From: Bacillota bacterium
Lineage (GTDB): Bacteria > Bacillota_I > Bacilli_A > Izemoplasmatales > Hujiaoplasmataceae
DNA: 64,000 bases
NCBI GenBank assembly: GCA_018818595.1
Contig: JAHIRM010000013.1
Span: forward strand, 186,001 to 250,000
Direction of reading: 5' to 3'
Below, in pieces: positions 1 to 64,000 of the stretch. The notes beneath the pieces were generated by a model. It did not search any database and was not told where the DNA came from. It was given only the letters and a program-made list of their open reading frames with translations. The translations under genes and the position numbers were made by a program. Every line of letters begins with the position of its first letter. Within the stretch, counting starts at the first letter, position 1.

Positions 1-2
1 TA

Positions 3-452
3 GAATTTCAAGTCTTAAATTCCTATCAAACAAATTCCTTAGAAAATAACAATTCGATCGTGTTGTATGGAAAGATTGGGAATGATTATTGGTTATTTTT
101 AGGAGATGCTGAATCAAAAATCGAAAAAGAACTTATCGATAAATATGATTTGCAAGTGGATATTCTAAAAGTATCACACCACGGAAGTTCTAATGCAACA
201 ACCGAATCATTTTTAAATGCAATCCAACCAAAAACTGCAATAATATCAGTGGGAATAAATAACATCTATCAACATCCAAGCGAAGAAGTTCTAAATCGTT
301 TTAAGAAAAGAGAAATTTTTGTTTTGAGAACAGATCAAGTAGGGACGATTACCATATTTTATGGAATCATCAAGAATCAGACGTTTTTTCAAACGTATAA
401 GCATCAACAATTCTTTTGGAATCAATTCCCAAGCATACTCGATTCTTCTTAA
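3..452 (+). CDS. comEC: ComEC/Rec2 DNA-uptake protein, C-terminal end (partial)
   Basis: The frame is open from the left edge, so only the last 149 codons are present. They form the C-terminal half of a metallo-beta-lactamase-fold domain as found at the end of ComEC, the membrane channel for DNA uptake in competence. Visible marks are the strand LFLGDAE, the metal-site block VSHHGSSN, and the typical ending SVGINN..HPSEEVLNRF. The GTG at 60 is in frame but internal, because the upstream codons also read as ComEC-like sequence (NNNSIVLYG). The channel part lies outside the window. comEC directly before holA is a common Bacillota order. Another member of the lactamase family cannot be fully excluded without the rest of the gene. 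Confidence 0.85.
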   Translation, partial: EFQVLNSYQTNSLENNNSIVLYGKIGNDYWLFLGDAESKIEKELIDKYDLQVDILKVSHHGSSNATTESFLNAIQPKTAIISVGINNIYQHPSEEVLNRFKKREIFVLRTDQVGTITIFYGIIKNQTFFQTYKHQQFFWNQFPSILDSS

Positions 453-472
453 TTGAAATTCCCGGATAAAAC

Positions 473-501
473 TTTATCTTTCATTTTTTTCATGATATAA
501 T
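473..501 (+). promoter_or_regulatory. Promoter of holA
   Basis: TTTATC at 473-478, a 17-base spacer, then TGATATAAT with the -10 TATAAT at 496-501 and an extended TG. It lies 18 bases before the holA start, so the leader is very short. Confidence 0.6.
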
Positions 502-518
502 CATATCGGTGATTAGAG

Positions 519-1490
519 ATGGAAAAAAATCGTTATTTGCTTTATGGGACAGATCATTATTGTATTAAAAATAAAACATTATCAATTTTGAACTTACACA
601 ATATCTCACTTGAGTGCGCAGAGTTTTACGATATGGATGAAAGTCTATTAGATGAAGCGATAACAAGTGCGATGACCATTCCTTTTTTGGATGAAAAAAA
701 AGCAGTCGTGATTTCGAATGCTTCCTTTTTATCGCAAAATAAATCACCAAAAGAACTAAATCATCAATTTGATTTATTTTTAAGTTATTGGAATAATCCA
801 AACCCTACAACCGTTTTAATTATTCAAGCTCCTTATGAACGACTTGATTCTCGAAAAAATTTAGTGAAGATTATTCAAGATCAAGCAGAGGTTACTATTT
901 GTCAAAAGAATGAATCGGAAGACCTTTATGCACTCATAAAAGATATTCTTAAAGAAAAAGAAAAAACGATAGATGCTAACGCACTTCAATTGTTTGTTTC
1001 TAGAACAAGTTATGATAAAACGCTCATGATGAACGAACTAGATAAAGTGCTTATGTACATTGATAAGGATACAAAAATAGATATTTCAATTATTAGAGAA
1101 GTTGTATCAAGAAATTTAGAAGACAATATTTATCAGTTAGTAAATGCCGTTTTATCGCAAGATGGAAGAACGATTATGAGTATCTATCAAGATTTAATTA
1201 AAATCAATACAGAACCGATGTGGATGATTGGTGTTATCGTAAACAAATTCCAAGAGATTCTTTACACCAAAGAATTAATCCATTTAAATTATCAATTTGA
1301 AGATATCATGAAATATTTTTCTGTTACAAAAGGTAGAGCGTACTATATGGTTAAAAATGCAAAAGAAGTAGAAGATCAGATGCTCATGAGATATTTGAGT
1401 CAATTAGAAATGCTTGATTACCAAATTAAAAGTGGACAAATCGATAAAAGAATCGGACTTGAATTATTTTTGTTAAAGATAAACAAATAA
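519..1490 (+). CDS. holA: DNA polymerase III subunit delta
   Basis: A 323-residue protein with the layout of the clamp-loader delta subunit, which opens the sliding clamp during DNA replication. The N-terminal part has the fold-typical start (YLLYGTDHYCIKNK) and a strand FLDEKKAVVISNASFL. The C-terminal helical collar contains SRTSYDKTLMMNELDKVLMY, and the family-typical ending DYQIKSGQIDKRIGLELFLLKI is present. Length is usual for the family (about 320-340). The start ATG at 519 follows GGTGAT with a 5-base gap. Position between comEC and the convergent rpsT is conserved in many Bacillota. Cytoplasmic; likely expressed constitutively from the promoter just upstream. Confidence 0.93.
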   Translation: MEKNRYLLYGTDHYCIKNKTLSILNLHNISLECAEFYDMDESLLDEAITSAMTIPFLDEKKAVVISNASFLSQNKSPKELNHQFDLFLSYWNNPNPTTVLIIQAPYERLDSRKNLVKIIQDQAEVTICQKNESEDLYALIKDILKEKEKTIDANALQLFVSRTSYDKTLMMNELDKVLMYIDKDTKIDISIIREVVSRNLEDNIYQLVNAVLSQDGRTIMSIYQDLIKINTEPMWMIGVIVNKFQEILYTKELIHLNYQFEDIMKYFSVTKGRAYYMVKNAKEVEDQMLMRYLSQLEMLDYQIKSGQIDKRIGLELFLLKINK

Positions 1491-1502
1491 ATGTTTAGAA
1501 AG

Positions 1503-1530
1503 AAAAAAAGCCAATTGGCTTTTTTTCTTT
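1503..1530. terminator. Bidirectional terminator, holA / rpsT
   Basis: Perfect palindrome at 1503-1526 with an A7 arm, the core GCCAATTGGC and a T7 arm. It can end transcription from holA on the plus strand and from rpsT on the minus strand. Confidence 0.85.
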
Positions 1531-1789
1531 AAAGAACATTAACTTTTCTAGTTAAGCGTGATTTTTGTCTTGATGAATAATTATTGTGATGAACGCCTTT
1601 TGCGACAGATTTGTCAAGTTTTTTGTATGCGATACTTAATGCGATAACAGCGGCATCTTTGTCCTTTTTTTCCACTGCCATTTCAACATTTTTAATTGCA
1701 GTTTTTAATGATGATTTAAAAGAAGCGTTAGCTAAACGTCTTTTATCATTTGTAAGATTACGTTTTATTTGCGACTTAATATTTGCCAT
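1529..1789 (-). CDS. rpsT: 30S ribosomal protein S20
   Basis: An 86-residue, strongly basic protein that begins MANIKSQIKRNLTNDKRR and carries the S20 core (NASFKSSLKTAIKNVE) and the ending HHNNYSSRQKSRLTRKVN. S20 binds 16S rRNA early in small-subunit assembly. Length matches the family. The start is preceded by GGAGGTGAT. The gene stands alone, convergent with holA, with its own promoter. Confidence 0.97.
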   Translation of the reverse strand: MANIKSQIKRNLTNDKRRLANASFKSSLKTAIKNVEMAVEKKDKDAAVIALSIAYKKLDKSVAKGVHHNNYSSRQKSRLTRKVNVL

Positions 1790-1819
1790 ATAATCACCTC
1801 CATAGACATAAGCGTTATT

Positions 1820-1848
1820 ATTGTATCAAATTTAATCAAAAAAAGCAA
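1820..1848 (-). promoter_or_regulatory. Promoter of rpsT
   Basis: Read on the minus strand: TTGCTT (1848-1843), 17 bases, then TGATACAAT with the -10 at 1825-1820 and an extended TG. The leader to the rpsT start is about 25 bases. Confidence 0.65.
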
Positions 1849-1942
1849 TAATGATAATTAATTATTTTTTCTTTCAAAGCTCAATTTTCAAAGATTTAAT
1901 GAAAAATTTGAATATATTCTTCAAAAAGGAAATTAATCCTAT

Positions 1943-2015
1943 ATTTTCGCACATTTTCGCATTAATTTTTAAAAGTGAATGGTTATAAAGTTTTTGATGT
2001 GTTATAATTTTCGCA
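1943..2015 (+). repeat. Three direct copies of ATTTTCGCA before the GGDEF-EAL gene
   Basis: The 9-mer occurs at 1943-1951, 1953-1961 and 2007-2015. The first two are exactly 10 bases apart, one helical turn. The third starts inside a TATAAT-like -10 (2003-2008). Repeats placed like this often bind a regulator; the protein is unknown. Confidence 0.5.
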
Positions 2016-2016
2016 A

Positions 2017-2070
2017 AAGTGTATTTGTTTTTAGGTAAGAATTTTAAACACTTATTTTACTTGCTGGGGG
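2017..2070 (+). promoter_or_regulatory. Leader hairpin and ribosome site before a TTG start
   Basis: AAGTGT at 2017-2022 can pair with ACACTT at 2048-2053. The G5 run at 2066-2070 is the ribosome site and sets TTG at 2080 as the start of the next gene (9-base gap). No known riboswitch consensus is visible. Confidence 0.35.
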
Positions 2071-2079
2071 TTTTGTATA

Positions 2080-5000
2080 TTGAAAAACTATAAACATTAT
2101 TTTCAAGAACTATGTGAGCGAATTAATTACTCCACAATTATTTTTATTCAAGAGACATCTCAAGTTCTTGCTTTTTCTGAATGCTTAAATAAAAAAGTTC
2201 CAAAACTGTGTTCGTTGAACGTCAATTATTCAGCTGTTAAAAAAGAAAATAGTAAAGTGTTTTATGGTCACAACCTTACAATTGATAATGAAACGAAAAT
2301 GTGTAGCGGATCCTTTAATATCATTGATATCAATGGATTACATGTAGTGATTGTATTTTATAATACAGATATTAAAAATTTCAGAGATAATCAACTTCCA
2401 AGAATATTATGGAAAAACACAAAACATGTCTATTTAGGACATAGTGATTATGTTCCTTCCGAAAACAAATTAAATCATTCCATGGTTGGATTTTGCGACA
2501 ACGAGTTATTTAGTGACGAGTTTTATCAATCATTTAAAAAAAGCGATGATGCTGTCTTTACAAAAGAAGTGTGCTTTTGGAATACAATTGGAACCATTAA
2601 AGATAAAATTTTCTCTTCGATGATTAAATATCAAAAATTTCCATATTACTCGATGACTAATCAATTAGAAGGAATCATACTTGTTTATACTTTAATAAAT
2701 GAAATTACTGGAATGACTTCAGAAAATGATTCTTCAGATGAAGAGGAAACGCTGTTATTAATAAAGAAATCATTATCTGAAGCAAATCTTTTTTTGGCCA
2801 TTCAAAATTTTGATAAAGATAAAAAAATTAAATTTATGAGTCAAAATTTTAGCACGCTTGGATATGATTTACAAGAGTTCATCGATGGAAAAATTGCGTT
2901 TGAAGATATCGTTTTTGAAGAAGATAAAGAGCAATACATTCAAGAGACCGAAGATATACTACTTCTAAAAAAAGAAACGTATAAAACTAAACTACGACTG
3001 ATAAATACATCAAATCAAATCGTATATTCAGAACTTACGATTGTACCTTTACTTAGTCCAACAAATGATATTAAAAGTCTAGCGTTAATCATCGAATTTC
3101 TTAATCGAAATGAAAAACATAATAATCAATTTTTTAAACTTTTAAACATTATCAATAAAGGAAACATTGTCTATACCATTCGACCACTTTCCAATCCATA
3201 TTGCTTCCAATTGTTAACCGAAAATTTTAGTCAATTTGGATATTCGCATTTTGAATTAATGATGGGAAAATGTATTTTTACAGACATTATTTTTCATGAA
3301 GACGTCGAAATGTATAAAAATCAAATTGAAAAACTCATCACACATCAATTACACCAAATTGAGGTTGAATATCGGCTTATCTCAAGTAGACGTCAACTTC
3401 ATTGGATTTCTGAAAAATTGTACTTAACAGATATTGATGGGGTAGAATATATCGAATCGTCTATTCGAAACATTACTACATCAAAAAGAGCATTCGATGA
3501 ATTAAATGTCATTAATCAATTCAACCAAGTATCTTTAGAATCTAACAAGCAACTTAAAATGCTTGAATTGAATTTTGATCAAGTTTTGAAACAATTAAAA
3601 TTAGAAAAAATAGTGAGAAAATTATCTAATTCCTTAAATATAGATGTTGCATTTTTAAACAATTCTGACGCGTTTCTGATTTCGCCATCTGGAGAAAAAG
3701 AGGCTTATGAACATCTAAAATCGACGCTTAAAAATCATGTTTGTTTTTCAATGGAAGAAGAGGTTTCTAGTAGCTACGATAATGTGTTCTTTAACATCAT
3801 TCCAATCATTAACGATGATTTTAGGATAGGGACACTTGTTGTTTACGGATTGATAGAAGATACTACTTCAACAAATCCTTTGCCAGTTTCCAATCATCAT
3901 TATCGTTTAGTAAAATCAAAAGATATCGAACAAATTAGGCAAAACGCTGAAGTGACCGCAGATAATCTGGGTTATATGATGTTCACCACTACATTAGCGT
4001 TAATGCAAACTCAGTCTTCATCCATCTATCAAGGTGATTTATCTAGACAAAGACATAGCCATGGAATTATCTTAGAAATTTTAAATCTTGCTAACACTTG
4101 TGAAACCATTGAGGATTTTTTTGAATCGATGTTTCCAATTGTTGCTAATGCATTTCAATTATCAAGAGGATCACTTTTTGAATATAACGAAGAAAAAAAG
4201 CTTTACAGTTGTGCTTTAGAATGGTTCTCTGATATTGATTTTTCTCGGATTTCTTCTTACCAAAACATCAACATTGAAGATACTTTTTTCCGCGAATGGC
4301 AATTAGACGAACAAAATAGTTTTTCAATTGATTATGAAGAAGATATAAAAGAAAATGCAGATCTTCGTAAATACGCTAAAGCAATTGTTGGAATTAGAAT
4401 ATCAAACAAAGACAAACTATATGGAATTTTAAATTTTGTAGATAATCATTCACTTAGAAATTGGAAAAACGATGATATCATTGTTTTTGAAGACATCGGA
4501 TATATCATGTCTTATGTCATAGAAAAAACATTTAACAAAGAACAAATTGATTTAAATCAAATTCAATTAGTGAAAACGTTAGATTCCTTACCAAACGCTA
4601 TTGCAATCTATGAGTGTGAAACCAGTACTTTACTTCATGTGAATAAACAATTCATGAAAATATTTGGTCAAAACAAGCAAAAATCAAAAAAAGAATTAGA
4701 TCAGTATTTAAAACAAATTATCCGTTCAGAAAAGGCAAATTCTATTACGAAGGAAGTCTATTTTTTAGATTTAGATTTATGGTTTTTGCTCAACAAATCA
4801 CATATTATTTTTGAGAAAAACAGTGAAGCGTGTATGATGATTTTAACTGACATCTCCGAAAATAAAAAATATGCAGAAATGATGTCTTCTCTTGCTTTTC
4901 ATGATGTATTAACCGATCTTCCTAATCGAGTAAAATTCGAACACGACATCAACAAAACATATGAATTAAATAAAGAAGACTACGAGCATTCCTTCGTAGG

Positions 5001-6174
5001 AATCGTCAATATTGATAACTTTAAAATGATAAATAATACCTTTGGATATCAATACGGAGACGCATTATTAAAATCTATGGCCAAACAATTAAATCATATT
5101 CCTGAAATCAGAGGGAATGTTTATCGTTTTGGAGGAGATGAATTTTCTTTCTTCGTAAACAACAAGTATGAAACTCAAGTATACGAAATAGCCAATAAAG
5201 TGATGAATTTATTTCAAAGTCCTTTCTTTGTTGAAGGATATGAGACGTATTTAACCGTCAGCTTAGGAATTGGATTTTTGACTGATTCAGACAAAAATCT
5301 GAATGATTTAATTCGTAAAGCCAATCTATCTCTTTTTGAAGCGAAAACATCTGGAAAGAATAAATTTATTCTGTACGATACGAGTCTACAAAAATACGAA
5401 GAAGATACCTTATCACTCGAAAGAGCTTTAAAAACAGCACTTGATGAAGGGTATGGAGAATTTGAAGTTTATTTTCAACCAATCGTCTCAGCTAAAACCG
5501 GTAAAATTATTGGTGCAGAAGCACTTGCAAGATGGTTTAGCAAAGAGTTTGGCTATATTTCACCTGTCAAATTCATTCCAATTGCCGAATCAACTGGATT
5601 AATTATTCCACTTGGCAAATACATTTTGAATCAAGCATGTAAAGAAGCAAAAAAATGGTTGGATTATGGATATGATTTGCAAATTGCCGTAAACTTTTCG
5701 GTCATCCAAACATTCCAATCAGATTTAATATCGACCATTTTAAATGCATTGCATACCTACAGAATTCCAGCAGGAAATTTGATTATTGAAATTACAGAGT
5801 CTCTTGCGATTAAAGACATTAACAAAGTCGTTAATATTTTAAATACGATTAAACAAATTGGAGTTAAAATCGCACTGGATGATTTTGGAACTGGGTATTC
5901 CTCTTTATCCCATTTAAGAAGACTTCCACTTGATATTGTAAAAATTGATAGAAGTTTCATTTTTAATGTGGATTATGATCCTTACTCACTTTCTTTTATT
6001 GATACGATTGCTAAATTTTGTCATTTAAATAATACTAAAGTGTGCTGCGAAGGCGTAGAAAACGAAACCCAAAAAGGACTACTAAAAGGAATTGAAATTG
6101 ATACACTTCAAGGGTATCTATTTGCAAAACCAGCGCCTGCAGAAGAGTTTTGGAAATTATTGATTAAAGAATAG
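2080..6174 (+). CDS. Large soluble multi-sensor GGDEF-EAL protein (c-di-GMP metabolism)
   Basis: A 1364-residue protein without clear membrane segments. Approximate order: an unrecognised N-terminal region (1-230), two PAS-like domains (233-345 and 349-470), a region resembling PocR or GAF sensors (480-640), a GAF-like domain (664-825), a third PAS-like domain (830-935), GGDEF (938-1100), EAL (1105-1360). The diguanylate cyclase motif GGDEF is intact at 1018-1022; no RxxD inhibitory site is seen before it. The EAL motif (1147-1149), AVNFS, ITES, DDFGTGYS (D1267, D1268), KIDRSF, EGVEN and LQGY are all kept, so phosphodiesterase activity is expected. It could make, break or sense c-di-GMP; the sensory inputs are unknown. 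TTG start chosen from the G-rich ribosome site. Monocistronic, with its own terminator. Confidence 0.9.
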   Translation: MKNYKHYFQELCERINYSTIIFIQETSQVLAFSECLNKKVPKLCSLNVNYSAVKKENSKVFYGHNLTIDNETKMCSGSFNIIDINGLHVVIVFYNTDIKNFRDNQLPRILWKNTKHVYLGHSDYVPSENKLNHSMVGFCDNELFSDEFYQSFKKSDDAVFTKEVCFWNTIGTIKDKIFSSMIKYQKFPYYSMTNQLEGIILVYTLINEITGMTSENDSSDEEETLLLIKKSLSEANLFLAIQNFDKDKKIKFMSQNFSTLGYDLQEFIDGKIAFEDIVFEEDKEQYIQETEDILLLKKETYKTKLRLINTSNQIVYSELTIVPLLSPTNDIKSLALIIEFLNRNEKHNNQFFKLLNIINKGNIVYTIRPLSNPYCFQLLTENFSQFGYSHFELMMGKCIFTDIIFHEDVEMYKNQIEKLITHQLHQIEVEYRLISSRRQLHWISEKLYLTDIDGVEYIESSIRNITTSKRAFDELNVINQFNQVSLESNKQLKMLELNFDQVLKQLKLEKIVRKLSNSLNIDVAFLNNSDAFLISPSGEKEAYEHLKSTLKNHVCFSMEEEVSSSYDNVFFNIIPIINDDFRIGTLVVYGLIEDTTSTNPLPVSNHHYRLVKSKDIEQIRQNAEVTADNLGYMMFTTTLALMQTQSSSIYQGDLSRQRHSHGIILEILNLANTCETIEDFFESMFPIVANAFQLSRGSLFEYNEEKKLYSCALEWFSDIDFSRISSYQNINIEDTFFREWQLDEQNSFSIDYEEDIKENADLRKYAKAIVGIRISNKDKLYGILNFVDNHSLRNWKNDDIIVFEDIGYIMSYVIEKTFNKEQIDLNQIQLVKTLDSLPNAIAIYECETSTLLHVNKQFMKIFGQNKQKSKKELDQYLKQIIRSEKANSITKEVYFLDLDLWFLLNKSHIIFEKNSEACMMILTDISENKKYAEMMSSLAFHDVLTDLPNRVKFEHDINKTYELNKEDYEHSFVGIVNIDNFKMINNTFGYQYGDALLKSMAKQLNHIPEIRGNVYRFGGDEFSFFVNNKYETQVYEIANKVMNLFQSPFFVEGYETYLTVSLGIGFLTDSDKNLNDLIRKANLSLFEAKTSGKNKFILYDTSLQKYEEDTLSLERALKTALDEGYGEFEVYFQPIVSAKTGKIIGAEALARWFSKEFGYISPVKFIPIAESTGLIIPLGKYILNQACKEAKKWLDYGYDLQIAVNFSVIQTFQSDLISTILNALHTYRIPAGNLIIEITESLAIKDINKVVNILNTIKQIGVKIALDDFGTGYSSLSHLRRLPLDIVKIDRSFIFNVDYDPYSLSFIDTIAKFCHLNNTKVCCEGVENETQKGLLKGIEIDTLQGYLFAKPAPAEEFWKLLIKE

Positions 6175-6177
6175 TTT

Positions 6178-6215
6178 AAAAGCATCGTATTCTAAAACGA
6201 TGCTTTTTATTTTTT
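6178..6215 (+). terminator. Terminator after the GGDEF-EAL gene
   Basis: Arms AAAAGCATCGT (6178-6188) and ACGATGCTTTT (6197-6207), followed by a T-rich stretch. Rho-independent type. Confidence 0.85.
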
Positions 6216-6262
6216 AAAGGAAGAATCTCACCATTTTTTCCAAGTATAAATAAGAAATTACA

Positions 6263-6271
6263 TGTTATAAT
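6263..6271 (+). promoter_or_regulatory. Likely promoter of the phosphorylase operon
   Basis: Extended -10 TGTTATAAT (6263-6271) without a clear -35. The leader to 6393 is about 115 bases and can form one short stem (GAAGTC 6293-6298 with GACTTC 6345-6350). Confidence 0.45.
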
Positions 6272-6392
6272 AGTAATTAGTATAGATTAATGGAAGTCTT
6301 TTTATTAAAATCTATAAACTCAATTCGAACATCATAATTTTTTCGACTTCATGTGAAATTTATTTTTAGTAATCAATTAAAAGAGGTAAATC

Positions 6393-8522
6393 ATGGAAAA
6401 AATGGAACATAATGGATTTAACAAAGAAGATATTTTAAGCAATGGAAACAAGTACTTAATTGCTAATGGGTATTTTGGATATCGAGGAACATTAGAAGAA
6501 TTCTCAAAAAATGAAATGGTTGAGTTTAACTTAAATGGATTATATGATCAATTTGAAGATCGACCAAGAGAATCAGTAAATGCTTTCAATCCGCTTTTTA
6601 CTTACATCAAAGTAGGACAAACACTATTAAATCCTTTAGAAACACAACCAATTTCTCATCTTCAAGGTTTGGATATGGAAAACGGAATTCATTACCGAAA
6701 AACGGCATTTAAAATTGATGAAGCAACAATCATAATAAAATCAGAACGTTTTGCGGATCAAATACATAAAAACTTTCTGTACAGTAAATATTCATTTAGC
6801 GCAACAGAACCAATGGAAATTGATATTTATACTGGAATTGATTCCATTATCTATGATGCTTCAGGGTCACATTTTAAAAACATTCATTTTGAGCAACAAG
6901 AGGATTGTTTTTTAATTGAAGCTTTCACAAATGAACTTGAAATTCCTTTGGTAGTAGGAGAAAGTATCTTAACGAATTTTTCTTGCGAATGGGATATCGT
7001 TTTACTAGATAATAAAGCAATGCGTCATACCTCACTCACATTAAAGCCTAGAGCTGCCTATACGATTTATAAGTTTGCAGGTGTCGTTCATTCTGCAAAA
7101 AAACTGAAAGCGTTCCTGATTGGAAAAATCAATAGAGGGAAAAGATTGGGATTCGAAAAACTTTTACTTGAGAATAAACATTTTTGGAAGAAAAAATGGA
7201 AAATTGCCAATGTAGAAATTTCAGGGAATCCTGAAGCAGATCAAGCCATAAAAAATTGTATTTATCATTTAATTAGTAACCGACCCTATTCGGATAAAGT
7301 ATCCATTCCGATAAGAGGGCTCTCAGGCCAAGCATTGAAAGGTGCAGTTAGATGGGATACTGAAATTTTAATGTTACCGTTTTATTTAAATACTGATATT
7401 GAATCAGCAAGGCATATCATCATGTATCGTATTCACGGGTTAAAAGGAGCTTTAAAGAAGGCAAAAGATTTTGGGTACTCTGGCGCGTTTTATGCATTGG
7501 AAAGCCAAGAAGAAGGATTTGATGCTTCTAGGGACTATAACAGAAGCACTCAATCATCAAAAAAGAAAAACAAAGACTTTTTCAAAGAAAAACAAATCCA
7601 TATTAACGGAACTATTGTTTATGCATTAAAAAATTATTTAGATCGAACAGAGGACTTTTCTGTTTTATTTGAAGGTGGATTAAGAATGATTCTAGAAATA
7701 GCAAGATTCTATCAATCATGCTTAACTTATAATCAAGAGACAGATTTGTATGATGTATTTGATGTAATTGGGTTAGACGAATTTCATGAAAGAGTAAACA
7801 ATAATGCCTATACCAATTATTTAATAAAAAACACATTTGAAGTTTTGTTGGAATGCATGAAACTTGCTAAATCTAAAAATCAACTTTTTGTATCTGATTT
7901 ACTACAAAAATTGGATTATTCTGAAGACATAAAAAAAGTAAAAGTTCTTTTAAAACATTTATACATTCCTTTTGCCAATTCAGACGGAATTATTGAGCCT
8001 TTCCAAGGTTATTTTCAATTAGAAAATAATGAATTAAAAAAAGATGCAATAAATTCTAAAATTGTGAAACAAGCGGATGTAATGGCTTTGCTTTCTTTAT
8101 TTAAAGATGATTTTTCAACCGAAGTAAAAAAAGCGAATTTCTATTATTATGAACCTAAAACGTTACAAGACTCCAGCATCTTTCAAGCGACCTATGCTTT
8201 AGTTGCTTGTAATATTGGTGAATTCGATTCTGCTTTATCTATGTTTTTAAACAGCGCAAATTGTGATTTGTATCAAGAGTCTAATCCATATGAAAATGGA
8301 ATATACAAAGGAGGAATACATCCTTCTACTCATGGTGGAGCTTATTTGAGTGTGATTTACGGGTTTGCAGGATTAACTCATCACCACACCTTTTTAAAAT
8401 CAGATGTCTGTTTACCAAAAAAAATGAGAAGCATTGTATTTAAAGTTATTTTAAAACAAAAAATTGCAACTGTAAAAGTTGTTTGGAATAAAGCAACCAT
8501 TACATGGGGGGATTTAAAGTGA
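6393..8522 (+). CDS. Glycoside hydrolase family 65 disaccharide phosphorylase
   Basis: A 709-residue protein with the family 65 plan: an N-terminal beta-sandwich (NKYLIANGYFGYRGT near the start), then the alpha/alpha barrel with GLSGQALKGAVRWDTEILMLPFY and the catalytic block GLDEFHERVNNNAYTN, where E463 is the expected general acid. Such enzymes split an alpha-linked glucose disaccharide with phosphate by inversion, giving glucose and beta-glucose 1-phosphate. The following gene is beta-phosphoglucomutase, which uses exactly that product, and the two overlap by 4 bases. The disaccharide (maltose, trehalose, kojibiose, nigerose) cannot be read from the sequence. It is somewhat shorter than the usual 750-780 residues. 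No sugar transporter is adjacent. The start follows AGAGG with a 6-base gap. Confidence 0.88.
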   Translation: MEKMEHNGFNKEDILSNGNKYLIANGYFGYRGTLEEFSKNEMVEFNLNGLYDQFEDRPRESVNAFNPLFTYIKVGQTLLNPLETQPISHLQGLDMENGIHYRKTAFKIDEATIIIKSERFADQIHKNFLYSKYSFSATEPMEIDIYTGIDSIIYDASGSHFKNIHFEQQEDCFLIEAFTNELEIPLVVGESILTNFSCEWDIVLLDNKAMRHTSLTLKPRAAYTIYKFAGVVHSAKKLKAFLIGKINRGKRLGFEKLLLENKHFWKKKWKIANVEISGNPEADQAIKNCIYHLISNRPYSDKVSIPIRGLSGQALKGAVRWDTEILMLPFYLNTDIESARHIIMYRIHGLKGALKKAKDFGYSGAFYALESQEEGFDASRDYNRSTQSSKKKNKDFFKEKQIHINGTIVYALKNYLDRTEDFSVLFEGGLRMILEIARFYQSCLTYNQETDLYDVFDVIGLDEFHERVNNNAYTNYLIKNTFEVLLECMKLAKSKNQLFVSDLLQKLDYSEDIKKVKVLLKHLYIPFANSDGIIEPFQGYFQLENNELKKDAINSKIVKQADVMALLSLFKDDFSTEVKKANFYYYEPKTLQDSSIFQATYALVACNIGEFDSALSMFLNSANCDLYQESNPYENGIYKGGIHPSTHGGAYLSVIYGFAGLTHHHTFLKSDVCLPKKMRSIVFKVILKQKIATVKVVWNKATITWGDLK

Positions 8523-9160
8523 AATATAAAGGCGTTATTTTTGATTTAGATGGAGTGATTGTTTCTACAGATGAATTTCATTTCCAATCTTGGAAAAAAC
8601 TAGCACAGCGAGAACACATCGATTTTAATCAAGAGATAAATCATCGTTTGCGAGGCATCTCAAGGATGGAGTCTCTTGACATTCTTTTAGAAAAATCATC
8701 ACTTGAATATACACTTCTTCAAAAAGAAGAAATGGCAATGTATAAAAACCAAATTTATGTAAAACTGTTATCAAATCTTTCTCCAAGTGATTTATTACCA
8801 AACGTGGTCAAAACCATTGAGTTTTTACAAGCACATCATATAAAAATCGCCATAGGCTCAAGTAGTAAAAACACAAAAACCATTCTAAAACAAATCGGAT
8901 TATTAAATAGTTTTGATGCCATCGTCGATGGCACAGATATTACGAAAAGCAAACCAAACCCAGAAGTGTTTTTAAAAGCTGCTAAAAAGTTAGATTTGCT
9001 TCCAGAAGAATGTATGGTAATTGAAGATGCTATAGCAGGAATCAATGCAGCGAAAGCTGCGAATATGATGGCAGTTGCTATCCATGATGCTGTTAAATCG
9101 AAACATGCAGATATTAAGATTAAAGATTTATACGAAATTGCAAACTTTTTTGTTAAGTAA
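8519..9160 (+). CDS. pgmB: Beta-phosphoglucomutase
   Basis: HAD-family enzyme of 213 residues that converts beta-glucose 1-phosphate to glucose 6-phosphate through a phospho-aspartate. Seen: the nucleophile and acid/base pair in FDLDGVI (D9, D11), a cap domain with the family-typical DEFHFQSWKKLA, the phosphate-binding IGSSSKN, the lysine in KSKPNPEVF, and the metal-binding VIEDAIAGINAAKAA. The GTG at 8519 is preferred over the in-frame ATG at 8504 because the run of six G at 8506-8511 is the ribosome site. GTGA overlap with the phosphorylase stop indicates translational coupling. Confidence 0.93.
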   Translation: MKYKGVIFDLDGVIVSTDEFHFQSWKKLAQREHIDFNQEINHRLRGISRMESLDILLEKSSLEYTLLQKEEMAMYKNQIYVKLLSNLSPSDLLPNVVKTIEFLQAHHIKIAIGSSSKNTKTILKQIGLLNSFDAIVDGTDITKSKPNPEVFLKAAKKLDLLPEECMVIEDAIAGINAAKAANMMAVAIHDAVKSKHADIKIKDLYEIANFFVK

Positions 9161-9197
9161 TTTTAGACTTTGTAAATAATATATATAATCCTTTAAA

Positions 9198-9226
9198 TTG
9201 ACAAATCACCCTTTTTTAGGTAAAAT
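9198..9226 (+). promoter_or_regulatory. Promoter of the 9247 membrane-protein operon
   Basis: TTGACA (9198-9203), 17 bases, TAAAAT (9221-9226). A near-consensus sigma-A site about 20 bases before the start codon. Confidence 0.8.
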
Positions 9227-9246
9227 AGAACGAGGAGATGAAATGA

Positions 9247-9546
9247 ATGAATAAAAACAATCGTTATTTTCTTGGAGTCATTATCTTAATATTTGGAGTA
9301 GTTTTTTTATTGCAAAGATTAGGGTACATTCCAGACACAATATTTTTTGAAGGATGGTGGACTTTGTTATTAATCATACCTGCTATTTTTTCAATGTCAA
9401 AACAAGGAGTCACTACTGGCAATACTGTATTATTAGTTCTTGGAGTATTCTTTCTCTTAGATGCAAGAGGGTGGAATTTATCTGGTTATCTTGTGCCAGT
9501 TCTATTAATTGCTTTAGGCGTAGGAATATTGCTGAAACGCCGCTAA
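9247..9546 (+). CDS. Small membrane protein, LiaI/LiaF-like (DUF5668 type)
   Basis: A 99-residue protein with three to four hydrophobic helices (about 8-24, 36-48, 58-71 and 80-96) and only short loops. The pattern FLGVIILIFGVVFLLQRLG ... WWTLLLIIPAI ... LLLGxLFLL repeats the LiaF/LiaI N-terminal membrane module known as DUF5668. Function is unknown; relatives occur in cell-envelope stress loci. The start follows GAGGAGA. The HIT gene begins one base after the stop, so the four genes up to typA probably form one transcript from the strong promoter upstream. Confidence 0.7.
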   Translation: MNKNNRYFLGVIILIFGVVFLLQRLGYIPDTIFFEGWWTLLLIIPAIFSMSKQGVTTGNTVLLVLGVFFLLDARGWNLSGYLVPVLLIALGVGILLKRR

Positions 9547-9547
9547 C

Positions 9548-9919
9548 ATGTGCCTTTTTTGTGAATTAAAGAATCACAAAGACAAACTCATTTATGAAAA
9601 TGATTTGGTGTTTGCAATTGAAGATGAATTTCCTGTTTCCAAAGGACATCTTTTACTGATTACAAAAAGACATATTGAAACGTATTTTGAGACAACCAAA
9701 GAAGAAGTACTTGCACTTGATGAAGCAATGAAACGTTTAAAAATACAATTAGATCAAAAGTATAAACCACAAGGATATAATATTGGTATCAACAACGGAA
9801 TCAATGCCGGACAGAGCATTTTGCATTTACATCTTCATTTGATTCCAAGATATTTTGGTGACGTATTAAATCCTAGAGGTGGTGTTCGTAGCGTTATTCC
9901 GGGAAAACAGGATTACTAG
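9548..9919 (+). CDS. HIT family nucleotide hydrolase or transferase
   Basis: A 123-residue histidine-triad protein. It opens with CLFCELKN, a common zinc-type beginning of the Hint branch, and ends with the catalytic triad HLHLHLIPRY. Family members hydrolyse or transfer nucleoside monophosphates, for example AMP-lysine or adenosine phosphoramidates; the true substrate is not predictable. Length is normal. It is tightly packed between the small membrane protein and the pseudouridine synthase. Confidence 0.9.
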   Translation: MCLFCELKNHKDKLIYENDLVFAIEDEFPVSKGHLLLITKRHIETYFETTKEEVLALDEAMKRLKIQLDQKYKPQGYNIGINNGINAGQSILHLHLHLIPRYFGDVLNPRGGVRSVIPGKQDY

Positions 9920-9946
9920 TTTTCCCTTTTTCAACGGGAGAAACCA

Positions 9947-10819
9947 ATGGATAAACTGCAATTAGTGATAGACAAAGATTTTGATAAAAAATCGCTTCGT
10001 TTCTTTTTTGAATATTTTCATATTGCAAAAAAGAAAATATATTTACTTGAGACAAGTCAAAATGTCCTTTTAAATAGTCAAACTCACCCATTTTCTAGTA
10101 TGGTTCATACAGGAGATGTCATCGATATCGATTTAAGCTCTTTTGAACAATTAGATTTTGAGCCAGATTTTGGCCCTTTAAAAGTTCTTTTTGAAGATGA
10201 ATGGGTTTTAGTAATTGATAAATCACCGGGAATCATTATTTATCCCGAGTTTAAACACGAACACAATACGTTAGTCAATTTAGTTGCGGCTTATTACAAA
10301 AATCAAGGATTAAACCGGCAAATTCGATATTTACATCGTTTGGATAAGGACACATCGGGAGTCATGATTTTTGCGAAAAACTTTTTAAGTCATAGTTATT
10401 TGTCTAATCTTTGGGATCACGAGATGATTTCAAGAGAATATACTCTTCTTGTAGAAGGACATTTGCCAAAACCAAAAGGAACGATAGATGCTCCCATCGG
10501 GAAAGACCGACATAAAAACAATCATTATTTAGTTCTTCCTACTGGGAAAAAAGCAGTGACTCATTATGAAGTTCTAAAAGAATTTTCAAATTATTCTTTA
10601 ATAAAGTGTCGTTTAGAGACTGGAAGAACTCACCAAATTCGAGTTCATCTATCTTATTTAGGGAATCCTTTGTTAGGAGATACGCTCTATCAGGCAAAAA
10701 CAAAAGAAGTAAAAAGAGTAATGTTACACTCTTCTAAAATCGAATTTTTTCATCCGATTTTGAAGAAAATGATTGAAGTAAGTTCACCCTTAGATGTGGA
10801 TTTTAAGGGTTTTCTATAG
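9947..10819 (+). CDS. RluA family RNA pseudouridine synthase
   Basis: A 290-residue enzyme with an S4-like N-terminal RNA-binding part (about 1-70) and the RluA catalytic domain. Catalytic motif RYLHRLDKDTSGVMIFAKN holds the aspartate that attacks uridine; later motifs GRTHQIRVHLSYLGNPLLGDTLY are intact. Which rRNA or tRNA site it modifies (RluD-like or RluA-like) cannot be decided. It sits 14 bases before typA, another ribosome-linked gene. Confidence 0.9.
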   Translation: MDKLQLVIDKDFDKKSLRFFFEYFHIAKKKIYLLETSQNVLLNSQTHPFSSMVHTGDVIDIDLSSFEQLDFEPDFGPLKVLFEDEWVLVIDKSPGIIIYPEFKHEHNTLVNLVAAYYKNQGLNRQIRYLHRLDKDTSGVMIFAKNFLSHSYLSNLWDHEMISREYTLLVEGHLPKPKGTIDAPIGKDRHKNNHYLVLPTGKKAVTHYEVLKEFSNYSLIKCRLETGRTHQIRVHLSYLGNPLLGDTLYQAKTKEVKRVMLHSSKIEFFHPILKKMIEVSSPLDVDFKGFL

Positions 10820-10833
10820 AAAAGAGGCAGTTT

Positions 10834-12669
10834 ATGAATATCAGAAACATTGCGATAATTGCGCATGTGGATCACGGAAAGACAACGCTTGTTGATGGGC
10901 TTTTAAAGCAATCAATGACGTTAAGAAAGAATCAACATATCGAAGAGAGAGCTATGGATACAAATGCCATCGAACGCGAAAGAGGCATTACGATTCTTGC
11001 TAAAAATACAGCGATTTTATATGGAGATGTAAGAATTAATATACTGGATACCCCCGGTCATGCGGACTTTGGCGGAGAAGTAGAACGAATCATGAATATG
11101 GTGGATGGAGTTCTTCTTGTTGTAGATGCTTATGAAGGAACGATGCCACAAACACGCTTTGTTTTACGTAAAGCTTTGGAAGCAGGAGTGAAACCTTTGG
11201 TTTTAATCAACAAGGTTGATCGAGAAGCTTCAAGACCCATTGAAGTCGTTGATGAAGTTATGGAACTATTTATCGAGTTAGGTGCGGATAATCATCAAAT
11301 CGAATTTCCTTATTTATTTGGTTCTGGAATTAATGGACAAGCAAGTGAAAGTCATATCTTAAAGCCTACGGATGATTTGAAGCCGCTTTTAGATATGATT
11401 GTAAAAGAAGTACCTTCACCAAAAGTAGATATAGATGCTCCACTGCAATTTCAACCCTCTTTACTTGATTATAATGATTACGTAGGAAGAATGGGAATTG
11501 GAAGAATTCAAGCAGGTCAAATGAAAACAGGAGAAACAGTTGCTTGTGTTCGCCTTGATGGTTCCATTCAAGAATTTAGAATTCAAAAATTGTATGGTTA
11601 TTTTGGTTTAGAAAAAACAGAAATCATGGAAGCTTTTGCAGGAGACATCGTTGCCATTTCTGGACTTCCTGATATTTATGTTGGTGAAACGATTTGTAAT
11701 CCTGGTGCGATTAATGCACTACCTTTGATTAAAATTGGAGAACCCACAGTCGAAATGACTTTTGGAACAAATACATCACCTTTTTCAGGACTTGAAGGTA
11801 AATTTGTCACTTCAACGAAAATTGATGACAGATTATATCGTGAAACACAAAAAGATTTGGCTTTAAAAGTGAAACGAATCGGTACATCTGAAACTTGGGT
11901 AGTTTCAGGAAGAGGAGAACTTCACTTAGGAATCTTAATTGAAAATATGCGACGCGAAGGATTTGAATTTCAAGTTTCAAAAGCGAAAGTGATTATGAAA
12001 GAAATTGATGGCGTATTAGAAGAACCTTTTGAATCCGTTCAAGTGGATGTTCCACTGTCTTCTGTAGGAACAGTTATGGAATTGATTGGAACAAGACATG
12101 GGATTCTTGAAACCATGGAGACATCTGACAATCAAAGTAGACTTCATTATATTATGCCTTCAAGAGGGTTAATTGGATTTATGACCGATTTCATGACTTC
12201 AACAAAAGGATATGGAATCATTAATCATACTTATTTAGAATACAGACCTGTTGAAAACATGGAAGTTGGAAATCGAAAATTTGGAGTTTTAGTATCGGTT
12301 GAAGATGGAATCGCTACGGCATATTCGATTGGTGGACTTGAAGACAGAGGAACCATGTTTATCGAACCTAGAACGAAAATATACGAAGGCATGGTTGTAG
12401 GAGAATGTAATCGTGAAAAAGACTTGGCAGTCAATGTTACCAAAGAAAAACAACAAACGAACATTCGTTCAGCTGCTAAAGACAATACAGTTGTACTAAA
12501 AAGACCTAGAAGAATGAGTTTAGAAACAACTCTTGATTACATAAACGATGATGAATTAGTTGAAATAACACCTTATTCCATTCGAATTCGAAAATTAATT
12601 CTAGATACAAATGAGAGAAAAAAATTTGATAGCAGAAAGCAAAAACAATCAAATGATTCTTCATCTTAG
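10834..12669 (+). CDS. typA: Ribosome-associated translational GTPase TypA/BipA
   Basis: A 611-residue GTPase of the elongation-factor G type. Seen: P-loop AHVDHGKTT near residue 10, the switch region with RERGITI, DTPGHADF, and the base-recognition NKVD. The central beta-barrel and the C-terminal BipA domain (GRGELHLGILIENMRREG, SRGLIGFMTDFM) complete the protein. It helps ribosome assembly and stress growth in known bacteria. Length is typical. Starts after AGAGGCAG. Confidence 0.96.
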   Translation: MNIRNIAIIAHVDHGKTTLVDGLLKQSMTLRKNQHIEERAMDTNAIERERGITILAKNTAILYGDVRINILDTPGHADFGGEVERIMNMVDGVLLVVDAYEGTMPQTRFVLRKALEAGVKPLVLINKVDREASRPIEVVDEVMELFIELGADNHQIEFPYLFGSGINGQASESHILKPTDDLKPLLDMIVKEVPSPKVDIDAPLQFQPSLLDYNDYVGRMGIGRIQAGQMKTGETVACVRLDGSIQEFRIQKLYGYFGLEKTEIMEAFAGDIVAISGLPDIYVGETICNPGAINALPLIKIGEPTVEMTFGTNTSPFSGLEGKFVTSTKIDDRLYRETQKDLALKVKRIGTSETWVVSGRGELHLGILIENMRREGFEFQVSKAKVIMKEIDGVLEEPFESVQVDVPLSSVGTVMELIGTRHGILETMETSDNQSRLHYIMPSRGLIGFMTDFMTSTKGYGIINHTYLEYRPVENMEVGNRKFGVLVSVEDGIATAYSIGGLEDRGTMFIEPRTKIYEGMVVGECNREKDLAVNVTKEKQQTNIRSAAKDNTVVLKRPRRMSLETTLDYINDDELVEITPYSIRIRKLILDTNERKKFDSRKQKQSNDSSS

Positions 12670-12693
12670 GATGAAATATATATCATAAAAGAG

Positions 12694-12699
12694 TATAAT
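12694..12699 (+). promoter_or_regulatory. Likely -10 of the pyk promoter
   Basis: TATAAT at 12694-12699 in the short gap after typA; the -35 region is weak (ATGAAA at 12671-12676). Confidence 0.45.
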
Positions 12700-12730
12700 A
12701 GAAGTACAATCCCAAAAAGGAGGGATGATT

Positions 12731-14149
12731 TTGAAACGAAAAACGAAAATTATTTGTACCATTGGGCCAGCCATTGACTCAGAGATTATGATTGAAAAAA
12801 TGATTGATGCAGGTATGAACGTTGCAAGATTAAACTTTTCTCATGGAACACACGAAGATCATTTAAAACGAATTCAAATGATTCGAAAAATTGCGAAAAA
12901 GTTGAATCGATATATTGGTATTATGGCAGATACGAAAGGTCCAGAAATCAGAACTGGCCTTTTTGAAAATAATCAAGTCGCTTTTAAAAAAGGTGAACTT
13001 GTCGACATTGTTAGAGAGCCAGTTCTTGGAAACCATGAACGTTTTCACATTGCTTGTCCTGAATTATTTGATGACATTCAAATTGGAGATTTTTTATTAA
13101 TTGACGATGGCAAAATTAAACTAACTGTTTTAAAAACCACAGAGTTTGGGGCAACATGCAAAATTGAAAACTCAGGAATCATTAAAAGTCAAAAAGGAGT
13201 TAACGTTCCAAACGTTAAACTAAGTATGCCTTTTATTTCCAAAAAAGATGATGATGATATTCGTTTTGTTTGTAACCATGGAGTGGATATGATTGCACTT
13301 TCTTTTGTAAGAAGAAAAGAAGATGTGTTAGCTATTCGTGAAATTCTAAAAAGTGAAAACAAAGAAAATATTGAGATTATTGCTAAAATAGAAAATCAAG
13401 AAGGTGTTGACAATCTTCAACAAATTCTTGAAGTCAGTGATGGAATCATGGTGGCTAGAGGGGATTTGGGAGTTGAAGTATCCACAGAACTTGTACCCAT
13501 TTATCAAAAGAAGATTATTCGAAAAGCGAATGAACTTGGAAAACCAGTTATCACAGCGACTCATATGTTAGAATCTATGATGTTTTCACCAAGACCTACA
13601 AGAGCAGAAGCATCCGACGTTGCCAACGCTATTTTAGACGGATCTGATGCGATTATGCTATCAGGAGAGTCCGCTGCAGGAGAATATCCAGTGGAAGCTG
13701 TCTTAACGATGGATACCATTGCAAAAGCCATAGAAGACATTATCCCTTATGAAGATAAATTACAACATTCCATCAAAACCAGTCAAAATACGATAAACGA
13801 TGCTATCGGAATTGCAGTTAGTCAAACGTCTCATACTTTAGAAAATGCAGAAGTCATTGTTGCCTTTACGGAGACCGGTGGTACTGCAAAAAGAATGTGT
13901 AAATTTAGACCTGAAGTACCTATTATTGCTATTACAGATAGTATAGAAACTTGTCAAAAACTTTCTTATTATTGGGGAGTGTTTGCTACCTTAAGAGATA
14001 ATGTTACCGATTATGGTTTATACGACTCTGTTGCAATTGAAGTCGCACGAGATTTCGGTTTTCAATCGGGAGCAACACTTATTATTACTTCTGGGTGGGG
14101 TCAAAAACATGGATCTACCAACACCTTAAGAATCATTGATATTCCTTAA
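12731..14149 (+). CDS. pyk: Pyruvate kinase
   Basis: A 472-residue glycolytic enzyme that turns phosphoenolpyruvate and ADP into pyruvate and ATP. Seen: KIICTIGPA at the start, RLNFSHG, ADTKGPEIRTG, IIAKIENQEGVDN with the catalytic lysine, MVARGDLGVE and ATHMLESM for metal and substrate, and the C-terminal regulatory domain (ETGGTAKRMCKFRPEVPIIAIT). It lacks the extra PEP-utilising domain of Bacillus enzymes. The TTG at 12731 is chosen: AGGAGG at 12718-12723 lies 7 bases before it, whereas the ATG at 12725 touches the ribosome site. Confidence 0.97.
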   Translation: MKRKTKIICTIGPAIDSEIMIEKMIDAGMNVARLNFSHGTHEDHLKRIQMIRKIAKKLNRYIGIMADTKGPEIRTGLFENNQVAFKKGELVDIVREPVLGNHERFHIACPELFDDIQIGDFLLIDDGKIKLTVLKTTEFGATCKIENSGIIKSQKGVNVPNVKLSMPFISKKDDDDIRFVCNHGVDMIALSFVRRKEDVLAIREILKSENKENIEIIAKIENQEGVDNLQQILEVSDGIMVARGDLGVEVSTELVPIYQKKIIRKANELGKPVITATHMLESMMFSPRPTRAEASDVANAILDGSDAIMLSGESAAGEYPVEAVLTMDTIAKAIEDIIPYEDKLQHSIKTSQNTINDAIGIAVSQTSHTLENAEVIVAFTETGGTAKRMCKFRPEVPIIAITDSIETCQKLSYYWGVFATLRDNVTDYGLYDSVAIEVARDFGFQSGATLIITSGWGQKHGSTNTLRIIDIP

Positions 14150-14154
14150 ATAAA

Positions 14155-14195
14155 AAAACGATATCTGAGAAAAACAGATATCGTTTTATTTTTTA
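14155..14195. terminator. Bidirectional terminator, pyk / PAP2 gene
   Basis: Perfect 13-base arms AAAACGATATCTG (14155-14167) and CAGATATCGTTTT (14175-14187) with a 7-base loop and T-rich flanks on both sides. Confidence 0.9.
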
Positions 14196-14202
14196 ATAAA
14201 GA

Positions 14203-14910
14203 TTAGTCATTCCATTCTAATTTTAATTTTTGGTTAATTTTTGTAAAGAATTTTTGAAGGCTTAAAACGGCTTTTGAATCTTTTACAATCCAATAAAATA
14301 TTTCTGCAATTCCAATTCCAGTAATTAAGTCAATGATGTAATGTTGTTTTAGAGTTTGAGTCGAAATACAGATTGATATTCCTAAAGTCCAAATAATAAT
14401 TTTAATAGGAGTAGGCATTTTCTTATCCATTCTAGCGCCAAGGATACAGAGCCAACTCATTAAACAGTGCATAGAAGGATTGGCATTTCTTGGTCCTGCT
14501 GAGTTATAGATCAAAAAAACAATCGATTCCGAAAAACTTAAATCCGTTTGAGTAAATAATCCTGAGGTTTCTCTCCAAGCTTGAACATCCGTTTGAAAGA
14601 AAAAGTAAGAAAGACCGCAAATAGTAAAAGTAATCAAAACCAAAAGCAAGAGTGTATACATATTTTTTTTAGAACGGTATCCAACGTAGAAAAATGTTAA
14701 AAACCAAAATGGATAAGCCAATATATAAGGATAAATTGTAAAGGAAAGAAAAGGAACCCATTCATTAAATGGTAAGAAAATCCAACTGAGGTCGCTTCCA
14801 ATAACGTTATTGGTTTCTGAGTACCATTGATTTCCAAAGTATGTAATCAGAAGCATTGTTACAACCACTAAAAATGGGATTAGACTGTACGTTATTCGTT
14901 TTGTATTCAT
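14203..14910 (-). CDS. PAP2 superfamily membrane phosphatase or phosphotransferase
   Basis: A 235-residue protein with about six membrane helices. It carries the variant PAP2 motifs of the inositol-phosphotransferase-like subgroup: NANPSMHCLMSW (PSxH in place of PSGH) and KQHYIIDLITG with the second catalytic histidine and its aspartate. Such enzymes remove or move phosphate groups on lipids in the membrane. The first PAP2 motif (KxxxxxxRP) is not clear; FFYVGYRSKKN may take its place. Lipid substrate is unknown. Single gene convergent with pyk. Confidence 0.8.
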   Translation of the reverse strand: MNTKRITYSLIPFLVVVTMLLITYFGNQWYSETNNVIGSDLSWIFLPFNEWVPFLSFTIYPYILAYPFWFLTFFYVGYRSKKNMYTLLLLVLITFTICGLSYFFFQTDVQAWRETSGLFTQTDLSFSESIVFLIYNSAGPRNANPSMHCLMSWLCILGARMDKKMPTPIKIIIWTLGISICISTQTLKQHYIIDLITGIGIAEIFYWIVKDSKAVLSLQKFFTKINQKLKLEWND

Positions 14911-14937
14911 AGAAGCACCACCCTGTTTTTTTACTCA

Positions 14938-14966
14938 ATTATACATTAAGACCACTAAAAAGACAA
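14938..14966 (-). promoter_or_regulatory. Promoter of the PAP2 gene
   Basis: On the minus strand TTGTCT (14966-14961), 17 bases, TATAAT (14943-14938). Confidence 0.65.
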
Positions 14967-15003
14967 GATTATTTACAAGATTACCGTAATTGCACTTTAC
15001 AAC

Positions 15004-15032
15004 TTGAAAAGATAGTTATTTTGTGATAAAAT
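15004..15032 (+). promoter_or_regulatory. Promoter of the E2-like gene
   Basis: TTGAAA (15004-15009), 17 bases, TAAAAT (15027-15032) with an extended TG. It covers the upstream GTG at 15023, so translation must begin later, at 15065. Confidence 0.75.
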
Positions 15033-15064
15033 CTAAACAAATTGTAAAGTGGAGGAAATCAAAA

Positions 15065-15931
15065 ATGTTCGGATTTAGAAGTGATGGAAAAAGAATCAAG
15101 ACAATTGATCCAATTATGAAACTTTCACCTCATGTTATGACAAAGAGAAATGATGCGATGGTCATGACATTATATGATATTAATTGTAAAGGAATCGATG
15201 AGTATATTTTCGAAAAAAGAAAAGAAGAAAATATACGCTTTAATTATATGCATGTTTTAATTGCTGGAATGGTTCGTACGATGGCATTAAGGCCTAAATT
15301 AAATCGATTTATCATGGATGGAAGAGTCTACAAAAGAAATGAAATTCAAATTGCATTTGCGGTTAAAAAAGCTCTGTTAGACACAGTAGAAGAAACCACC
15401 ATCAAACTTACATTTGATGGTACAGAAAATATTTATGAAATCAAAGAAATGATGGACAAAGAAATCGAAATAAATACCAAACAAACTGCTTTTAATGAAA
15501 CAGATTCTTTAGCTAAATTTTTAACAGTTGTTCCTAATTTTTTAATAAAGTTTGTCGTAGGATTGTTAAAATGGTGGGATAAAATTGGAATTCTTCCAAA
15601 GAGCGTTTTACAGCTAAGCCCTTTCCACACTTCTTTATTTTTTACTAATATGAAGTCTATAAAAATGAATTATGTTTTTCATCATATATATAATTTTGGC
15701 ACCACATCGATTTTTCTATCAATGGGAAAAGAAAAATATGAACCCGTCATTTTAGATAGAGATGAAGGCACCATTGGATTTGAAAAAAATCTTAAAGCAG
15801 GAATGGTTATCGATGAAAGAATTTGTGATGGATTGTATTTTGGAAATTCTTTTAGAGAATTCATTAAGTTTATGGATAATCCAAAAAAACTTGAAACAAA
15901 ATTAGAGCATAAAGTAGAAGATATCAAGTAG
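15065..15931 (+). CDS. Stand-alone E2-like acyltransferase-fold protein (CAT superfamily)
   Basis: A 288-residue protein that resembles the catalytic domain of 2-oxoacid dehydrogenase E2 components but has no lipoyl or subunit-binding domain. Fold-typical parts are PIMKLSPHVMTKRNDAMVM, FNYMHVLIAGMVRTMALRPKLN and the ending AGMVIDERICDGLYFG. In true E2 enzymes the last motif is HxxxDG; here the catalytic histidine is glutamate (E251), while D255-G256 remain. Similar proteins without known function exist in Bacillota, so classical acyl transfer is doubtful. No E1, E3 or lipoyl protein is adjacent. ATG at 15065 follows GGAGG (15051-15055). Confidence 0.75.
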   Translation: MFGFRSDGKRIKTIDPIMKLSPHVMTKRNDAMVMTLYDINCKGIDEYIFEKRKEENIRFNYMHVLIAGMVRTMALRPKLNRFIMDGRVYKRNEIQIAFAVKKALLDTVEETTIKLTFDGTENIYEIKEMMDKEIEINTKQTAFNETDSLAKFLTVVPNFLIKFVVGLLKWWDKIGILPKSVLQLSPFHTSLFFTNMKSIKMNYVFHHIYNFGTTSIFLSMGKEKYEPVILDRDEGTIGFEKNLKAGMVIDERICDGLYFGNSFREFIKFMDNPKKLETKLEHKVEDIK

Positions 15932-15955
15932 TCAATTGACTACTTTTTTCTTTTT
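15926..15955 (+). terminator. Terminator overlapping the stop of the E2-like gene
   Basis: Palindrome AAGTAGTCAATTGACTACTT at 15926-15945 followed by T-rich sequence. The TAG stop lies inside the left arm. Confidence 0.85.
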
Positions 15956-16040
15956 AAGGGAGAATCAAATGTAGAAAACATGTAAAAAATATCTATAAAG
16001 TAAAAAAAATGATATCATATATTTAAAGGACGTGGTATCT

Positions 16041-16757
16041 TTGGCAAAATTGGTTTTTGTACTTGATGATGATGAAAACATTCGAAATATCATAGAAAAA
16101 TTTTTAATGTATGAAGGATTTCAAGTTGAAAAATTTAAAACAGGAACAGATTTATTAAAAACATTTGAACTGAAGAGTCCAGATTGTTTTGTGATTGATA
16201 TTATGCTTCCAGATATGAGCGGATTTAAAGTTTGTCAACAAATAAGACAAGAATCAAACATTCCGATTTTATTTGTCTCCGCAAAAGGAGAAGAAACAGA
16301 TCGAATTTTAGGGCTTGAAATCGGTGGAGATGATTACATCACAAAACCATTTTCAGGAAGAGAATTAGCCGTTCGAGTCAAAGCACTTTTAAGAAGAAGC
16401 GCAACCTCTTCTCAAATTGAAGATTTAGGTGAATTTCGTTTAGGAAATTTACTGTTTCAAATGGACCAAAGAGTAATTAGTTGTAATGAAGAACAAATTA
16501 TTTTTACCGCAAAAGAATACGATTTATTTTTACTACTTTCCAAAAACAGCCCAAAAGCTTTTTCAAGGGAAGACTTGTTTCGTTTGGTATGGAAATGGGA
16601 AGTAATTGATGGAACAAGAAGTGTAGATGATTTGGTAAAAAGAATTCGGAAAAAAATAGCTACAGTCTCATGTAATGTAGAAATTAAAACCGTTTTTGGT
16701 TATGGGTATAAAGTTTTAGAGAAAGTGGATATTATTGATTATGAAAATAAGGAATAA
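16041..16757 (+). CDS. OmpR/PhoB-family response regulator
   Basis: A 238-residue two-component regulator. The receiver domain (about 1-118) shows the acidic pocket DDDEN, the phosphorylation aspartate in FVIDIMLPD and the lysine in YITKPFSG. The DNA-binding winged helix (about 135-235) ends with TVFGYGYKV. TTG at 16041 is the better start: AAAGGA (16025-16030) is 10 bases before it, while GTG at 16032 is too close. It overlaps the histidine kinase gene by 17 bases. Target genes are not apparent nearby. Confidence 0.93.
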   Translation: MAKLVFVLDDDENIRNIIEKFLMYEGFQVEKFKTGTDLLKTFELKSPDCFVIDIMLPDMSGFKVCQQIRQESNIPILFVSAKGEETDRILGLEIGGDDYITKPFSGRELAVRVKALLRRSATSSQIEDLGEFRLGNLLFQMDQRVISCNEEQIIFTAKEYDLFLLLSKNSPKAFSREDLFRLVWKWEVIDGTRSVDDLVKRIRKKIATVSCNVEIKTVFGYGYKVLEKVDIIDYENKE

Positions 16758-18069
16758 ACTATTTATCTATTATGGTGTACTCCTTGTAGTATGCTATGGA
16801 ATTGCAGCACTTCTAACAGGTATTGTCATCAGTGCAGGACTTGATCGTCTTCTTTTTAGTAATATTTATGATTTGAATCAAAATATTGTTGAAAAGCTTG
16901 ATGTAGTGGATGATGAAGATTTTGCTTCTACACTGGACTCCGCAAGACAATTCACAGAAGTTGAATTAATGGTTTATCAAGATGGAAATATCTTTTATTC
17001 TTCTTTTGTAGAAGAAGAAATAAATTTTGAAAATTCTTTTTTAGTGAATAGCACTTATCAAGTGTATCGAGCTAGGACCGATGTTCAAACGTATTACTAT
17101 ACATCTAGTGTATTAAATGATGGAAATTATGAAGTGTTTGTTTTTAGAGGCGAAGGATTCTTGATGGAAGAAAATCAAGAATTATATTTGCTTAGTTTTA
17201 TTGGAGTAGTTTTTTTAGTGGTTTCTATCACGCTAATCTCCATCTTCTCAGCGAGAAGTTTTGCCAATCCTTTACGAATATTGACAGAATATGCCAGTGA
17301 TTTTTCAGTTGAAACAAAACCTCAACAAAAACCATTTTTTAAGATAGCCGAACTTGAAGAGCTGGCTTTATCTATTGAAAGAGCCCAGCTAAGAGTCTAT
17401 GAATATAATCAGAGTGAACAAGAATTTTTACATAATTTTTCTCATGAAATGAAAACACCTCTTACGAATATTTATAGTTATGCGGAAGCAATTCTTTATG
17501 GTGTTTTAACCGAAGAAGAGAATGAAAATGCGTGTAATATAATTATGAGAGAAAGTGAAAAATTAAAAGATTTTATTAATCAAATATTATATTTAGGTCG
17601 TTTAGATACCGTAGGTGATAATTTAAACCGTTCCAAAATTAATTTAGTAGACGTAATTGGTGATTCACTAAATAGTGTTGATATTCAAGCAAAAGAAAAA
17701 GGAATTGAATTAAAATTTGATACATCAGAAGAAAACATCTATTTTATGGGAGACCCAGAAAAACTTGAAGTAGCTTTTGTTAATATTCTAACCAATGCCA
17801 TTCGGTATGCGACTTCTCAAGTTTGCATAAAACTCACTAAAACAAAAACGGAACTCTTAATTGAATTTGATGATGATGGAGCAGGAATAGATGAAGACAT
17901 AAAAGAAAAAATATGGGAACGTTACGTAATTGGGAAAGAAGGCCATACAGGCCTTGGACTTACGATTACAAAATCCATTATTGAAAAACATGGCGGGAAA
18001 ATCCAAGCATTAAAAAATGAGTGGAATGGAGCTAAAATTCAAATTCGAATTTCAAACGTTGAACATTAA
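16741..18069 (+). CDS. Membrane sensor histidine kinase
   Basis: A 442-residue kinase partner of the preceding regulator. Two membrane helices (about 5-30 and 145-168) enclose an outer sensor domain of roughly 115 residues. Inside follow a short HAMP-like linker, the phospho-acceptor box NFSHEMKTPLTNIYSYAE, and the ATP-binding boxes NILTNAIRYA, DDDGAGID and GHTGLGLTITKSIIEKHGG. All catalytic motifs are intact. Signal unknown. The ATG at 16741 is chosen; a TTG at 16735 is possible. The kinase domain is of the common HisKA type. Confidence 0.92.
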   Translation: MKIRNKLFIYYGVLLVVCYGIAALLTGIVISAGLDRLLFSNIYDLNQNIVEKLDVVDDEDFASTLDSARQFTEVELMVYQDGNIFYSSFVEEEINFENSFLVNSTYQVYRARTDVQTYYYTSSVLNDGNYEVFVFRGEGFLMEENQELYLLSFIGVVFLVVSITLISIFSARSFANPLRILTEYASDFSVETKPQQKPFFKIAELEELALSIERAQLRVYEYNQSEQEFLHNFSHEMKTPLTNIYSYAEAILYGVLTEEENENACNIIMRESEKLKDFINQILYLGRLDTVGDNLNRSKINLVDVIGDSLNSVDIQAKEKGIELKFDTSEENIYFMGDPEKLEVAFVNILTNAIRYATSQVCIKLTKTKTELLIEFDDDGAGIDEDIKEKIWERYVIGKEGHTGLGLTITKSIIEKHGGKIQALKNEWNGAKIQIRISNVEH

Positions 18070-18251
18070 CAATTTAATTGTGGTATCTTTGTGAAATTCA
18101 ACAACTGAACCAATATTTTTAATATAATAAAGGTGTAAAATTTAATAGGTGATAAACATCATCATTTGGTCGAATAATTTTTTCATTAAATGTATTTCCT
18201 CTCCTAGAATGTTTAATTTTTAAACTGACCACTCAAGATGATGTTTTTTGT
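18070..18251 (+). other. Gene-free stretch after the histidine kinase
   Basis: AT-rich with scattered TATAAT-like sequence (18123-18128). I see no convincing terminator, RNA structure or coding frame. Confidence 0.4.
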
Positions 18252-18280
18252 TTGAAAAAAATCAATCTTTTTGGTATAAT
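18252..18280 (+). promoter_or_regulatory. Promoter of the 18311 small membrane protein
   Basis: TTGAAA (18252-18257), 17 bases, TATAAT (18275-18280) with an extended TGG. Confidence 0.8.
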
Positions 18281-18310
18281 GTACTTGTTGTAAAAGATCG
18301 AGGTGGAAAC

Positions 18311-18541
18311 ATGGATATACCTTTGAAAGTATTAGGAATTATTATAGGATTTGGATTTTCATTTGTTGGAGTTCGTTTTTTATTTTATAGTACAAAAGTC
18401 ATTCAAGGAATTCAAAAATATAAATTTAAAACAACGTCAACTCCAAAAAAACAAGAACTGATTTTTTCAAAGATTATTGGAGTGTTGCTCCTCTTAATGG
18501 GTCTGTACTATATGGGGATTGCAATCGTATCACTTTTCTAA
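18311..18541 (+). CDS. Small two-helix membrane protein, unknown function
   Basis: A 76-residue protein with two hydrophobic helices (about 5-27 and 53-75) joined by a basic loop (KYKFKTTSTPKKQE). I do not recognise a family. The ATG at 18311 is preceded by GAGGTGG; a longer frame from 18248 would start inside the promoter and is rejected. It has its own promoter and terminator, so it is a separate transcription unit. Confidence 0.7.
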   Translation: MDIPLKVLGIIIGFGFSFVGVRFLFYSTKVIQGIQKYKFKTTSTPKKQELIFSKIIGVLLLLMGLYYMGIAIVSLF

Positions 18542-18556
18542 AATTTAAACACTTTA

Positions 18557-18585
18557 AAATCCTCGAAAACTCGGGGATTTTTTTG
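18557..18585 (+). terminator. Terminator before potA
   Basis: Arms AAATCCTCGA and TCGGGGATTT (one T-G pair), loop AAAC, then T7. Confidence 0.8.
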
Positions 18586-18677
18586 ATTTTAACCGCTGAA
18601 AAAAAACTCAAATTTATTTCTCAAAAAATCACGGAAAAAAGTTTGAAAAAAAACAATAAAAAATATTAAAAAAGTTG

Positions 18678-18706
18678 TTTACATTCCTAGGTATTCGATA
18701 TATAAT
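18678..18706 (+). promoter_or_regulatory. Promoter of potABCD
   Basis: TTTACA (18678-18683), 17 bases, TATAAT (18701-18706). The 90 bases before it are very rich in A-tracts, which could act as an UP element. The leader to 18743 is about 30 bases, too short for a riboswitch. Confidence 0.8.
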
Positions 18707-18742
18707 ATTGCTTGATTTTTTTAATCGGCAAAGGAGAAAATT

Positions 18743-19792
18743 ATGGGAAAAAAATTGATTGAACTCAAGAACGTTACAAAGATTTATGATGATGTTCCTG
18801 TCGTCAATAATTTGAATTTATACATAAATGAAAATGAATTTATTACTTTGCTCGGACCTTCTGGATGTGGAAAGACGACAACTCTAAGAATGATTGGTGG
18901 TTTTGAAAAGCCCGATAGTGGAGATATCATTCTAAATGGAGTAGTTGTGACAGAGCTTCCACCTTATGAGCGTCCTATTAATACTGTTTTTCAAAGATAT
19001 GCATTATTTCCTCATTTAAATGTTTTTGATAACATTGCATTTGGATTAAGAAGTCAAAAAGTAAAAAAAGAAGAAATTACAGTTCGAGTGGAACAAGCAT
19101 TAAAAATGGTGAGTCTGCCAGGATTTGGTATGAGAAAAGTTCAAAATTTATCTGGAGGGCAACAACAACGTGTTGCTATAGCAAGGGCCATTGTGAATCA
19201 ACCAAAAATTTTATTGTTAGATGAACCTTTAGCTGCTCTTGATTTAAAACTAAGACAAAATATGCAATATGAATTAAAAGAAATGCAACGAAAACTAGGA
19301 ATTACATTTATATATGTGACACATGATCAAGAAGAAGCATTAACGATGTCTGACACCATCGTTGTTATGAAAGATGGATTGGTTCAACAAATTGGAACAC
19401 CATTTGGTATATACAATGAACCTAAAAATAGATTTGTAGCTAATTTTATTGGAGAATCAAATATCTTCGAAGGCGTTTATTTAAAACAAAATTTAGTTCA
19501 ATTCATGGATTTTGAATTTGCTTGTGTAGATACGCTATTTGCTGATGGCGAAAAAGTAGATGTTGTCATTCGACCAGAAGATTTTGATATTATTTCTCCA
19601 GAAGAAGCTTTATTAAAAGGAAAAGTTACTAGTTCTGTGTTCAAAGGCGTTCACTTTGAACTTTGTATTATGATTCAAGGAAAAGAATTTGTGGTTCACA
19701 CCTACGAAAATCGTAAAGTAGATGAATTAATCGGTTTAAAAGTAGATCCTTATGAAATTCATCTAATGAAGGTAGTACCAAGTGAACATTAA
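18743..19792 (+). CDS. potA: Spermidine/putrescine ABC transporter ATP-binding protein
   Basis: A 349-residue ABC ATPase of the polyamine importer. Walker A GPSGCGKTT, Q-loop FQRYALFPHLNVFDNIAFGLR, signature LSGGQQQRVAIARA, Walker B LLLDEPLAALD and the switch histidine in VTHDQEEA are intact. A C-terminal TOBE-type regulatory part follows (VDVVIRPEDFDI). The gene opens the potABCD operon and overlaps potB by 11 bases. Polyamine specificity is inferred from the PotD-like binding protein in the same operon. Confidence 0.94.
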   Translation: MGKKLIELKNVTKIYDDVPVVNNLNLYINENEFITLLGPSGCGKTTTLRMIGGFEKPDSGDIILNGVVVTELPPYERPINTVFQRYALFPHLNVFDNIAFGLRSQKVKKEEITVRVEQALKMVSLPGFGMRKVQNLSGGQQQRVAIARAIVNQPKILLLDEPLAALDLKLRQNMQYELKEMQRKLGITFIYVTHDQEEALTMSDTIVVMKDGLVQQIGTPFGIYNEPKNRFVANFIGESNIFEGVYLKQNLVQFMDFEFACVDTLFADGEKVDVVIRPEDFDIISPEEALLKGKVTSSVFKGVHFELCIMIQGKEFVVHTYENRKVDELIGLKVDPYEIHLMKVVPSEH

Positions 19793-20621
19793 ACGATTAG
19801 GGAGATTTGCATCTCCTTACATGGTCTGGTTGATTATTCTAGTTGTTTTTCCACTTTTAATGATGATTTTATTATCGTTTATGAAAACAACCGCTATGAG
19901 TTTTACAAACGCAACGTTTTCATTTGAAAGCTGGAATAAACTTTTTACCGATTCTGCGATAAGAACTGCTCTTGCAAATTCATTTCGATATGCTTTTCTT
20001 GCGACAGTAATTGCCTTTTTCCTTGGGTATCCTATGGCTTATATTTTAGCGAAATCTCCCTTTTCAAATAAACTCGTAATTTTAGTTTTAACCATTATTC
20101 CTATGTGGTCTAATTCTCTTTTAAGAACAAGTGCTTTAGCAAATTTGTTAAGTGCAGATAGTATTGTAAATGATTTGTTAAATTTAATAGGGTTGTCCTT
20201 TGTTTGGAACATAAGAGGGACAGGCCTTGCAATTGTTGTAGGTCTTGTGATAACGTATTTGCCTTTTATGATTTTACCTATTTATACCGTTTTAGAAAAA
20301 ATGGATCCGTTACTTCATGAGGCTTCAATGGATTTAGGTTCAAATAAAGCGAAAACGTTCTTAAAAGTTACTTTTCCTTTATCTTTAAAAGGGGTGGCAA
20401 CGGGAATCATTTTAGTTTTCCTTCCTAGTTTCTCTGGATTTGCTATTCCTGAAATACTTGGAAATAGTCGAATCATCTTTATCGGAACATTAGTAGATTC
20501 TAGTTTCCTATTTAGCAATTATAATTATGGTAGTCTGTTATCTCTTGTAATCATCATTCTTATCCTTGGGTCGATGTTCCTCTTTAACAAAGTCGATAAG
20601 GAAGGAGAAACACTACTATGA
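19782..20621 (+). CDS. potB: Spermidine/putrescine ABC transporter permease PotB
   Basis: A 279-residue inner-membrane permease with about six helices. The EAA loop that contacts the ATPase reads LLHEASMDLGSNKAKTFLKVTFPLSLKG. The N-terminal sequence RFASPYMVWLIILVVFPLLMMI is typical of PotB. It overlaps potA and, by ATGA, potC. Confidence 0.92.
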   Translation: MNIKRLGRFASPYMVWLIILVVFPLLMMILLSFMKTTAMSFTNATFSFESWNKLFTDSAIRTALANSFRYAFLATVIAFFLGYPMAYILAKSPFSNKLVILVLTIIPMWSNSLLRTSALANLLSADSIVNDLLNLIGLSFVWNIRGTGLAIVVGLVITYLPFMILPIYTVLEKMDPLLHEASMDLGSNKAKTFLKVTFPLSLKGVATGIILVFLPSFSGFAIPEILGNSRIIFIGTLVDSSFLFSNYNYGSLLSLVIIILILGSMFLFNKVDKEGETLL

Positions 20622-21538
20622 TAAAAATAAACGATTTATCGTATATTCGAAAAACAGTATTGTTCTTCCGAAAACCTAAGGTTGCAAAAGTAGTGTCTTT
20701 CGTTCTGAATGTATTTAAATATCTGTTTTTTATTTCAGTCATTTTGATGCTATATCTTCCCATCATTATTATCGCAATTCACTCTCTAAATGAGAATAGG
20801 TCAGTATATGATTTTACAAATGTGACGTTTCATTGGTATACCGATTTATTTAGTAACCTAATCAATAAAGGCGAATTGTACTGGGTAATTCGAAACACTT
20901 TATTAATCGCTTTTCTATCTACAGCCATTTCGACTGTTCTTGGAACTTTATTTGCGATTGGAATCCATTCGATGACGAAGAAGAAAAGGCAAAGAATGGT
21001 AATGCTAAATCAAATTCCAATCTTAAATGCAGATATTGTAACAGGTATTTCACTTATGTTAATTTTTAAATTATTTATGGTTGTTTTTCCAAATATTTTT
21101 GGGTTAACGACAATGCTTTTGGCCCATGTTTTCTTTTCCATTCCTTATGTGGTCTTAAGTGTATTACCTAAACTAAGCGAATTAGACGTCAATTTATTTG
21201 ATGCAGCTCTTGATTTAGGATGCAAGCCAACAAGAGGAATGAGAAAAGTAATTATTCCCGCCATTTCATCAGGGATTTTTACAGGAATGCTTATTGCATT
21301 TACAATGAGTATCGATGACTTTGTAATAAGTTATTTCACAACTGGAAACGGATTTGACAATGTGTCAATTTTCATATATGCTGGGTACAGGTTAAACATG
21401 TCTCCTGAGATTTATGCTTATAACACGTTACTATCATTTACCGTTGTATTTTTATTGATAGGTGTTTATGTTTTTGGATCATTCAAAAAAAGAAGAGAAT
21501 TAAAAATAAAATCTAATTTTAATAGGGGAGCTGTTTAG
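20618..21538 (+). CDS. potC: Spermidine/putrescine ABC transporter permease PotC
   Basis: A 306-residue second permease with about six helices. The EAA loop is ELDVNLFDAALDLGCKPTRGMRKVIIP, and MSIDDFVISYFTTGNG is the PotC hallmark near the end. The N-terminus is about 30 residues longer than in E. coli PotC (basic, RKTVLFFRKPKVAK). Translation is coupled to potB by a 4-base overlap. Confidence 0.92.
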   Translation: MIKINDLSYIRKTVLFFRKPKVAKVVSFVLNVFKYLFFISVILMLYLPIIIIAIHSLNENRSVYDFTNVTFHWYTDLFSNLINKGELYWVIRNTLLIAFLSTAISTVLGTLFAIGIHSMTKKKRQRMVMLNQIPILNADIVTGISLMLIFKLFMVVFPNIFGLTTMLLAHVFFSIPYVVLSVLPKLSELDVNLFDAALDLGCKPTRGMRKVIIPAISSGIFTGMLIAFTMSIDDFVISYFTTGNGFDNVSIFIYAGYRLNMSPEIYAYNTLLSFTVVFLLIGVYVFGSFKKRRELKIKSNFNRGAV

Positions 21539-21544
21539 TACAAA

Positions 21545-22729
21545 ATGAAAAAATTTATGGTAGTAGGATTCACCGCATTTTTGTCGTTATTATTAATTGC
21601 TTGTAGTTCAAAACCAAAGTTATACATATTGAATTGGGGAGAATACATCAATTATGATCTAGTCTCAGAATTTGAAGATACTTATGGCGTGACAGTTAAG
21701 TGGTCGTATGCGGATTCAAACGAATTAATGGAACAACGCGTTGTATCTCAAACAACGGCCTATGACATTGTCATTCCTTCCGATTATATGATTGAAAAAT
21801 TATATACGAATGGATATTTACAAAAAATTGATTTAACAAAATTAACCAACTATTCTCAAGATGCATTTATGGATGGTGTGAATGTCATTATGGCAGAAAT
21901 GTTTAAAGACAATGAAGATGTCACGTCTGCCTATGAAGTATCCATTCCTTATTTTTGGGGAGTCTTTGGAATTATGTATAATCGTAGTTTAGATGGACTT
22001 GAAACCTATATTGAAACAAAAAAATGGCAAGTCATGTTTGAAGAAGATCCTGCAGATACATTTTCAAGACCACTTCTTGTGGGAATGTATGATGTGCCAA
22101 GATTTGCTTATTCTTTATCCATGATTTATGCAAATGAAGTAGAGTTAATTGATGACCTAGATGCCTTAAATGTTGCATCTGCAGCAAATCTTACTTTATC
22201 AGAAACCATTCTATCTCAAAGACAATACGAAGAATGGTCCACTGATTTTCTAAAGAAAAACATTGAAGCGGGGCTTTTAGATTATGCTTTTGTATACGTT
22301 GGAGATTTCTTTGATACGTATTTAATTAAAAGTGCAGAAGCAACCACTGCTCAAGAAGCCAGAGATTTAACGTCTCATATTGGAATTTTTGTGCCTGAAA
22401 ATACGATTGCTTTTTATGATGGAATGGTTATTCCTACTAACGCAAGAAACGTAGATTTAGCTTACCAATTCATTGATTTCTTTTTAGATCCAATCAATGC
22501 ATATGAAAACTCTAGTATTGTGGGATATACAACTGCTTTGACTGCCACATACGAAATGATTCAAAATGCAACTTATGGTGATGAAATTCGTGCAGCGATG
22601 GTTTCGGATTATCCGTATAACCCTGCAATTTCTGAAAATTTTGCTGGAAAACCTTTAATCGCTTTTTCGAATGAATTTACCGACGAAATTGCTTCAATGG
22701 TGTATCGCGTCTTAGCCGCAGGCAATTAA
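21545..22729 (+). CDS. potD: Spermidine/putrescine-binding lipoprotein PotD
   Basis: A 394-residue extracellular substrate-binding protein. The lipobox LIAC places the lipid-anchored cysteine at residue 20. The mature part begins LYILNWGEYINYDLVSEFED, characteristic of PotD, and has PYFWGVFGIMYN and FYDGMVIPTNARN in the binding lobes. It captures polyamines for PotABC. Last gene of the operon, followed by a strong terminator. Confidence 0.93.
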   Translation: MKKFMVVGFTAFLSLLLIACSSKPKLYILNWGEYINYDLVSEFEDTYGVTVKWSYADSNELMEQRVVSQTTAYDIVIPSDYMIEKLYTNGYLQKIDLTKLTNYSQDAFMDGVNVIMAEMFKDNEDVTSAYEVSIPYFWGVFGIMYNRSLDGLETYIETKKWQVMFEEDPADTFSRPLLVGMYDVPRFAYSLSMIYANEVELIDDLDALNVASAANLTLSETILSQRQYEEWSTDFLKKNIEAGLLDYAFVYVGDFFDTYLIKSAEATTAQEARDLTSHIGIFVPENTIAFYDGMVIPTNARNVDLAYQFIDFFLDPINAYENSSIVGYTTALTATYEMIQNATYGDEIRAAMVSDYPYNPAISENFAGKPLIAFSNEFTDEIASMVYRVLAAGN

Positions 22730-22745
22730 AAACAGATTATCATTT

Positions 22746-22785
22746 AAAACTAGTTTCGGATTTTTTGAAACTAGTTTTTTTATAT
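22746..22785 (+). terminator. Terminator of potABCD
   Basis: Perfect arms AAAACTAGTTTC (22746-22757) and GAAACTAGTTTT (22767-22778), then more T. Confidence 0.9.
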
Positions 22786-22798
22786 TAATCAGATGTTA

Positions 22799-22827
22799 TT
22801 GAAAAGAAGTAGTAATCTTGATACAAT
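22799..22827 (+). promoter_or_regulatory. Promoter of the 22871 gene pair
   Basis: TTGAAA (22799-22804), 17 bases, TACAAT (22822-22827). It lies inside a longer possible frame from 22793 and thus rules out that start. Confidence 0.75.
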
Positions 22828-22870
22828 AAACAAGAGCATAAGATGGAAGAATCAAGAAAGGAAGACGATT

Positions 22871-23425
22871 ATGAAAAATTTTAATGCATTTGCATTTAAA
22901 GTGGCAACCAAAAAGAATGTTCTTATTTCTACGATAATTTTTCTTTTATTTTTATTGATTGTTTTACCGGTGGTCGCAAAATATACTGAAATTATAACTG
23001 GTTCACTTGAAACTCCAGACACCTTTTTCTTTTATCAACCTGAAGATTTATATCGGTTAGCTCAAATCTATGGAGATACTGGAAGAGCCGCTTATGTGTA
23101 TCTACGTATCTCGTTTGATGTAATTTGGCCTGTCGTCTATGGAACTTTTTTAATATTATCGACTGCCTATTTCTTAAAAGAATCGAATTTTAAAGATTTA
23201 TCGTGGATACTGTTTGTGCCGATTTTAGGAGTAATATTTGATTTACTTGAAAACATTGGCGCGTCCATCGTTATGGCAAGATATCCTTTAGAGTCACCTA
23301 TTTTTGCCTATAGTACTCCGTATTTTACTTTCTTTAAGTGGATCATTTTGATTATTTCCTTTTTCATTTTGTTTGGGGTTATTGTGAATCATCTATATTT
23401 AAAGAAAAAGAATAAAAAGATATAA
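22871..23425 (+). CDS. Four-helix membrane protein, unknown function
   Basis: A 184-residue protein with four predicted membrane helices (about 17-38, 81-101, 112-132 and 151-172). The loop after the first helix is external and holds DTFFFYQPEDLYRLAQIYGDTGR. The ending is lysine-rich. I do not recognise a named family; similar hypothetical membrane proteins exist in Bacillota. ATG at 22871 follows AAAGGAAG with a 6-base gap. It is one base from the following GNAT gene, so the two are co-transcribed. Confidence 0.75.
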   Translation: MKNFNAFAFKVATKKNVLISTIIFLLFLLIVLPVVAKYTEIITGSLETPDTFFFYQPEDLYRLAQIYGDTGRAAYVYLRISFDVIWPVVYGTFLILSTAYFLKESNFKDLSWILFVPILGVIFDLLENIGASIVMARYPLESPIFAYSTPYFTFFKWIILIISFFILFGVIVNHLYLKKKNKKI

Positions 23426-23426
23426 A

Positions 23427-23945
23427 ATGGATTTATATAATCTTCATTCTAAACGTTTAGAATACAGACCTTTCCAAGAAACGGACTTTTTAGATTTAGT
23501 TGAGTTATTAACCAATGAGTCTGTTTGTGAATTTTTACCAAGGAAAAAAGCCTATTCTGAAGAAGTCATTCATAATTGGCTAACTCATATCATCAAATCA
23601 TTTTCTATCGATTTTCCAAATGTCATTTATGCAGTTATTGAACCTATTTCGCAAGAAGTAATTGGATATGCAGGAAATGCTTATGTAAAAGAGTATGAAA
23701 AAAACGAAATAATGTATGCGTTTAAAGAATCAGCTTGGCATCAAGGATATGCTACTGAAGCCGCTTTAAAAATGAAAGAAGTGGCGATTTTTCTGCATCA
23801 AAAAGAAGTCATTGCCCTAGCAGATATTCACAATATTGCAAGTCAAAATGTCTTAAAAAAAGTAGGATTTATTTGTAAAGAAACGGTTTTGTTATGGGGG
23901 CTTGAAATGTATTATTATGAGCTTGTTTTTGAAAACAAGAGATAA
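23427..23945 (+). CDS. GNAT family N-acetyltransferase, RimJ/RimL-like
   Basis: A 172-residue acetyltransferase. SKRLEYRPFQETDFLDLVELL is the usual RimJ/RimL opening, YAFKESAWHQGYATEAALKMKE corresponds to the acetyl-CoA-binding motif A, and HNIASQNVLKKVGFICKET is the final beta-alpha unit. It acetylates an amino group on an unknown small molecule or protein. There is no strong ribosome site; translation probably continues from the upstream gene. Confidence 0.87.
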   Translation: MDLYNLHSKRLEYRPFQETDFLDLVELLTNESVCEFLPRKKAYSEEVIHNWLTHIIKSFSIDFPNVIYAVIEPISQEVIGYAGNAYVKEYEKNEIMYAFKESAWHQGYATEAALKMKEVAIFLHQKEVIALADIHNIASQNVLKKVGFICKETVLLWGLEMYYYELVFENKR

Positions 23946-23959
23946 TTTATAAAAAAATC

Positions 23960-23988
23960 TTGTAAATCTTTTGTGGTTCTGTTAAAAT
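23960..23988 (+). promoter_or_regulatory. Promoter of the ABC-F gene
   Basis: TTGTAA (23960-23965), 17 bases, TAAAAT (23983-23988) with an extended TG. Confidence 0.7.
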
Positions 23989-24043
23989 TAAAGCGCAAGA
24001 CATGGCTAATTATCGCTAAATTTGTCTGATGGGATGTGATTTC

Positions 24044-25879
24044 ATGAACTTACTAAAAATAAATAACCTAAAAAAGACATTTGGTGGTAATATCCTTTTT
24101 GATAAAGTATCATTGGAAGTGAATCGTGATGACAAAGTTGCGCTCATTGGCCAAAATGGGGTTGGGAAATCAACTCTAATCAAAATGATATTAGGAGATA
24201 TTTCCCCGGATTCTGGGGAAATTTTTATTTATAGTCAAGCAAAAATCGGCTATTTAAGTCAAGATGTATTAAGTAATATGGATTTCTCATTAATTGAAGA
24301 AGCAGAGGATGTTTTTAAAGACGTTATCCTTTTGGAATCAAAATTAAAAGAAAATGCTCTCCTTCTTGAAAAAAATCAAGACGAAGCCTTGATTAAAAGG
24401 TATGCAAGTCTTGAAGAAGAATATCGAATAAAAAGCGGATATGAATTTAGAACGTTTATCAACATGATTTTATCAAAATTTGGATTTTTAAAATCAGATT
24501 ATCATAGAAAAATTTCAACATTTTCAGGTGGAGAAAAAACCAGAATCGCTTTCGCTAAATTATTATTAATCAAACCAGATATTTTGCTTCTTGATGAACC
24601 TACAAATCATATGGATATCGAAATCATTGAGTGGTTAGAAGAATATTTAAAACGATACGATGGAGCAGTATTTGTTGTGACTCATGATAAATATTTTATC
24701 AATAAAATCGTAAACAAAATCTTTGAATTAGATCAAAACACGTTAAGTGTCTACTATGGGAAATATGATGATTATGAAATCGAAAAAGTAAAACGATACG
24801 AACTTTTAATGAAACAATTTCTAAAACAAAACAAACAAATCGATCATTTACAAAGTTTTGTGGATCGCTTTCGCTATAAATCAAGCAAAGCAAAAAGTGC
24901 TCAAGATCGCATTAAAAAAATCAATAAAATTGATCGACTTGAAAAACCAGTTAATCGCCGACACGCGGTACAAGTTTCTTTTAAAAGTAAAAGAGCAACG
25001 GATGCCATTATTTTGGAAGCAAAAGATATTTCGATTGGTTACGATGATATTCTAAAATCAAATATTGATTTTTCCATGCGAGGATTTGAAAAAATCGGGA
25101 TCATTGGTCCAAACGGTATCGGGAAATCCACATTAATCAAAACACTTATCGGAGAAATCATTCCTTTAACAGGAGAAATTTTATTTCATAAGGACATGAA
25201 AATCGGATATTTTGATCAAAATTTAGAAGGACTAAATGAATCATTAAATGTAATGGATACCATCCATAATTTATATCCGAGTAAAACAATAGGAGAAGTA
25301 AGAAGCCTTCTTGCAAAATTGCTTTTTGTTGGTGATGATGTCTTCAAACAAGTGAAAGTGTTAAGTGGGGGAGAAAAGGTTCGGCTACGACTTTTATTGT
25401 TAATGCTTGAAGAACCAGAATTATTAATTTTAGATGAACCAACCAATCACTTAGACATTGAGACCAAAAATATTGTAGAAGATATTTTCGAAGAATTTAT
25501 AGGACCCATTATTTTTATTTCTCATGATCGCTATTTTATCAACAAAGTTGCAACAAAAATAATCGCTTTTTATCATGAAGAAGTAATTGTATTTGATGGA
25601 AATTATGATGAATACAAAACGTATTTAGAATCGTTAAAACCAAATCCAGAACCAAAATTTAAAAAAGAAAAAACAATCTCTTCAAAATTAATGATAAAAG
25701 AGTTAGAAAAGAACATTGATTCCTATCACAAAGAGATTGATGAGTTAAAACAATCTTTATTCTTAAAAGAAGTCTATATGAATAAAATGCTATACATTGA
25801 AAAAGAAGAAAGGATACTTGTATTAGAAAAAGAAATTCAAGAGATGTTTGAAAAAATTGTTACCTTAACCAGTGATTAA
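24044..25879 (+). CDS. ABC-F family ATPase
   Basis: A 611-residue protein with two ABC domains and no membrane part. First domain: Walker A GQNGVGKST, signature FSGGEKTRIAFAKL, Walker B LLLDEPTNHMD. Second: GPNGIGKST, LSGGEKVRLRLLLL, LILDEPTNHLD. Both catalytic glutamates are present. The basic linker (QSFVDRFRYKSSKAKSAQDR) is the P-site tRNA-interacting arm of this family, and a coiled coil closes the protein (about 565-605). ABC-F proteins act on the ribosome, either in normal translation or in antibiotic protection. The layout is closest to YdiF-type proteins; resistance cannot be claimed. ATG at 24044 is chosen over 24029. Confidence 0.9.
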   Translation: MNLLKINNLKKTFGGNILFDKVSLEVNRDDKVALIGQNGVGKSTLIKMILGDISPDSGEIFIYSQAKIGYLSQDVLSNMDFSLIEEAEDVFKDVILLESKLKENALLLEKNQDEALIKRYASLEEEYRIKSGYEFRTFINMILSKFGFLKSDYHRKISTFSGGEKTRIAFAKLLLIKPDILLLDEPTNHMDIEIIEWLEEYLKRYDGAVFVVTHDKYFINKIVNKIFELDQNTLSVYYGKYDDYEIEKVKRYELLMKQFLKQNKQIDHLQSFVDRFRYKSSKAKSAQDRIKKINKIDRLEKPVNRRHAVQVSFKSKRATDAIILEAKDISIGYDDILKSNIDFSMRGFEKIGIIGPNGIGKSTLIKTLIGEIIPLTGEILFHKDMKIGYFDQNLEGLNESLNVMDTIHNLYPSKTIGEVRSLLAKLLFVGDDVFKQVKVLSGGEKVRLRLLLLMLEEPELLILDEPTNHLDIETKNIVEDIFEEFIGPIIFISHDRYFINKVATKIIAFYHEEVIVFDGNYDEYKTYLESLKPNPEPKFKKEKTISSKLMIKELEKNIDSYHKEIDELKQSLFLKEVYMNKMLYIEKEERILVLEKEIQEMFEKIVTLTSD

Positions 25880-25910
25880 CCAAAAAATAGATACTATTTC
25901 AAATAGAATA

Positions 25911-25919
25911 TGCTACAAT
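25911..25919 (+). promoter_or_regulatory. Likely promoter of the NUDIX gene
   Basis: Extended -10 TGCTACAAT (25911-25919), weak -35. Confidence 0.45.
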
Positions 25920-25952
25920 AGTAGATGAAATATAGATTGGGGGAGTATAACA

Positions 25953-26468
25953 ATGAAGCCATTAATGGTAATTACAGACACCTTAGTAGAAATTCCACCA
26001 AAAATTCAAACCAGAGAAACGGTTCGAGCCATCATTGTACGTGATGGATTTATATTATTAATGTTCTCAAAAATAGACCAAATGTATGGAATTCCAGGAG
26101 GCGGAATAGCGCTAAATGAATCCAAATTAGATACTTTATATCGTGAATTATTAGAAGAAGTAGGGGCAGTCAAAATTAAGATTGTCGAATACCTTGGTGT
26201 AACAGAAGAAATTAGAGAATCAAGATCACTCAGAGGAAAACCAGTTAAAATTCTTTCAGATTATTATCATGTAGAAGTGACCGACTTTATGGAAAAATCA
26301 CTTGAAGATCATGAAGAAGAAATGGGATTGGAACCAATGTGGGTTGATATTGATGCAGCCATTTCAAAAAATGAAATGACACTTCTTTCATTAAAACAAC
26401 CAAAGATAACTTTTTATTATTCACAAACAGCGATGTTAAAGTATATAAAAAATAGATTTGGACTTTAG
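25953..26468 (+). CDS. NUDIX hydrolase
   Basis: A 171-residue protein with the NUDIX box GGGIALNESKLDTLYRELLEEVGA, which fits GX5EX7REUXEEXGU in full. Members cleave nucleoside diphosphates linked to another group, such as oxidised nucleotides, ADP-ribose or NAD. The substrate is not predictable. The N-terminal 30 residues (LVEIPPKIQTRETVRAIIVRDG) are ordinary for the fold. It starts after GGGGGAG and lies 34 bases before argS. Confidence 0.9.
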   Translation: MKPLMVITDTLVEIPPKIQTRETVRAIIVRDGFILLMFSKIDQMYGIPGGGIALNESKLDTLYRELLEEVGAVKIKIVEYLGVTEEIRESRSLRGKPVKILSDYYHVEVTDFMEKSLEDHEEEMGLEPMWVDIDAAISKNEMTLLSLKQPKITFYYSQTAMLKYIKNRFGL

Positions 26469-26502
26469 TCCGAATTTTATTTTTGTGAAAGGGTGATGAA
26501 TC

Positions 26503-28212
26503 ATGATTGAAATGATAAAATTAGAACTTAGAATGTTCCTAGAGAAAGAGTTAAGCCGAATTTATTTAATGCCAATTTCTATGGTTGTAGAAGAACCTAA
26601 AAAGGCAGGACAAGGCGATATCTCAGTCCCTGTTTTCAGTGTGGTAAATACGCTTAAAAAACCTCTTCTTTTGATTTCAAAGGAGATTAGAGATTTAATT
26701 AAGATAAGTCCGTTTAAAAATCTGTTTTCAGAAGTAAATATAATGGGCGGATTCGTAAATCTTGTTCTAAACAAACAAGTATACGCCCTAAATGTTATAG
26801 AACACTTTAAAAAGAACCAAGAAAATTATGGAAATAATGTATTTGGAAATGGTAAAACAATCGTGATGGACTATTCATCGCCTAATATTGCAAAACCATT
26901 TTCAATTGGACACTTACGTTCTACCATTATTGGTCATTCCATTGGAAATATTCTTGAAAAATGTGGCTATAAAGTATATCGAATCAACCACTTAGGTGAT
27001 TTTGGAACACAGTTTGGAAAAATAATTTATGCGTATTTAAACTTTGGATCAGAGGCTGCTGTAAAAGCAAACCCCATTGAAGAGTTAGTAAAATTATACG
27101 TTGAATTCCATGAATTAGCTAAAAATGATCCTTCTCTTGAAGAAAAAGCAAGAGAAATCTTTAAAGAATTAGAACAAAACAATCCAAAATACGTGGCGCT
27201 TTGGACGTGGTTTAGAGAAGAATCCCTAAAAGATTATATGGAAGTATACAAATTACTTCAAGTTGATTTTGATTCATTCAATGGAGAAGCATTTTATAAC
27301 GATAAAATGCAGAAAGTTATTGATGAGTTGAAAGAAAAAGAATTATTAAAATTAGATCAAGGAGCAATGATTGTGGATTTAGGAGAAGACTTTCCTCCTG
27401 CACTCATTCAAAAATCTGATGGGTCTACTTTGTATATTACAAGGGATTTAGCGGCTTTATTTTATCGCAAGAACACTTATCATTTTGATAAGGCTTTGTA
27501 TATTGTAGGAAACGAACAAAAACTTCATTTTACTCAAATCCAAAAAGTAATTGAATTAATGGGATATGAGTTTAAAGATGACATTGTTCATGTTAATTTT
27601 GGATTGGTATTACAAGATGGCAAAAAGATGTCAACGAGAAAAGGTAAAATTGTTCGTTTAATGGACGTTTTACAAGAAGCCATCCATTTAAGCTTACTTT
27701 ACATTAATGAGAAAAATCCAACTCTAGAAAACAAGGAATTAATAGCCGAAAAAATAGGTGTTAGTGCGATTATTTTCAACGATTTAAAAAATTACCGAGC
27801 AAACGATTTTGAATTTAACTTAGAAGAAATGGTGAACTTTGTTGGCCAAACTGGGCCATATTTACAATATACTTCTGTTAGAATTACGTCCATTTTGCAA
27901 TCAGATGCTTTCGTATTTGATGGAGAAATCGATGCGAGTCTTTTTGAAAAAGATCACTATTTTGAAATCATGAAACAAGCAAGTCAATACCCAGATATTA
28001 TTGCAAAAGCAGCAAGCGAATATGCTCCAAGCGTATTAGCCAAATATTTATTAAATTTAGCAAGTCTATTTAATAGTTTTTATGGAAGAGAAAAGATTAT
28101 AGTAGAAGATTTGCTTGAAAAAAATACAAAAATGCATCTTTTATATATCGTTCGAAACATTTTAAATGATGGGATGGTTACTCTAGGGATGCAAGTAATT
28201 GAAAAAATGTAA
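26503..28212 (+). CDS. argS: Arginyl-tRNA synthetase
   Basis: A 569-residue class I synthetase that charges tRNA-Arg. The N-terminal Add-1 domain (KKAGQGDISVPVFS) precedes the catalytic core with PNIAKPFSIGHLRSTIIG (HIGH-type motif) and KKMSTRKGKIVRL (KMSKS-type). The C-terminal anticodon-binding helical domain contains LQYTSVRI and LAKYLLNLASLFNSFY. Length is usual. Start ATG follows AAAGGGTGAT. Confidence 0.96.
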   Translation: MIEMIKLELRMFLEKELSRIYLMPISMVVEEPKKAGQGDISVPVFSVVNTLKKPLLLISKEIRDLIKISPFKNLFSEVNIMGGFVNLVLNKQVYALNVIEHFKKNQENYGNNVFGNGKTIVMDYSSPNIAKPFSIGHLRSTIIGHSIGNILEKCGYKVYRINHLGDFGTQFGKIIYAYLNFGSEAAVKANPIEELVKLYVEFHELAKNDPSLEEKAREIFKELEQNNPKYVALWTWFREESLKDYMEVYKLLQVDFDSFNGEAFYNDKMQKVIDELKEKELLKLDQGAMIVDLGEDFPPALIQKSDGSTLYITRDLAALFYRKNTYHFDKALYIVGNEQKLHFTQIQKVIELMGYEFKDDIVHVNFGLVLQDGKKMSTRKGKIVRLMDVLQEAIHLSLLYINEKNPTLENKELIAEKIGVSAIIFNDLKNYRANDFEFNLEEMVNFVGQTGPYLQYTSVRITSILQSDAFVFDGEIDASLFEKDHYFEIMKQASQYPDIIAKAASEYAPSVLAKYLLNLASLFNSFYGREKIIVEDLLEKNTKMHLLYIVRNILNDGMVTLGMQVIEKM

Positions 28213-28252
28213 ATACTAATACTCCATATCTAATAGAAGCGAGGTGAACGAT

Positions 28253-30103
28253 GTGGAAAAAATATTATCAGAAAACGCACCAAAAAAGAGCGTTAAACGC
28301 TCTTTATATTTAATGTTTAAGTGGATGGGAAAATCCTGGCCATTACTTATAATATCATTCATATTATTATATTTTATATCTTATATCCGAACAATTATTC
28401 CATTGTTTGGTCAACATATCATTGACTATATTTTAAAATTTAGTGATCAAGGATCAAGATTACCGCAATTTTTTATTAACTTTATTGAAGCAGATACCGT
28501 TGCAAAGCAATTACTATTAACTGTTTCTTTGGTGGTTGTACTTGACTTAATTAGAGCCATTTCTATCTTTTTTAGAAGAACGTTTACAGCATTGTTTTCA
28601 GAAAAAGTAGGGTACAGATTACGAAATAATTTATACAGACAATTACAAAATTTAGGATATAAGTTTCATTCTCATGCCGAAACAGGAGATTTAATTCAAC
28701 GATGTACAACCGATGTTGAAACGTACAAACACTTCATAAGCGATCAAATCGTCGAAGTCGTTCGGTTAGTATTACTCGTAGGATTATCCATCTGGCAAAT
28801 GTCAAAATTGAATGTCAATTTAATGTTTATTTCTTTGATTATTGCGCCAGTTATCTTACTAATAGCCACCATTTACTTTCGAAAAGTCGAAAAACTGTTT
28901 CAAGTGATTGAAGGCAATGAAGCAACTATGACAACCGACGTTCAAGAAAACGTGACTGGTGCTAGAGTCGTAAGAGCTTTTGCAAATGAAAAATATGAAG
29001 ATGAAAAATTTGACCAGTTAAATAGAACCTTCACGACTTCCGATTATAATTTAATTAAAAAAATGGCAATGTTTTGGAGTGGAACCGATTTTATCTGTTT
29101 TGCCCAATTTTGTCTTATTGCTGTTGTGGGTGTTGTCTATGCATCAAAAGGAATTATTACTTTAGGAGTTTACACAGCATTTTTAGCTTATGCCGGAAAT
29201 ATTATTTGGCCAATGCGTCAACTTGGACGTTTGGTTGGAGATTTTTCGAAAGCAACCGTTGCTGTTTCTAGACTTGACAAAATCATCTCAACTCCAAATG
29301 AGTATAGAGATGAAGAACACACCACAAAACCTGAGATAACCGGTAATGTTTTATTTGAAAACGTATCGTTTAAATTTGATGATTCAACGTATCATCAATT
29401 AGAAGATATCTCCTTTAAAGTAAAAAGAGGAGAAACAATTGCGATTGTAGGAAAAACTGGTTCAGGAAAATCAACTCTTATGAATTTGATGGTTCGACTT
29501 TTAGACCATCAAGAAGGTACTATTTACATCGATGATACCGAAATTCGACAAATTGAAAAACATCATTTAAGAGAAAACATTGGTATCATTTTACAAGAAC
29601 CATTTTTATATTCAAAAACCGTAGAAGAAAACATAGGGATTGCCGATCGTATGCAAACAGAATCTCGTGTTCAAGAAGTCGCAAAAATTGCGCATGTTCA
29701 TGATGATATTGTTCATTTCGAGAAAGGATACCAAACCTTAGTTGGTGAAAGAGGAGTTACGTTATCTGGTGGTCAAAAGCAACGAGTTGCTATTGCCAGA
29801 ATGCTTCTGAAACCAAAACCAATTTTAATTTTCGACGATAGCTTAAGTGCTGTCGATACCGAAACAGATGTTCAAATCAGAAATGCATTAAAGAAGGAGT
29901 GGAAAGATTCCACAGTTTTCATCATCACTCACAGAATTACAACGGCCAAAGAAGCAGACCGGATTTTAGTGATTGATAAAGGACGAATCAAAGAAAGCGG
30001 ATCACACGAAGAATTAATCTTACAAAATGGATTATACAAAGCAATCTGGGATATTCAGTCCAAAATAGATTTTCAAGTAGAGGACGGTGAAGAACATGTT
30101 TGA
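28253..30103 (+). CDS. ABC exporter half-transporter, degenerate-site subunit
   Basis: A 616-residue protein with six membrane helices followed by an ATPase domain. Walker A GKTGSGKST and signature LSGGQKQRVAIARM are normal, but Walker B ends IFDDSLSAVD, so the catalytic glutamate is aspartate. This is the hallmark of the non-catalytic subunit in heterodimeric exporters of the BmrCD, LmrCD or TM287/288 type. It overlaps the partner gene by 8 bases. Such pumps export drugs, lipids or peptides; the cargo is unknown. GTG at 28253 is preferred since GAGGTGA (28241-28247) is its ribosome site. Confidence 0.9.
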   Translation: MEKILSENAPKKSVKRSLYLMFKWMGKSWPLLIISFILLYFISYIRTIIPLFGQHIIDYILKFSDQGSRLPQFFINFIEADTVAKQLLLTVSLVVVLDLIRAISIFFRRTFTALFSEKVGYRLRNNLYRQLQNLGYKFHSHAETGDLIQRCTTDVETYKHFISDQIVEVVRLVLLVGLSIWQMSKLNVNLMFISLIIAPVILLIATIYFRKVEKLFQVIEGNEATMTTDVQENVTGARVVRAFANEKYEDEKFDQLNRTFTTSDYNLIKKMAMFWSGTDFICFAQFCLIAVVGVVYASKGIITLGVYTAFLAYAGNIIWPMRQLGRLVGDFSKATVAVSRLDKIISTPNEYRDEEHTTKPEITGNVLFENVSFKFDDSTYHQLEDISFKVKRGETIAIVGKTGSGKSTLMNLMVRLLDHQEGTIYIDDTEIRQIEKHHLRENIGIILQEPFLYSKTVEENIGIADRMQTESRVQEVAKIAHVHDDIVHFEKGYQTLVGERGVTLSGGQKQRVAIARMLLKPKPILIFDDSLSAVDTETDVQIRNALKKEWKDSTVFIITHRITTAKEADRILVIDKGRIKESGSHEELILQNGLYKAIWDIQSKIDFQVEDGEEHV

Positions 30104-31946
30104 TCAATTACAAGATGAAGAGAGTTTTACGTCCCAGAAGTTAGATTGGAAAGTTTGGAAAAAGATTTTTAGTTTCATGAAACCATTAAAAAAATATGTT
30201 ATTTTAAGTATTTTTGCCATGTCTGTACTTGCCGCAACCGATGTCATTTATCCTTACATTTCAAAATTTGCAATTGATGATATCATTAAACCAAATATTG
30301 ATAGTGGAGTTGCTGATTTATCGAAGTTGCCACTGTTTATTGGATTATACGTGATTTTTATGATCATTCAAGCAACGATGGTATATCTGTTTATCTTGCT
30401 TGCAGGTAAAGTACAAACTGAACTTGCCTTTAACATTAGAAGAAAAGCATTTCATCACTTACAAGAATTACCTTTTTCTTATTATGACAGAACCAGAACT
30501 GGGTGGATTATGGCGAGAATGACTTCGGATTCGAGAAACCTAAGTGATATCTTATCATGGGGAATTATCGATCTTACTTGGGGTTTATTCTTAATGATTT
30601 TACTTATTTTAGTCATGCTTCTTGTCAACTGGCAGTTAGCATTAATTACCATGGCAATCGTACCATTCTTAATTGTCATATCGATGTATTTTAGAAAATA
30701 CATCTTAAAGTCCTATCGTTCGATTCGAAAAGTAAACTCAAAAATTACTGGAGCATATAACGAGGGCATTACCGGAGCGATTACAACAAAAACACTTGTA
30801 CTTGAAAATTCAAACTATGGCGATTTTGATGATTTAACTTCAGATATGAAGCGTCAATCAATTCGCGCAGCGATGGTACAAGGATTATATTTCCCAACCG
30901 TTATCTTTTTGATTTCGATTGCGACTGCTGTTATTTATTATGTTGGCGGAAACATGGTTTTTAATTTAGCCATCAGTGTGGGAACTCTTTATTTATTTAC
31001 CAACTATGTTTGGCAATTCTTTGAACCGGTAAATAACATTGCATCTATTTATGCAAGGTTCCAGCAAGCACAAGCATCCGCAGAGCGAATTGTTTCATTA
31101 ATTGAAACAGAACCAGATATTGTTGATACACAAGAAGTCATTGATAAATATGGAACCTTATTTGATTACAAACTAGAAAACTTTGAACCATTAAGAGGAG
31201 ATGTTACATTTAAACATGTATCCTTTAAATATCATGTAGGGGAACAAGTGTTAACGGATTTTAATTTAGACGTGAAAGCGGGAGAATCTATAGCACTAGT
31301 AGGTCATACTGGAGCAGGAAAATCAACGATTGTCAATTTGATTTGCCGATTTTATGAGCCAACCGAAGGAAATATCCTAATTGATGGTGTTGATTACAAA
31401 GAAAGAAGCTTAGGGTGGCTACATTCGAATTTAGGCTACGTTTTACAGTCTCCTCATCTCTTTAGTGGTAATGTAATGGAAAACATCCGTTATGGCAATT
31501 TAAAGGCAACTGACGATGAAGTGATTCAAGCCGCAAAAGCCGTTGAAGCTCATGAGTTTATTATGAGATTTGAAAACGGATATGAAACGGAGTGTGGCGA
31601 GGGAGGATCTCGATTATCGGTTGGGCAAAAACAATTAATTTCTTTTGCTAGAGCCATTTTAGCTGATCCTAAGATTTTAGTGTTAGATGAAGCAACTTCT
31701 TCTGTAGATACCGAAACCGAACAAGTCATTCAATTTGCAATTAACAAGCTCTTAAAAGGCAGAACTTCTTTTATTGTTGCGCATCGTTTATCAACCATAG
31801 TCCATTCGAATCGAATTTTAGTTTTAGAGGATGGAAAAGTGATTGAAGAAGGAACCCATAAAGAATTAATTAACAAAAAAGGTCAATATTTCCAATTATA
31901 TACCAATCAATATTCCGAAGATATGTTAGAACTCTCAAAAAAATAA
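30096..31946 (+). CDS. ABC exporter half-transporter, catalytic subunit
   Basis: A 616-residue partner of the previous gene, with six membrane helices and an ATPase domain. Walker A GHTGAGKST and Walker B LVLDEATSSVD with the catalytic glutamate are intact, whereas the signature is LSVGQKQL instead of LSGGQ. The pair thus forms one full and one degenerate ATP site, as known for heterodimeric exporters. The basic, charged N-terminus is cytoplasmic. ATG at 30096 chosen; the upstream GTG at 30087 overlaps the ribosome site. Followed by a terminator. Confidence 0.91.
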   Translation: MFDQLQDEESFTSQKLDWKVWKKIFSFMKPLKKYVILSIFAMSVLAATDVIYPYISKFAIDDIIKPNIDSGVADLSKLPLFIGLYVIFMIIQATMVYLFILLAGKVQTELAFNIRRKAFHHLQELPFSYYDRTRTGWIMARMTSDSRNLSDILSWGIIDLTWGLFLMILLILVMLLVNWQLALITMAIVPFLIVISMYFRKYILKSYRSIRKVNSKITGAYNEGITGAITTKTLVLENSNYGDFDDLTSDMKRQSIRAAMVQGLYFPTVIFLISIATAVIYYVGGNMVFNLAISVGTLYLFTNYVWQFFEPVNNIASIYARFQQAQASAERIVSLIETEPDIVDTQEVIDKYGTLFDYKLENFEPLRGDVTFKHVSFKYHVGEQVLTDFNLDVKAGESIALVGHTGAGKSTIVNLICRFYEPTEGNILIDGVDYKERSLGWLHSNLGYVLQSPHLFSGNVMENIRYGNLKATDDEVIQAAKAVEAHEFIMRFENGYETECGEGGSRLSVGQKQLISFARAILADPKILVLDEATSSVDTETEQVIQFAINKLLKGRTSFIVAHRLSTIVHSNRILVLEDGKVIEEGTHKELINKKGQYFQLYTNQYSEDMLELSKK

Positions 31947-31947
31947 G

Positions 31948-31980
31948 AAACAACCGGCTGAAAAGTCGGTTGTTTTTCTT
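31948..31980 (+). terminator. Terminator of the ABC exporter operon
   Basis: Arms AAACAACCG (31948-31956) and CGGTTGTTT (31967-31975), then T-rich. Confidence 0.85.
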
Positions 31981-32024
31981 TAAAAATTCAGAAAAAAGAA
32001 CTATTATTTTAAAAATAAATAGTG

Positions 32025-32030
32025 TATAAT
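32025..32030 (+). promoter_or_regulatory. -10 of the tRNA-Leu promoter
   Basis: TATAAT at 32025-32030, 12 bases before the tRNA; the -35 (TATTAT at 32002-32007) is weak. Confidence 0.5.
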
Positions 32031-32042
32031 AATGATTGCTAT

Positions 32043-32128
32043 GCCGGTGTGGTGAAATCGGTAGACACGATAGACTCAAAATCTATTGCCCACAAAGCGT
32101 GCCGGTTCGAGTCCGGCCACCGGTACCA
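32043..32128 (+). tRNA. tRNA-Leu (anticodon CAA)
   Basis: An 86-base tRNA with an encoded CCA end. The acceptor arms are GCCGGTG and CACCGGT (first pair G-U). The anticodon stem ATAGA / TCTAT holds the loop CTCAAAA, giving anticodon CAA, which reads UUG. A long variable arm, typical of leucine tRNAs, and the T arm GCCGG-TTCGAGT-CCGGC are present. It stands alone. Confidence 0.96.
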
Positions 32129-32165
32129 ATCATAAAATGGAAAATTCAATATTTGTGGTAGTAAA

Positions 32166-32200
32166 GAACGTTCTTTCTTGAGGAAAAACGTTTTTTTATT
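32166..32200 (+). terminator. Probable terminator after tRNA-Leu
   Basis: AACGTTCTTTC pairs with GAAAAACGTT with one bulged base, followed by a run of T. Confidence 0.6.
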
Positions 32201-32236
32201 TTTTATAGAAGGCACAGGGGTATTACAAAATAAATA

Positions 32237-32245
32237 TGATATAAT
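32237..32245 (+). promoter_or_regulatory. Promoter of the DUF2087 / GGDEF-EAL unit
   Basis: Extended -10 TGATATAAT (32237-32245). No clear -35. Transcription would begin near 32252. Confidence 0.5.
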
Positions 32246-32315
32246 TTATTTATGTGTTAATGAGTCGATTTTCTGTTTAAACATTACTTACTTAATTTTA
32301 TCAAAAAAACATATA

Positions 32316-32472
32316 GGGCTAAAGAAGAAACTAATTCACAAAACTTAAACGTTTCTTGATGAACGCCTAGTGGGGAATGTAGCCATTGAAACTGGTAAAA
32401 ACAATGATTTAAACAGATGAAATTCTTACCATTTCAGTATTAATTAATGAAATGATTGGAGCAGATAAGGAG
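32316..32472 (+). ncRNA. Candidate structured leader with alternative hairpins
   Basis: Possible stems: GGCTA (32317-32321) with TAGCC (32380-32384), enclosing AAGAAAC (32325-32331) with GTTTCTT (32351-32357). Next, TTGAAA-C-TGGTAA (32386-32398) pairs with TTACCATTTCAG (32426-32437) with one bulge. The same 3' strand can instead pair as CATTTCA (32430-32436) with TGAAATG (32448-32454), just before the ribosome site AAGGAG (32467-32472). The two forms exclude each other, as in a riboregulator. I cannot match it to c-di-GMP-I, c-di-GMP-II or another known class. Confidence 0.4.
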
Positions 32473-32479
32473 TACAAAT

Positions 32480-32791
32480 ATGGAAAGAACTAATATAGAA
32501 AAAATTTTGATGGATCGATTTGAAATCAAGGAAGAGGATATCATTGATTCCATTCGATTTTTTGGTAAAGATGGAAGATTATTCTGCTTCCCATCTAAAC
32601 AAAAAAATAAAGTTATTATTTTTATCATCCTTTCTAATAAATTTGAGTTTGATATCGAATATTCTGAAAAGGAAATTAACATGGAATTAAAACGAATTGT
32701 TGATGATTTTCCTTTGTTTCGAAGAGCGCTCATTGATTTTGGTTTGTTTTCTAGGACAAGAGATTGTAAAGTATATACTAGAAACAGGTAA
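32480..32791 (+). CDS. DUF2087 family protein
   Basis: A 103-residue protein whose core matches DUF2087: F..DGRLFCFPSKQKNKVIIFIILSNKFEFDIEYSEKEIN.EL, then DDFPLFRRALIDFGLFSRTRDCKVYTR. This domain resembles a winged helix and often occurs alone or at the end of small regulators, so a role in gene regulation is inferred only. ATG at 32480 follows AAGGAG (32467-32472) with a 7-base gap. It lies between the long leader and the GGDEF-EAL gene, 90 bases away, with no terminator between. Confidence 0.8.
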   Translation: MERTNIEKILMDRFEIKEEDIIDSIRFFGKDGRLFCFPSKQKNKVIIFIILSNKFEFDIEYSEKEINMELKRIVDDFPLFRRALIDFGLFSRTRDCKVYTRNR

Positions 32792-32881
32792 TGATAAGTT
32801 AAATTAGAAGATTTTTTGGCCATTAGATAAGATAGATAAGAGTTTATTTCTGCATCTACTTTGAACAAAAGGAGTTATGCT

Positions 32882-35026
32882 ATGAAAAGAAGATTAAGAG
32901 AGAATAGATTATCTTTCATTGTCCCTATCATCGTTTTTTTGTTGTGGGTTTTAATAGCATTAACCTTTACGATTATTAGAGAAAATTCAAACAAAGCCTA
33001 TATTCAAAAAGAAGCGGATTTCATGATCCATTCAATTGAACAAAGCATGAATGATATTATTCAAAAAAGTATTGGACTGGAATATTTTATCCTAGCTTCA
33101 CTTGACACAGAGTTTGAAACAGAATTAAATAATTATGTAGAAGGACTAGTGGCGTTAAATGAAGGAATTGAAAATGTTTCTTACGCTCCGCTTGGGATTA
33201 TTTCTTATATTTATCAGGATTCTTTGGTTTCAGCAATCGGTAGAAATTTATATTTAGAATTATCAGAAGAAGTAAGAGAAGATGTTTTAAACGCAGAAGA
33301 AACGGGATTAATCACCATTTCTGGGTTGTTAAGTGATGAAAACCATAGTTGCAGCGGACTTGCCTTTCGAAATCCAATTTACTCAGAAAACACTTTTGTA
33401 GGTTTTATCAATGTGTGTATGTCTGAAGAGTATTTAATTGGTATATTCGACCAATCTCAAAGTGATGTTTTTAGTTATGCTATTTACAATCAATATAATA
33501 TTTCGGTCATGAATGATTTAGCTTTTAATGAAGAAAATATGTATTATTATGATAAAGTATCTCCAGAAATTTATGATTGGCAACTAGGATTAATTGTGAA
33601 TGAAACTTATATGCAAACATTTAATCGTACCAATATAATTTTTATTGTATTAACTTTTGTTTGTTTTACCGCAATTGGGCTTGGTCTTGCCTATTATTAC
33701 TATAAAAGCAGTGAATATTTAAAACAAACGGAAGAATTAATCTTTTTTGATTATCTAACCAAATTGCCAAACAGGCACAAATTAGAAGAAGATATGATTC
33801 ACTTAATTAAAAAAGAACGACCATTTTTCCTATTGTATGGAGATCTTGATAATTTTAAGATGTTAAATGATACTTACGGACATACAATAGGAGATCAAAT
33901 TCTTCTCGAATTATCTCGTCGATTTACAAAGTTAGGAAATGATCTCATCCACTTTTACCGTTGGGGAGGCGATGAGTTTGTATGCATCATTCAATCTGCC
34001 CAAAAAGATCAAGTATTAAAGCTAGTTAGTAAAATCAATCAATTACTGGAACACCCAATTGGTATTAATGATTTTCAATATCAAATCTTTATGAGTTTAG
34101 GAATTTCAAGTTATCCTAACGATGCGTCTTCCATGATGCAACTGATAATGTTTGCAGATATTGCTATGTATAAAATGAAAGAACTAACCACCAATAATTA
34201 TTTATTTTATAATCACGAGATAGGAAAAGATTTTTATGATGAGCAAGAATTAGAAGAAAAACTATCAAAATTGGATTATAATGAAATTGAAGTATTTTTA
34301 CAGCCGATTGTCAGTTTAAAGACGAATGAAATTATTGGATTTGAATCATTACTAAGAATTCAAGAAAATGGTATTTATTTTAACACGCAAAAGGTAGTTA
34401 ATATCGCTGAAAAAAATGGATCCATTACCATGATTGATTTAAAAGTGTTTGCTAAATCTTGTGAATATTTAAAACGGCTTCAAAAAATTAACAAAAATTA
34501 TATCATTGAAGTCAATTTTTCTGTTTTAAGTTTAAACGAAGAATCAATTAAGAAGATTAAAGAAATTCTTCTTAAATATGATGTTGAAAGCAAGTATATT
34601 GTTATTGAAGCAACTGAAACGTCAAAAATATTTAGTTATAGAGATGTAGTTAAAATACTTTCTGAATTAAAAGAATTAGGATTTAACATTGCATTAGATG
34701 ATTTTGGAAGTGGATATGCGTCATTAAATCATTTAGCTGAATTACCACTTACGCATTTAAAAGTCGATATCATATTAATCCAAAACTACATGAACCAAAC
34801 AAATAAACAATTATTAACGGCAATTAAAGGATTAGGACAATCATTGAATTTTATCATTATAGCAGAAGGAATTGAAACAGAAGTACAGTTGAATTATTTT
34901 AAGTCCATTCAATACGATTATTACCAAGGATATTATTTTAGTAAAGCAAAACCAATTGATGAAATTATTGATTTAATCAAATCTGAAACATTAAAAATAT
35001 CAGCAAATCAACAAGTGAAAGGATGA
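32882..35026 (+). CDS. Membrane GGDEF-EAL protein (c-di-GMP metabolism)
   Basis: A 714-residue protein. One membrane helix (about 12-34), an outer sensor domain of some 215 residues, a second helix (about 255-277), then GGDEF (about 290-450) and EAL (about 460-705). GGDEF is exact at 362-366; no RxxD inhibitory site precedes it. The EAL motif reads ESL (488-490), keeping the metal-binding glutamate; EVNFS, IEATET, LDDFGSGYAS, LKVD, AEGIETE and YYQGYYF keep the other phosphodiesterase residues. Both activities are thus possible. ATG at 32882 follows AAAGGAG. It is 4 bases before corA. Confidence 0.9.
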   Translation: MKRRLRENRLSFIVPIIVFLLWVLIALTFTIIRENSNKAYIQKEADFMIHSIEQSMNDIIQKSIGLEYFILASLDTEFETELNNYVEGLVALNEGIENVSYAPLGIISYIYQDSLVSAIGRNLYLELSEEVREDVLNAEETGLITISGLLSDENHSCSGLAFRNPIYSENTFVGFINVCMSEEYLIGIFDQSQSDVFSYAIYNQYNISVMNDLAFNEENMYYYDKVSPEIYDWQLGLIVNETYMQTFNRTNIIFIVLTFVCFTAIGLGLAYYYYKSSEYLKQTEELIFFDYLTKLPNRHKLEEDMIHLIKKERPFFLLYGDLDNFKMLNDTYGHTIGDQILLELSRRFTKLGNDLIHFYRWGGDEFVCIIQSAQKDQVLKLVSKINQLLEHPIGINDFQYQIFMSLGISSYPNDASSMMQLIMFADIAMYKMKELTTNNYLFYNHEIGKDFYDEQELEEKLSKLDYNEIEVFLQPIVSLKTNEIIGFESLLRIQENGIYFNTQKVVNIAEKNGSITMIDLKVFAKSCEYLKRLQKINKNYIIEVNFSVLSLNEESIKKIKEILLKYDVESKYIVIEATETSKIFSYRDVVKILSELKELGFNIALDDFGSGYASLNHLAELPLTHLKVDIILIQNYMNQTNKQLLTAIKGLGQSLNFIIIAEGIETEVQLNYFKSIQYDYYQGYYFSKAKPIDEIIDLIKSETLKISANQQVKG

Positions 35027-35030
35027 TTCT

Positions 35031-36047
35031 ATGAATGTTTTTTTAAAGAAAAATCAACCTCCTGGAGCCGCAATTTATACTGGGATTCATAATGTTCAAA
35101 CTGAAATTTCTCATATCATTTATAATGACGGTATGCTAGAAACCATAACCGATTTAACCTTAATGAAAGATTGTGTTAATTGGTTTATCGTGAAAGGCTT
35201 GCAAGATACTGCTAAAATCAAGTCTTTTTGCGAACAATACAATGTAGATGCATTGGTAGTAGAAGATATTTTAAATGTGAATCAACGAAATAAACTTGAA
35301 TTTTTTGATGAGTATATCTTCTGCGTATTAAGTTATGCCTATCTTCATGAAAACGAGATAAGACATGATTATTTGTCTTTGTTAGTCTTTGAAGATAAAG
35401 TGCTTACGTTTCATGAACACAATGTCAATCTTTTCGACGAAATGTATAAAAGGCTTGAAAATCATTTAGGGTCTATTCGTAAAATGAAACATGATTACTT
35501 GTTTTATGCTATTTTAGACACAGTAATTGATAACGATATTTTTGTACAAAAAGAATTATCAAATCGCACGTTTACCTTAGAAGAAGACATTATAAATTTG
35601 GAATCAACCAATCAATCTGACCTTTATAATTCAAGAAAAGAACTATTATTTTTAAAAAGTAATATCGATCCAATTTATGAAAGTTTTGTGAAAGCAGAAT
35701 TTAAAAACACCAAATTGTTATCAGCTCAAATCTATAAATATTTTGATGATTTAACAGACCATTTAAGGCGAATCAACGACCAAATTACAACCGAACGAGA
35801 ATTGCTTAGAAACTTACTTGATGTTCACATCAATAATGTTTCAAATAAAATGAACGCTATTATGAAGACATTAACCATCTTTAGTGCTATTTTTATTCCT
35901 TTATCTTTTTTAGCAGGCTTTTTTGGTATGAATTTTGTTGATTTTCCTGGGTTAAACAGCCCCAATGGAATTTATGTTTTTGCAGGAAGTTGTCTCGTGA
36001 TAGCAGTAGGAATGATTCTCTTTTTCAAGAAAAGAAAATGGTTTTAA
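35031..36047 (+). CDS. corA: CorA family divalent-cation transporter
   Basis: A 338-residue protein with a large cytoplasmic N-terminal domain and two C-terminal membrane helices (about 280-302 and 312-332). The selectivity motif GMNF follows the first helix (FFGMNFVDFPG), as in CorA Mg2+/Co2+ channels. The loop after it is slightly different from the usual MPE. It works as a pentamer in the membrane. It follows the GGDEF-EAL gene by 4 bases and is probably co-transcribed. Confidence 0.93.
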   Translation: MNVFLKKNQPPGAAIYTGIHNVQTEISHIIYNDGMLETITDLTLMKDCVNWFIVKGLQDTAKIKSFCEQYNVDALVVEDILNVNQRNKLEFFDEYIFCVLSYAYLHENEIRHDYLSLLVFEDKVLTFHEHNVNLFDEMYKRLENHLGSIRKMKHDYLFYAILDTVIDNDIFVQKELSNRTFTLEEDIINLESTNQSDLYNSRKELLFLKSNIDPIYESFVKAEFKNTKLLSAQIYKYFDDLTDHLRRINDQITTERELLRNLLDVHINNVSNKMNAIMKTLTIFSAIFIPLSFLAGFFGMNFVDFPGLNSPNGIYVFAGSCLVIAVGMILFFKKRKWF

Positions 36048-36068
36048 TTTTTACTTGCATTTTAAAAC

Positions 36069-36099
36069 TAAAAAAAGACAGAATAATGTCTTTTTTCTT
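36069..36099 (+). terminator. Terminator after corA
   Basis: AAAAAAGACA and TGTCTTTTTT around a 6-base loop, then T-rich. Confidence 0.85.
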
Positions 36100-36132
36100 T
36101 TATAAAGGATAGCCAGAATGGATGTATTATTC

Positions 36133-36161
36133 TTGCTATTTGAGAAAGAGTATACTATAAT
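36133..36161 (+). promoter_or_regulatory. Promoter of the MATE gene
   Basis: TTGCTA (36133-36138), 17 bases, TATAAT (36156-36161). Transcription starts near 36168, so the frame's first TTG (36170) is unlikely as a start. Confidence 0.7.
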
Positions 36162-36190
36162 CTACAAGATTGGATGTGTTTCTTGTGACG

Positions 36191-37585
36191 ATGGATAACA
36201 ATGAATTACTTGGTAAATATAACGTAAAGAAATTATTAATAAAATTATCCATTCCAGCAACAATCGGAATGGTAGCTAATGCCCTATATAATTTCGTTGA
36301 CACACTTTTCGTTGCGAAAGGTGCTGGGGAAATAGCCATTGGAGGATTAGCCTTAGCTTTTCCGATTCAAATGATTGTGATGGCAGTAGGATTAATGATT
36401 GGTATGGGAAGTGCTTCGGTATTTTCTCGTGCTTTTGGTAGAAATGATACAGAAAAAATGGAGCAATCCGTTAATACTGCTTTACGAATTGATTTCGTTG
36501 GAGCTTTAATTTTTTCGGTATTAGGATTTATCTTTTTAGACAAATTACTTGTCTTTTTTGGTGCAACTTCATCTAATATTGGCTATGCAAAAGATTATAT
36601 GTCCATTATTTTATATGGATTAGTTCCTTTATCGCTTTCTATGGTACTTAACAACCTTACAAGAGCAGAAGGAAGAGCAAAAGTAGCGATGATTTCTATG
36701 ATGATTGGAACGCTTTTAAATATCGTACTTGATCCGATTTTTATCTTTGATTTTGGGTTTGGCCTTGGAGTAAAAGGAGCAGCAATCGCTACAGTTATTT
36801 CTCAGTGTATTGCTTTTATTTACATCTTTATTCAAGCAATTTCTAAAAAATCTAATTTACATATTAACTTAAAGAAATGGTTTAAAATCGATTTTAAAAC
36901 AGTAAATGAAGTTTTAATCATAGGAACTCCTACGTTCTTAAGAAATGCAACAGGTGCTTTTATTGCAATTATTATTTATAATCTAATTAATAAATATGCA
37001 CAAGGAGATCCAGCAATTTATATTTCAATATATGGAGTTATTAACCGAGTTATCTATTTTATCTTTATGCCAGGCTTTGGATTGGTTCAAGGATTAGCGC
37101 CAATTGTTGGCTTTAATTTTGGAGCGAAGAATTATTTGAGATTAAAACAAGTGATTCTTTTTGCAACAAAAATGATTGCGGTTTACTTTTTTATTGGATT
37201 CGTATTTGTTCAACTTTTTGCACATACTATCTTTGTGATGTTTAGTGAATCACACAATCAATTCTTCATCACTTATGGAACAAGTTCCTTTAAAATAATT
37301 TCGATAGGTTTTATCTTGGTTGGCTTTCAAGTAGTAATTAGTGCCGTGTATCAATCGTTTGGTTATCCAATCCGTGCGACACTTGTTGCTTTATCAAGAC
37401 AAATTCTTTTCTTTATTCCACTAGCATATTTATTTTCTTCTCTTTTTGGACTAGATGGAGTGTGGATTAGCTTTGCAGTTTCAGATCTACTTTCTGGACT
37501 TATTAGTATCATTTTAATGGTTTTTGAACTTAAAGCCATTCAAAAAAGAATTCTGTTTCAAACGACTGATTTTAATGCTTTGTAA
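36191..37585 (+). CDS. MATE family multidrug/cation antiporter
   Basis: A 464-residue protein with about twelve membrane helices in two related halves. The N-terminal KLLIKLSIPATIGMVANALYNFVDTLFVAKGAGEIAIGGLALAFPI and the central DPIFIFDFGFGLGVKGAAIATVISQ are typical of the MATE exporters close to MepA. It would expel cationic compounds using a Na+ or H+ gradient. The start is not certain: no strong ribosome site is present, and GTG at 36185 is an alternative. Confidence 0.9.
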   Translation: MDNNELLGKYNVKKLLIKLSIPATIGMVANALYNFVDTLFVAKGAGEIAIGGLALAFPIQMIVMAVGLMIGMGSASVFSRAFGRNDTEKMEQSVNTALRIDFVGALIFSVLGFIFLDKLLVFFGATSSNIGYAKDYMSIILYGLVPLSLSMVLNNLTRAEGRAKVAMISMMIGTLLNIVLDPIFIFDFGFGLGVKGAAIATVISQCIAFIYIFIQAISKKSNLHINLKKWFKIDFKTVNEVLIIGTPTFLRNATGAFIAIIIYNLINKYAQGDPAIYISIYGVINRVIYFIFMPGFGLVQGLAPIVGFNFGAKNYLRLKQVILFATKMIAVYFFIGFVFVQLFAHTIFVMFSESHNQFFITYGTSSFKIISIGFILVGFQVVISAVYQSFGYPIRATLVALSRQILFFIPLAYLFSSLFGLDGVWISFAVSDLLSGLISIILMVFELKAIQKRILFQTTDFNAL

Positions 37586-37649
37586 TATAAACTGATTATT
37601 TTAAACATCAAAATGACAATTTTTTTAGTAAAAACCGCTCTATTTATTG

Positions 37650-37655
37650 TATAAT
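37650..37655 (+). promoter_or_regulatory. -10 of the O-antigen-ligase-like gene
   Basis: TATAAT at 37650-37655; weak -35. Confidence 0.45.
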
Positions 37656-37681
37656 AATAGTGCAAAGCTTTGGAGGATTAA

Positions 37682-39001
37682 ATGAATAAATCTAAATTAC
37701 TCTATGGGATTCCTTATCTTATCTTACTTAGTGTCTTAACACTGTTTTTTTGGACGTTTCAATTAGAGCAAATTGGCTTTTTGATTTTTTTAGCTGCTAT
37801 CTTCCTCATTTTTGTATTGTTTAAAAATGTTATGCCATCCATTCCTATTTTACTTAACTCTTTATTCATGATTAGTCAAACAGAATGGACATTAAATAAC
37901 ATTCCTTTGTATTTATATCTAACACCTATCGTTTTGATTTTGGGTATTGTGATTCACATCATTCGGTTTAAAGTTAACATATTTAAAGGCAAGATGACCT
38001 TAGGAATTGCTTTAATGTTTCTTGCGATGCTTTTATCTTCTATTAATGCCGAATTTATTAATATCAATTATATTTTTTATGGAGTAATTGGACTTGTATA
38101 TGCTTTTATCTATTTCTTTTATGTTAATTCAATCAAAGGAAATCACATAGATTACTTACTTCAAATGATGATGATACTAGGAGTATTGATTTCTTTTGAA
38201 GTATTGATTTATTATATAAGAGTAGAAGATGTTCTGTATGCTTTAGAACACAAAACCATCGATCTTGGTTGGGGGATTTCTAATTTTATTGCGACCTATT
38301 TAATTATGTTTATTCCAACCACTTTTTATTTTGCTAAAACATCAAAAATTAATTTCTTCTGGATTTTCTTAGGAATTTTTGAAATACTCATGCTCTTTTT
38401 CACTCTTTCTAGAGGTGGCATTCTCGCATTCTTGCTTATTTTTATCTTAGTACTCATTTTCTTATTGAAATCGTCGAATTGGAAGTTAACTCTTTTAAAT
38501 TTTGCTTTAACCATTGCGATATTAACGTTGCTATCTATCTATAATTATGATTTGTTTTCCGCAATCTATGATAGATTTATGAATTTATTATTAGATGATT
38601 CTGGAAGAATAGAAATCTATAAAGATGCTATTGCTACTTTTTTAGCACATCCATTATTTGGGGCAGGTATTTTTGCAAGGTTAGACGCTCTTGGAGATTA
38701 TCGAATGTATCATAATACCATTCTACATACTATGGCCACATTTGGAGCGGTTGGATTGATTGGTTTATTGATTCAATTTTATCAAATGTTTCGAGTGTTT
38801 GTCTATCAATTAAAACCTCAAACACTTATTTTAAGTATTTCTGTTTTAGGGGCTATGGCGCATGGAATGATTGACAATGTCTACTTTATGCCACAATTTA
38901 TGATTATGCTTTTTATAATCATTGCGGTCGTTGAAAATAGTAACAAGGCTTATTTAGAAACACATCAAATAGAACGGTTATCTGAAGGAGTTATTGCTTA
39001 A
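37682..39001 (+). CDS. O-antigen ligase/polymerase-like membrane protein
   Basis: A 439-residue protein with ten to twelve membrane helices. The Wzy/WaaL-type marks are FTLSRGGILAFLLIF and the outer loop HPLFGAGIFARLDALGDYRMYHNTILHTMATFGAVGLIGLL, where the histidine and arginine are usual active residues. In known systems such proteins join or polymerise glycans on a lipid carrier. No glycosyltransferase genes are adjacent, so a surface polysaccharide role is inference. Start follows GGAGGA. Confidence 0.82.
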   Translation: MNKSKLLYGIPYLILLSVLTLFFWTFQLEQIGFLIFLAAIFLIFVLFKNVMPSIPILLNSLFMISQTEWTLNNIPLYLYLTPIVLILGIVIHIIRFKVNIFKGKMTLGIALMFLAMLLSSINAEFININYIFYGVIGLVYAFIYFFYVNSIKGNHIDYLLQMMMILGVLISFEVLIYYIRVEDVLYALEHKTIDLGWGISNFIATYLIMFIPTTFYFAKTSKINFFWIFLGIFEILMLFFTLSRGGILAFLLIFILVLIFLLKSSNWKLTLLNFALTIAILTLLSIYNYDLFSAIYDRFMNLLLDDSGRIEIYKDAIATFLAHPLFGAGIFARLDALGDYRMYHNTILHTMATFGAVGLIGLLIQFYQMFRVFVYQLKPQTLILSISVLGAMAHGMIDNVYFMPQFMIMLFIIIAVVENSNKAYLETHQIERLSEGVIA

Positions 39002-39049
39002 CTACTACTTTTTATGATTCATTTTGTTTCAAGAAATGAGGAATTTTTT

Positions 39050-39961
39050 ATGAATGCAAACAAAACAAAAAACAGATTATCGATTGCGTTTATTCTCAAT
39101 TTATTATTTACCGTTTTTGAATTTGTTGGAGGTTTACTTACAAATAGTATCGCTTTATTATCAGATAGTATTCATGATTTAGGTGATTCTTTATCGATTG
39201 GACTATCAATGATTTTAGAATCAAAATCAAAGAAGAAACCAGATAAAATTTATACGTATGGATACAAAAGATATTCTTTACTTGGAGGACTTATCTCATC
39301 AGTTGTTCTGCTGATAGGATCTACCATCATTATCATTAAAGCTATACCTAGACTCATTCATCCGGAAATGATTGACGTAAATACGGTTTTATGGTTTGCG
39401 GTTATTGGTATTGTGGTAAATGGAATTGCGGCTCTTAATGCTTCCAAAGGCAAATCGATAAATGAAAAAGTCATTAGTTTGCATTTGTTTGAAGATGTTT
39501 TGGGATGGGTAGCACTTTTAATCGCAAGTATCATTATGAGCTTTAGTGATTTTTACATTTTAGATGCGATTTTATCGATTGTTTTTACTCTTTATATCTT
39601 GTTTCATGTTTTTAAGAATATGAGGCAAATTGTTTATGTGTTTTTAGAAAAAGCGCCTACAGAACCTTCGATTTCTTCCATTAAAAAAACCTTAATAGAT
39701 GGAAAGATTATTTTAGATATTCATCATATCCATTATTGGAGTTTAGAAGGAGAAATTCCTTTACTGACACTCCACGCTGTAATTAAACAAGATACTTCAA
39801 AAGAAGAACTAATGAAAGCACAAGAGAAAATGCATCAACTACTTGAAGAATTAAAAATCTTGCATGCGACGATTGAAATTGAATTTGAGAATTCCAAATG
39901 TCATGGTAAGGATTGTGAAGATTTAGAAACAGCGCAAAGTTTCAACCATCATCATCACTAA
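39050..39961 (+). CDS. Cation diffusion facilitator (CDF) metal exporter
   Basis: A 303-residue transporter with six membrane helices and a cytoplasmic C-terminal domain (about 205-303). The metal site of helix 2 and the CDF signature appear in SIALLSDSIHDLGDSLSIGLS, and the matching site of helix 5 near LHLFEDVLGW. The C-terminus carries HHIHYWSLEG and ends in FNHHHH, likely for Zn2+ or similar ions. ATG at 39050 follows GAGGA; the frame's first ATG at 39014 has no ribosome site. Confidence 0.9.
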   Translation: MNANKTKNRLSIAFILNLLFTVFEFVGGLLTNSIALLSDSIHDLGDSLSIGLSMILESKSKKKPDKIYTYGYKRYSLLGGLISSVVLLIGSTIIIIKAIPRLIHPEMIDVNTVLWFAVIGIVVNGIAALNASKGKSINEKVISLHLFEDVLGWVALLIASIIMSFSDFYILDAILSIVFTLYILFHVFKNMRQIVYVFLEKAPTEPSISSIKKTLIDGKIILDIHHIHYWSLEGEIPLLTLHAVIKQDTSKEELMKAQEKMHQLLEELKILHATIEIEFENSKCHGKDCEDLETAQSFNHHHH

Positions 39962-40003
39962 AAAAAAGACTCTTCTACATTGAATGTAGAGGAGTCTTTT
40001 CTA
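39962..40003. terminator. Bidirectional terminator, CDF gene / lipoprotein gene
   Basis: GACTCTTCTACAT pairs with ATGTAGAGGAGTC (one T-G pair). T4 follows on the plus strand and a longer T run on the minus strand. Confidence 0.88.
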
Positions 40004-40016
40004 AAAAAGGATAGAT

Positions 40017-41204
40017 TTATAAGTTCGAATTATCTAATGTATCGTCATCTGTATCATCATCATCGTCATCATTGTTAGAGTTTCCATTGTTTTCTCCGTA
40101 ATAATGTCCGTGATGTTGTTGGTACTCATGCATGTATTGATCGCCATCATCTTGAACTTGGTAAGAATAGATTACTTCGCCAGTTACTTCATCAATTGTT
40201 GCGATTAATTTGATTTGGCCAGATTCTTCCGTTCCATCTGCAGTTACTAATTCATAACGAATTTTAATATAAGTAACGCCATCTTCTGTTTCTTCTTTGT
40301 ATTCAAATGAGGCAGAAGCTAAACCTTCAACGATTTCAAGTTTTACTTTTAATTCATTATCTTCGTTTGAAATTTTAACTTTGCTTTCAGAAGTAACAAT
40401 ACCATCTTGAACAACTTCAAAGAAAAATTTGCTTTCTTCGCCATCGTTTTCAGTTTTGTATTCTACTTTAACATAATTATCTTGATCGATATAAGAACGA
40501 AGTCTTAATACTTCTTCATCATCTTCAACGATTTGTTTTCCTTCAACATTGTAAACAAGATCGCCATCTACTAAGATTCCAGTAATAAGATATTTAACTG
40601 AATCATCTTCGTCATCTTCAAAACAGAAATTATGTTCATTGTCTTGATCTTGCATCATGTCTTGATCCATAGAAAGTGGATCGGTAATTGTAGTCTCTGT
40701 GTCTGTAGTTGTTACTTCAGGTTCTTCCGTTGTAACAGTAGTAGTTGTAGTATCGTCTATGACAACATCGGTTGCATAACTTTCTTCATTGTAGTAAAGA
40801 ATATAAGTATGAGGATTTCCAAGTAAATCAACAGAAGTATAAGTCATCATATATTCCCATTCTGGTAAATCCGAGACAGCTTGAGTAACGGTTAACCCGT
40901 TGTCGCTTCCTAAGAATTGTTCCACCATTGCTAAGTAACGATTGATTTCATCGATTTCAGTACTTACAATTGGTTCCTCCACGATTGGAGTTTCAGTTGT
41001 GTCTTCAAGTACAACAAGGCCTACTGGTAAAGCTGTAGCTTGAACAGTACTTAATTCAATAAGGCTAGATGCGGAAACAGCTTGTAATGCAAATACTTGA
41101 TTATCTGTTTCTAAAACTACTTCTTCAATAATTGGAGCACTTGTACAAGCAAATACACCAAGTCCCATCGCAAATACGAAAAGGGTTGCTAATAATTTTT
41201 TCAT
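40017..41204 (-). CDS. Lipoprotein paralogous to the anti-sigma outer domain
   Basis: A 395-residue secreted protein. Signal peptide with lipobox VFAC gives a lipid-anchored Cys20. The mature part aligns with the outer domain of the neighbouring anti-sigma-like protein: QAVSASSLIE / QAVSATSLLS, EIDEINRYLAMVE / EIDIINKYLNMME, SVDLLGNPHTYILYYN / SMDLLGNLVQFQLYYN, and YIDQDNYVKV / SIDENNYVIV. An acidic insertion (about 135-200) and a tail with a run of Asp (NNDDDDDDTDDD) are added, plus a His-rich patch (YQQHHGHYYG). No known family recognised. It has its own transcript: a terminator and a predicted ECF promoter lie upstream. Ribosome site AGGAGG at 41217-41212. Confidence 0.85.
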   Translation of the reverse strand: MKKLLATLFVFAMGLGVFACTSAPIIEEVVLETDNQVFALQAVSASSLIELSTVQATALPVGLVVLEDTTETPIVEEPIVSTEIDEINRYLAMVEQFLGSDNGLTVTQAVSDLPEWEYMMTYTSVDLLGNPHTYILYYNEESYATDVVIDDTTTTTVTTEEPEVTTTDTETTITDPLSMDQDMMQDQDNEHNFCFEDDEDDSVKYLITGILVDGDLVYNVEGKQIVEDDEEVLRLRSYIDQDNYVKVEYKTENDGEESKFFFEVVQDGIVTSESKVKISNEDNELKVKLEIVEGLASASFEYKEETEDGVTYIKIRYELVTADGTEESGQIKLIATIDEVTGEVIYSYQVQDDGDQYMHEYQQHHGHYYGENNGNSNNDDDDDDTDDDTLDNSNL

Positions 41205-41236
41205 AAAATTTCCTCCTAAATATATTTATCTATTTC

Positions 41237-41265
41237 ATATACGTAAAAATATGCTTTTTTATTGG
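41237..41265 (-). promoter_or_regulatory. Predicted ECF-sigma promoter of the lipoprotein gene
   Basis: On the minus strand CCAAT (41265-41261), 17 bases, CGTATAT (41243-41237). The same blocks with the same spacing lie before the sigma gene; the shared sequence extends to CCAATAAAAA and ACGTATAT. The start codon is about 33 bases downstream. No sigma-A -10 (TATAAT) is seen in between. Confidence 0.6.
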
Positions 41266-41301
41266 AAAAAAAAGTTAATACTTTAAAAAGTATAACTTTT
41301 T
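41266..41301 (-). terminator. Terminator after the anti-sigma gene
   Basis: On the minus strand AAAAAGTTATACTTT pairs with AAAGTATTAACTTTTT (one bulge), ending in T8. It separates the sigma/anti-sigma transcript from the lipoprotein gene. Confidence 0.75.
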
Positions 41302-41303
41302 CT

Positions 41304-42542
41304 TTAAATAACATTCAAATTTTTGATCGAAGTTATTAAATAATCTTCGTTGTAACAATTTTTACCACAATTATCACTTCGTCCTGGACATTGTGATGTA
41401 GTAGTATTTGTATCGTTTGAATCATCAGAATCATCATCGGTAGTAAAATCATCATCATTTGCTTGAGTATTTCCTTTGTCTTGTCGATTACAAATAATTT
41501 CATCGGTATCTTCATTTTCGGTAATCGTATAGCGATATTGATACATTCCAGAGACTTGATTCATTTCAACAGATACATCGATTTGACCAACTAATGAGGT
41601 TTCGTTGTTTAAGATATAATTTACACTGAATCCAGAATTTGCTGCTCCATTGTCAGCTTTTTCAATATTCATTTGGCAGTTTTCGTTTTGAAAACGAGTA
41701 TTAATTTTTGCTTTAATGGAAGTATTTGTTAAGTCTAAAGAAATTTCGCTTTCGTTAATTAAACTTGCATTCTCATATATTTTATATAAAAACTTTTGTC
41801 CGGTAGTGTCGGTAATGTCTTGTACGATAACATAATTGTTTTCATCGATTGAAGCTTGGAATTGTGATTGAATTACTTCACCTGAGTTACTTAATTCGCC
41901 ATGAATGGTATAGGTTATTTCGTTATGAATCATAATTCCGTCTATTAGTTCTAAATCTCCGTCTTGAGTGGTGTTATAGTATAGTTGAAATTGAACTAAA
42001 TTTCCGAGTAAATCCATACTTTTAAATGAAATTTGAGTTTGATAAGCATCATCTTCAGACAGTTTGCTTTGATAAAGAAGAGTTTCTTTGTTACCAATCA
42101 CAACTTCCATCATGTTTAAGTACTTATTAATGATATCAATTTCTGACTCAATGACAGATGTCGTCTCAATTCCTCCAAGAAGTAAAATAGAAGGAGTATC
42201 ACTGGTCATAGATAAACTAAGTGGTGTTGTAAAAGATTCAGAAAGTAAGGAGGTAGCTGATACTGCTTGAAATCCAATTATTTCCGTTTCATTTTCAAGC
42301 GCTGCCTCATAAGGAGATACTGGATTCGATAATGAATTAAAAATAAGGACAGAAGAAACTAGTATAAATAAGAAAGAAAAAGAATAAGTTAAGACTCTTC
42401 GAAGAGAGGTGAAAGGTTTAGCGTTTTCTTCTTGAAAAGCTGGAATAATCTCAATCGAAGATAAATCAATCTTGTTTAAAATTTCTGGCATTTCTTTTAA
42501 TGCTGTTTCTCGAATCAACATTTTTATTTGTCTTGTTTTCAT
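41304..42542 (-). CDS. Membrane-anchored anti-sigma factor-like protein
   Basis: A 412-residue protein with an N-terminal cytoplasmic part of about 48 residues, one membrane helix (about 50-70, YSFSFLFILVSSVLIF) and a large outer domain. The layout and its place 2 bases after an ECF sigma gene indicate an anti-sigma factor. The cytoplasmic part lacks the HxxxCxxC zinc motif of common anti-sigma domains. The outer domain is paralogous to the lipoprotein at 40017-41204. It ends in an Asp/Ser/Thr-rich tail (NDDDFTTDDDSDDSNDTN) followed by a cysteine cluster (CPGRSDNCGKNC), which could bind metal or form disulfides. No known family recognised for the outer domain. Confidence 0.75.
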   Translation of the reverse strand: MKTRQIKMLIRETALKEMPEILNKIDLSSIEIIPAFQEENAKPFTSLRRVLTYSFSFLFILVSSVLIFNSLSNPVSPYEAALENETEIIGFQAVSATSLLSESFTTPLSLSMTSDTPSILLLGGIETTSVIESEIDIINKYLNMMEVVIGNKETLLYQSKLSEDDAYQTQISFKSMDLLGNLVQFQLYYNTTQDGDLELIDGIMIHNEITYTIHGELSNSGEVIQSQFQASIDENNYVIVQDITDTTGQKFLYKIYENASLINESEISLDLTNTSIKAKINTRFQNENCQMNIEKADNGAANSGFSVNYILNNETSLVGQIDVSVEMNQVSGMYQYRYTITENEDTDEIICNRQDKGNTQANDDDFTTDDDSDDSNDTNTTTSQCPGRSDNCGKNCYNEDYLITSIKNLNVI

Positions 42543-42544
42543 GA

Positions 42545-43072
42545 TTACTCCTTTCTAACGGTGTCTTTTAGTTTTTTTATACCTTTATTATAGATCCATA
42601 AGACAGTGCCTAATGGTTTGTCTAGTGTCTTTGCAATATCTTTAAACTTAGTATTTGAAACGATTCTTAATAAAACAACTTGTCTTTCTTCATCATCAAG
42701 AGGTTTCAGTAATTCATTTACTTCATGAGGAGATGAATCATTTTCTAAAGAAGCCGCTTTGTCAAAAATATAAGATTGTTCTTGCGGATCATAGGCAGTT
42801 ACATTATGATTTTTGCGATAAAAATCAATTGCTATGTTTTTTGCGATTTGCAAAAGCCAAGCGTTAAAATTACGACCTATTTGGTAAGAATTAATATTTT
42901 TAAGCATTTTGATATATGTTTCTTGCATCAAATCTTCGGTTTCGCTTTTATCTTTTACAATCGAGATAATTATCGAGAACACGCCTCTTTTTGTATGCTC
43001 ATAAACAAGCTCAAATGCCTTATCGTCCTTTAGTTTTAGTAATTCGATATAGTCATCGAAGTTTATATACAT
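42545..43072 (-). CDS. ECF-type RNA polymerase sigma factor
   Basis: A 175-residue sigma-70-family factor with only regions 2 and 4. Region 2: AFELVYEHTKRGVFSIIISIVKDKSETEDLMQETYIKMLKNI with NFNAWLLQIAKNIAIDFYRK. Region 4: LDDEERQVVLLRIVSNTKFKDIAKTLDKPLGTVLWIYNKGIKKLK, a helix-turn-helix for -35 recognition. Such factors are held inactive by the membrane protein encoded next and released on an envelope signal. Ribosome site AAGGTGGTGA lies before the ATG. Two promoters precede it, one sigma-A-like and one of the predicted ECF type, suggesting autoregulation. Confidence 0.93.
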   Translation of the reverse strand: MYINFDDYIELLKLKDDKAFELVYEHTKRGVFSIIISIVKDKSETEDLMQETYIKMLKNINSYQIGRNFNAWLLQIAKNIAIDFYRKNHNVTAYDPQEQSYIFDKAASLENDSSPHEVNELLKPLDDEERQVVLLRIVSNTKFKDIAKTLDKPLGTVLWIYNKGIKKLKDTVRKE

Positions 43073-43095
43073 TCCCGTTCACCACCTTGATGATA

Positions 43096-43123
43096 ATTAT
43101 ACCATATCAAGTTATATTGTGAA
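43096..43123 (-). promoter_or_regulatory. Sigma-A-like proximal promoter of the ECF sigma gene
   Basis: On the minus strand TTCACA (43123-43118), 16 bases, TATAAT (43101-43096) with an extended TGG. Confidence 0.6.
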
Positions 43124-43153
43124 CTCAATTCACTAAAAGAATTTTCTTACCTA

Positions 43154-43182
43154 ATATACGTTATTGTGTACGTTTTTATTGG
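43154..43182 (-). promoter_or_regulatory. Predicted ECF promoter of the sigma gene (autoregulation)
   Basis: On the minus strand CCAAT (43182-43178), 17 bases, CGTATAT (43160-43154), matching the element before the lipoprotein gene in both blocks and in spacing. Confidence 0.6.
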
Positions 43183-43210
43183 TATGTTTTAATTTTATTG
43201 TTTGATTGCG

Positions 43211-43239
43211 TTTACAAAGAGGAGAATTTATAATATAAT
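43211..43239 (+). promoter_or_regulatory. Promoter of the DUF1624 / ligase operon
   Basis: TTTACA (43211-43216), 17 bases, TATAAT (43234-43239). Confidence 0.75.
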
Positions 43240-43267
43240 CTTGACATAATGAATATGGGTGAAATTG

Positions 43268-44068
43268 ATGGAAAAAGTAAAAAAATACCGAATTTGGGAA
43301 TTAGATTTTTTAAGAGGGTTAGCCATTTTATTAATGGTGTTTGATCATTTAATGTTCGATTTAAAAAGTTTACCAAATTGGTTTAGTAATTTTTACTCCG
43401 TTGGAAGTCCTTTTATGGAATGGTTATATGATTTTGCCTCTTTGTATTGGGAATCTGCTCTTAGGGCATATGGGCATATTGTGTTCGTAGCGATTTTTTT
43501 ACTGGTCTCAGGTATCAGTTTTAATTTCAGCCGTTCCAATTTAAAACGAGGATTAAAATTTTTAGCTGTAGCCATTATAATATCTGTTATTACTATGACA
43601 ACCGAAGTCGTTTCAGGATTGCAAATAGGTATTCTATTTGGAATCATTCACTTATTTGCGGTTGGAACACTTCTTACTTATTTGTTTCGTAAAATTTGGA
43701 ATAATGATGTATTTATCTTAGCCCTTGGTCTCATTATTATTGGAATTGGATTTTATATTGAGTGGTGGAAAGTTTCTTATTATGAAACCATTACTTTTTC
43801 CAGATTTTTTGAAATTATCATAGGTTTAAAAGGATACGGTGCAGACTATTTTGGAATCATCCCTTACACTGGCGTAATAATGGTTGGTACCGTACTTGGA
43901 AATTTATTCTATTCGAAAAGAGTCTCGCTACTTCCAGGTCTTGATAAAAAATGGAACCGTCCTTTTGTCTTTGCTGGACAAAAATCTTTAATTATATTTG
44001 TAACACATCAACTTGTTATTTTAACTTTAGTATATCTTTTGGGGTATCTTTTAGGTTATAGACTATAA
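43268..44068 (+). CDS. DUF1624 (heparan-alpha-glucosaminide acetyltransferase-like) membrane protein
   Basis: A 266-residue protein with about seven membrane helices. The start WELDFLRGLAILLMVFDHLMFDL holds the conserved arginine and the membrane histidine of the acyltransferase clan to which DUF1624 belongs. The family is related to enzymes that carry acyl groups across the membrane to sugars. The next gene, 18 bases downstream, is an AMP-forming acyl ligase, so the pair may activate an acyl group and use it in the envelope (inference). ATG at 43268 follows GGGTGA. Confidence 0.82.
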   Translation: MEKVKKYRIWELDFLRGLAILLMVFDHLMFDLKSLPNWFSNFYSVGSPFMEWLYDFASLYWESALRAYGHIVFVAIFLLVSGISFNFSRSNLKRGLKFLAVAIIISVITMTTEVVSGLQIGILFGIIHLFAVGTLLTYLFRKIWNNDVFILALGLIIIGIGFYIEWWKVSYYETITFSRFFEIIIGLKGYGADYFGIIPYTGVIMVGTVLGNLFYSKRVSLLPGLDKKWNRPFVFAGQKSLIIFVTHQLVILTLVYLLGYLLGYRL

Positions 44069-44086
44069 ATTAGGAGGAATGATTTA

Positions 44087-45706
44087 ATGAATACAAATTT
44101 ATCATTATACGATGCAATCAAAGACACCAACGCAAGAATTCCACAAAATAATGCATTATTATTTATGGACAAATTCATTACGTACGAAGCATTAATTAAG
44201 CGAATTAATCAAGTAAGTGAATCTCTATTAAAGCTTAAGATTACTTCAAAAGATGTCGTAACAATGGCAATGCCTAATATATTTGAGGCTATTTATGCAT
44301 TCTATGCAGTAAACAAAATAGGAGCAATTTGCCATATGGTCCATCCATTTACGCCTCCCAACCAAATGAGAAGGTTTATGGAAAAAACAGGAAGTAAGAC
44401 GCTTATTGTTGTGGATACATTTTACGATCATTATAAAGAGTTGTTAGCTGATTCATCCATCACAATGATTCTTGCAAATCCTACATCAGAATTTGGAATG
44501 ATTAAAAAAATTGGATACAAATTAATTAACGCAAAAAAATTAAAAGGAATCGTATACTCAGATAAAGTTCTTTCTTTTAATGCATTGTTAAAGGAATCTT
44601 CCATTACAAGAAATGATGAAATTGACCCAAAAAGAACCGCTGTATATCTACACAGTGGTGGAACATTAGGTGAACCAAAAACAATTGAATTGTCAAGTTT
44701 TGCCATTAATAGTTTAGCAGCTAAAACTTCATTTATTTTAGGTGAAAGTCAGTTTTCAAATAAATACATGCTTGCAGTTTTACCGATGTTTCATGGGTTT
44801 GGATTATGTATGGGCGTTCATGCAATGCTTTGTAATGGCGGAATTAACACATTAATGCCAAAATTTGATGCGCTTCAAGCAATTAAATTGCTTAAGAAAA
44901 ATCAAATTAATTATGTTATTGGAGTTCCTTCTTTATTTGAAAACTTATTAAGCAAACCTGAAATCAGAGGGACACATCTACAAAATCTTCACCAAGCATT
45001 TGTGGGGGGAGATTATGTTGCTTTGGATTTAAAAAACAGATTTGATCGTTTGATGAAAGAATTTGGATCAAAAGCAAGATTGTTAGAAGGATATGGGTTA
45101 ACAGAAGTTGTTACTGTTTGTTCGGTTAACACGTTAAAAGAACATGTACAAACAAGTGTTGGAAAACCTCTTCCAGGAATTGATATGAAAATTGTCGATG
45201 TAGAGACAAGAGCAATACTTGAAACCAATGTGCCAGGAGAAATTATTGTAGCTGGTGATACGATGATGAATGGATATTTAGAAGATGATGAAACGAACGC
45301 TTCAACCTTCTTAATAGATGATAAATCCAAAAAATGGATTCTAACAGGAGATTTTGGTTTTTTAGATTCAGAAGGCTATGTTCATTTTAAACAAAGATTA
45401 AAACGAATAATTAAAGTTTCTGGAATCCCAGTTTTACCTGCAGAAATCGAAAATTTATTGATGAATTTTAAAGAAATTAAAGAAGTTGCCGCAGTAGGCG
45501 TTCCTGATATCGAAAAAGGATTTATGATTAAATTATTTGTCGTTACAGATAATTCCGTTTCAACTGCTATTTTAAATGAAAAAATACATAAAGCAATCAA
45601 ATCAGAATTATCGATGTATGCTATTCCCAAAGAAATCGTGTATTTAGATTCTTTGCCCAAAACAATTATTGGAAAGATTGATACGAGAAAATTAGAAACG
45701 ATGTAA
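44087..45706 (+). CDS. AMP-forming acyl-CoA synthetase/ligase
   Basis: A 539-residue enzyme of the adenylate-forming class. The phosphate-binding loop is LHSGGTLGEPKTIELSS, a variant of TSGTTGxPK; the adenylate motifs LEGYGLTEV and LTGDFGFLD are intact, as is the C-terminal swinging lysine region (LPKTIIGKIDTRKLE). It likely activates a carboxylic or fatty acid as acyl-AMP and then the thioester; the acid is unknown. Start follows AGGAGGAATG. In an operon with the DUF1624 membrane protein. Confidence 0.88.
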   Translation: MNTNLSLYDAIKDTNARIPQNNALLFMDKFITYEALIKRINQVSESLLKLKITSKDVVTMAMPNIFEAIYAFYAVNKIGAICHMVHPFTPPNQMRRFMEKTGSKTLIVVDTFYDHYKELLADSSITMILANPTSEFGMIKKIGYKLINAKKLKGIVYSDKVLSFNALLKESSITRNDEIDPKRTAVYLHSGGTLGEPKTIELSSFAINSLAAKTSFILGESQFSNKYMLAVLPMFHGFGLCMGVHAMLCNGGINTLMPKFDALQAIKLLKKNQINYVIGVPSLFENLLSKPEIRGTHLQNLHQAFVGGDYVALDLKNRFDRLMKEFGSKARLLEGYGLTEVVTVCSVNTLKEHVQTSVGKPLPGIDMKIVDVETRAILETNVPGEIIVAGDTMMNGYLEDDETNASTFLIDDKSKKWILTGDFGFLDSEGYVHFKQRLKRIIKVSGIPVLPAEIENLLMNFKEIKEVAAVGVPDIEKGFMIKLFVVTDNSVSTAILNEKIHKAIKSELSMYAIPKEIVYLDSLPKTIIGKIDTRKLETM

Positions 45707-45737
45707 AAAAAACGACCATAAATGGTCGTTTTTATTT
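45707..45737. terminator. Bidirectional terminator, ligase / TetR gene
   Basis: AAAAACGACCAT and ATGGTCGTTTTT with a small loop; T or A runs on both sides. Confidence 0.88.
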
Positions 45738-45753
45738 CATGCAGTATTTTTGT

Positions 45754-46326
45754 TTAGAATAAACGGTTGTTTACATCGCGGAAGTAGAAGACGATTAATT
45801 GTACAATGATTTCTTGAATTTTCTTAGCATCATTTACATTGTCTCTAAATACGACAAACAGCGCTTGAATAAAGCTTGAAGCTACTACTTTTAAGAAATA
45901 ATCATTAAACTTACCTGGGTAGTATTCTTTGATTTTGTTGATGACCAAAGATTCTAATTGATTTTTTACTTGATGGTAATGAGTTCCACTTGAGTTAAAA
46001 ATCATGATGAAAATTTCTTTTGTGTAAGGGCGAAGCACATTCATGACGTATGTCACGATTTGATTGGCTTCTTTTGGTGTTTCAATGTGTGTAATGTGTA
46101 ACTTTTGGTCAAATGATTCGAGATCGTCAATTGCTTGTTGCGCAGGTAAAAGGATTGCATTAAATAGTGCTTCCTTATTCTCAAAATAACGGTAAATATT
46201 TCCTACAGTAATATTCGCGCTATCTGCAATTCTACGCATATTGGCACTTTGAAAACCGCGTTCAAAGAATTCCGCAATTGCGCCTTCGACGATCGCATTC
46301 TTGACTGATTCTTTTAGAACTTGCAT
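45754..46326 (-). CDS. TetR/AcrR family transcriptional regulator
   Basis: A 190-residue regulator. The N-terminal helix-turn-helix reads AIAEFFERGFQSANMRRIADSANITVGNIYRYFENKEALFNAIL, which is clear TetR type. The C-terminal ligand domain is unremarkable (about 60-185). ATG at 46326 follows GGGAGG (46338-46333); the longer frame to 46413 would start at or before the predicted transcription start. A perfect palindrome lies just upstream. Possible targets are itself and the divergent membrane protein gene. Confidence 0.9.
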   Translation of the reverse strand: MQVLKESVKNAIVEGAIAEFFERGFQSANMRRIADSANITVGNIYRYFENKEALFNAILLPAQQAIDDLESFDQKLHITHIETPKEANQIVTYVMNVLRPYTKEIFIMIFNSSGTHYHQVKNQLESLVINKIKEYYPGKFNDYFLKVVASSFIQALFVVFRDNVNDAKKIQEIIVQLIVFYFRDVNNRLF

Positions 46327-46340
46327 AATATTCCTCCCTT

Positions 46341-46354
46341 GGATACGAGTATCC
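46341..46354. promoter_or_regulatory. Palindrome GGATACGAGTATCC, possible TetR operator
   Basis: Perfect 6-base arms with a 2-base centre, directly before the ribosome site of the TetR gene, within its predicted leader. Size and place fit autoregulation; not tested. Confidence 0.4.
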
Positions 46355-46415
46355 TTTTTTCTAGAAATTACCCGCATACTTAAATTCTTAAGGTCAACAG
46401 ATAATTTATACATTC

Positions 46416-46444
46416 ATTATATACGATTGATAAAAAAAAGGCAA
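46416..46444 (-). promoter_or_regulatory. Promoter of the TetR gene
   Basis: On the minus strand TTGCCT (46444-46439), 17 bases, TATAAT (46421-46416). Confidence 0.6.
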
Positions 46445-46617
46445 TACCTTTGCTTGAATTAACACAATATTTAGTTTTTATAACAAATAAAGCCAAAAAT
46501 TTAACTAAAAAGTAACTGATAAATATTAGAAATATACTGTTTGATTTTTGGTTTTCCCTATTGTTTACTAATTAAATATTTATATCGAAAATCATTTAAG
46601 ATAAACTGATTAGTTTA

Positions 46618-46646
46618 TTGACATAAATATACATACGTTATATAAT
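46618..46646 (+). promoter_or_regulatory. Consensus promoter of the 46677 membrane protein
   Basis: TTGACA (46618-46623), 17 bases, TATAAT (46641-46646): both boxes exact, so a very strong promoter unless repressed. Confidence 0.85.
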
Positions 46647-46676
46647 TTTTATATATTCGAAAAAGAGGTGAATCAA

Positions 46677-47918
46677 ATGAAAAAGTTTTTTGGAAATGTA
46701 GTGATTCTATTATCTCTATTGCTTGTTTCTGCCGTCGCTATACCTTGGAATAACATCCATCAATGGTGGGGATTAACCTTTCCATTAATGAGCGACAACG
46801 AAATTTATGTCAAAGCAGGAATTGGCGGTCTGTTATTTATATTAAGTTTAATTTTCTTATTTATCGGTAATCATGAATATAAAGAGTATGGACATGTAAA
46901 ACGTTCTACAGCCAATGCCGCGTTTTTCCCAATGTATATGTATTCCATTGGAGCACTTGTTTATCTAACAGCTTTAACATACTTTATTTACAAAGATAGT
47001 GGTTCTGGTTACGATTTCGTCTTTTTGCTAGGTTTATTAGCAACTACCGTTAATCTAATCGGATTTGGTCACATTATTGCTTCTGGATTCAAATCAAGAA
47101 GTAATCTCGTTCGAATCATCATTTTTGTTTTTTTAGTAGAATTAATGGCCGGAGTCATTTATGTAAGTCGTTTTATTAGGGTTTACAAAATTACAAACGC
47201 TGCTTATGGAGACCTTTACACTTATAATCATATTTTAATTGGGGCAGTTGCGATAGGACTTTACATTGTTCATGCAATTGTAATGACAATTCTTAAGAAA
47301 AAACATCAAGAAGAAACAGAGCTTGAATCTGAAATTGATGAAGTAAGACAAGAAGCACCTGTTTCTAAAAAACATGATCAAAAAGAAAAAGAACATGTAG
47401 TTGAAAAAACTAAAAATTCAACGAAAACGATTATGGTTTCTAAAGAACAAACCATTGTCAGTGGTGGTCAAAATTTAGATCCAACGAATATGCTTTATGA
47501 AGACATTAACGTTGATCCAGAATTTTCAAAGACTAGCAATCAAGACAAACAAGTTAGTTCGATAGAATACTATATTGAAAAACCTAAAATGTTTAAACCA
47601 TTAGATCCTACATTTGATAAATTGGTTGAATATGTTAGAGAATTGCCTCAAGTAGTTACAAAACTAAGTGATGAAAAAATAACTTTTTATGTTGATCGAA
47701 AACCATTTTTAGTTTTGATGAACTATGGAAATTATTATCGTATGGCCTTTAAATATGAATTAGAAAAAGGAATCAGATTAATTATTAAATATCCTACCAT
47801 TTCAAAAAACAAAGGCACCAAGGAAGAACTATGGTTTAAAGCCAATAATTATGGGGACTTACCTAAAGAAGTGGTTTATCAAATTGTCAAGACTTCATAT
47901 GACAATGTTAACGCTTAA
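46677..47918 (+). CDS. Membrane protein with a YjbR/MmcQ-like C-terminal domain
   Basis: A 413-residue protein with about six membrane helices in residues 1-205, a charged linker (about 210-300) and a soluble domain (about 305-410). The last part, ITFYVDRKPFLVLMNYGNYYRM ... GTKEELWFKANNYGDLPKEVVYQIVKTSYDNV, resembles the double-wing fold of YjbR/MmcQ proteins. This is a remote resemblance judged by eye. Function unknown. ATG at 46677 follows AGAGGTGA. Divergent from the TetR gene. Confidence 0.7.
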   Translation: MKKFFGNVVILLSLLLVSAVAIPWNNIHQWWGLTFPLMSDNEIYVKAGIGGLLFILSLIFLFIGNHEYKEYGHVKRSTANAAFFPMYMYSIGALVYLTALTYFIYKDSGSGYDFVFLLGLLATTVNLIGFGHIIASGFKSRSNLVRIIIFVFLVELMAGVIYVSRFIRVYKITNAAYGDLYTYNHILIGAVAIGLYIVHAIVMTILKKKHQEETELESEIDEVRQEAPVSKKHDQKEKEHVVEKTKNSTKTIMVSKEQTIVSGGQNLDPTNMLYEDINVDPEFSKTSNQDKQVSSIEYYIEKPKMFKPLDPTFDKLVEYVRELPQVVTKLSDEKITFYVDRKPFLVLMNYGNYYRMAFKYELEKGIRLIIKYPTISKNKGTKEELWFKANNYGDLPKEVVYQIVKTSYDNVNA

Positions 47919-47946
47919 AAAGCATCCTTTTTGGTTGCTTTTTTCT
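47917..47946 (+). terminator. Terminator after the 46677 gene
   Basis: AAAAAGCATCC and GGTTGCTTTTTT form an imperfect stem with a T-rich end. Confidence 0.7.
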
Positions 47947-47968
47947 TTAATTAATTTTAGTAAATCAA

Positions 47969-47997
47969 TTGATTGCGTATGCTTTCTATGATAATAT
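47969..47997 (+). promoter_or_regulatory. Promoter of the Fic gene
   Basis: TTGATT (47969-47974), 17 bases, TAATAT (47992-47997). Confidence 0.5.
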
Positions 47998-48015
47998 AAA
48001 AATGAGGTGATTGAA

Positions 48016-48741
48016 ATGAAAATTCAAGAGGTTGAAGTTCTTAAACAGGCTTTAAATGACAAGAAAATAACATTAACAGAAGAAGAGTTCAAATCTTTGT
48101 GTGACGAATTTGATAGACTTTATATCTATGAATCCACAAGCTTTGATAATGGAGATTTTTCTTTTGAAGATGTATGTTTCTTGTTAGAAGATCATTCAAG
48201 AATATTCCCTGATAAAAGCGAACACATGAGAAATGCAATTATTAACAATTACCACGCGATTCAAATGGTACATAAATTAGTCAAAAATAATACAGCAATT
48301 ACAGAAAACATTGTAAAAGATTTGCATCAAATTCTTGTGGATGATATGATTCCAGGAGGAGTGTATCGAACAAGAGACTTATTCATTCTTGGGGCGAAAC
48401 ATGTTCCGCCAACTTATCTAAAGATTTTCAAAAAAATGAACGATTACTTTCAAGAACTTGAAAATCCTGAATTAAAAGGTTTAACAAAAGCAGCTTATGC
48501 TCATTTACAAATTTTAAAAATCTATCCTTTTATGGATGCAAATGGTCGTCTTGCTAGATTGCTTTTGAATTATCAATTGGAACTAGAAGGATACCTTCCT
48601 CTTTCCATTACAAAAGGCGAACGAGATGAGTATTTCAGAACAATTGATGAATACAAGATAAACAAAGATATTGTTCCATTCACTGAATTTATTGCTAAAT
48701 TAGAAGCCAAAAGAATACAAGAATTTTTAAACAGAGAGTAA
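48016..48741 (+). CDS. Fic domain protein with a variant active site
   Basis: A 241-residue protein with the Fic fold (core about 60-210). Fic enzymes move AMP or a related group to proteins using the motif HPFxxGNGR. Here it reads IYPFMDANGRLARLL: the catalytic histidine is tyrosine (Y170) and the first glycine is alanine (A175), while N176-G177-R178 remain. The N-terminal inhibitory motif [S/T]xxxE[G/N] is also altered, S40-TSF-D44-N45. Classical AMP transfer is therefore unlikely; a changed activity or a binding role is possible. ATG at 48016 follows TGAGGTGA. No antitoxin gene is adjacent. Confidence 0.83.
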   Translation: MKIQEVEVLKQALNDKKITLTEEEFKSLCDEFDRLYIYESTSFDNGDFSFEDVCFLLEDHSRIFPDKSEHMRNAIINNYHAIQMVHKLVKNNTAITENIVKDLHQILVDDMIPGGVYRTRDLFILGAKHVPPTYLKIFKKMNDYFQELENPELKGLTKAAYAHLQILKIYPFMDANGRLARLLLNYQLELEGYLPLSITKGERDEYFRTIDEYKINKDIVPFTEFIAKLEAKRIQEFLNRE

Positions 48742-48761
48742 ATTTTTACTCTCTTTTTTCT
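48733..48761 (+). terminator. Terminator overlapping the end of the Fic gene
   Basis: AGAGAGTAAA and TTTACTCTCT with a 2-base centre, then T6. The stop codon lies in the stem. Confidence 0.8.
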
Positions 48762-48768
48762 TGGATTA

Positions 48769-48777
48769 TGATACAAT
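48769..48777 (+). promoter_or_regulatory. Promoter of lplA
   Basis: Extended -10 TGATACAAT; no clear -35. Confidence 0.5.
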
Positions 48778-48794
48778 ATTGTTGAGGTGAATCT

Positions 48795-49760
48795 ATGAAA
48801 TATGTTAATTATCCGTTAGATGAAGTAAGAAGATTATCATTTTATTTAGCAACAGAAGAATTTTTAGCAAAACACTATCCAAATGATGAGTATTTTTTTA
48901 TGTGGCAAGTAAATCCTACGGTTATTTTTGGTAGAAATCAATTAATTGAAAACGAAGTAAATTTGGATTATGTAAAAGCGAATAATATTGAATTTTACAG
49001 AAGAAAATCAGGCGGAGGATGTGTATACGCCGATTTTTCGAATATTATGTTTTCGTTTATTACTCCAAACTTCAATAAAGATTTTGTTTTTGATAAGTAT
49101 TTAGGAAAAGTAGTAGATGTATTAAAGAACCTTGGATTAAACGCATATTTTTCAGGAAGAAATGATATTTTAATTGATTCTTTAAAAGTGTCTGGCAATG
49201 CTTTTTACAAAGTAAACGACAAATCGATTGTACATGGAACAATGCTTTATGACACCGATTTATCTGTAATGGTGAAAGCCATAACTCCTGATAATGAAAA
49301 ATTAATTTCCAAAGGTATTGATTCTGTTAGAAAAAGAGTTACCAATTTAAAAGAACATTTTGATTTGGACATTGAGACGTTTAAATCGGCTATGAGAAAA
49401 CAACTTTGTGATACTGAAATGACTCTTTCAACGAAAGATATGATTCAAATTGAAAAAATAGAAAAATCTTATTTAAATCCAGATTTTATTTACGGAAAAA
49501 ACCCGAATTATTCCATTATTAAAAAAGGAAAAGTTCCTGCAGGAATGATTGAAATTTCCCTTGAACTCAAAAACAATATCGTAAAAAAAATGAACATGTT
49601 AGGCGATTATTTTTTAGTAAGTGATCCAGATTTATTTATCAAAAACTTTATCAATATTCCGTTTACAAAGTCAGATTTTTCGAAGGTTTTAGATGAATTT
49701 GATATAAGCGAATACATTTACAATTTATCAAAAACTGAATTTTTAGATTTATTATTCTAA
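48795..49760 (+). CDS. lplA: Lipoate-protein ligase A
   Basis: A 321-residue enzyme that attaches lipoic acid to lipoyl-domain lysines. Motifs: NPTVIFGRNQ, the substrate loop RRKSGGGCVYAD, NDILID for the adenylate, KVSGNAF and VHGTMLYD. A C-terminal accessory domain (about 245-321) is present. It precedes the glycine cleavage genes, so GcvH is its probable target. Start follows GAGGTGA. Confidence 0.93.
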   Translation: MKYVNYPLDEVRRLSFYLATEEFLAKHYPNDEYFFMWQVNPTVIFGRNQLIENEVNLDYVKANNIEFYRRKSGGGCVYADFSNIMFSFITPNFNKDFVFDKYLGKVVDVLKNLGLNAYFSGRNDILIDSLKVSGNAFYKVNDKSIVHGTMLYDTDLSVMVKAITPDNEKLISKGIDSVRKRVTNLKEHFDLDIETFKSAMRKQLCDTEMTLSTKDMIQIEKIEKSYLNPDFIYGKNPNYSIIKKGKVPAGMIEISLELKNNIVKKMNMLGDYFLVSDPDLFIKNFINIPFTKSDFSKVLDEFDISEYIYNLSKTEFLDLLF

Positions 49761-49773
49761 AGGAACTTTCTTG

Positions 49774-49782
49774 TGATATAAT
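49774..49782 (+). promoter_or_regulatory. Promoter of the gcv operon
   Basis: Extended -10 TGATATAAT. Only 21 bases separate it from the gcvT start, so no glycine riboswitch can lie between. Confidence 0.5.
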
Positions 49783-49803
49783 ATTTTATTAGAGGTGAAG
49801 ATT

Positions 49804-50910
49804 ATGTCAGAATGGAACAAAACATGTCTTTATGATTTTCATGAAGAATTGAAAGCTAAAATGGAACCTTTTGCAGGTTTTTTAATGCCAATTGTTTATG
49901 AAGGGATTCAACAAGAACATTTAGCGGTAAGACATGACGTAGGAATGTTTGATGTTTCACATATGGGAGAAATAATTGTAAGTGGAAAAGACGCTATCGC
50001 CTTTGTCGAATACATTTTTTCAAATGAAATTACTTCCAAACCATATGGAAAAGTAGTTTATGGATTAATGCTTTATGAAAACGGAACAATTGTGGATGAT
50101 TTACTTGTCTATAAAGTAAACAAAGAAGAATGTTTTCTAGTAGTAAATGCAAGTAATGTTGCAAAAGATTATGCTTGGATTGTCGAACAGACCTCCTCGT
50201 TTGAAGTGCTTATCAAAAATGTATCAGATGAGTTTTCTCAAATTGCCTTACAAGGGCCAAATGCAGAAACAAAAGCTTTAGAAGTTTTAGGACTTGATTT
50301 AAGTTTTTTAGAGTTTTATACGTTTCAATCAACTATTTACCAAGGATTTCCTTTAATTGTATCAAGAACTGGGTATACAGGTGAAGATGGATTTGAATTT
50401 TACGGAAATCACGATGTTTGCAAAATCATTTGGCAAAAATTGTTTGAACATGGCGTTGTTCCTTGTGGTCTTGGAGCGAGAGACACTCTTCGCTTTGAAG
50501 CTGCACTTCCATTATACGGTCATGAAATTTCAGACCAAATCACTCCACTTGAAGCAGGACTTAAAATGTTTGTCAAACTAGAAAAACCAAATTTTATTGG
50601 AAAAAAAGCATTAGAACTTCAACTTCTTCAAGGGTTAAAAAGAAGAGTCGTCGGATTAGAACTATCTGAAATGTCGATTCCAAGGCAAGGATATTTGATT
50701 TTTAAAGATGACATACAAATTGGAGTTGTAACAACAGGTTATTTATCCATTAGTTTAAATAAACCAATTGCTATGGCATTAATTGATATAGAGTACTCAA
50801 AAATCGGAACGGAAGTTTTCGTACAAATTCGCAAAAAATTAATTAAAGGAATTATTAGAGATAAAAAATTCTTAAAGAAAAACTATAAACCAAAAGGAGA
50901 AAATGTATGA
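49804..50910 (+). CDS. gcvT: Glycine cleavage system T protein (aminomethyltransferase)
   Basis: A 368-residue folate enzyme that releases ammonia from aminomethyl-GcvH and makes methylene-tetrahydrofolate. Seen: PFAGFLMPIVYEGI, HDVGMFDVSHMGEI (with the catalytic aspartate region), RTGYTGEDGFEFY, and GLGARDTLRFEAALPLYGHE. C-terminal barrel about 285-368. ATG at 49804 follows AGGTGA. It overlaps gcvH by 4 bases. Confidence 0.96.
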   Translation: MSEWNKTCLYDFHEELKAKMEPFAGFLMPIVYEGIQQEHLAVRHDVGMFDVSHMGEIIVSGKDAIAFVEYIFSNEITSKPYGKVVYGLMLYENGTIVDDLLVYKVNKEECFLVVNASNVAKDYAWIVEQTSSFEVLIKNVSDEFSQIALQGPNAETKALEVLGLDLSFLEFYTFQSTIYQGFPLIVSRTGYTGEDGFEFYGNHDVCKIIWQKLFEHGVVPCGLGARDTLRFEAALPLYGHEISDQITPLEAGLKMFVKLEKPNFIGKKALELQLLQGLKRRVVGLELSEMSIPRQGYLIFKDDIQIGVVTTGYLSISLNKPIAMALIDIEYSKIGTEVFVQIRKKLIKGIIRDKKFLKKNYKPKGENV

Positions 50911-51287
50911 GTAAAATAGTAGAAGGACTTTATTATACAAAAAGTCATGAATGGGTCAAAGTCGTAGATAAAAATATCGTTTTAATTGGAATTACTGATT
51001 TTGCACAAGCTCAACTTGGAAATGTTGTATTTGTGGATTTACCAGAAGTAGGATCTAAATTAGTAAAAGAAGAAGAATTTGGAGCAGTAGAATCTGTAAA
51101 AGCTGCATCCGATTTAATTGGCCCAGTATCAGGAGTTGTTCTTGAAGTAAACGATGATTTAATCGGAGAACCTGAAAAAATCAATGAAGATGCATTTGAT
51201 GCATGGATGTTAAAAATTGAATTATCCAATCCAAATGAAATCAATGAATTATTAAGTAGTAGCGAATACCTTGCCATAAGTAAGTAG
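50907..51287 (+). CDS. gcvH: Glycine cleavage system H protein (lipoyl carrier)
   Basis: A 126-residue lipoyl carrier protein. The modified lysine is K65 in ESVKAASD. Other marks are KSHEWVKV, GITDFAQAQLGNVVFVDLPEVG and the ending NEDAFDAWMLKIELSNP. It shuttles the aminomethyl group between P, T and L proteins. Lipoylated presumably by the LplA encoded just upstream. Confidence 0.97.
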   Translation: MSKIVEGLYYTKSHEWVKVVDKNIVLIGITDFAQAQLGNVVFVDLPEVGSKLVKEEEFGAVESVKAASDLIGPVSGVVLEVNDDLIGEPEKINEDAFDAWMLKIELSNPNEINELLSSSEYLAISK

Positions 51288-51295
51288 GTGAGATC

Positions 51296-52633
51296 GTGTT
51301 TAAATACTTTCCACATACAATAGAAGATATTGAGGAAATGAAAAATTTCCTTAAAATCAATAAAATTGATGATTTATTTCAAGACGTCCCAAAAGAAGTC
51401 TTGTTTCAAAAAGAATACAATATTCCTTCGCACTTATCCGAATCAGAATTGCGACGTTATTTTGAAAAGATAGCAAGTAAAAACAAAGAACTCATTCTTT
51501 TTACTGGACTTGGGTTTTATGATCATTATGAACCAGCCGTCATTAATTCTCTTCTTTCAAGACAAGAATTTTTAACAGCTTATACCCCATATCAACCAGA
51601 AATATCGCAAGGAACCTTGCAATACATTTTCGAATACCAATCCATGATTCAAACATTAACAGGAATGGATGTTTCCAATGCATCGATGTATGACGGAACG
51701 ACCTCAACTGCAGAAGCTTGTTTTATGGCAGAATCAATTACCAAACGAAAAACAATATTAATATCTGGTACGGTTCATCCTTCAGTGATTGATGTTGTAA
51801 GAACATATGCTAAATTTAAAGGATTAACTGTAGAAATTATTAACGAAAAATCAGGAATTACCGATTTATCTCATTTACAACAATTGCTTGGAAGTCACGT
51901 TGCAGGAGTAGTCGTCCAAAAACCTAATTTTTTTGGAATCATTGAATCATTTGAAGAAGTTAGTAAAGCCGTACATGAACATGGGGCTATTTTAATCGAA
52001 AACGCAGATATTTCTACCTTATCAGTATTAAAGACCCCAAGACTTGATGGAGCAGACATTGCAGTAGGAGATTGCCAAAGCCTTGGAATGAATGTTGCTT
52101 ATGGTGGACCTACTTTAGGATATTTAGCTACACTGAAACCTTATGTCAGAAAAATGCCAGGTCGAATTTGTGGATATAGCCTTGATGAGGAAGGCAGAAG
52201 AGCCTTTGTATTAACTCTTCAAGCTAGAGAACAACATATAAGAAGAGAAAAAGCCAATTCTAATATTTGTTCTAATCAATCCTTAATGGCATTATATGCA
52301 ACAATTTATTTGGCTTTACTAGGACCAATTGGTCTTAAAAAAGCCAATTTACTATCGTATCAAGGAGCACATTATTTATACGATGAATTGATTAAAACTG
52401 GTAAATTTAAACCATATTTCAATCAACCTTTTTTCAAAGAATTTGTTTTAGAAACGCTGATTCCTTATGATATGTTACAAAAAGCGTGTATCGATAATGG
52501 CTTTTTAGCAGGCATAAGTTTATCGAATTATGATGAAAAATATCAAAATTTAGTAACCTTTGCGGTCACTGAAAAAAGACAAAAATCAGAAATAGATGAA
52601 CTAGTATCTTTAGTAGGAGGTTTATCATGGTAG
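51296..52633 (+). CDS. gcvPA: Glycine dehydrogenase (decarboxylating) subunit 1
   Basis: A 445-residue N-terminal half of the P protein, in the split form usual in Bacillota. Seen: FTGLGFYDHYEPAVI, TPYQPEISQGTLQYIFEYQSMI, GMDVSNASMYDGTTS and QAREQHIRREKANSNICSNQ. GTG start at 51296 follows TAGGTGAGA. Works with the next gene product to decarboxylate glycine. Confidence 0.96.
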   Translation: MFKYFPHTIEDIEEMKNFLKINKIDDLFQDVPKEVLFQKEYNIPSHLSESELRRYFEKIASKNKELILFTGLGFYDHYEPAVINSLLSRQEFLTAYTPYQPEISQGTLQYIFEYQSMIQTLTGMDVSNASMYDGTTSTAEACFMAESITKRKTILISGTVHPSVIDVVRTYAKFKGLTVEIINEKSGITDLSHLQQLLGSHVAGVVVQKPNFFGIIESFEEVSKAVHEHGAILIENADISTLSVLKTPRLDGADIAVGDCQSLGMNVAYGGPTLGYLATLKPYVRKMPGRICGYSLDEEGRRAFVLTLQAREQHIRREKANSNICSNQSLMALYATIYLALLGPIGLKKANLLSYQGAHYLYDELIKTGKFKPYFNQPFFKEFVLETLIPYDMLQKACIDNGFLAGISLSNYDEKYQNLVTFAVTEKRQKSEIDELVSLVGGLSW

Positions 52634-54093
52634 AATACGATAAACTGATCTTTGAATTATCTAAAGAAGGTAGAATAGGATATTCACTTCCCAATTCTTT
52701 TGCTAGTACATATCAATTTTTAGATTTAAACCAAGACTTACTCAGAACAGACTCTTTGCTTTTACCTGAAGTATCTGAACTTGATGTCGTAAGACATTAT
52801 ACAAATATTTCAAGAAAGAATTTTGGAGTAGAAACTGGTTTTTATCCTTTAGGATCTTGTACAATGAAATACAATCCTAAAATCAATGATGAAATCGCTT
52901 CAATCCAAATCTTTAATCGACTTCATCCATCACAACCAATGTCAACGGTTCAAGGTGTTTTAGAAATTTATGATCATCTTCAAGAGATGTTATCTGAAAT
53001 TTCAGGTATGCACTCGTTTAGTTTGAATCCTTATGCGGGAGCACATGGAGAATTAACCGGACTTATGATTATGAAAGCCTATCACGAATCAAGAGGGGAT
53101 TATAGTCGTAAAAAAGTGATTGTTCCTGATTCGGCTCATGGAACCAATCCTGCATCGACCATCGTTGCTGGAATGGAAGTCGTTGAGATCAAATCGAATT
53201 CATTAGGTCGAATTGATTTAGAAGCACTAAAACAAGTTTTATCGAATGAAATCGCCGGAATGATGCTTACCAATCCGAATACCCTTGGAATTTTTGAAAA
53301 TGACATTATTGAAATTACTAAATTAGTTCATGAAGCGGGTGGATTAATGTATTACGATGGAGCTAATCTAAATGCATTACTTGGAAAAGTAAGACCTGGA
53401 GATATGGGATTTGACATCATGCATATTAATTTACACAAAACGTTCTCTACTCCTCATGGAGGTGGAGGCCCAGGATCTGGTCCAGTTGGAGTTTGTAAAA
53501 AATTAAGTTCCTTCTTACCAAATCCAAAAGTGAAAAAGGAATCGAATTATTACTACATAGAAAATGAAAAAGACTCTATAGGTCAAATATCTTCTTTCTT
53601 TGGAAATTTTAAAGTATGGTTAAGAGCGTATGCTTATATTTTGTCTTTAGGGAAAGAGTATTTAAATTTAGTTGGAGATTTTTCTACACTAAATGCTAAT
53701 TATATTAAAGAATCCTTAAAAGAGGATTATAACTTGCCCATTGAAGGACCTTGTATGCATGAATGTGTTTTTGATGGATTAAAGGATCAATCGACAGGAG
53801 TTAGAACATTAGACGTTGCTAAAAGATTATTAGATTATAATTTTCATGCACCAACGATCTATTTCCCACTTTTGTTTCATCAATCCATTATGATTGAACC
53901 AACTGAAACAGAGTCCAAACAAACAATGGATGAGTTTATAAATGTTATGAAAAAAATTGCAAAAGAAGCAAAAGATGATCCTGATTTAGTGAAAAAAGCT
54001 CCTCATAATACACCGATTAAACGGATTGATGAGGTCTTTGCTGCTAAAAAAATGATTCTAACCTACAAAGACTACTTAGAACAAAATCTTTAG
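52627..54093 (+). CDS. gcvPB: Glycine dehydrogenase (decarboxylating) subunit 2
   Basis: A 488-residue pyridoxal-phosphate subunit of the P protein. The cofactor lysine is K271 in HINLHKTFSTPHGGGGPG. Others: YPLGSCTMKYNPKIN, HPSQPMSTVQG, PDSAHGTNPAS, and GPCMHECVFDG. It overlaps gcvPA by 7 bases. The dihydrolipoyl dehydrogenase needed to complete the cycle is not in the window. Confidence 0.97.
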   Translation: MVEYDKLIFELSKEGRIGYSLPNSFASTYQFLDLNQDLLRTDSLLLPEVSELDVVRHYTNISRKNFGVETGFYPLGSCTMKYNPKINDEIASIQIFNRLHPSQPMSTVQGVLEIYDHLQEMLSEISGMHSFSLNPYAGAHGELTGLMIMKAYHESRGDYSRKKVIVPDSAHGTNPASTIVAGMEVVEIKSNSLGRIDLEALKQVLSNEIAGMMLTNPNTLGIFENDIIEITKLVHEAGGLMYYDGANLNALLGKVRPGDMGFDIMHINLHKTFSTPHGGGGPGSGPVGVCKKLSSFLPNPKVKKESNYYYIENEKDSIGQISSFFGNFKVWLRAYAYILSLGKEYLNLVGDFSTLNANYIKESLKEDYNLPIEGPCMHECVFDGLKDQSTGVRTLDVAKRLLDYNFHAPTIYFPLLFHQSIMIEPTETESKQTMDEFINVMKKIAKEAKDDPDLVKKAPHNTPIKRIDEVFAAKKMILTYKDYLEQNL

Positions 54094-54108
54094 TAAGGGG
54101 GAATACTA

Positions 54109-54837
54109 ATGAATATATTTAATTTATTTGGAGTTATTGATGTTGTCATTGTCATCGTCGTCATTTTATTTGCTGTTATTGGTTGGAAAAAAGGGTTTTT
54201 ATTAAAAATTGTGGAGATGGCTTCGGGTATTTTTGGCCTTATAGCCTCCATCATTCTTGCTAGACCTTTTTCAACGGTGTTAAACAAATGGGTTGGGGAG
54301 TCTATTGGATTAAAAATCAATGAGTATTTATTGTCAAGATCGGATTTGTTTTCCGATGGATTAGCATCGACTGAAGTGAATTTTAGAGCGGCTTTAGAAG
54401 GTATGAGTTTGCCTCAATTTATGATTGATTGGATTGTGGACCCATTGGATTTTGCCAACATGACTACGTCCATTATTGATACCATTCAACCTATTATTTT
54501 GTCGCTTGTATTACTGGTTCTTTCGTTTATTGTCTTATTTTTCGGATCGATGATTGTGTTCTTTATTTTAAAGATTTTAGCAAAAATGGTTACTTCCATT
54601 CCTGTTATCAAGCAAGTTGATAAAATATTTGGTGTGCTATTTGGGTTAGTTAAAATTGGTGCTTTGATTTTTATCTTATTATTCATATTAGCATTATTGA
54701 TTACCATTCCAGCAATTAATAATCTAATCGGAGAGTTCTTAGCCGTCGATATGCAGCTTGGAACAGAACAGTTTCGTTTATCGAAATGGCTCTATGATAA
54801 TAATCTTTTGAAGCAAATAATTGATGTATTTATTTAA
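54109..54837 (+). CDS. CvpA family membrane protein
   Basis: A 242-residue protein with four membrane helices (about 10-27, 35-52, 128-152 and 180-203). The start DVVIVIVVILFAVIGWKKGFLLKIVEMASGIFGLIAS is the CvpA signature. Family members are linked to colicin V export and envelope stress, without a firm mechanism. Fifteen bases after gcvPB, so co-transcribed, although the roles look unrelated. Confidence 0.85.
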   Translation: MNIFNLFGVIDVVIVIVVILFAVIGWKKGFLLKIVEMASGIFGLIASIILARPFSTVLNKWVGESIGLKINEYLLSRSDLFSDGLASTEVNFRAALEGMSLPQFMIDWIVDPLDFANMTTSIIDTIQPIILSLVLLVLSFIVLFFGSMIVFFILKILAKMVTSIPVIKQVDKIFGVLFGLVKIGALIFILLFILALLITIPAINNLIGEFLAVDMQLGTEQFRLSKWLYDNNLLKQIIDVFI

Positions 54838-54855
54838 AATTTATTAATCTATTGA

Positions 54856-54891
54856 GAAAAACTGATTTGTAATTCAGTTTTTCTTTTTTTA
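54856..54891 (+). terminator. Terminator of the lplA/gcv/cvpA region
   Basis: GAAAAACTGA (54856-54865) and TCAGTTTTTC (54874-54883), then T7. Confidence 0.88.
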
Positions 54892-54892
54892 A

Positions 54893-54921
54893 TTGACAAA
54901 GGAGTTATTTTCCTATATACT
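54893..54921 (+). promoter_or_regulatory. Promoter of the 55002 gene
   Basis: TTGACA (54893-54898), 17 bases, TATACT (54916-54921). Leader about 75 bases. Confidence 0.75.
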
Positions 54922-55001
54922 CACCAAGTAAATCAAATTGAGAATACATGCTTTTATAAAAAAATAAAGCAGAAACGATTTTGATTTTATGAGGAGTTAT
55001 G

Positions 55002-55421
55002 ATGACAGATAAAGACATAAATGGATTAATAGATCATTTAAATAAAAATATCAGTTGCACATCCTCTTCAAAAGAGATGATAAAAAGTATTTTAAATACA
55101 TTGTATAAAAAATATCAATTTAATAATGTTTCATGGGTAATGTATGATGATGAAAAAATTATTGATTATCTGAATGCAGTAGATTACGTGAATCCATTTT
55201 CTATCGTTGATGAAATTAGATATTTTGAAAGAAATCAAGATGTCGAATATAAAAAAGTTCTAATCGACACCAATATTATCTATTTATTTCGAATTAGTGC
55301 TAGAAGCATCCTAATTTTAAATTCTTCAACAGATCAAGACGAAAAAATACTTTATGAACCATTTATCGCTATAATTACTTCATTGTTTTTAGATTGTGAT
55401 CTTGTTGCTTCTAAAAATTAA
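55002..55421 (+). CDS. Hypothetical soluble protein
   Basis: A 139-residue protein I do not recognise. It begins with a helical, polar part (DKDINGLIDHLNKN), followed by alternating strands (NVSWVMYDDEKIIDYL, KVLIDTNIIYLFRISARSILILN) that may form a small GAF-like or PAS-like fold. No membrane segment or catalytic motif. ATG at 55002 lies 5 bases after GAGGAG; ATG at 54999 is closer and less likely. It has its own strong promoter and terminator. Confidence 0.6.
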   Translation: MTDKDINGLIDHLNKNISCTSSSKEMIKSILNTLYKKYQFNNVSWVMYDDEKIIDYLNAVDYVNPFSIVDEIRYFERNQDVEYKKVLIDTNIIYLFRISARSILILNSSTDQDEKILYEPFIAIITSLFLDCDLVASKN

Positions 55422-55450
55422 AAAGATGTGTTTGAAAGACAAGTTCTTTT

Positions 55451-55475
55451 AAAGCACATTCGTTGTGTTTTTCTT
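55451..55475 (+). terminator. Terminator after the 55002 gene
   Basis: AAGCACA and TGTGTTT with a TTCGT loop, then T-rich. Confidence 0.6.
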
Positions 55476-55529
55476 CTTAATATACTATAGTTATAATGTA
55501 TTATTAATAGTTTTATAGGAGGAATGATT

Positions 55530-56123
55530 ATGGATTTTTATGAAGCGTTATCAAATAGAAGAAGCATCTATCAATTATCGAATCAATCAATAGTAAGTGA
55601 CGAGAAAATCGTCAAACTCATAGAAGCTTGTTTACAATATACCCCATCTGCATTTCATTCACAAAGCCAAAGAGTAGTAGTGTTATTTGATCAATCTCAT
55701 GCTGATTTATGGGATATTACTTTAAAGTCTTTAAAAAACATCGTTTTAGCATCAGATTTCTCAGCTACAGAAAGTAAAATGAAGGGTTTTAAAAATGCTC
55801 ATGGGACGATTCTTTTCTTTGACGATCAAGAAACTACACTTGGTTTGATGAAAAAGTTTCCTTTATACGAAAACAATTTTAAACTTTGGTATCAACAACA
55901 AAACGGAATGCTTCAAGAAAACGTATGGGTTGCTCTGTCTTTAGAAGGACTTGGCGCATCCTTACAACATTACAATGAATTAATTGAAGAAGAAGTAAAA
56001 CAAGTATTTCATCTTCCAATTCATTGGCAAATGATTGCTCAAATGCCTTTTGGAGATATTTTAGTTAAACCAGAAGAAAAACCAAACATGCCGTTAAATC
56101 AGAGATTAATCGTCTTAAAATAA
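55530..56123 (+). CDS. Nitroreductase family protein (Frm2/Hbn1-like)
   Basis: A 197-residue FMN-dependent oxidoreductase. The opening FYEALSNRRSIYQLSNQS, TPSAFHSQSQRVVVLF and the later VWVALSLEGLGASLQHYN are typical of the fatty-acid-repression-mutant (Frm2/Hbn1) subgroup. The electron acceptor is unknown. ATG at 55530 follows AGGAGGA with a 6-base gap; ATG at 55524 touches the ribosome site. Confidence 0.88.
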   Translation: MDFYEALSNRRSIYQLSNQSIVSDEKIVKLIEACLQYTPSAFHSQSQRVVVLFDQSHADLWDITLKSLKNIVLASDFSATESKMKGFKNAHGTILFFDDQETTLGLMKKFPLYENNFKLWYQQQNGMLQENVWVALSLEGLGASLQHYNELIEEEVKQVFHLPIHWQMIAQMPFGDILVKPEEKPNMPLNQRLIVLK

Positions 56124-56124
56124 G

Positions 56125-56159
56125 AAAAGAGCGCTAAAGTTACCTTTAGCGCTCTTTTT
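56125..56159. terminator. Bidirectional terminator, nitroreductase / ispG
   Basis: Perfect 15-base arms AAAAGAGCGCTAAAG (56125-56139) and CTTTAGCGCTCTTTT (56144-56158), loop TTAC. Confidence 0.92.
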
Positions 56160-57207
56160 AATAGTTGATAATTGCTTCTTTTAATGCTTCAATTAATTGT
56201 TCTTGTTTTACTTTCTTTACTTTAATACCATCAATATAGAGTATTGCTTCTTTTAATCCACCTGCAATGGCGATATTAGCCTCTCTTGCTTCTCCTGGTC
56301 CATTTACTGCACAACCCATAATCGCAACGGTTATCTCTTTGTTGATCGTTGTCAGGAATGCTTCAATTTCATTTGCGATAGGAATCATATCATATTGAAT
56401 TCTTCCACAAGTAGGACAACTAATTAATTTTGGCTTTCGATATAAATTGAAATTAGATAAGATTTCTTTTGCGACTTTAATCTCTTCTTCAGGAGAGGCC
56501 GTTAGTGAGACACGAATGGTAGAACCAATGCCTTCACTTAATAATATTCCAAGACCAACGGAAGAACGAATGGTTCCAGAAAAAATGGTGCCCGCTTCCG
56601 TGATTCCAAGATGAAGAGGATAAGGAAATATTTGAGAGGCCATACGATTTGCTTGAATCGTATCTTCCATGTTTGTTGATTTTAAAGATAGTACGATATC
56701 AAAAAAACCTAATCTTTCGAGAAGTGAAATGTGGTATTTTGCTGATTCAATCATCGCTTCAGGAGAAGCAGACCCATATTTATCTAAAATATGTTTTTCA
56801 ATGGAACCTGAGTTTATACCGATGCGAATAGGAATGTTTTTTTGAAGGCATTTATCAACAACCAGTTTTACGAGTTCATCACTGCCGATGTTCCCTGGAT
56901 TAATTCTGATTTTATCGATTCCTTGGTTAACTGCTTCAATGGCTAACAAATAATTATAATGAATATCTGCAACAAGTGGAATATGCGTAAAACGCTTAAT
57001 AAACCCAATGGCTTTTGCATCTTCTAAATCAAGAATGGCTAAACGAACCATTTCACAGCCAACGCTTTCTAAAGCTTGGATTTGTTTAATGGTTGAGGCG
57101 GTATCTTTTGTTAACGTAGTTGTCATGCTTTGAATGATGACTTGATTTGATCCTCCTATTGAAAGAGCACCAACACTTATTTTTTTTACTTCATGCCTTT
57201 TATACAT
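56158..57207 (-). CDS. ispG: 4-hydroxy-3-methylbut-2-enyl diphosphate synthase (IspG/GcpE)
   Basis: A 349-residue iron-sulfur enzyme of the MEP isoprenoid pathway. The TIM barrel shows QSMTTTLTKD, VADIHYNYLLA and KIRINPGNIG; the [4Fe-4S] ligands are in CPTCGR and GCAVNGPGEA. It converts the cyclic diphosphate MEcPP to HMBPP. ATG at 57207 follows AGGTGA; the GTG at 57216 overlaps this site. No other MEP gene is in the window. Confidence 0.96.
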   Translation of the reverse strand: MYKRHEVKKISVGALSIGGSNQVIIQSMTTTLTKDTASTIKQIQALESVGCEMVRLAILDLEDAKAIGFIKRFTHIPLVADIHYNYLLAIEAVNQGIDKIRINPGNIGSDELVKLVVDKCLQKNIPIRIGINSGSIEKHILDKYGSASPEAMIESAKYHISLLERLGFFDIVLSLKSTNMEDTIQANRMASQIFPYPLHLGITEAGTIFSGTIRSSVGLGILLSEGIGSTIRVSLTASPEEEIKVAKEILSNFNLYRKPKLISCPTCGRIQYDMIPIANEIEAFLTTINKEITVAIMGCAVNGPGEAREANIAIAGGLKEAILYIDGIKVKKVKQEQLIEALKEAIINY

Positions 57208-57224
57208 TTGCTTCACCTACGTCT

Positions 57225-57252
57225 ATTATACTCTATCAAAAAAAGAATTGAA
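57225..57252 (-). promoter_or_regulatory. Promoter of ispG
   Basis: On the minus strand TTCAAT (57252-57247), 16 bases, TATAAT (57230-57225). Confidence 0.5.
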
Positions 57253-57418
57253 TATCTTTTTTGAATTTATAATAATTCAAAATAAAACATTTATCGTTTC
57301 AATTTGGTTTGTGATATTTAAAATCAAACATAATTATGATAAACTACGAGTAAGAAAAAGATATCAATTAGTAATTGAAGACGTTTAATATAAAAGAAAA
57401 TAAAAAAAGGAGTATACT

Positions 57419-57973
57419 ATGATACATACTTTAAAAAAAATAGCCATGATTTTAAACGCAGAATGTGTTACTTGGGGACTTGGAGGATCGACTCTTTTAT
57501 ATCACTATGGGTTAGTTGAAAAGCCACGTGATTTAGATATTATCATTGAAACAAAGTCCGTAAAGCAAGTAGAAAGATTGCTCTTACTTATTGGGTATAA
57601 AATGACTCCTCTTAGAAACGATGTTTATTCTACAGAAGTATTTATGGAGTTTGTAGTCGATGATGTCGATGTAGATATCATGGCAGGCTTTTCAATTTCC
57701 AAAGGGGCATTTACATATGTGTATGATTTTAATGCTTCCTCTGTTTCGAATTATATGGTAATTGAAAATGAAGATGTTCCTTTAACTTCGTTAGAAGATT
57801 GGTATATTCTCTATCAAATGATGCCAGATCGTAGCGATAAAGTACAATTAATTGAAAAGTACTTCCTTGAAAACGGAATTGAACATTTGCATTATTTATA
57901 TGAAGCTTTGTTAAAACCTTTGCCAATGGAGATTAAAGAATCGGTTTTACAATTGATTAAAAAAGCAAAATAG
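57419..57973 (+). CDS. Nucleotidyltransferase-fold protein
   Basis: A 184-residue protein with a nucleotidyltransferase-like core: GLGGSTLLYHYGL, then DLDIII with two candidate metal aspartates, and a third acidic strand DDVDVDIMAGF. This layout occurs in AbiEii-like and other minimal nucleotidyltransferases. No partner gene (HEPN or AbiEi) is adjacent, so a toxin role is not supported. The C-terminal part is helical. Starts after AAAAAGGAG. Confidence 0.72.
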   Translation: MIHTLKKIAMILNAECVTWGLGGSTLLYHYGLVEKPRDLDIIIETKSVKQVERLLLLIGYKMTPLRNDVYSTEVFMEFVVDDVDVDIMAGFSISKGAFTYVYDFNASSVSNYMVIENEDVPLTSLEDWYILYQMMPDRSDKVQLIEKYFLENGIEHLHYLYEALLKPLPMEIKESVLQLIKKAK

Positions 57974-57998
57974 GATGAATTTTCATCCTATTTTTTTT
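57967..57998. terminator. Terminator between 57419 gene and amino-acid permease
   Basis: AAAATAGGATGAA and TTCATCCTATTTT with a 2-base centre, then more T. Confidence 0.88.
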
Positions 57999-58641
57999 AG
58001 ATATCTAAAAAGTCATATTTTAACTCTAGTTTTCTAAAAATTGTTACAATTAGAAAACTAAAAATCAAATAAAAGATGGCAGCTAGTATAAAAGGTGAAA
58101 TCGTAAAATCTCTTGAAACAATTTCTTTTACATTTCTTAAAAGATCAGATAAGGCAATCACGCTTACTAAAGCAGTATCCTTTATCAATGTAATGACTTC
58201 ATTGGTAATGGAAGGAATTTCTTTTCGAATCGCTTGTGGTAAAATAATAAAACGATATAATTGGAAATTACTTGCACCTTCAACCCGAGAAGCTTCAAAT
58301 TGCTCTTTTGAGATGCTTTCAATTCCTGCTCGAACAATTTCTGTAAAATAAGCAGAATAATTGAGAATAAATCCAATGTATGCCACCATCATTCTATCTA
58401 CACTAATGCCTAATGCGGGCAGCCCATACATGAAAAAGAATAATTGAAGCATTAAAGGAGTTCCTCGAAATAACCAAGTATAAAAAGAGATTCCTTTTTG
58501 AATGAGTTTGCCTCTTGATTTATATAATACCCCAATCAAGATACCAAAAGGTAACGACAGACAAAGTGTAACAGTAAAAATTTTAATTGAAACCAATGCA
58601 CCATCCGCTAAATATTTGATTGTGTCAATTAAATAAATCAT
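57997..58641 (-). CDS. Polar amino-acid ABC transporter permease
   Basis: A 214-residue permease of the HisM/GlnP type with about five membrane helices. Marks: FRGTPLMLQLFFFMYGLP and the EAA loop QFEASRVEGASNFQLYRFIILPQAIRKEIP. It overlaps the binding-protein gene by 4 bases. No ATP-binding subunit gene follows; the next gene downstream is convergent. Confidence 0.92.
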   Translation of the reverse strand: MIYLIDTIKYLADGALVSIKIFTVTLCLSLPFGILIGVLYKSRGKLIQKGISFYTWLFRGTPLMLQLFFFMYGLPALGISVDRMMVAYIGFILNYSAYFTEIVRAGIESISKEQFEASRVEGASNFQLYRFIILPQAIRKEIPSITNEVITLIKDTALVSVIALSDLLRNVKEIVSRDFTISPFILAAIFYLIFSFLIVTIFRKLELKYDFLDI

Positions 58642-59435
58642 TCTCTATTTAAAAAAACATCCTCATCAAACCATTTTACAGAGATTTCAGCAGTGGTGCC
58701 ATCTAGAATCATCTCGAGTAAAACTTGATTTACCATATCTCTAAAATCAGTATCTTCCAAACGAAAACCAATTCCGTATTCTTCCGTTCCAAAATTTTCA
58801 AGACAAATTTTATAAGTGTCATCTACTTGACTTAACATGTATCGTCCCATGATTTCATCGATTACAACTGCATCAATTGTTCCATTCTTTAAATCCAATA
58901 ATGCAAAATTAAATGTATCATATTTTACGAATTCTCCAAGAGAAGAATAAATATCATTTCCCACAACCGCTTCTTCAGAGGCACTACTGATTTGAACCCC
59001 CACAGAGAGCCCTTCTAGATCAGAAATTTGATCGACAGAAGAATCACTATTTACAATAATAATTTGACTATTAGCAAGGTAAGGTTCAGAAAACGACATC
59101 TCAAGTAATCTCGAATCAGTAATCGTTAGACCATTCCAAATCATGTCAATTGTTTTGCTATTTAATTCTAATACTTTTGAATCCCAGTCGATGGATTGAA
59201 ATACAACTTCAATTCCAAGCCTTAAGGCAACTTCTTTTGCTAAATCAACATCAAATCCTACAAGGTCTCCGTTGTCGTCTCTAAAGCCCATTGGCGCAAA
59301 TGTATCATCAAGCCCTAACACAAAATATCCTTTTTCTTCAATTTGCTCCCACGTAGAACTTGTTTGTTCTTGAGCGCATCCTATAACTAATAAACTCAGT
59401 AAAACAGTAAAAAATAATGCAGTAATTTTTTTCAT
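58638..59435 (-). CDS. Amino-acid ABC transporter substrate-binding lipoprotein
   Basis: A 265-residue extracellular binding protein. Lipobox VIGC gives a lipid-anchored Cys20. The mature part shows GYFVLGLDDTFAPMGFRDDNGDLVGFDVDLAKEVALRLG, the usual family-3 opening, and DMIWNGLTIT. The bound amino acid is not predictable. ATG at 59435 follows GAGGTG. A promoter with a large palindrome over its -35 lies upstream, close to a TrpR-like regulator gene. Confidence 0.93.
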   Translation of the reverse strand: MKKITALFFTVLLSLLVIGCAQEQTSSTWEQIEEKGYFVLGLDDTFAPMGFRDDNGDLVGFDVDLAKEVALRLGIEVVFQSIDWDSKVLELNSKTIDMIWNGLTITDSRLLEMSFSEPYLANSQIIIVNSDSSVDQISDLEGLSVGVQISSASEEAVVGNDIYSSLGEFVKYDTFNFALLDLKNGTIDAVVIDEIMGRYMLSQVDDTYKICLENFGTEEYGIGFRLEDTDFRDMVNQVLLEMILDGTTAEISVKWFDEDVFLNRE

Positions 59436-59454
59436 ATAATTCACCTCGGACTAC

Positions 59455-59499
59455 ATTATACACAAACACTTTAGCGTTGTAAAGCGCTAAAGTGTTTGT
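59455..59499 (-). promoter_or_regulatory. Promoter with overlapping 38-base palindrome, importer genes
   Basis: On the minus strand TTTACA (59483-59478), 17 bases, TATAAT (59460-59455). Perfect 15-base arms ACAAACACTTTAGCG (59462-59476) and CGCTAAAGTGTTTGT (59485-59499) have an 8-base centre, so the -35 sits in the centre and one arm fills the spacer. No T run follows on the minus strand, so it looks like an operator rather than a terminator. Confidence 0.6.
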
Positions 59500-59565
59500 T
59501 TCATAATGAAAACGGTTTCCAAGAATTTACTCTTTGAAAAACCGTTGGTTTATATAAAAATTTGA

Positions 59566-59868
59566 TTATTCCTTTTTCGTTTTCATTCGATCTAAGACCA
59601 AAGAATATCCATTTGCACCATATTGCAGCGATTTATTTATTCGACTGATGGTCGCAGTAGAAGCGCCAGTTTCTCGAGATATGATTTGATAAGAGGTTTT
59701 ACAATCTAACAAAGATGCCACTTTAAATCTCAATGCCATTTCTTTAATTTCTTGGATAGTGGATAAGTCTTCAAAGAAGCGATGACATTCTTCTTGCGTC
59801 TGAAGTTCTAAAATGGCTTCAAATAGAAAATCAATATTATCGTTTGCATATTTTGATTTATAAGTCAT
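59566..59868 (-). CDS. YerC/TrpR-related transcriptional regulator
   Basis: A 100-residue protein of the YerC family, related to the Trp repressor. FLFEAILELQTQEECHRFFEDLSTIQEI is the usual N-terminal part, and SYQIISRETGASTATISRINKSLQYG the helix-turn-helix. Ligand and targets are not established for the family. It lies 28 bases after nagA and upstream of the amino-acid importer, whose promoter carries a palindrome. Likely co-transcribed with nagA. Confidence 0.88.
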   Translation of the reverse strand: MTYKSKYANDNIDFLFEAILELQTQEECHRFFEDLSTIQEIKEMALRFKVASLLDCKTSYQIISRETGASTATISRINKSLQYGANGYSLVLDRMKTKKE

Positions 59869-59896
59869 GAAGAAACACCTCTTTTGTCTATTTCAT

Positions 59897-61027
59897 TTAA
59901 AAGATTTTAATTCCTTCTAAATATACACTTGTAATCTCTGAATTCTTTAATAAAATAAAATTAGCTTTTTTTGAAACTTCTAATGAACCGATATCATTAA
60001 ATAAATGCAAAAAAGAAGCTGGATTTTTGGAAAATAATTCAATGGCTTTTTCGAAAGGAGTGTTTGTATAAGAAACAAAGTTTTGTAAAGCAAGAAGAGG
60101 TGTTAAGGTAGAACCAGCTCTTACACTGCTTTTTTTCAATCGAGATACTCCATTTTTAACAGAAATAGCAGTTTTTCCTAAAAAGTAGTCACCATCTTTC
60201 GCTCCAGTTGCCATGATGGAATCAGTCACCAAGATTGCTTTAGATAAACCTTTTAGTTTTACTAGTAAATTAACGGTATCTTTATGAAGATGTAATCCAT
60301 CACAAATCATTTCGTAATAGATATCATTTGTTAATAAAGAATTAATAATACCAGGATGATGATGATCAAAAGGTTTCATAGCGTTAAAACTGTGAGTAAA
60401 GCTTTCTGCTCCGTTTTGTATGGCTTTTTCGGTTTCTTCCATACTTGCACCACTATGCCCTAAAGAAACACATACATTGTGAGCTTTAAGGTATTTAATA
60501 AGAGAATTTGCTCCTGTTATCTCAGGAGATAGAGTAACGAGAGTTATTAATCCTTTTGCAGCTTCTTGAAATTTCTTAAACAAATCAGTCGAAGCATTTT
60601 GTAAGTATTCTTCTGACATAGCTCCTTTGTAAAGAGGTGCTAAGAAAGGGCCTTCTAAGTGAATTCCTTTGATTTGTGGGAATTCACTTTGTAATGTAGC
60701 AATTTTTTCAAGTTGTAAAATCAAGGTTGGCACATCATCTGAAAGTAATGTGGGAAGAACGCTTGTCACACCATTTTTAAGATAAAACTTCATAATGATT
60801 TTCATTTCATCAAAAGACGCCATATTAAAATCATAACCCATGGCACCATGGGTGTGAATATCAAAAAAACCAGGAATTACATGAACTCCATCGATTGAAA
60901 CAACAGAAGAAGTTTCGTCTTGAATCATTGAATCCATTTTTACAATCAGATCATCTTCAACTAAAAAATCCATTTTCGTCCATTGACCGTTTTGTGAAAG
61001 CATTCCGTTCTTATAAATAGTTTTCAT
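59897..61027 (-). CDS. nagA: N-acetylglucosamine-6-phosphate deacetylase
   Basis: A 376-residue amidohydrolase that makes glucosamine 6-phosphate and acetate in amino-sugar use and wall recycling. Seen: FFDIHTHGAMGYDFN, HLEGPFLAPLYKGA, SLGHSGASMEE, THSFNAMKPFDHHHPG, ICDGLHLHKD and LVTDSIMATGAKDG with the catalytic aspartate. nagB is not in the window. ATG at 61027 chosen from GGATGG; ATG at 61030 is directly before it. Confidence 0.95.
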   Translation of the reverse strand: MKTIYKNGMLSQNGQWTKMDFLVEDDLIVKMDSMIQDETSSVVSIDGVHVIPGFFDIHTHGAMGYDFNMASFDEMKIIMKFYLKNGVTSVLPTLLSDDVPTLILQLEKIATLQSEFPQIKGIHLEGPFLAPLYKGAMSEEYLQNASTDLFKKFQEAAKGLITLVTLSPEITGANSLIKYLKAHNVCVSLGHSGASMEETEKAIQNGAESFTHSFNAMKPFDHHHPGIINSLLTNDIYYEMICDGLHLHKDTVNLLVKLKGLSKAILVTDSIMATGAKDGDYFLGKTAISVKNGVSRLKKSSVRAGSTLTPLLALQNFVSYTNTPFEKAIELFSKNPASFLHLFNDIGSLEVSKKANFILLKNSEITSVYLEGIKIF

Positions 61028-61132
61028 CATGAAACCATCCTTCTTATTATATCTATACCGAAACTTCTTTCACTTAAAAGAGCTTACAAAAATGTAAGTT
61101 TTTTAATGATAATTGACAAATAAGTCATTCAA

Positions 61133-61558
61133 TCAAATGAGTTCTTTGATTTTTTGTAATATCTCATCTACAATTGGAAGATTCTTCTTAAGCAAAAAAG
61201 TGTTTATTTCGCCAATTACTTTGTTAGAACCATCATAAAAAACGAGTGAATTCACATCTTGATTTTGAACAACTTTGCTTTCTAAAGCGACGTTTCTTAC
61301 GATTTCTAAATGAATAATTGTTTGTTGGATAAGGCGAACATAAACCGTTTTTGAACGAGAATCAATTTTAACAAAAGAGAAAAAGATAATGGAAGTATAA
61401 ATTCCACAAAGGACAATTGAAAAAAGAAAAAAGCCGATTAAGTAGCCTAGTTCAATAGGCTTGGTGTAAAGGGTAAGAACATTTATGCAAAGAAACAAAA
61501 AGTCAATAAACACACAAGTGATTTTCTGAGGAGTAGTGGTTAAAGAATATTTTTCCAT
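61133..61558 (-). CDS. Two-helix membrane protein, unknown function
   Basis: A 141-residue protein with two membrane helices (about 12-32 and 40-64) and a C-terminal cytoplasmic part of some 75 residues with alternating strands (SKTVYVRLIQQTIIHLEIVRNVALE), similar to small PH-like membrane proteins. No family is recognised. ATG at 61558 follows AAAGGGATGAT; ATG at 61567 lies within that site. Separate from nagA by about 100 bases. Confidence 0.65.
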   Translation of the reverse strand: MEKYSLTTTPQKITCVFIDFLFLCINVLTLYTKPIELGYLIGFFLFSIVLCGIYTSIIFFSFVKIDSRSKTVYVRLIQQTIIHLEIVRNVALESKVVQNQDVNSLVFYDGSNKVIGEINTFLLKKNLPIVDEILQKIKELI

Positions 61559-61665
61559 AATTATCATCCCTTTTTGAGATTATAGTTTATTATACCTCTT
61601 AATGAAATGTAAATCTATTGGTTATGCAAAATTGATTAATTTGCAACATAATGTTTCATAAACGG

Positions 61666-61693
61666 TTGACATCGGTATATAATTTGATATTAT
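61666..61693 (+). promoter_or_regulatory. Promoter of the PadR gene
   Basis: TTGACA (61666-61671), 16 bases, TATTAT (61688-61693) with an extended TG. Confidence 0.7.
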
Positions 61694-61700
61694 ATAGGTA

Positions 61701-61714
61701 TACGATATATCGTA
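61701..61714. promoter_or_regulatory. Palindrome TACGATATATCGTA, likely PadR operator
   Basis: A perfect 14-base palindrome a few bases after the -10, at the expected transcription start of the PadR gene. Placed to block transcription when bound. Confidence 0.55.
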
Positions 61715-61737
61715 ACGCGTTATAAAAAGAGGATATT

Positions 61738-62052
61738 ATGAACGAAAAAATTACTTTATCGGAAGCAACTTATTACATCTTACTAAGCCTTAAAACGCCA
61801 CTTCATGGATATGGAATTCTTAAGAAAGTAAAACTTTTGACAAATAATAGATTAATTCTTTCAAGTGGAACGCTATATGGAGCTATTACTTCTTTGCAAA
61901 AAAATAACTTTATTGAATTATTTAGTAAAGAACAAGGGAAAAAAGGGAAAAAGAATTATGTCATGACTCCTTTGGGATTTGAAGTATTAAAAAGTGAAAT
62001 CAATCGTTTTAAAGAGATGGCAGAAAATGGAAGAAGTGAGATTTCAAAATAA
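61738..62052 (+). CDS. PadR family transcriptional regulator
   Basis: A 104-residue winged-helix regulator. LSEATYYILLSLKTPLHGYGILKKVK, SSGTLYGAITSLQKNNFIELF and KKNYVMTPLGFEVLKSE are the PadR marks. It lacks the longer C-terminal domain of some PadR proteins. No transporter or DUF gene follows on the same strand, so its target besides itself is unknown. Start follows AGAGGA. Confidence 0.92.
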   Translation: MNEKITLSEATYYILLSLKTPLHGYGILKKVKLLTNNRLILSSGTLYGAITSLQKNNFIELFSKEQGKKGKKNYVMTPLGFEVLKSEINRFKEMAENGRSEISK

Positions 62053-62078
62053 AAAAAAGCATCTGATTAGATGCTTTT
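62051..62078. terminator. Bidirectional terminator, PadR / manA
   Basis: AAAAGCATC (62055-62063) and GATGCTTTT (62070-62078). The T run is stronger on the minus strand (T8), favouring manA. Confidence 0.85.
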
Positions 62079-62082
62079 AAGA

Positions 62083-62961
62083 TTATTTTAGATGAATAAG
62101 GCCAATTTGCAAATGAGCAGAAAAGGAAATGTCTAACTCATCACTTGTTATAAAACCAAAGTCACCTTTTTTAATAGGTTCATTTTGAAGAAAGCCATTT
62201 CCATTCAAACAAACAAAAAAACTGCCATATTCGTTATTTTTGATGGTTAATGAAGAGTCAATATCTAACACGTTAAAATCAAATGAATTAGAATCGATAC
62301 TTCTTTTGATTCCTGAATCGGGAATTTTTGTCACACTGATAGCTTTTTCTACATGTAAATCTCGTTTTTTATTGTGATAAAGACGATCATAATCATAAAA
62401 TCGATAAGTGATATCGCTTGATTGTTGAACTTCTAATAATAAAGTTCCTCGAAGAATGGCGTGTAAAGTTCCAGCTTCGATATAGAAAAAGTCACCTTTT
62501 TTAATTTCGATGGAACGAATCAAATGATGAAAATCTTGACGTTCTAAATAAGTTAAGAATTCAGCTTTGGTTTTTGCATTATGACCTATAATGATTTCGT
62601 TATGTGGCAAGGTATCGATGATATACCAACACTCGTTTTTACCACTTGAATGTTCTTTCTTTGCTTGTTTATCGTTTGGATGAACTTGAATGCTTAAATC
62701 ATCTGAAGCGTCAATAATCTTAACTAAAATCGGGAAATCTTTGCTTGGATGATTTCCAAAAAGTGATTTATGATTTTCCCAAATTTCTTTTAGAGTCTTG
62801 CCGGAATATTCTCCGTTTTTGATGGTACTCATTCCATTAGGATGAGCACAAATCCCCCAGCATTCACCTGTATGTTCAGAAGTTGGATAATGAAATGTAG
62901 TTTTAAGTAGGTTTCCACCCCAGATTGTTTCTTTAAATATTGGGTTAAAAAATAGAACCAT
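62083..62961 (-). CDS. manA: Mannose-6-phosphate isomerase, class I
   Basis: A 292-residue zinc enzyme linking mannose 6-phosphate and fructose 6-phosphate. Seen: FFNPIFKETIWGGNLL, the zinc ligands in SIQVHPND and KNECWYII, and FYIEAGTLHAI. The short form is typical of Bacillota. ATG at 62961 follows AGGTGA; the longer frame to 63006 would include the promoter. Confidence 0.94.
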   Translation of the reverse strand: MVLFFNPIFKETIWGGNLLKTTFHYPTSEHTGECWGICAHPNGMSTIKNGEYSGKTLKEIWENHKSLFGNHPSKDFPILVKIIDASDDLSIQVHPNDKQAKKEHSSGKNECWYIIDTLPHNEIIIGHNAKTKAEFLTYLERQDFHHLIRSIEIKKGDFFYIEAGTLHAILRGTLLLEVQQSSDITYRFYDYDRLYHNKKRDLHVEKAISVTKIPDSGIKRSIDSNSFDFNVLDIDSSLTIKNNEYGSFFVCLNGNGFLQNEPIKKGDFGFITSDELDISFSAHLQIGLIHLK

Positions 62962-62980
62962 CCTTATCACCTCTATCATT

Positions 62981-62989
62981 ATTATATCA
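62981..62989 (-). promoter_or_regulatory. Promoter of manA
   Basis: On the minus strand the extended -10 TGATATAAT with its -10 at 62986-62981; weak -35. Confidence 0.5.
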
Positions 62990-63035
62990 TATTTTAAAAA
63001 ACTCATTCCTTAAAAATGAAAAGGAGAATAAGATT

Positions 63036-63968
63036 ATGCGTATTCGATTTATTAAAACAACTGAATCAGACTTAGAAAACATTTTATCACTTTGGAACGA
63101 TGGAGAAGTGATGAAGTATGTAGGATTTCCTGAAGGACTACATATGACACTAGATAAACTTAAAGTATGGCTTGAACGCGTGAATGCAAAAAAAGATACC
63201 TTACATTATTCCATTTATAGTAAAGATACCTATTTTGGGGAAACCTATTACTCCTTAAATGAAAATGAAGAAGTAGCATCGCTTGATATTAAACTAAAAA
63301 AAGCAGCAAGAGGTAAAAACATAGCTTATCAAGCTTTATCTTTTTGCATTGATCAGCTGTTTTTAAACACCAATGCGTTAAGAGCTAAAGTAGATCCTTC
63401 CATGGAAAATGATAAAGCCATTCGGTTATATAAACGATTAGGGTTTCAAGAAATAAGGCTTGTGACTTATGAAGGAAAGAATCACGTGTATATGGAAGTA
63501 AAGAAAGAACAGTGGCATAAGTATAGAATTAATCAATTAAGACTTGAAGACGTTAATTTTGATAATTTTATTGAAGTCATTTTTCTTTCGGTAAAAGAAA
63601 ATCAAATCAATTTTATTGCTTCAAACGCCATTTCATTGGCTCAATCAAAATACCAAGAAGAATGCATTCCAAAAGCTATTTATGTTGGTTCAAATTTAGT
63701 AGGATTTTTAATGTATTGTGTGGATAGGGACGACCATGACTTCTGGATTTACCGATTTATGATTGATCAAAAGTATCAAGGAATGGGTTATGGATTGAAA
63801 GCGATGGAAATCATCATAACTTTCATCAAGAAAATATCGACAAAACCAATGCTTAAGATCAGCTTTGCTAAAGACAATGAAATTGCCAAAAATCTCTATG
63901 AAGCTTGTGGCTTTCAATCCACAGGAATCACTCAAGATCATGAAATAGTATATGAATTAAAATGGTAG
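63036..63968 (+). CDS. Tandem GNAT acetyltransferase (two domains)
   Basis: A 310-residue protein with two GNAT domains. The first (about 1-160) is RimJ/RimL-like: LDIKLKKAARGKNIAYQALSF and DKAIRLYKRLGFQEIR. The second (about 165-310) resembles BltD-type polyamine acetyltransferases: KENQINFIASNAISLAQSKYQ, PKAIYVGSNLVGFLMY, FMIDQKYQGMGYGLKAMEIII and NLYEACGFQSTG. The second may thus acetylate spermidine-like compounds, which would fit the potABCD importer in this window (inference). Start follows AAAAGGAGA. Confidence 0.85.
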   Translation: MRIRFIKTTESDLENILSLWNDGEVMKYVGFPEGLHMTLDKLKVWLERVNAKKDTLHYSIYSKDTYFGETYYSLNENEEVASLDIKLKKAARGKNIAYQALSFCIDQLFLNTNALRAKVDPSMENDKAIRLYKRLGFQEIRLVTYEGKNHVYMEVKKEQWHKYRINQLRLEDVNFDNFIEVIFLSVKENQINFIASNAISLAQSKYQEECIPKAIYVGSNLVGFLMYCVDRDDHDFWIYRFMIDQKYQGMGYGLKAMEIIITFIKKISTKPMLKISFAKDNEIAKNLYEACGFQSTGITQDHEIVYELKW

Positions 63969-64000
63969 TTTTTATGAACTACATTGAATTTTATATCTTA

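Follow-up and report, generated by a model that had tools for sequence, protein, structure and literature searches.

The window, a stretch of 64,000 nucleotides of Izemoplasmatales DNA, carries on its minus strand a compact locus in which an ECF sigma factor, a single-pass membrane protein and a lipoprotein are encoded in a row, the last two being built on the same outer domain. The three genes, the homology of the two outer domains, the class-wide conservation, a promoter of fixed spacing with a predicted regulon, a recurrent stub, an RseP-type protease and a second mirror pair all emerge from sequence comparison. The architecture of the locus and its promoter are well supported. The recurrence of the trio and the promoter in wall-less and related bacteria suggests that a sensor is paired with a matching surface protein. 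Our preferred reading, whose chance of being right we put at slightly below even, is that the locus acts as an envelope-stress switch in which a lipoprotein mirrors the sensor, and in which the handling of a ligand would provide homeostatic feedback. The switch occurs in relatives of Bacilli that are wall-less or nearly so; Izemoplasmatales have been described as peptidoglycan-less by loss (PMC10868615). A literature search, including Acholeplasma and Izemoplasma, found no paper on ECF signalling in such organisms. The features of the locus are as follows:

43155..43182, minus strand: predicted ECF promoter for the operon of the sigma factor and the membrane protein, CCAATAAAAACGTACACAATAACGTATA, motif CCAATAA-N15-CGTATA
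43096..43123, minus strand: second promoter, of housekeeping type, before the sigma factor gene, TTCACA-N16-TATAAT with an extended -10, 11/12 matches
42545..43072, minus strand: gene for a 175-aa ECF sigma factor with sigma regions 2 and 4 and no others
42414..42542, minus strand: sigma-binding stub (predicted), roughly codons 1-43 of the membrane protein gene, from a stub-only profile search
41304..42542, minus strand: gene for the single-pass membrane protein of 412 aa, a predicted anti-sigma factor
41262..41302, minus strand: AT-rich hairpin and U-run in the gap between the lipoprotein gene and that of the membrane protein, a probable terminator with an RNA fold of -9.4 kcal/mol, z = -4.65
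41238..41265, minus strand: predicted ECF promoter of the lipoprotein gene, CCAATAAAAAAGCATATTTTTACGTATA, with exactly the same N15 spacing
40017..41204, minus strand: lipoprotein gene, 395 aa
39958..40000, minus strand: intrinsic terminator 3' of the lipoprotein gene, RNA fold -17.6 kcal/mol, z = -6.37

All three open reading frames, which the initial annotation had placed in a row on this strand, are real. The sigma protein matches PF04542 (7.8e-16) and PF04545 (1.3e-6) in Pfam, region 3 being without a match, and scores above the cut-off of the NCBIfam model TIGR02937 (sigma70-ECF). It has the make-up of an ECF sigma factor, namely regions 2 and 4 without 1.1 and 3, in a chain of about 160-200 aa. 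The start codon of the membrane protein lies 2 nt past the sigma stop codon. The lipoprotein gene is a separate transcription unit in the window, with its own promoter motif and with hairpins on both sides.

The membrane protein consists of a cytoplasmic stub (residues ~1-42), a transmembrane helix, an all-beta outer domain (~156-352) and an Asp/Thr-rich tail. Hydropathy and the AlphaFold2 model agree on one hydrophobic helix at residues ~46-72. The model has a mean pLDDT of 81.6, rising to ~95 in the outer domain, and the outer part is built of helices followed by a meander of ~14-15 beta strands. The lipoprotein begins with a signal peptide, and its lipobox cysteine, Cys20, is invariant in 38/38 homologues. 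The ordered part of its AlphaFold2 model has a pLDDT of ~85-93, and the elements follow one another as in the membrane protein, except that the outer domain is interrupted by a T/E-rich linker (~148-187).

The two outer domains align by BLASTP over ~355 residues with 21% identity and E = 7e-17. This bears out the alignment first noticed from the sequence alone, and includes its QAVSA, EID-IN-YL, DLLGN and ID--NYV blocks. Profile-profile comparison, with 38 homologues per profile, gives a probability of 100% and E = 1.6e-48 over 263 columns. These columns cover the folded domain, so the composition of the acidic tails does not account for the similarity. The initial annotation would have been undermined had the outer domains fallen into two unrelated known families; profile and sequence searches gave no family for either, whether in Pfam, NCBIfam or the sequences of the PDB, and none of the members of the two outer-domain families (38 homologues) had a consistent Pfam match. 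Weak matches to 4em0 (0.008) and DUF7948 (4/38 members) were discarded as inconsistent across members. Foldseek comparison of the outer domains with the PDB and with viral models returned nothing at E <= 0.001, and at the same threshold the lipoprotein matched no solved structure by fold; porin-like and OspA-like matches, with TM-scores of ~0.3 or less, were set aside. Because the Pfam, PDB sequence and Foldseek searches gave nothing credible, the outer domain is an undescribed family without a match among solved structures. It has a high-confidence model, and no solved fold resembles it.

The promoter motif CCAATAA-N15-CGTATA was found by reading upstream regions side by side. Its halves are spaced by exactly 15 nt in 56/56 instances at the loci of the home family, and the sites of that family with a spacing of 14 or 16 were taken as chance because all 56 locus sites have 15. 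With spacings of 14-16 allowed, 34 genomes of the same family contain 111 motif sites compared with 10 for a reversed-pattern control, and 27 genomes of two sister families contain 6 compared with 7. The sigma factor would appear to use this motif and is predicted to be autoregulated, through a promoter that it shares with its regulon. Housekeeping-type sites like the one before the sigma gene are about as numerous in the region as expected from shuffled sequence. In genomes whose lipoprotein gene lies on the upstream side of sigma, it is the lipoprotein gene that has the motif in front of it, and only a TATAAT-type site is left before sigma. In distant families the motif is retained ahead of the lipoprotein gene, with a slightly altered second half (CGTTTA, TTGTATA) and a spacing of 14-16, and the sole exact motif site in one distant genome (G147) stands before the lipoprotein gene. 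By these observations, the lipoprotein is the most constant predicted target.

A single-sequence pattern scan of genome contigs yielded one relative only, and species collections were far more productive. The sigma and membrane protein genes are adjacent in all 34 same-family genomes searched. The lipoprotein gene adjoins this pair, upstream or downstream, in 24/34 (one of them cut by a contig end), and lies elsewhere in the genome in 6/34, preceded there by the motif. A lipoprotein of this set is absent from the genus g8 (4/4 genomes), in which the sigma factor and the membrane protein are present; the copy is therefore not indispensable. The lipoprotein profile matches 135/395 genomes across the class, and the full trio is found at 22/40 distant loci fetched, in six to seven families (f1, f3, f9, f12, f16, f18, f20), a proportion that is no estimate of frequency because these loci were picked for a match to the lipoprotein profile. 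The expectation that the three genes stay together in relatives was thus upheld, in the home family and at the distant loci. The genome of L036 has extra copies of the lipoprotein. Lipoproteins without the anti-sigma stub are present in five genomes of the family f10, with no sigma gene nearby.

Away from the locus, sequence comparison places the motif before a few recurring gene classes. Secreted subtilases (PF00082) stand behind it in 12 genomes, the target in the home genome (G000:C26:140) being a 962-aa subtilase with Listeria-Bacteroides repeats. In 9 genomes it precedes genes for secreted ferritin-like proteins, whose match to DUF2202 is weak and falls short of the cut-off. RsgI_M lipoproteins are predicted targets in 4 genomes and trypsin-like lipoproteins in 3, and a single genome has the motif before an FtsX-type permease. 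Some sites inside genes, such as those in G006/G014 (a thiamine pyrophosphokinase-like gene), L125 and L145, were left out, as was a site in the home genome (G000:C9) before a 950-aa membrane protein. The predicted regulon is a surface-maintenance set, and it is of significance that a clear predicted promoter defines it in dozens of genomes.

Some proteins found in a class-wide search with the profile of the membrane protein match over the first ~80 residues only. Nine of them, all with other outer domains, have an ECF sigma gene as immediate neighbour. A profile of the stub without the transmembrane helix recovers the same nine proteins, with E from 2e-6 to 9e-3, and no others rise above background. 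The signal is carried by residues 1-25, the most conserved part of the stub (MKxKxxxxxIKxxAxxEMPDVxxxI). According to Pfam or a local profile, six of the nine match PF23750 (RsgI_M) or fall just under the cut-off; with the local profile, eight have an RsgI_M or RsgI_M-like outer domain, and the ninth (L268) has no recognised one. The stub is thus a portable element that travels next to sigma genes. Its recurrence on nine sigma-adjacent proteins with other outer domains suggests that it is probably the sigma-binding part, and strengthens the predicted anti-sigma role of the membrane protein. The home genome contains a single RseP-type protease. No site-1 protease was identified, and PrsW is absent from the genome.

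The pairing of sensor and lipoprotein extends to a second domain. L265 encodes an RsgI_M lipoprotein, a sigma factor and an RsgI_M anti-sigma factor in this order, and the lipoprotein is 52% identical to the outer region of the anti-sigma factor over 376 aa. L267 has the same order, with 24% identity and E = 1e-9. Mirroring of a sensor's outer domain by a lipoprotein has thus occurred also with RsgI_M, which is unrelated to the all-beta domain. In L224-L226 (f12, Acholeplasma-type), an all-beta anti-sigma factor adjoins an RsgI_M lipoprotein and the TTGTATA promoter variant is common to both units, so the two proteins need not share a domain.

In 41/45 loci, sensor and lipoprotein resemble each other more closely than they do when taken from different loci (Wilcoxon 1.2e-7). 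The same-locus similarity holds within the home family (permutation p < 1e-4), although shared ancestry of the loci contributes to it there. The mean pairwise identity is 44% for the lipoprotein compared with 28% for the sensor, and it is higher for the lipoprotein in 210/210 pairs from 21 loci. The lipoprotein has work of its own, because it is more conserved than the sensor and is present in f10 without an anti-sigma gene. In the tree, sensors and lipoproteins of the home family form separate clades, a split that probably reflects an old duplication. A single ancient duplication behind all pairs is too simple, because in the midpoint-rooted tree some lineages pair sensor with lipoprotein locally: L220 (support 0.998), L207 (0.78), f12, and the second set of f1/f3.

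These observations can be assembled into the following mechanism, of which the binding of sigma by the stub, the use of this promoter by this sigma factor, the proteolytic release, the shared ligand and the direction of the feedback are what we infer. The cytoplasmic stub of the anti-sigma factor would hold the ECF sigma factor, while the all-beta outer domain surveys the cell surface. A ligand, or a damage signal, at the outer domain would lead to cutting of the anti-sigma factor and would free sigma; the site-2 cut would probably be made by the genome's single RseP-type protease. Free sigma would then read CCAATAA-N15-CGTATA and turn on its own operon, the mirror lipoprotein and a small, lineage-dependent secreted set, here the surface subtilase. 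The lipoprotein, tethered outside the membrane and binding the same ligand, may be the main working receptor or effector, of which the anti-sigma outer domain would be a sampling copy; it is given the primary role because it works without an anti-sigma factor in f10 and is under the stronger constraint. By removing or tolerating the ligand it would weaken the signal at the anti-sigma factor, which would close a homeostatic feedback loop. A broader proposal is that selection has made such mirroring, on a lipoprotein under sigma control, a design principle of the class, kept by recurrent homogenisation, having arisen for two unrelated domains (the new all-beta fold and RsgI_M), attached to a common sigma-binding stub of ~25 residues and providing ligand-titration feedback at the cell surface. 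We regard it as possible, with the balance leaning against it.

The main rival to the feedback switch is that the lipoprotein binds the outer domain of the anti-sigma factor and shields it from cleavage in the manner of RseB, so that its induction would reset the switch. Homologous all-beta domains could pair via edge strands, and the greater similarity within loci than between them is what would be expected of interacting partners. There is also an established precedent in RseB, which binds the periplasmic part of RseA (PMC8103513), although RseB is not a homologue of RseA and the precedent is thus limited to the logic. The shielding role is harder to reconcile with the f10 lipoproteins, which occur without any anti-sigma gene, and with the four g8 genomes, which lack the partner lipoprotein; we consider it unlikely. 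The initial annotation had suggested that the lipoprotein might bind the same ligand, act as a decoy or pair with the sensor. The shared outer domain, its lack of a known family and the conservation of the three genes all stand, and the predicted anti-sigma role is strengthened by the recurrent stub. The stand-alone lipoproteins of f10 and the higher conservation of the lipoprotein argue against a pure decoy or a pure partner.

The same two facts, together with the extra copies in L036 and with three loci in which the regulated lipoprotein carries another domain, would fit a plain surface effector whose domain, an ancestral fold common to both proteins, was also recruited as a sensor, with no feedback involved. 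This would leave unexplained both the excess similarity of sensor and lipoprotein from the same locus and the recurrence of the mirror pattern with an unrelated domain, and we hold it to be rather improbable. A further reading, in which the membrane protein is an accessory or activating product of the operon and not an anti-sigma factor, draws on its short cytoplasmic part (~45 residues) and on a Pfam search that found no anti-sigma domain in it. It is hard to square with the membrane protein gene being always paired with the sigma gene at close spacing, and with nine further membrane proteins, encoded beside sigma genes, that carry this stub, mostly together with RsgI_M, a domain of known anti-sigma factors. 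This reading is very improbable.

Several known systems resemble the feedback switch in part. FecI-FecR cell-surface signalling likewise combines an ECF sigma factor and a regulator in the membrane with an outer partner encoded by one of the target genes of the sigma factor. However, the partner there is a TonB-dependent receptor that is not homologous to the regulator, and there is none here. In SigI-RsgI of Clostridium thermocellum and others, the carbohydrate-binding modules of the anti-sigma factors are common to the extracellular machinery that is controlled. Similarly, RsgI_M is found in this lineage on sister anti-sigma factors and on lipoproteins of the regulon. Unlike in that system, the sigma factor here is of the ECF type and the home membrane protein has the new all-beta domain, not RsgI_M, with no match to PF23750 in Pfam. 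In SigV-RsiV, the lysozyme receptor of Bacillus/Clostridium, the outer domain of the anti-sigma factor is also a receptor and release is by regulated proteolysis; we know of no obligate lipoprotein copy in that system. The RsiV domains DUF4163/DUF3298, which are present in other proteins too, and RsiV and RsgI as precedents for receptor-type anti-sigma factors have been described (PMC5014341). Pfam found neither of these two domains in the home membrane protein or its 38 homologues.

A further parallel is the envelope-stress system RpoE-RseA-RseB of E. coli, which has an ECF sigma factor, a single-pass anti-sigma factor, a third, extracytoplasmic protein that acts in this pathway too, and an RseP-type protease. 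The trio described here is more general than a single locus, given its class-wide occurrence and the second mirror pair on another domain, and it offers a small and testable system in which sensor and effector have one recognition domain in common. The shared domain is confirmed, and what lies beyond transcription would follow the mechanism set out above. RseB is not homologous to the outer domain of RseA, whereas here the third component is a lipoprotein that copies the sensor domain and has a sigma-type promoter to itself.

The surroundings of the trio of ECF sigma factor, predicted anti-sigma membrane protein and lipoprotein (window positions 37682-45706) are syntenic across the home family. 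The neighbours are arranged as follows:

O-antigen-ligase-like protein, on one flank of the trio, before the cation diffusion facilitator; near the locus in 19 fetched loci
Cation diffusion facilitator whose tail is rich in His, between the O-antigen-ligase-like gene and the trio; in 19
43259-44068, HGSNAT-like acyltransferase, directly after the trio in gene order, next to the sigma gene and divergent from it; in 26
44087-45706, acyl-ligase-like gene, after the acyltransferase; in 22

A divergent second set of sigma factor, anti-sigma and lipoprotein was found in loci L229, L230, L231 and L213-L215. Its promoter is of the TTGTATATA type, and the main and second sets are present together in some genomes.

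Other lipoproteins (L142, L143, L129, L131, L224-L226, L228, L265 and L267) are built on the RsgI_M domain (PF23750), some with two copies of it; they adjoin ECF genes or are positioned downstream of the main promoter motif. In family f10 of the class, trio-type lipoproteins stand alone (L198-L200, L203, L204, L222 and L223), several per genome, and are accompanied by neither a sigma nor an anti-sigma gene. Several of their upstream regions carry repeated (C)TTCACA/ATCACA-like words followed by a TATAAT box, the words perhaps being the mark of another regulator.

Secreted ferritin-like (DUF2202-related) proteins are recurrent predicted targets (L056, L072, L076, L153, L120, L126, L128, L140 and L149), which hints at a signal with an oxidative or metal component.
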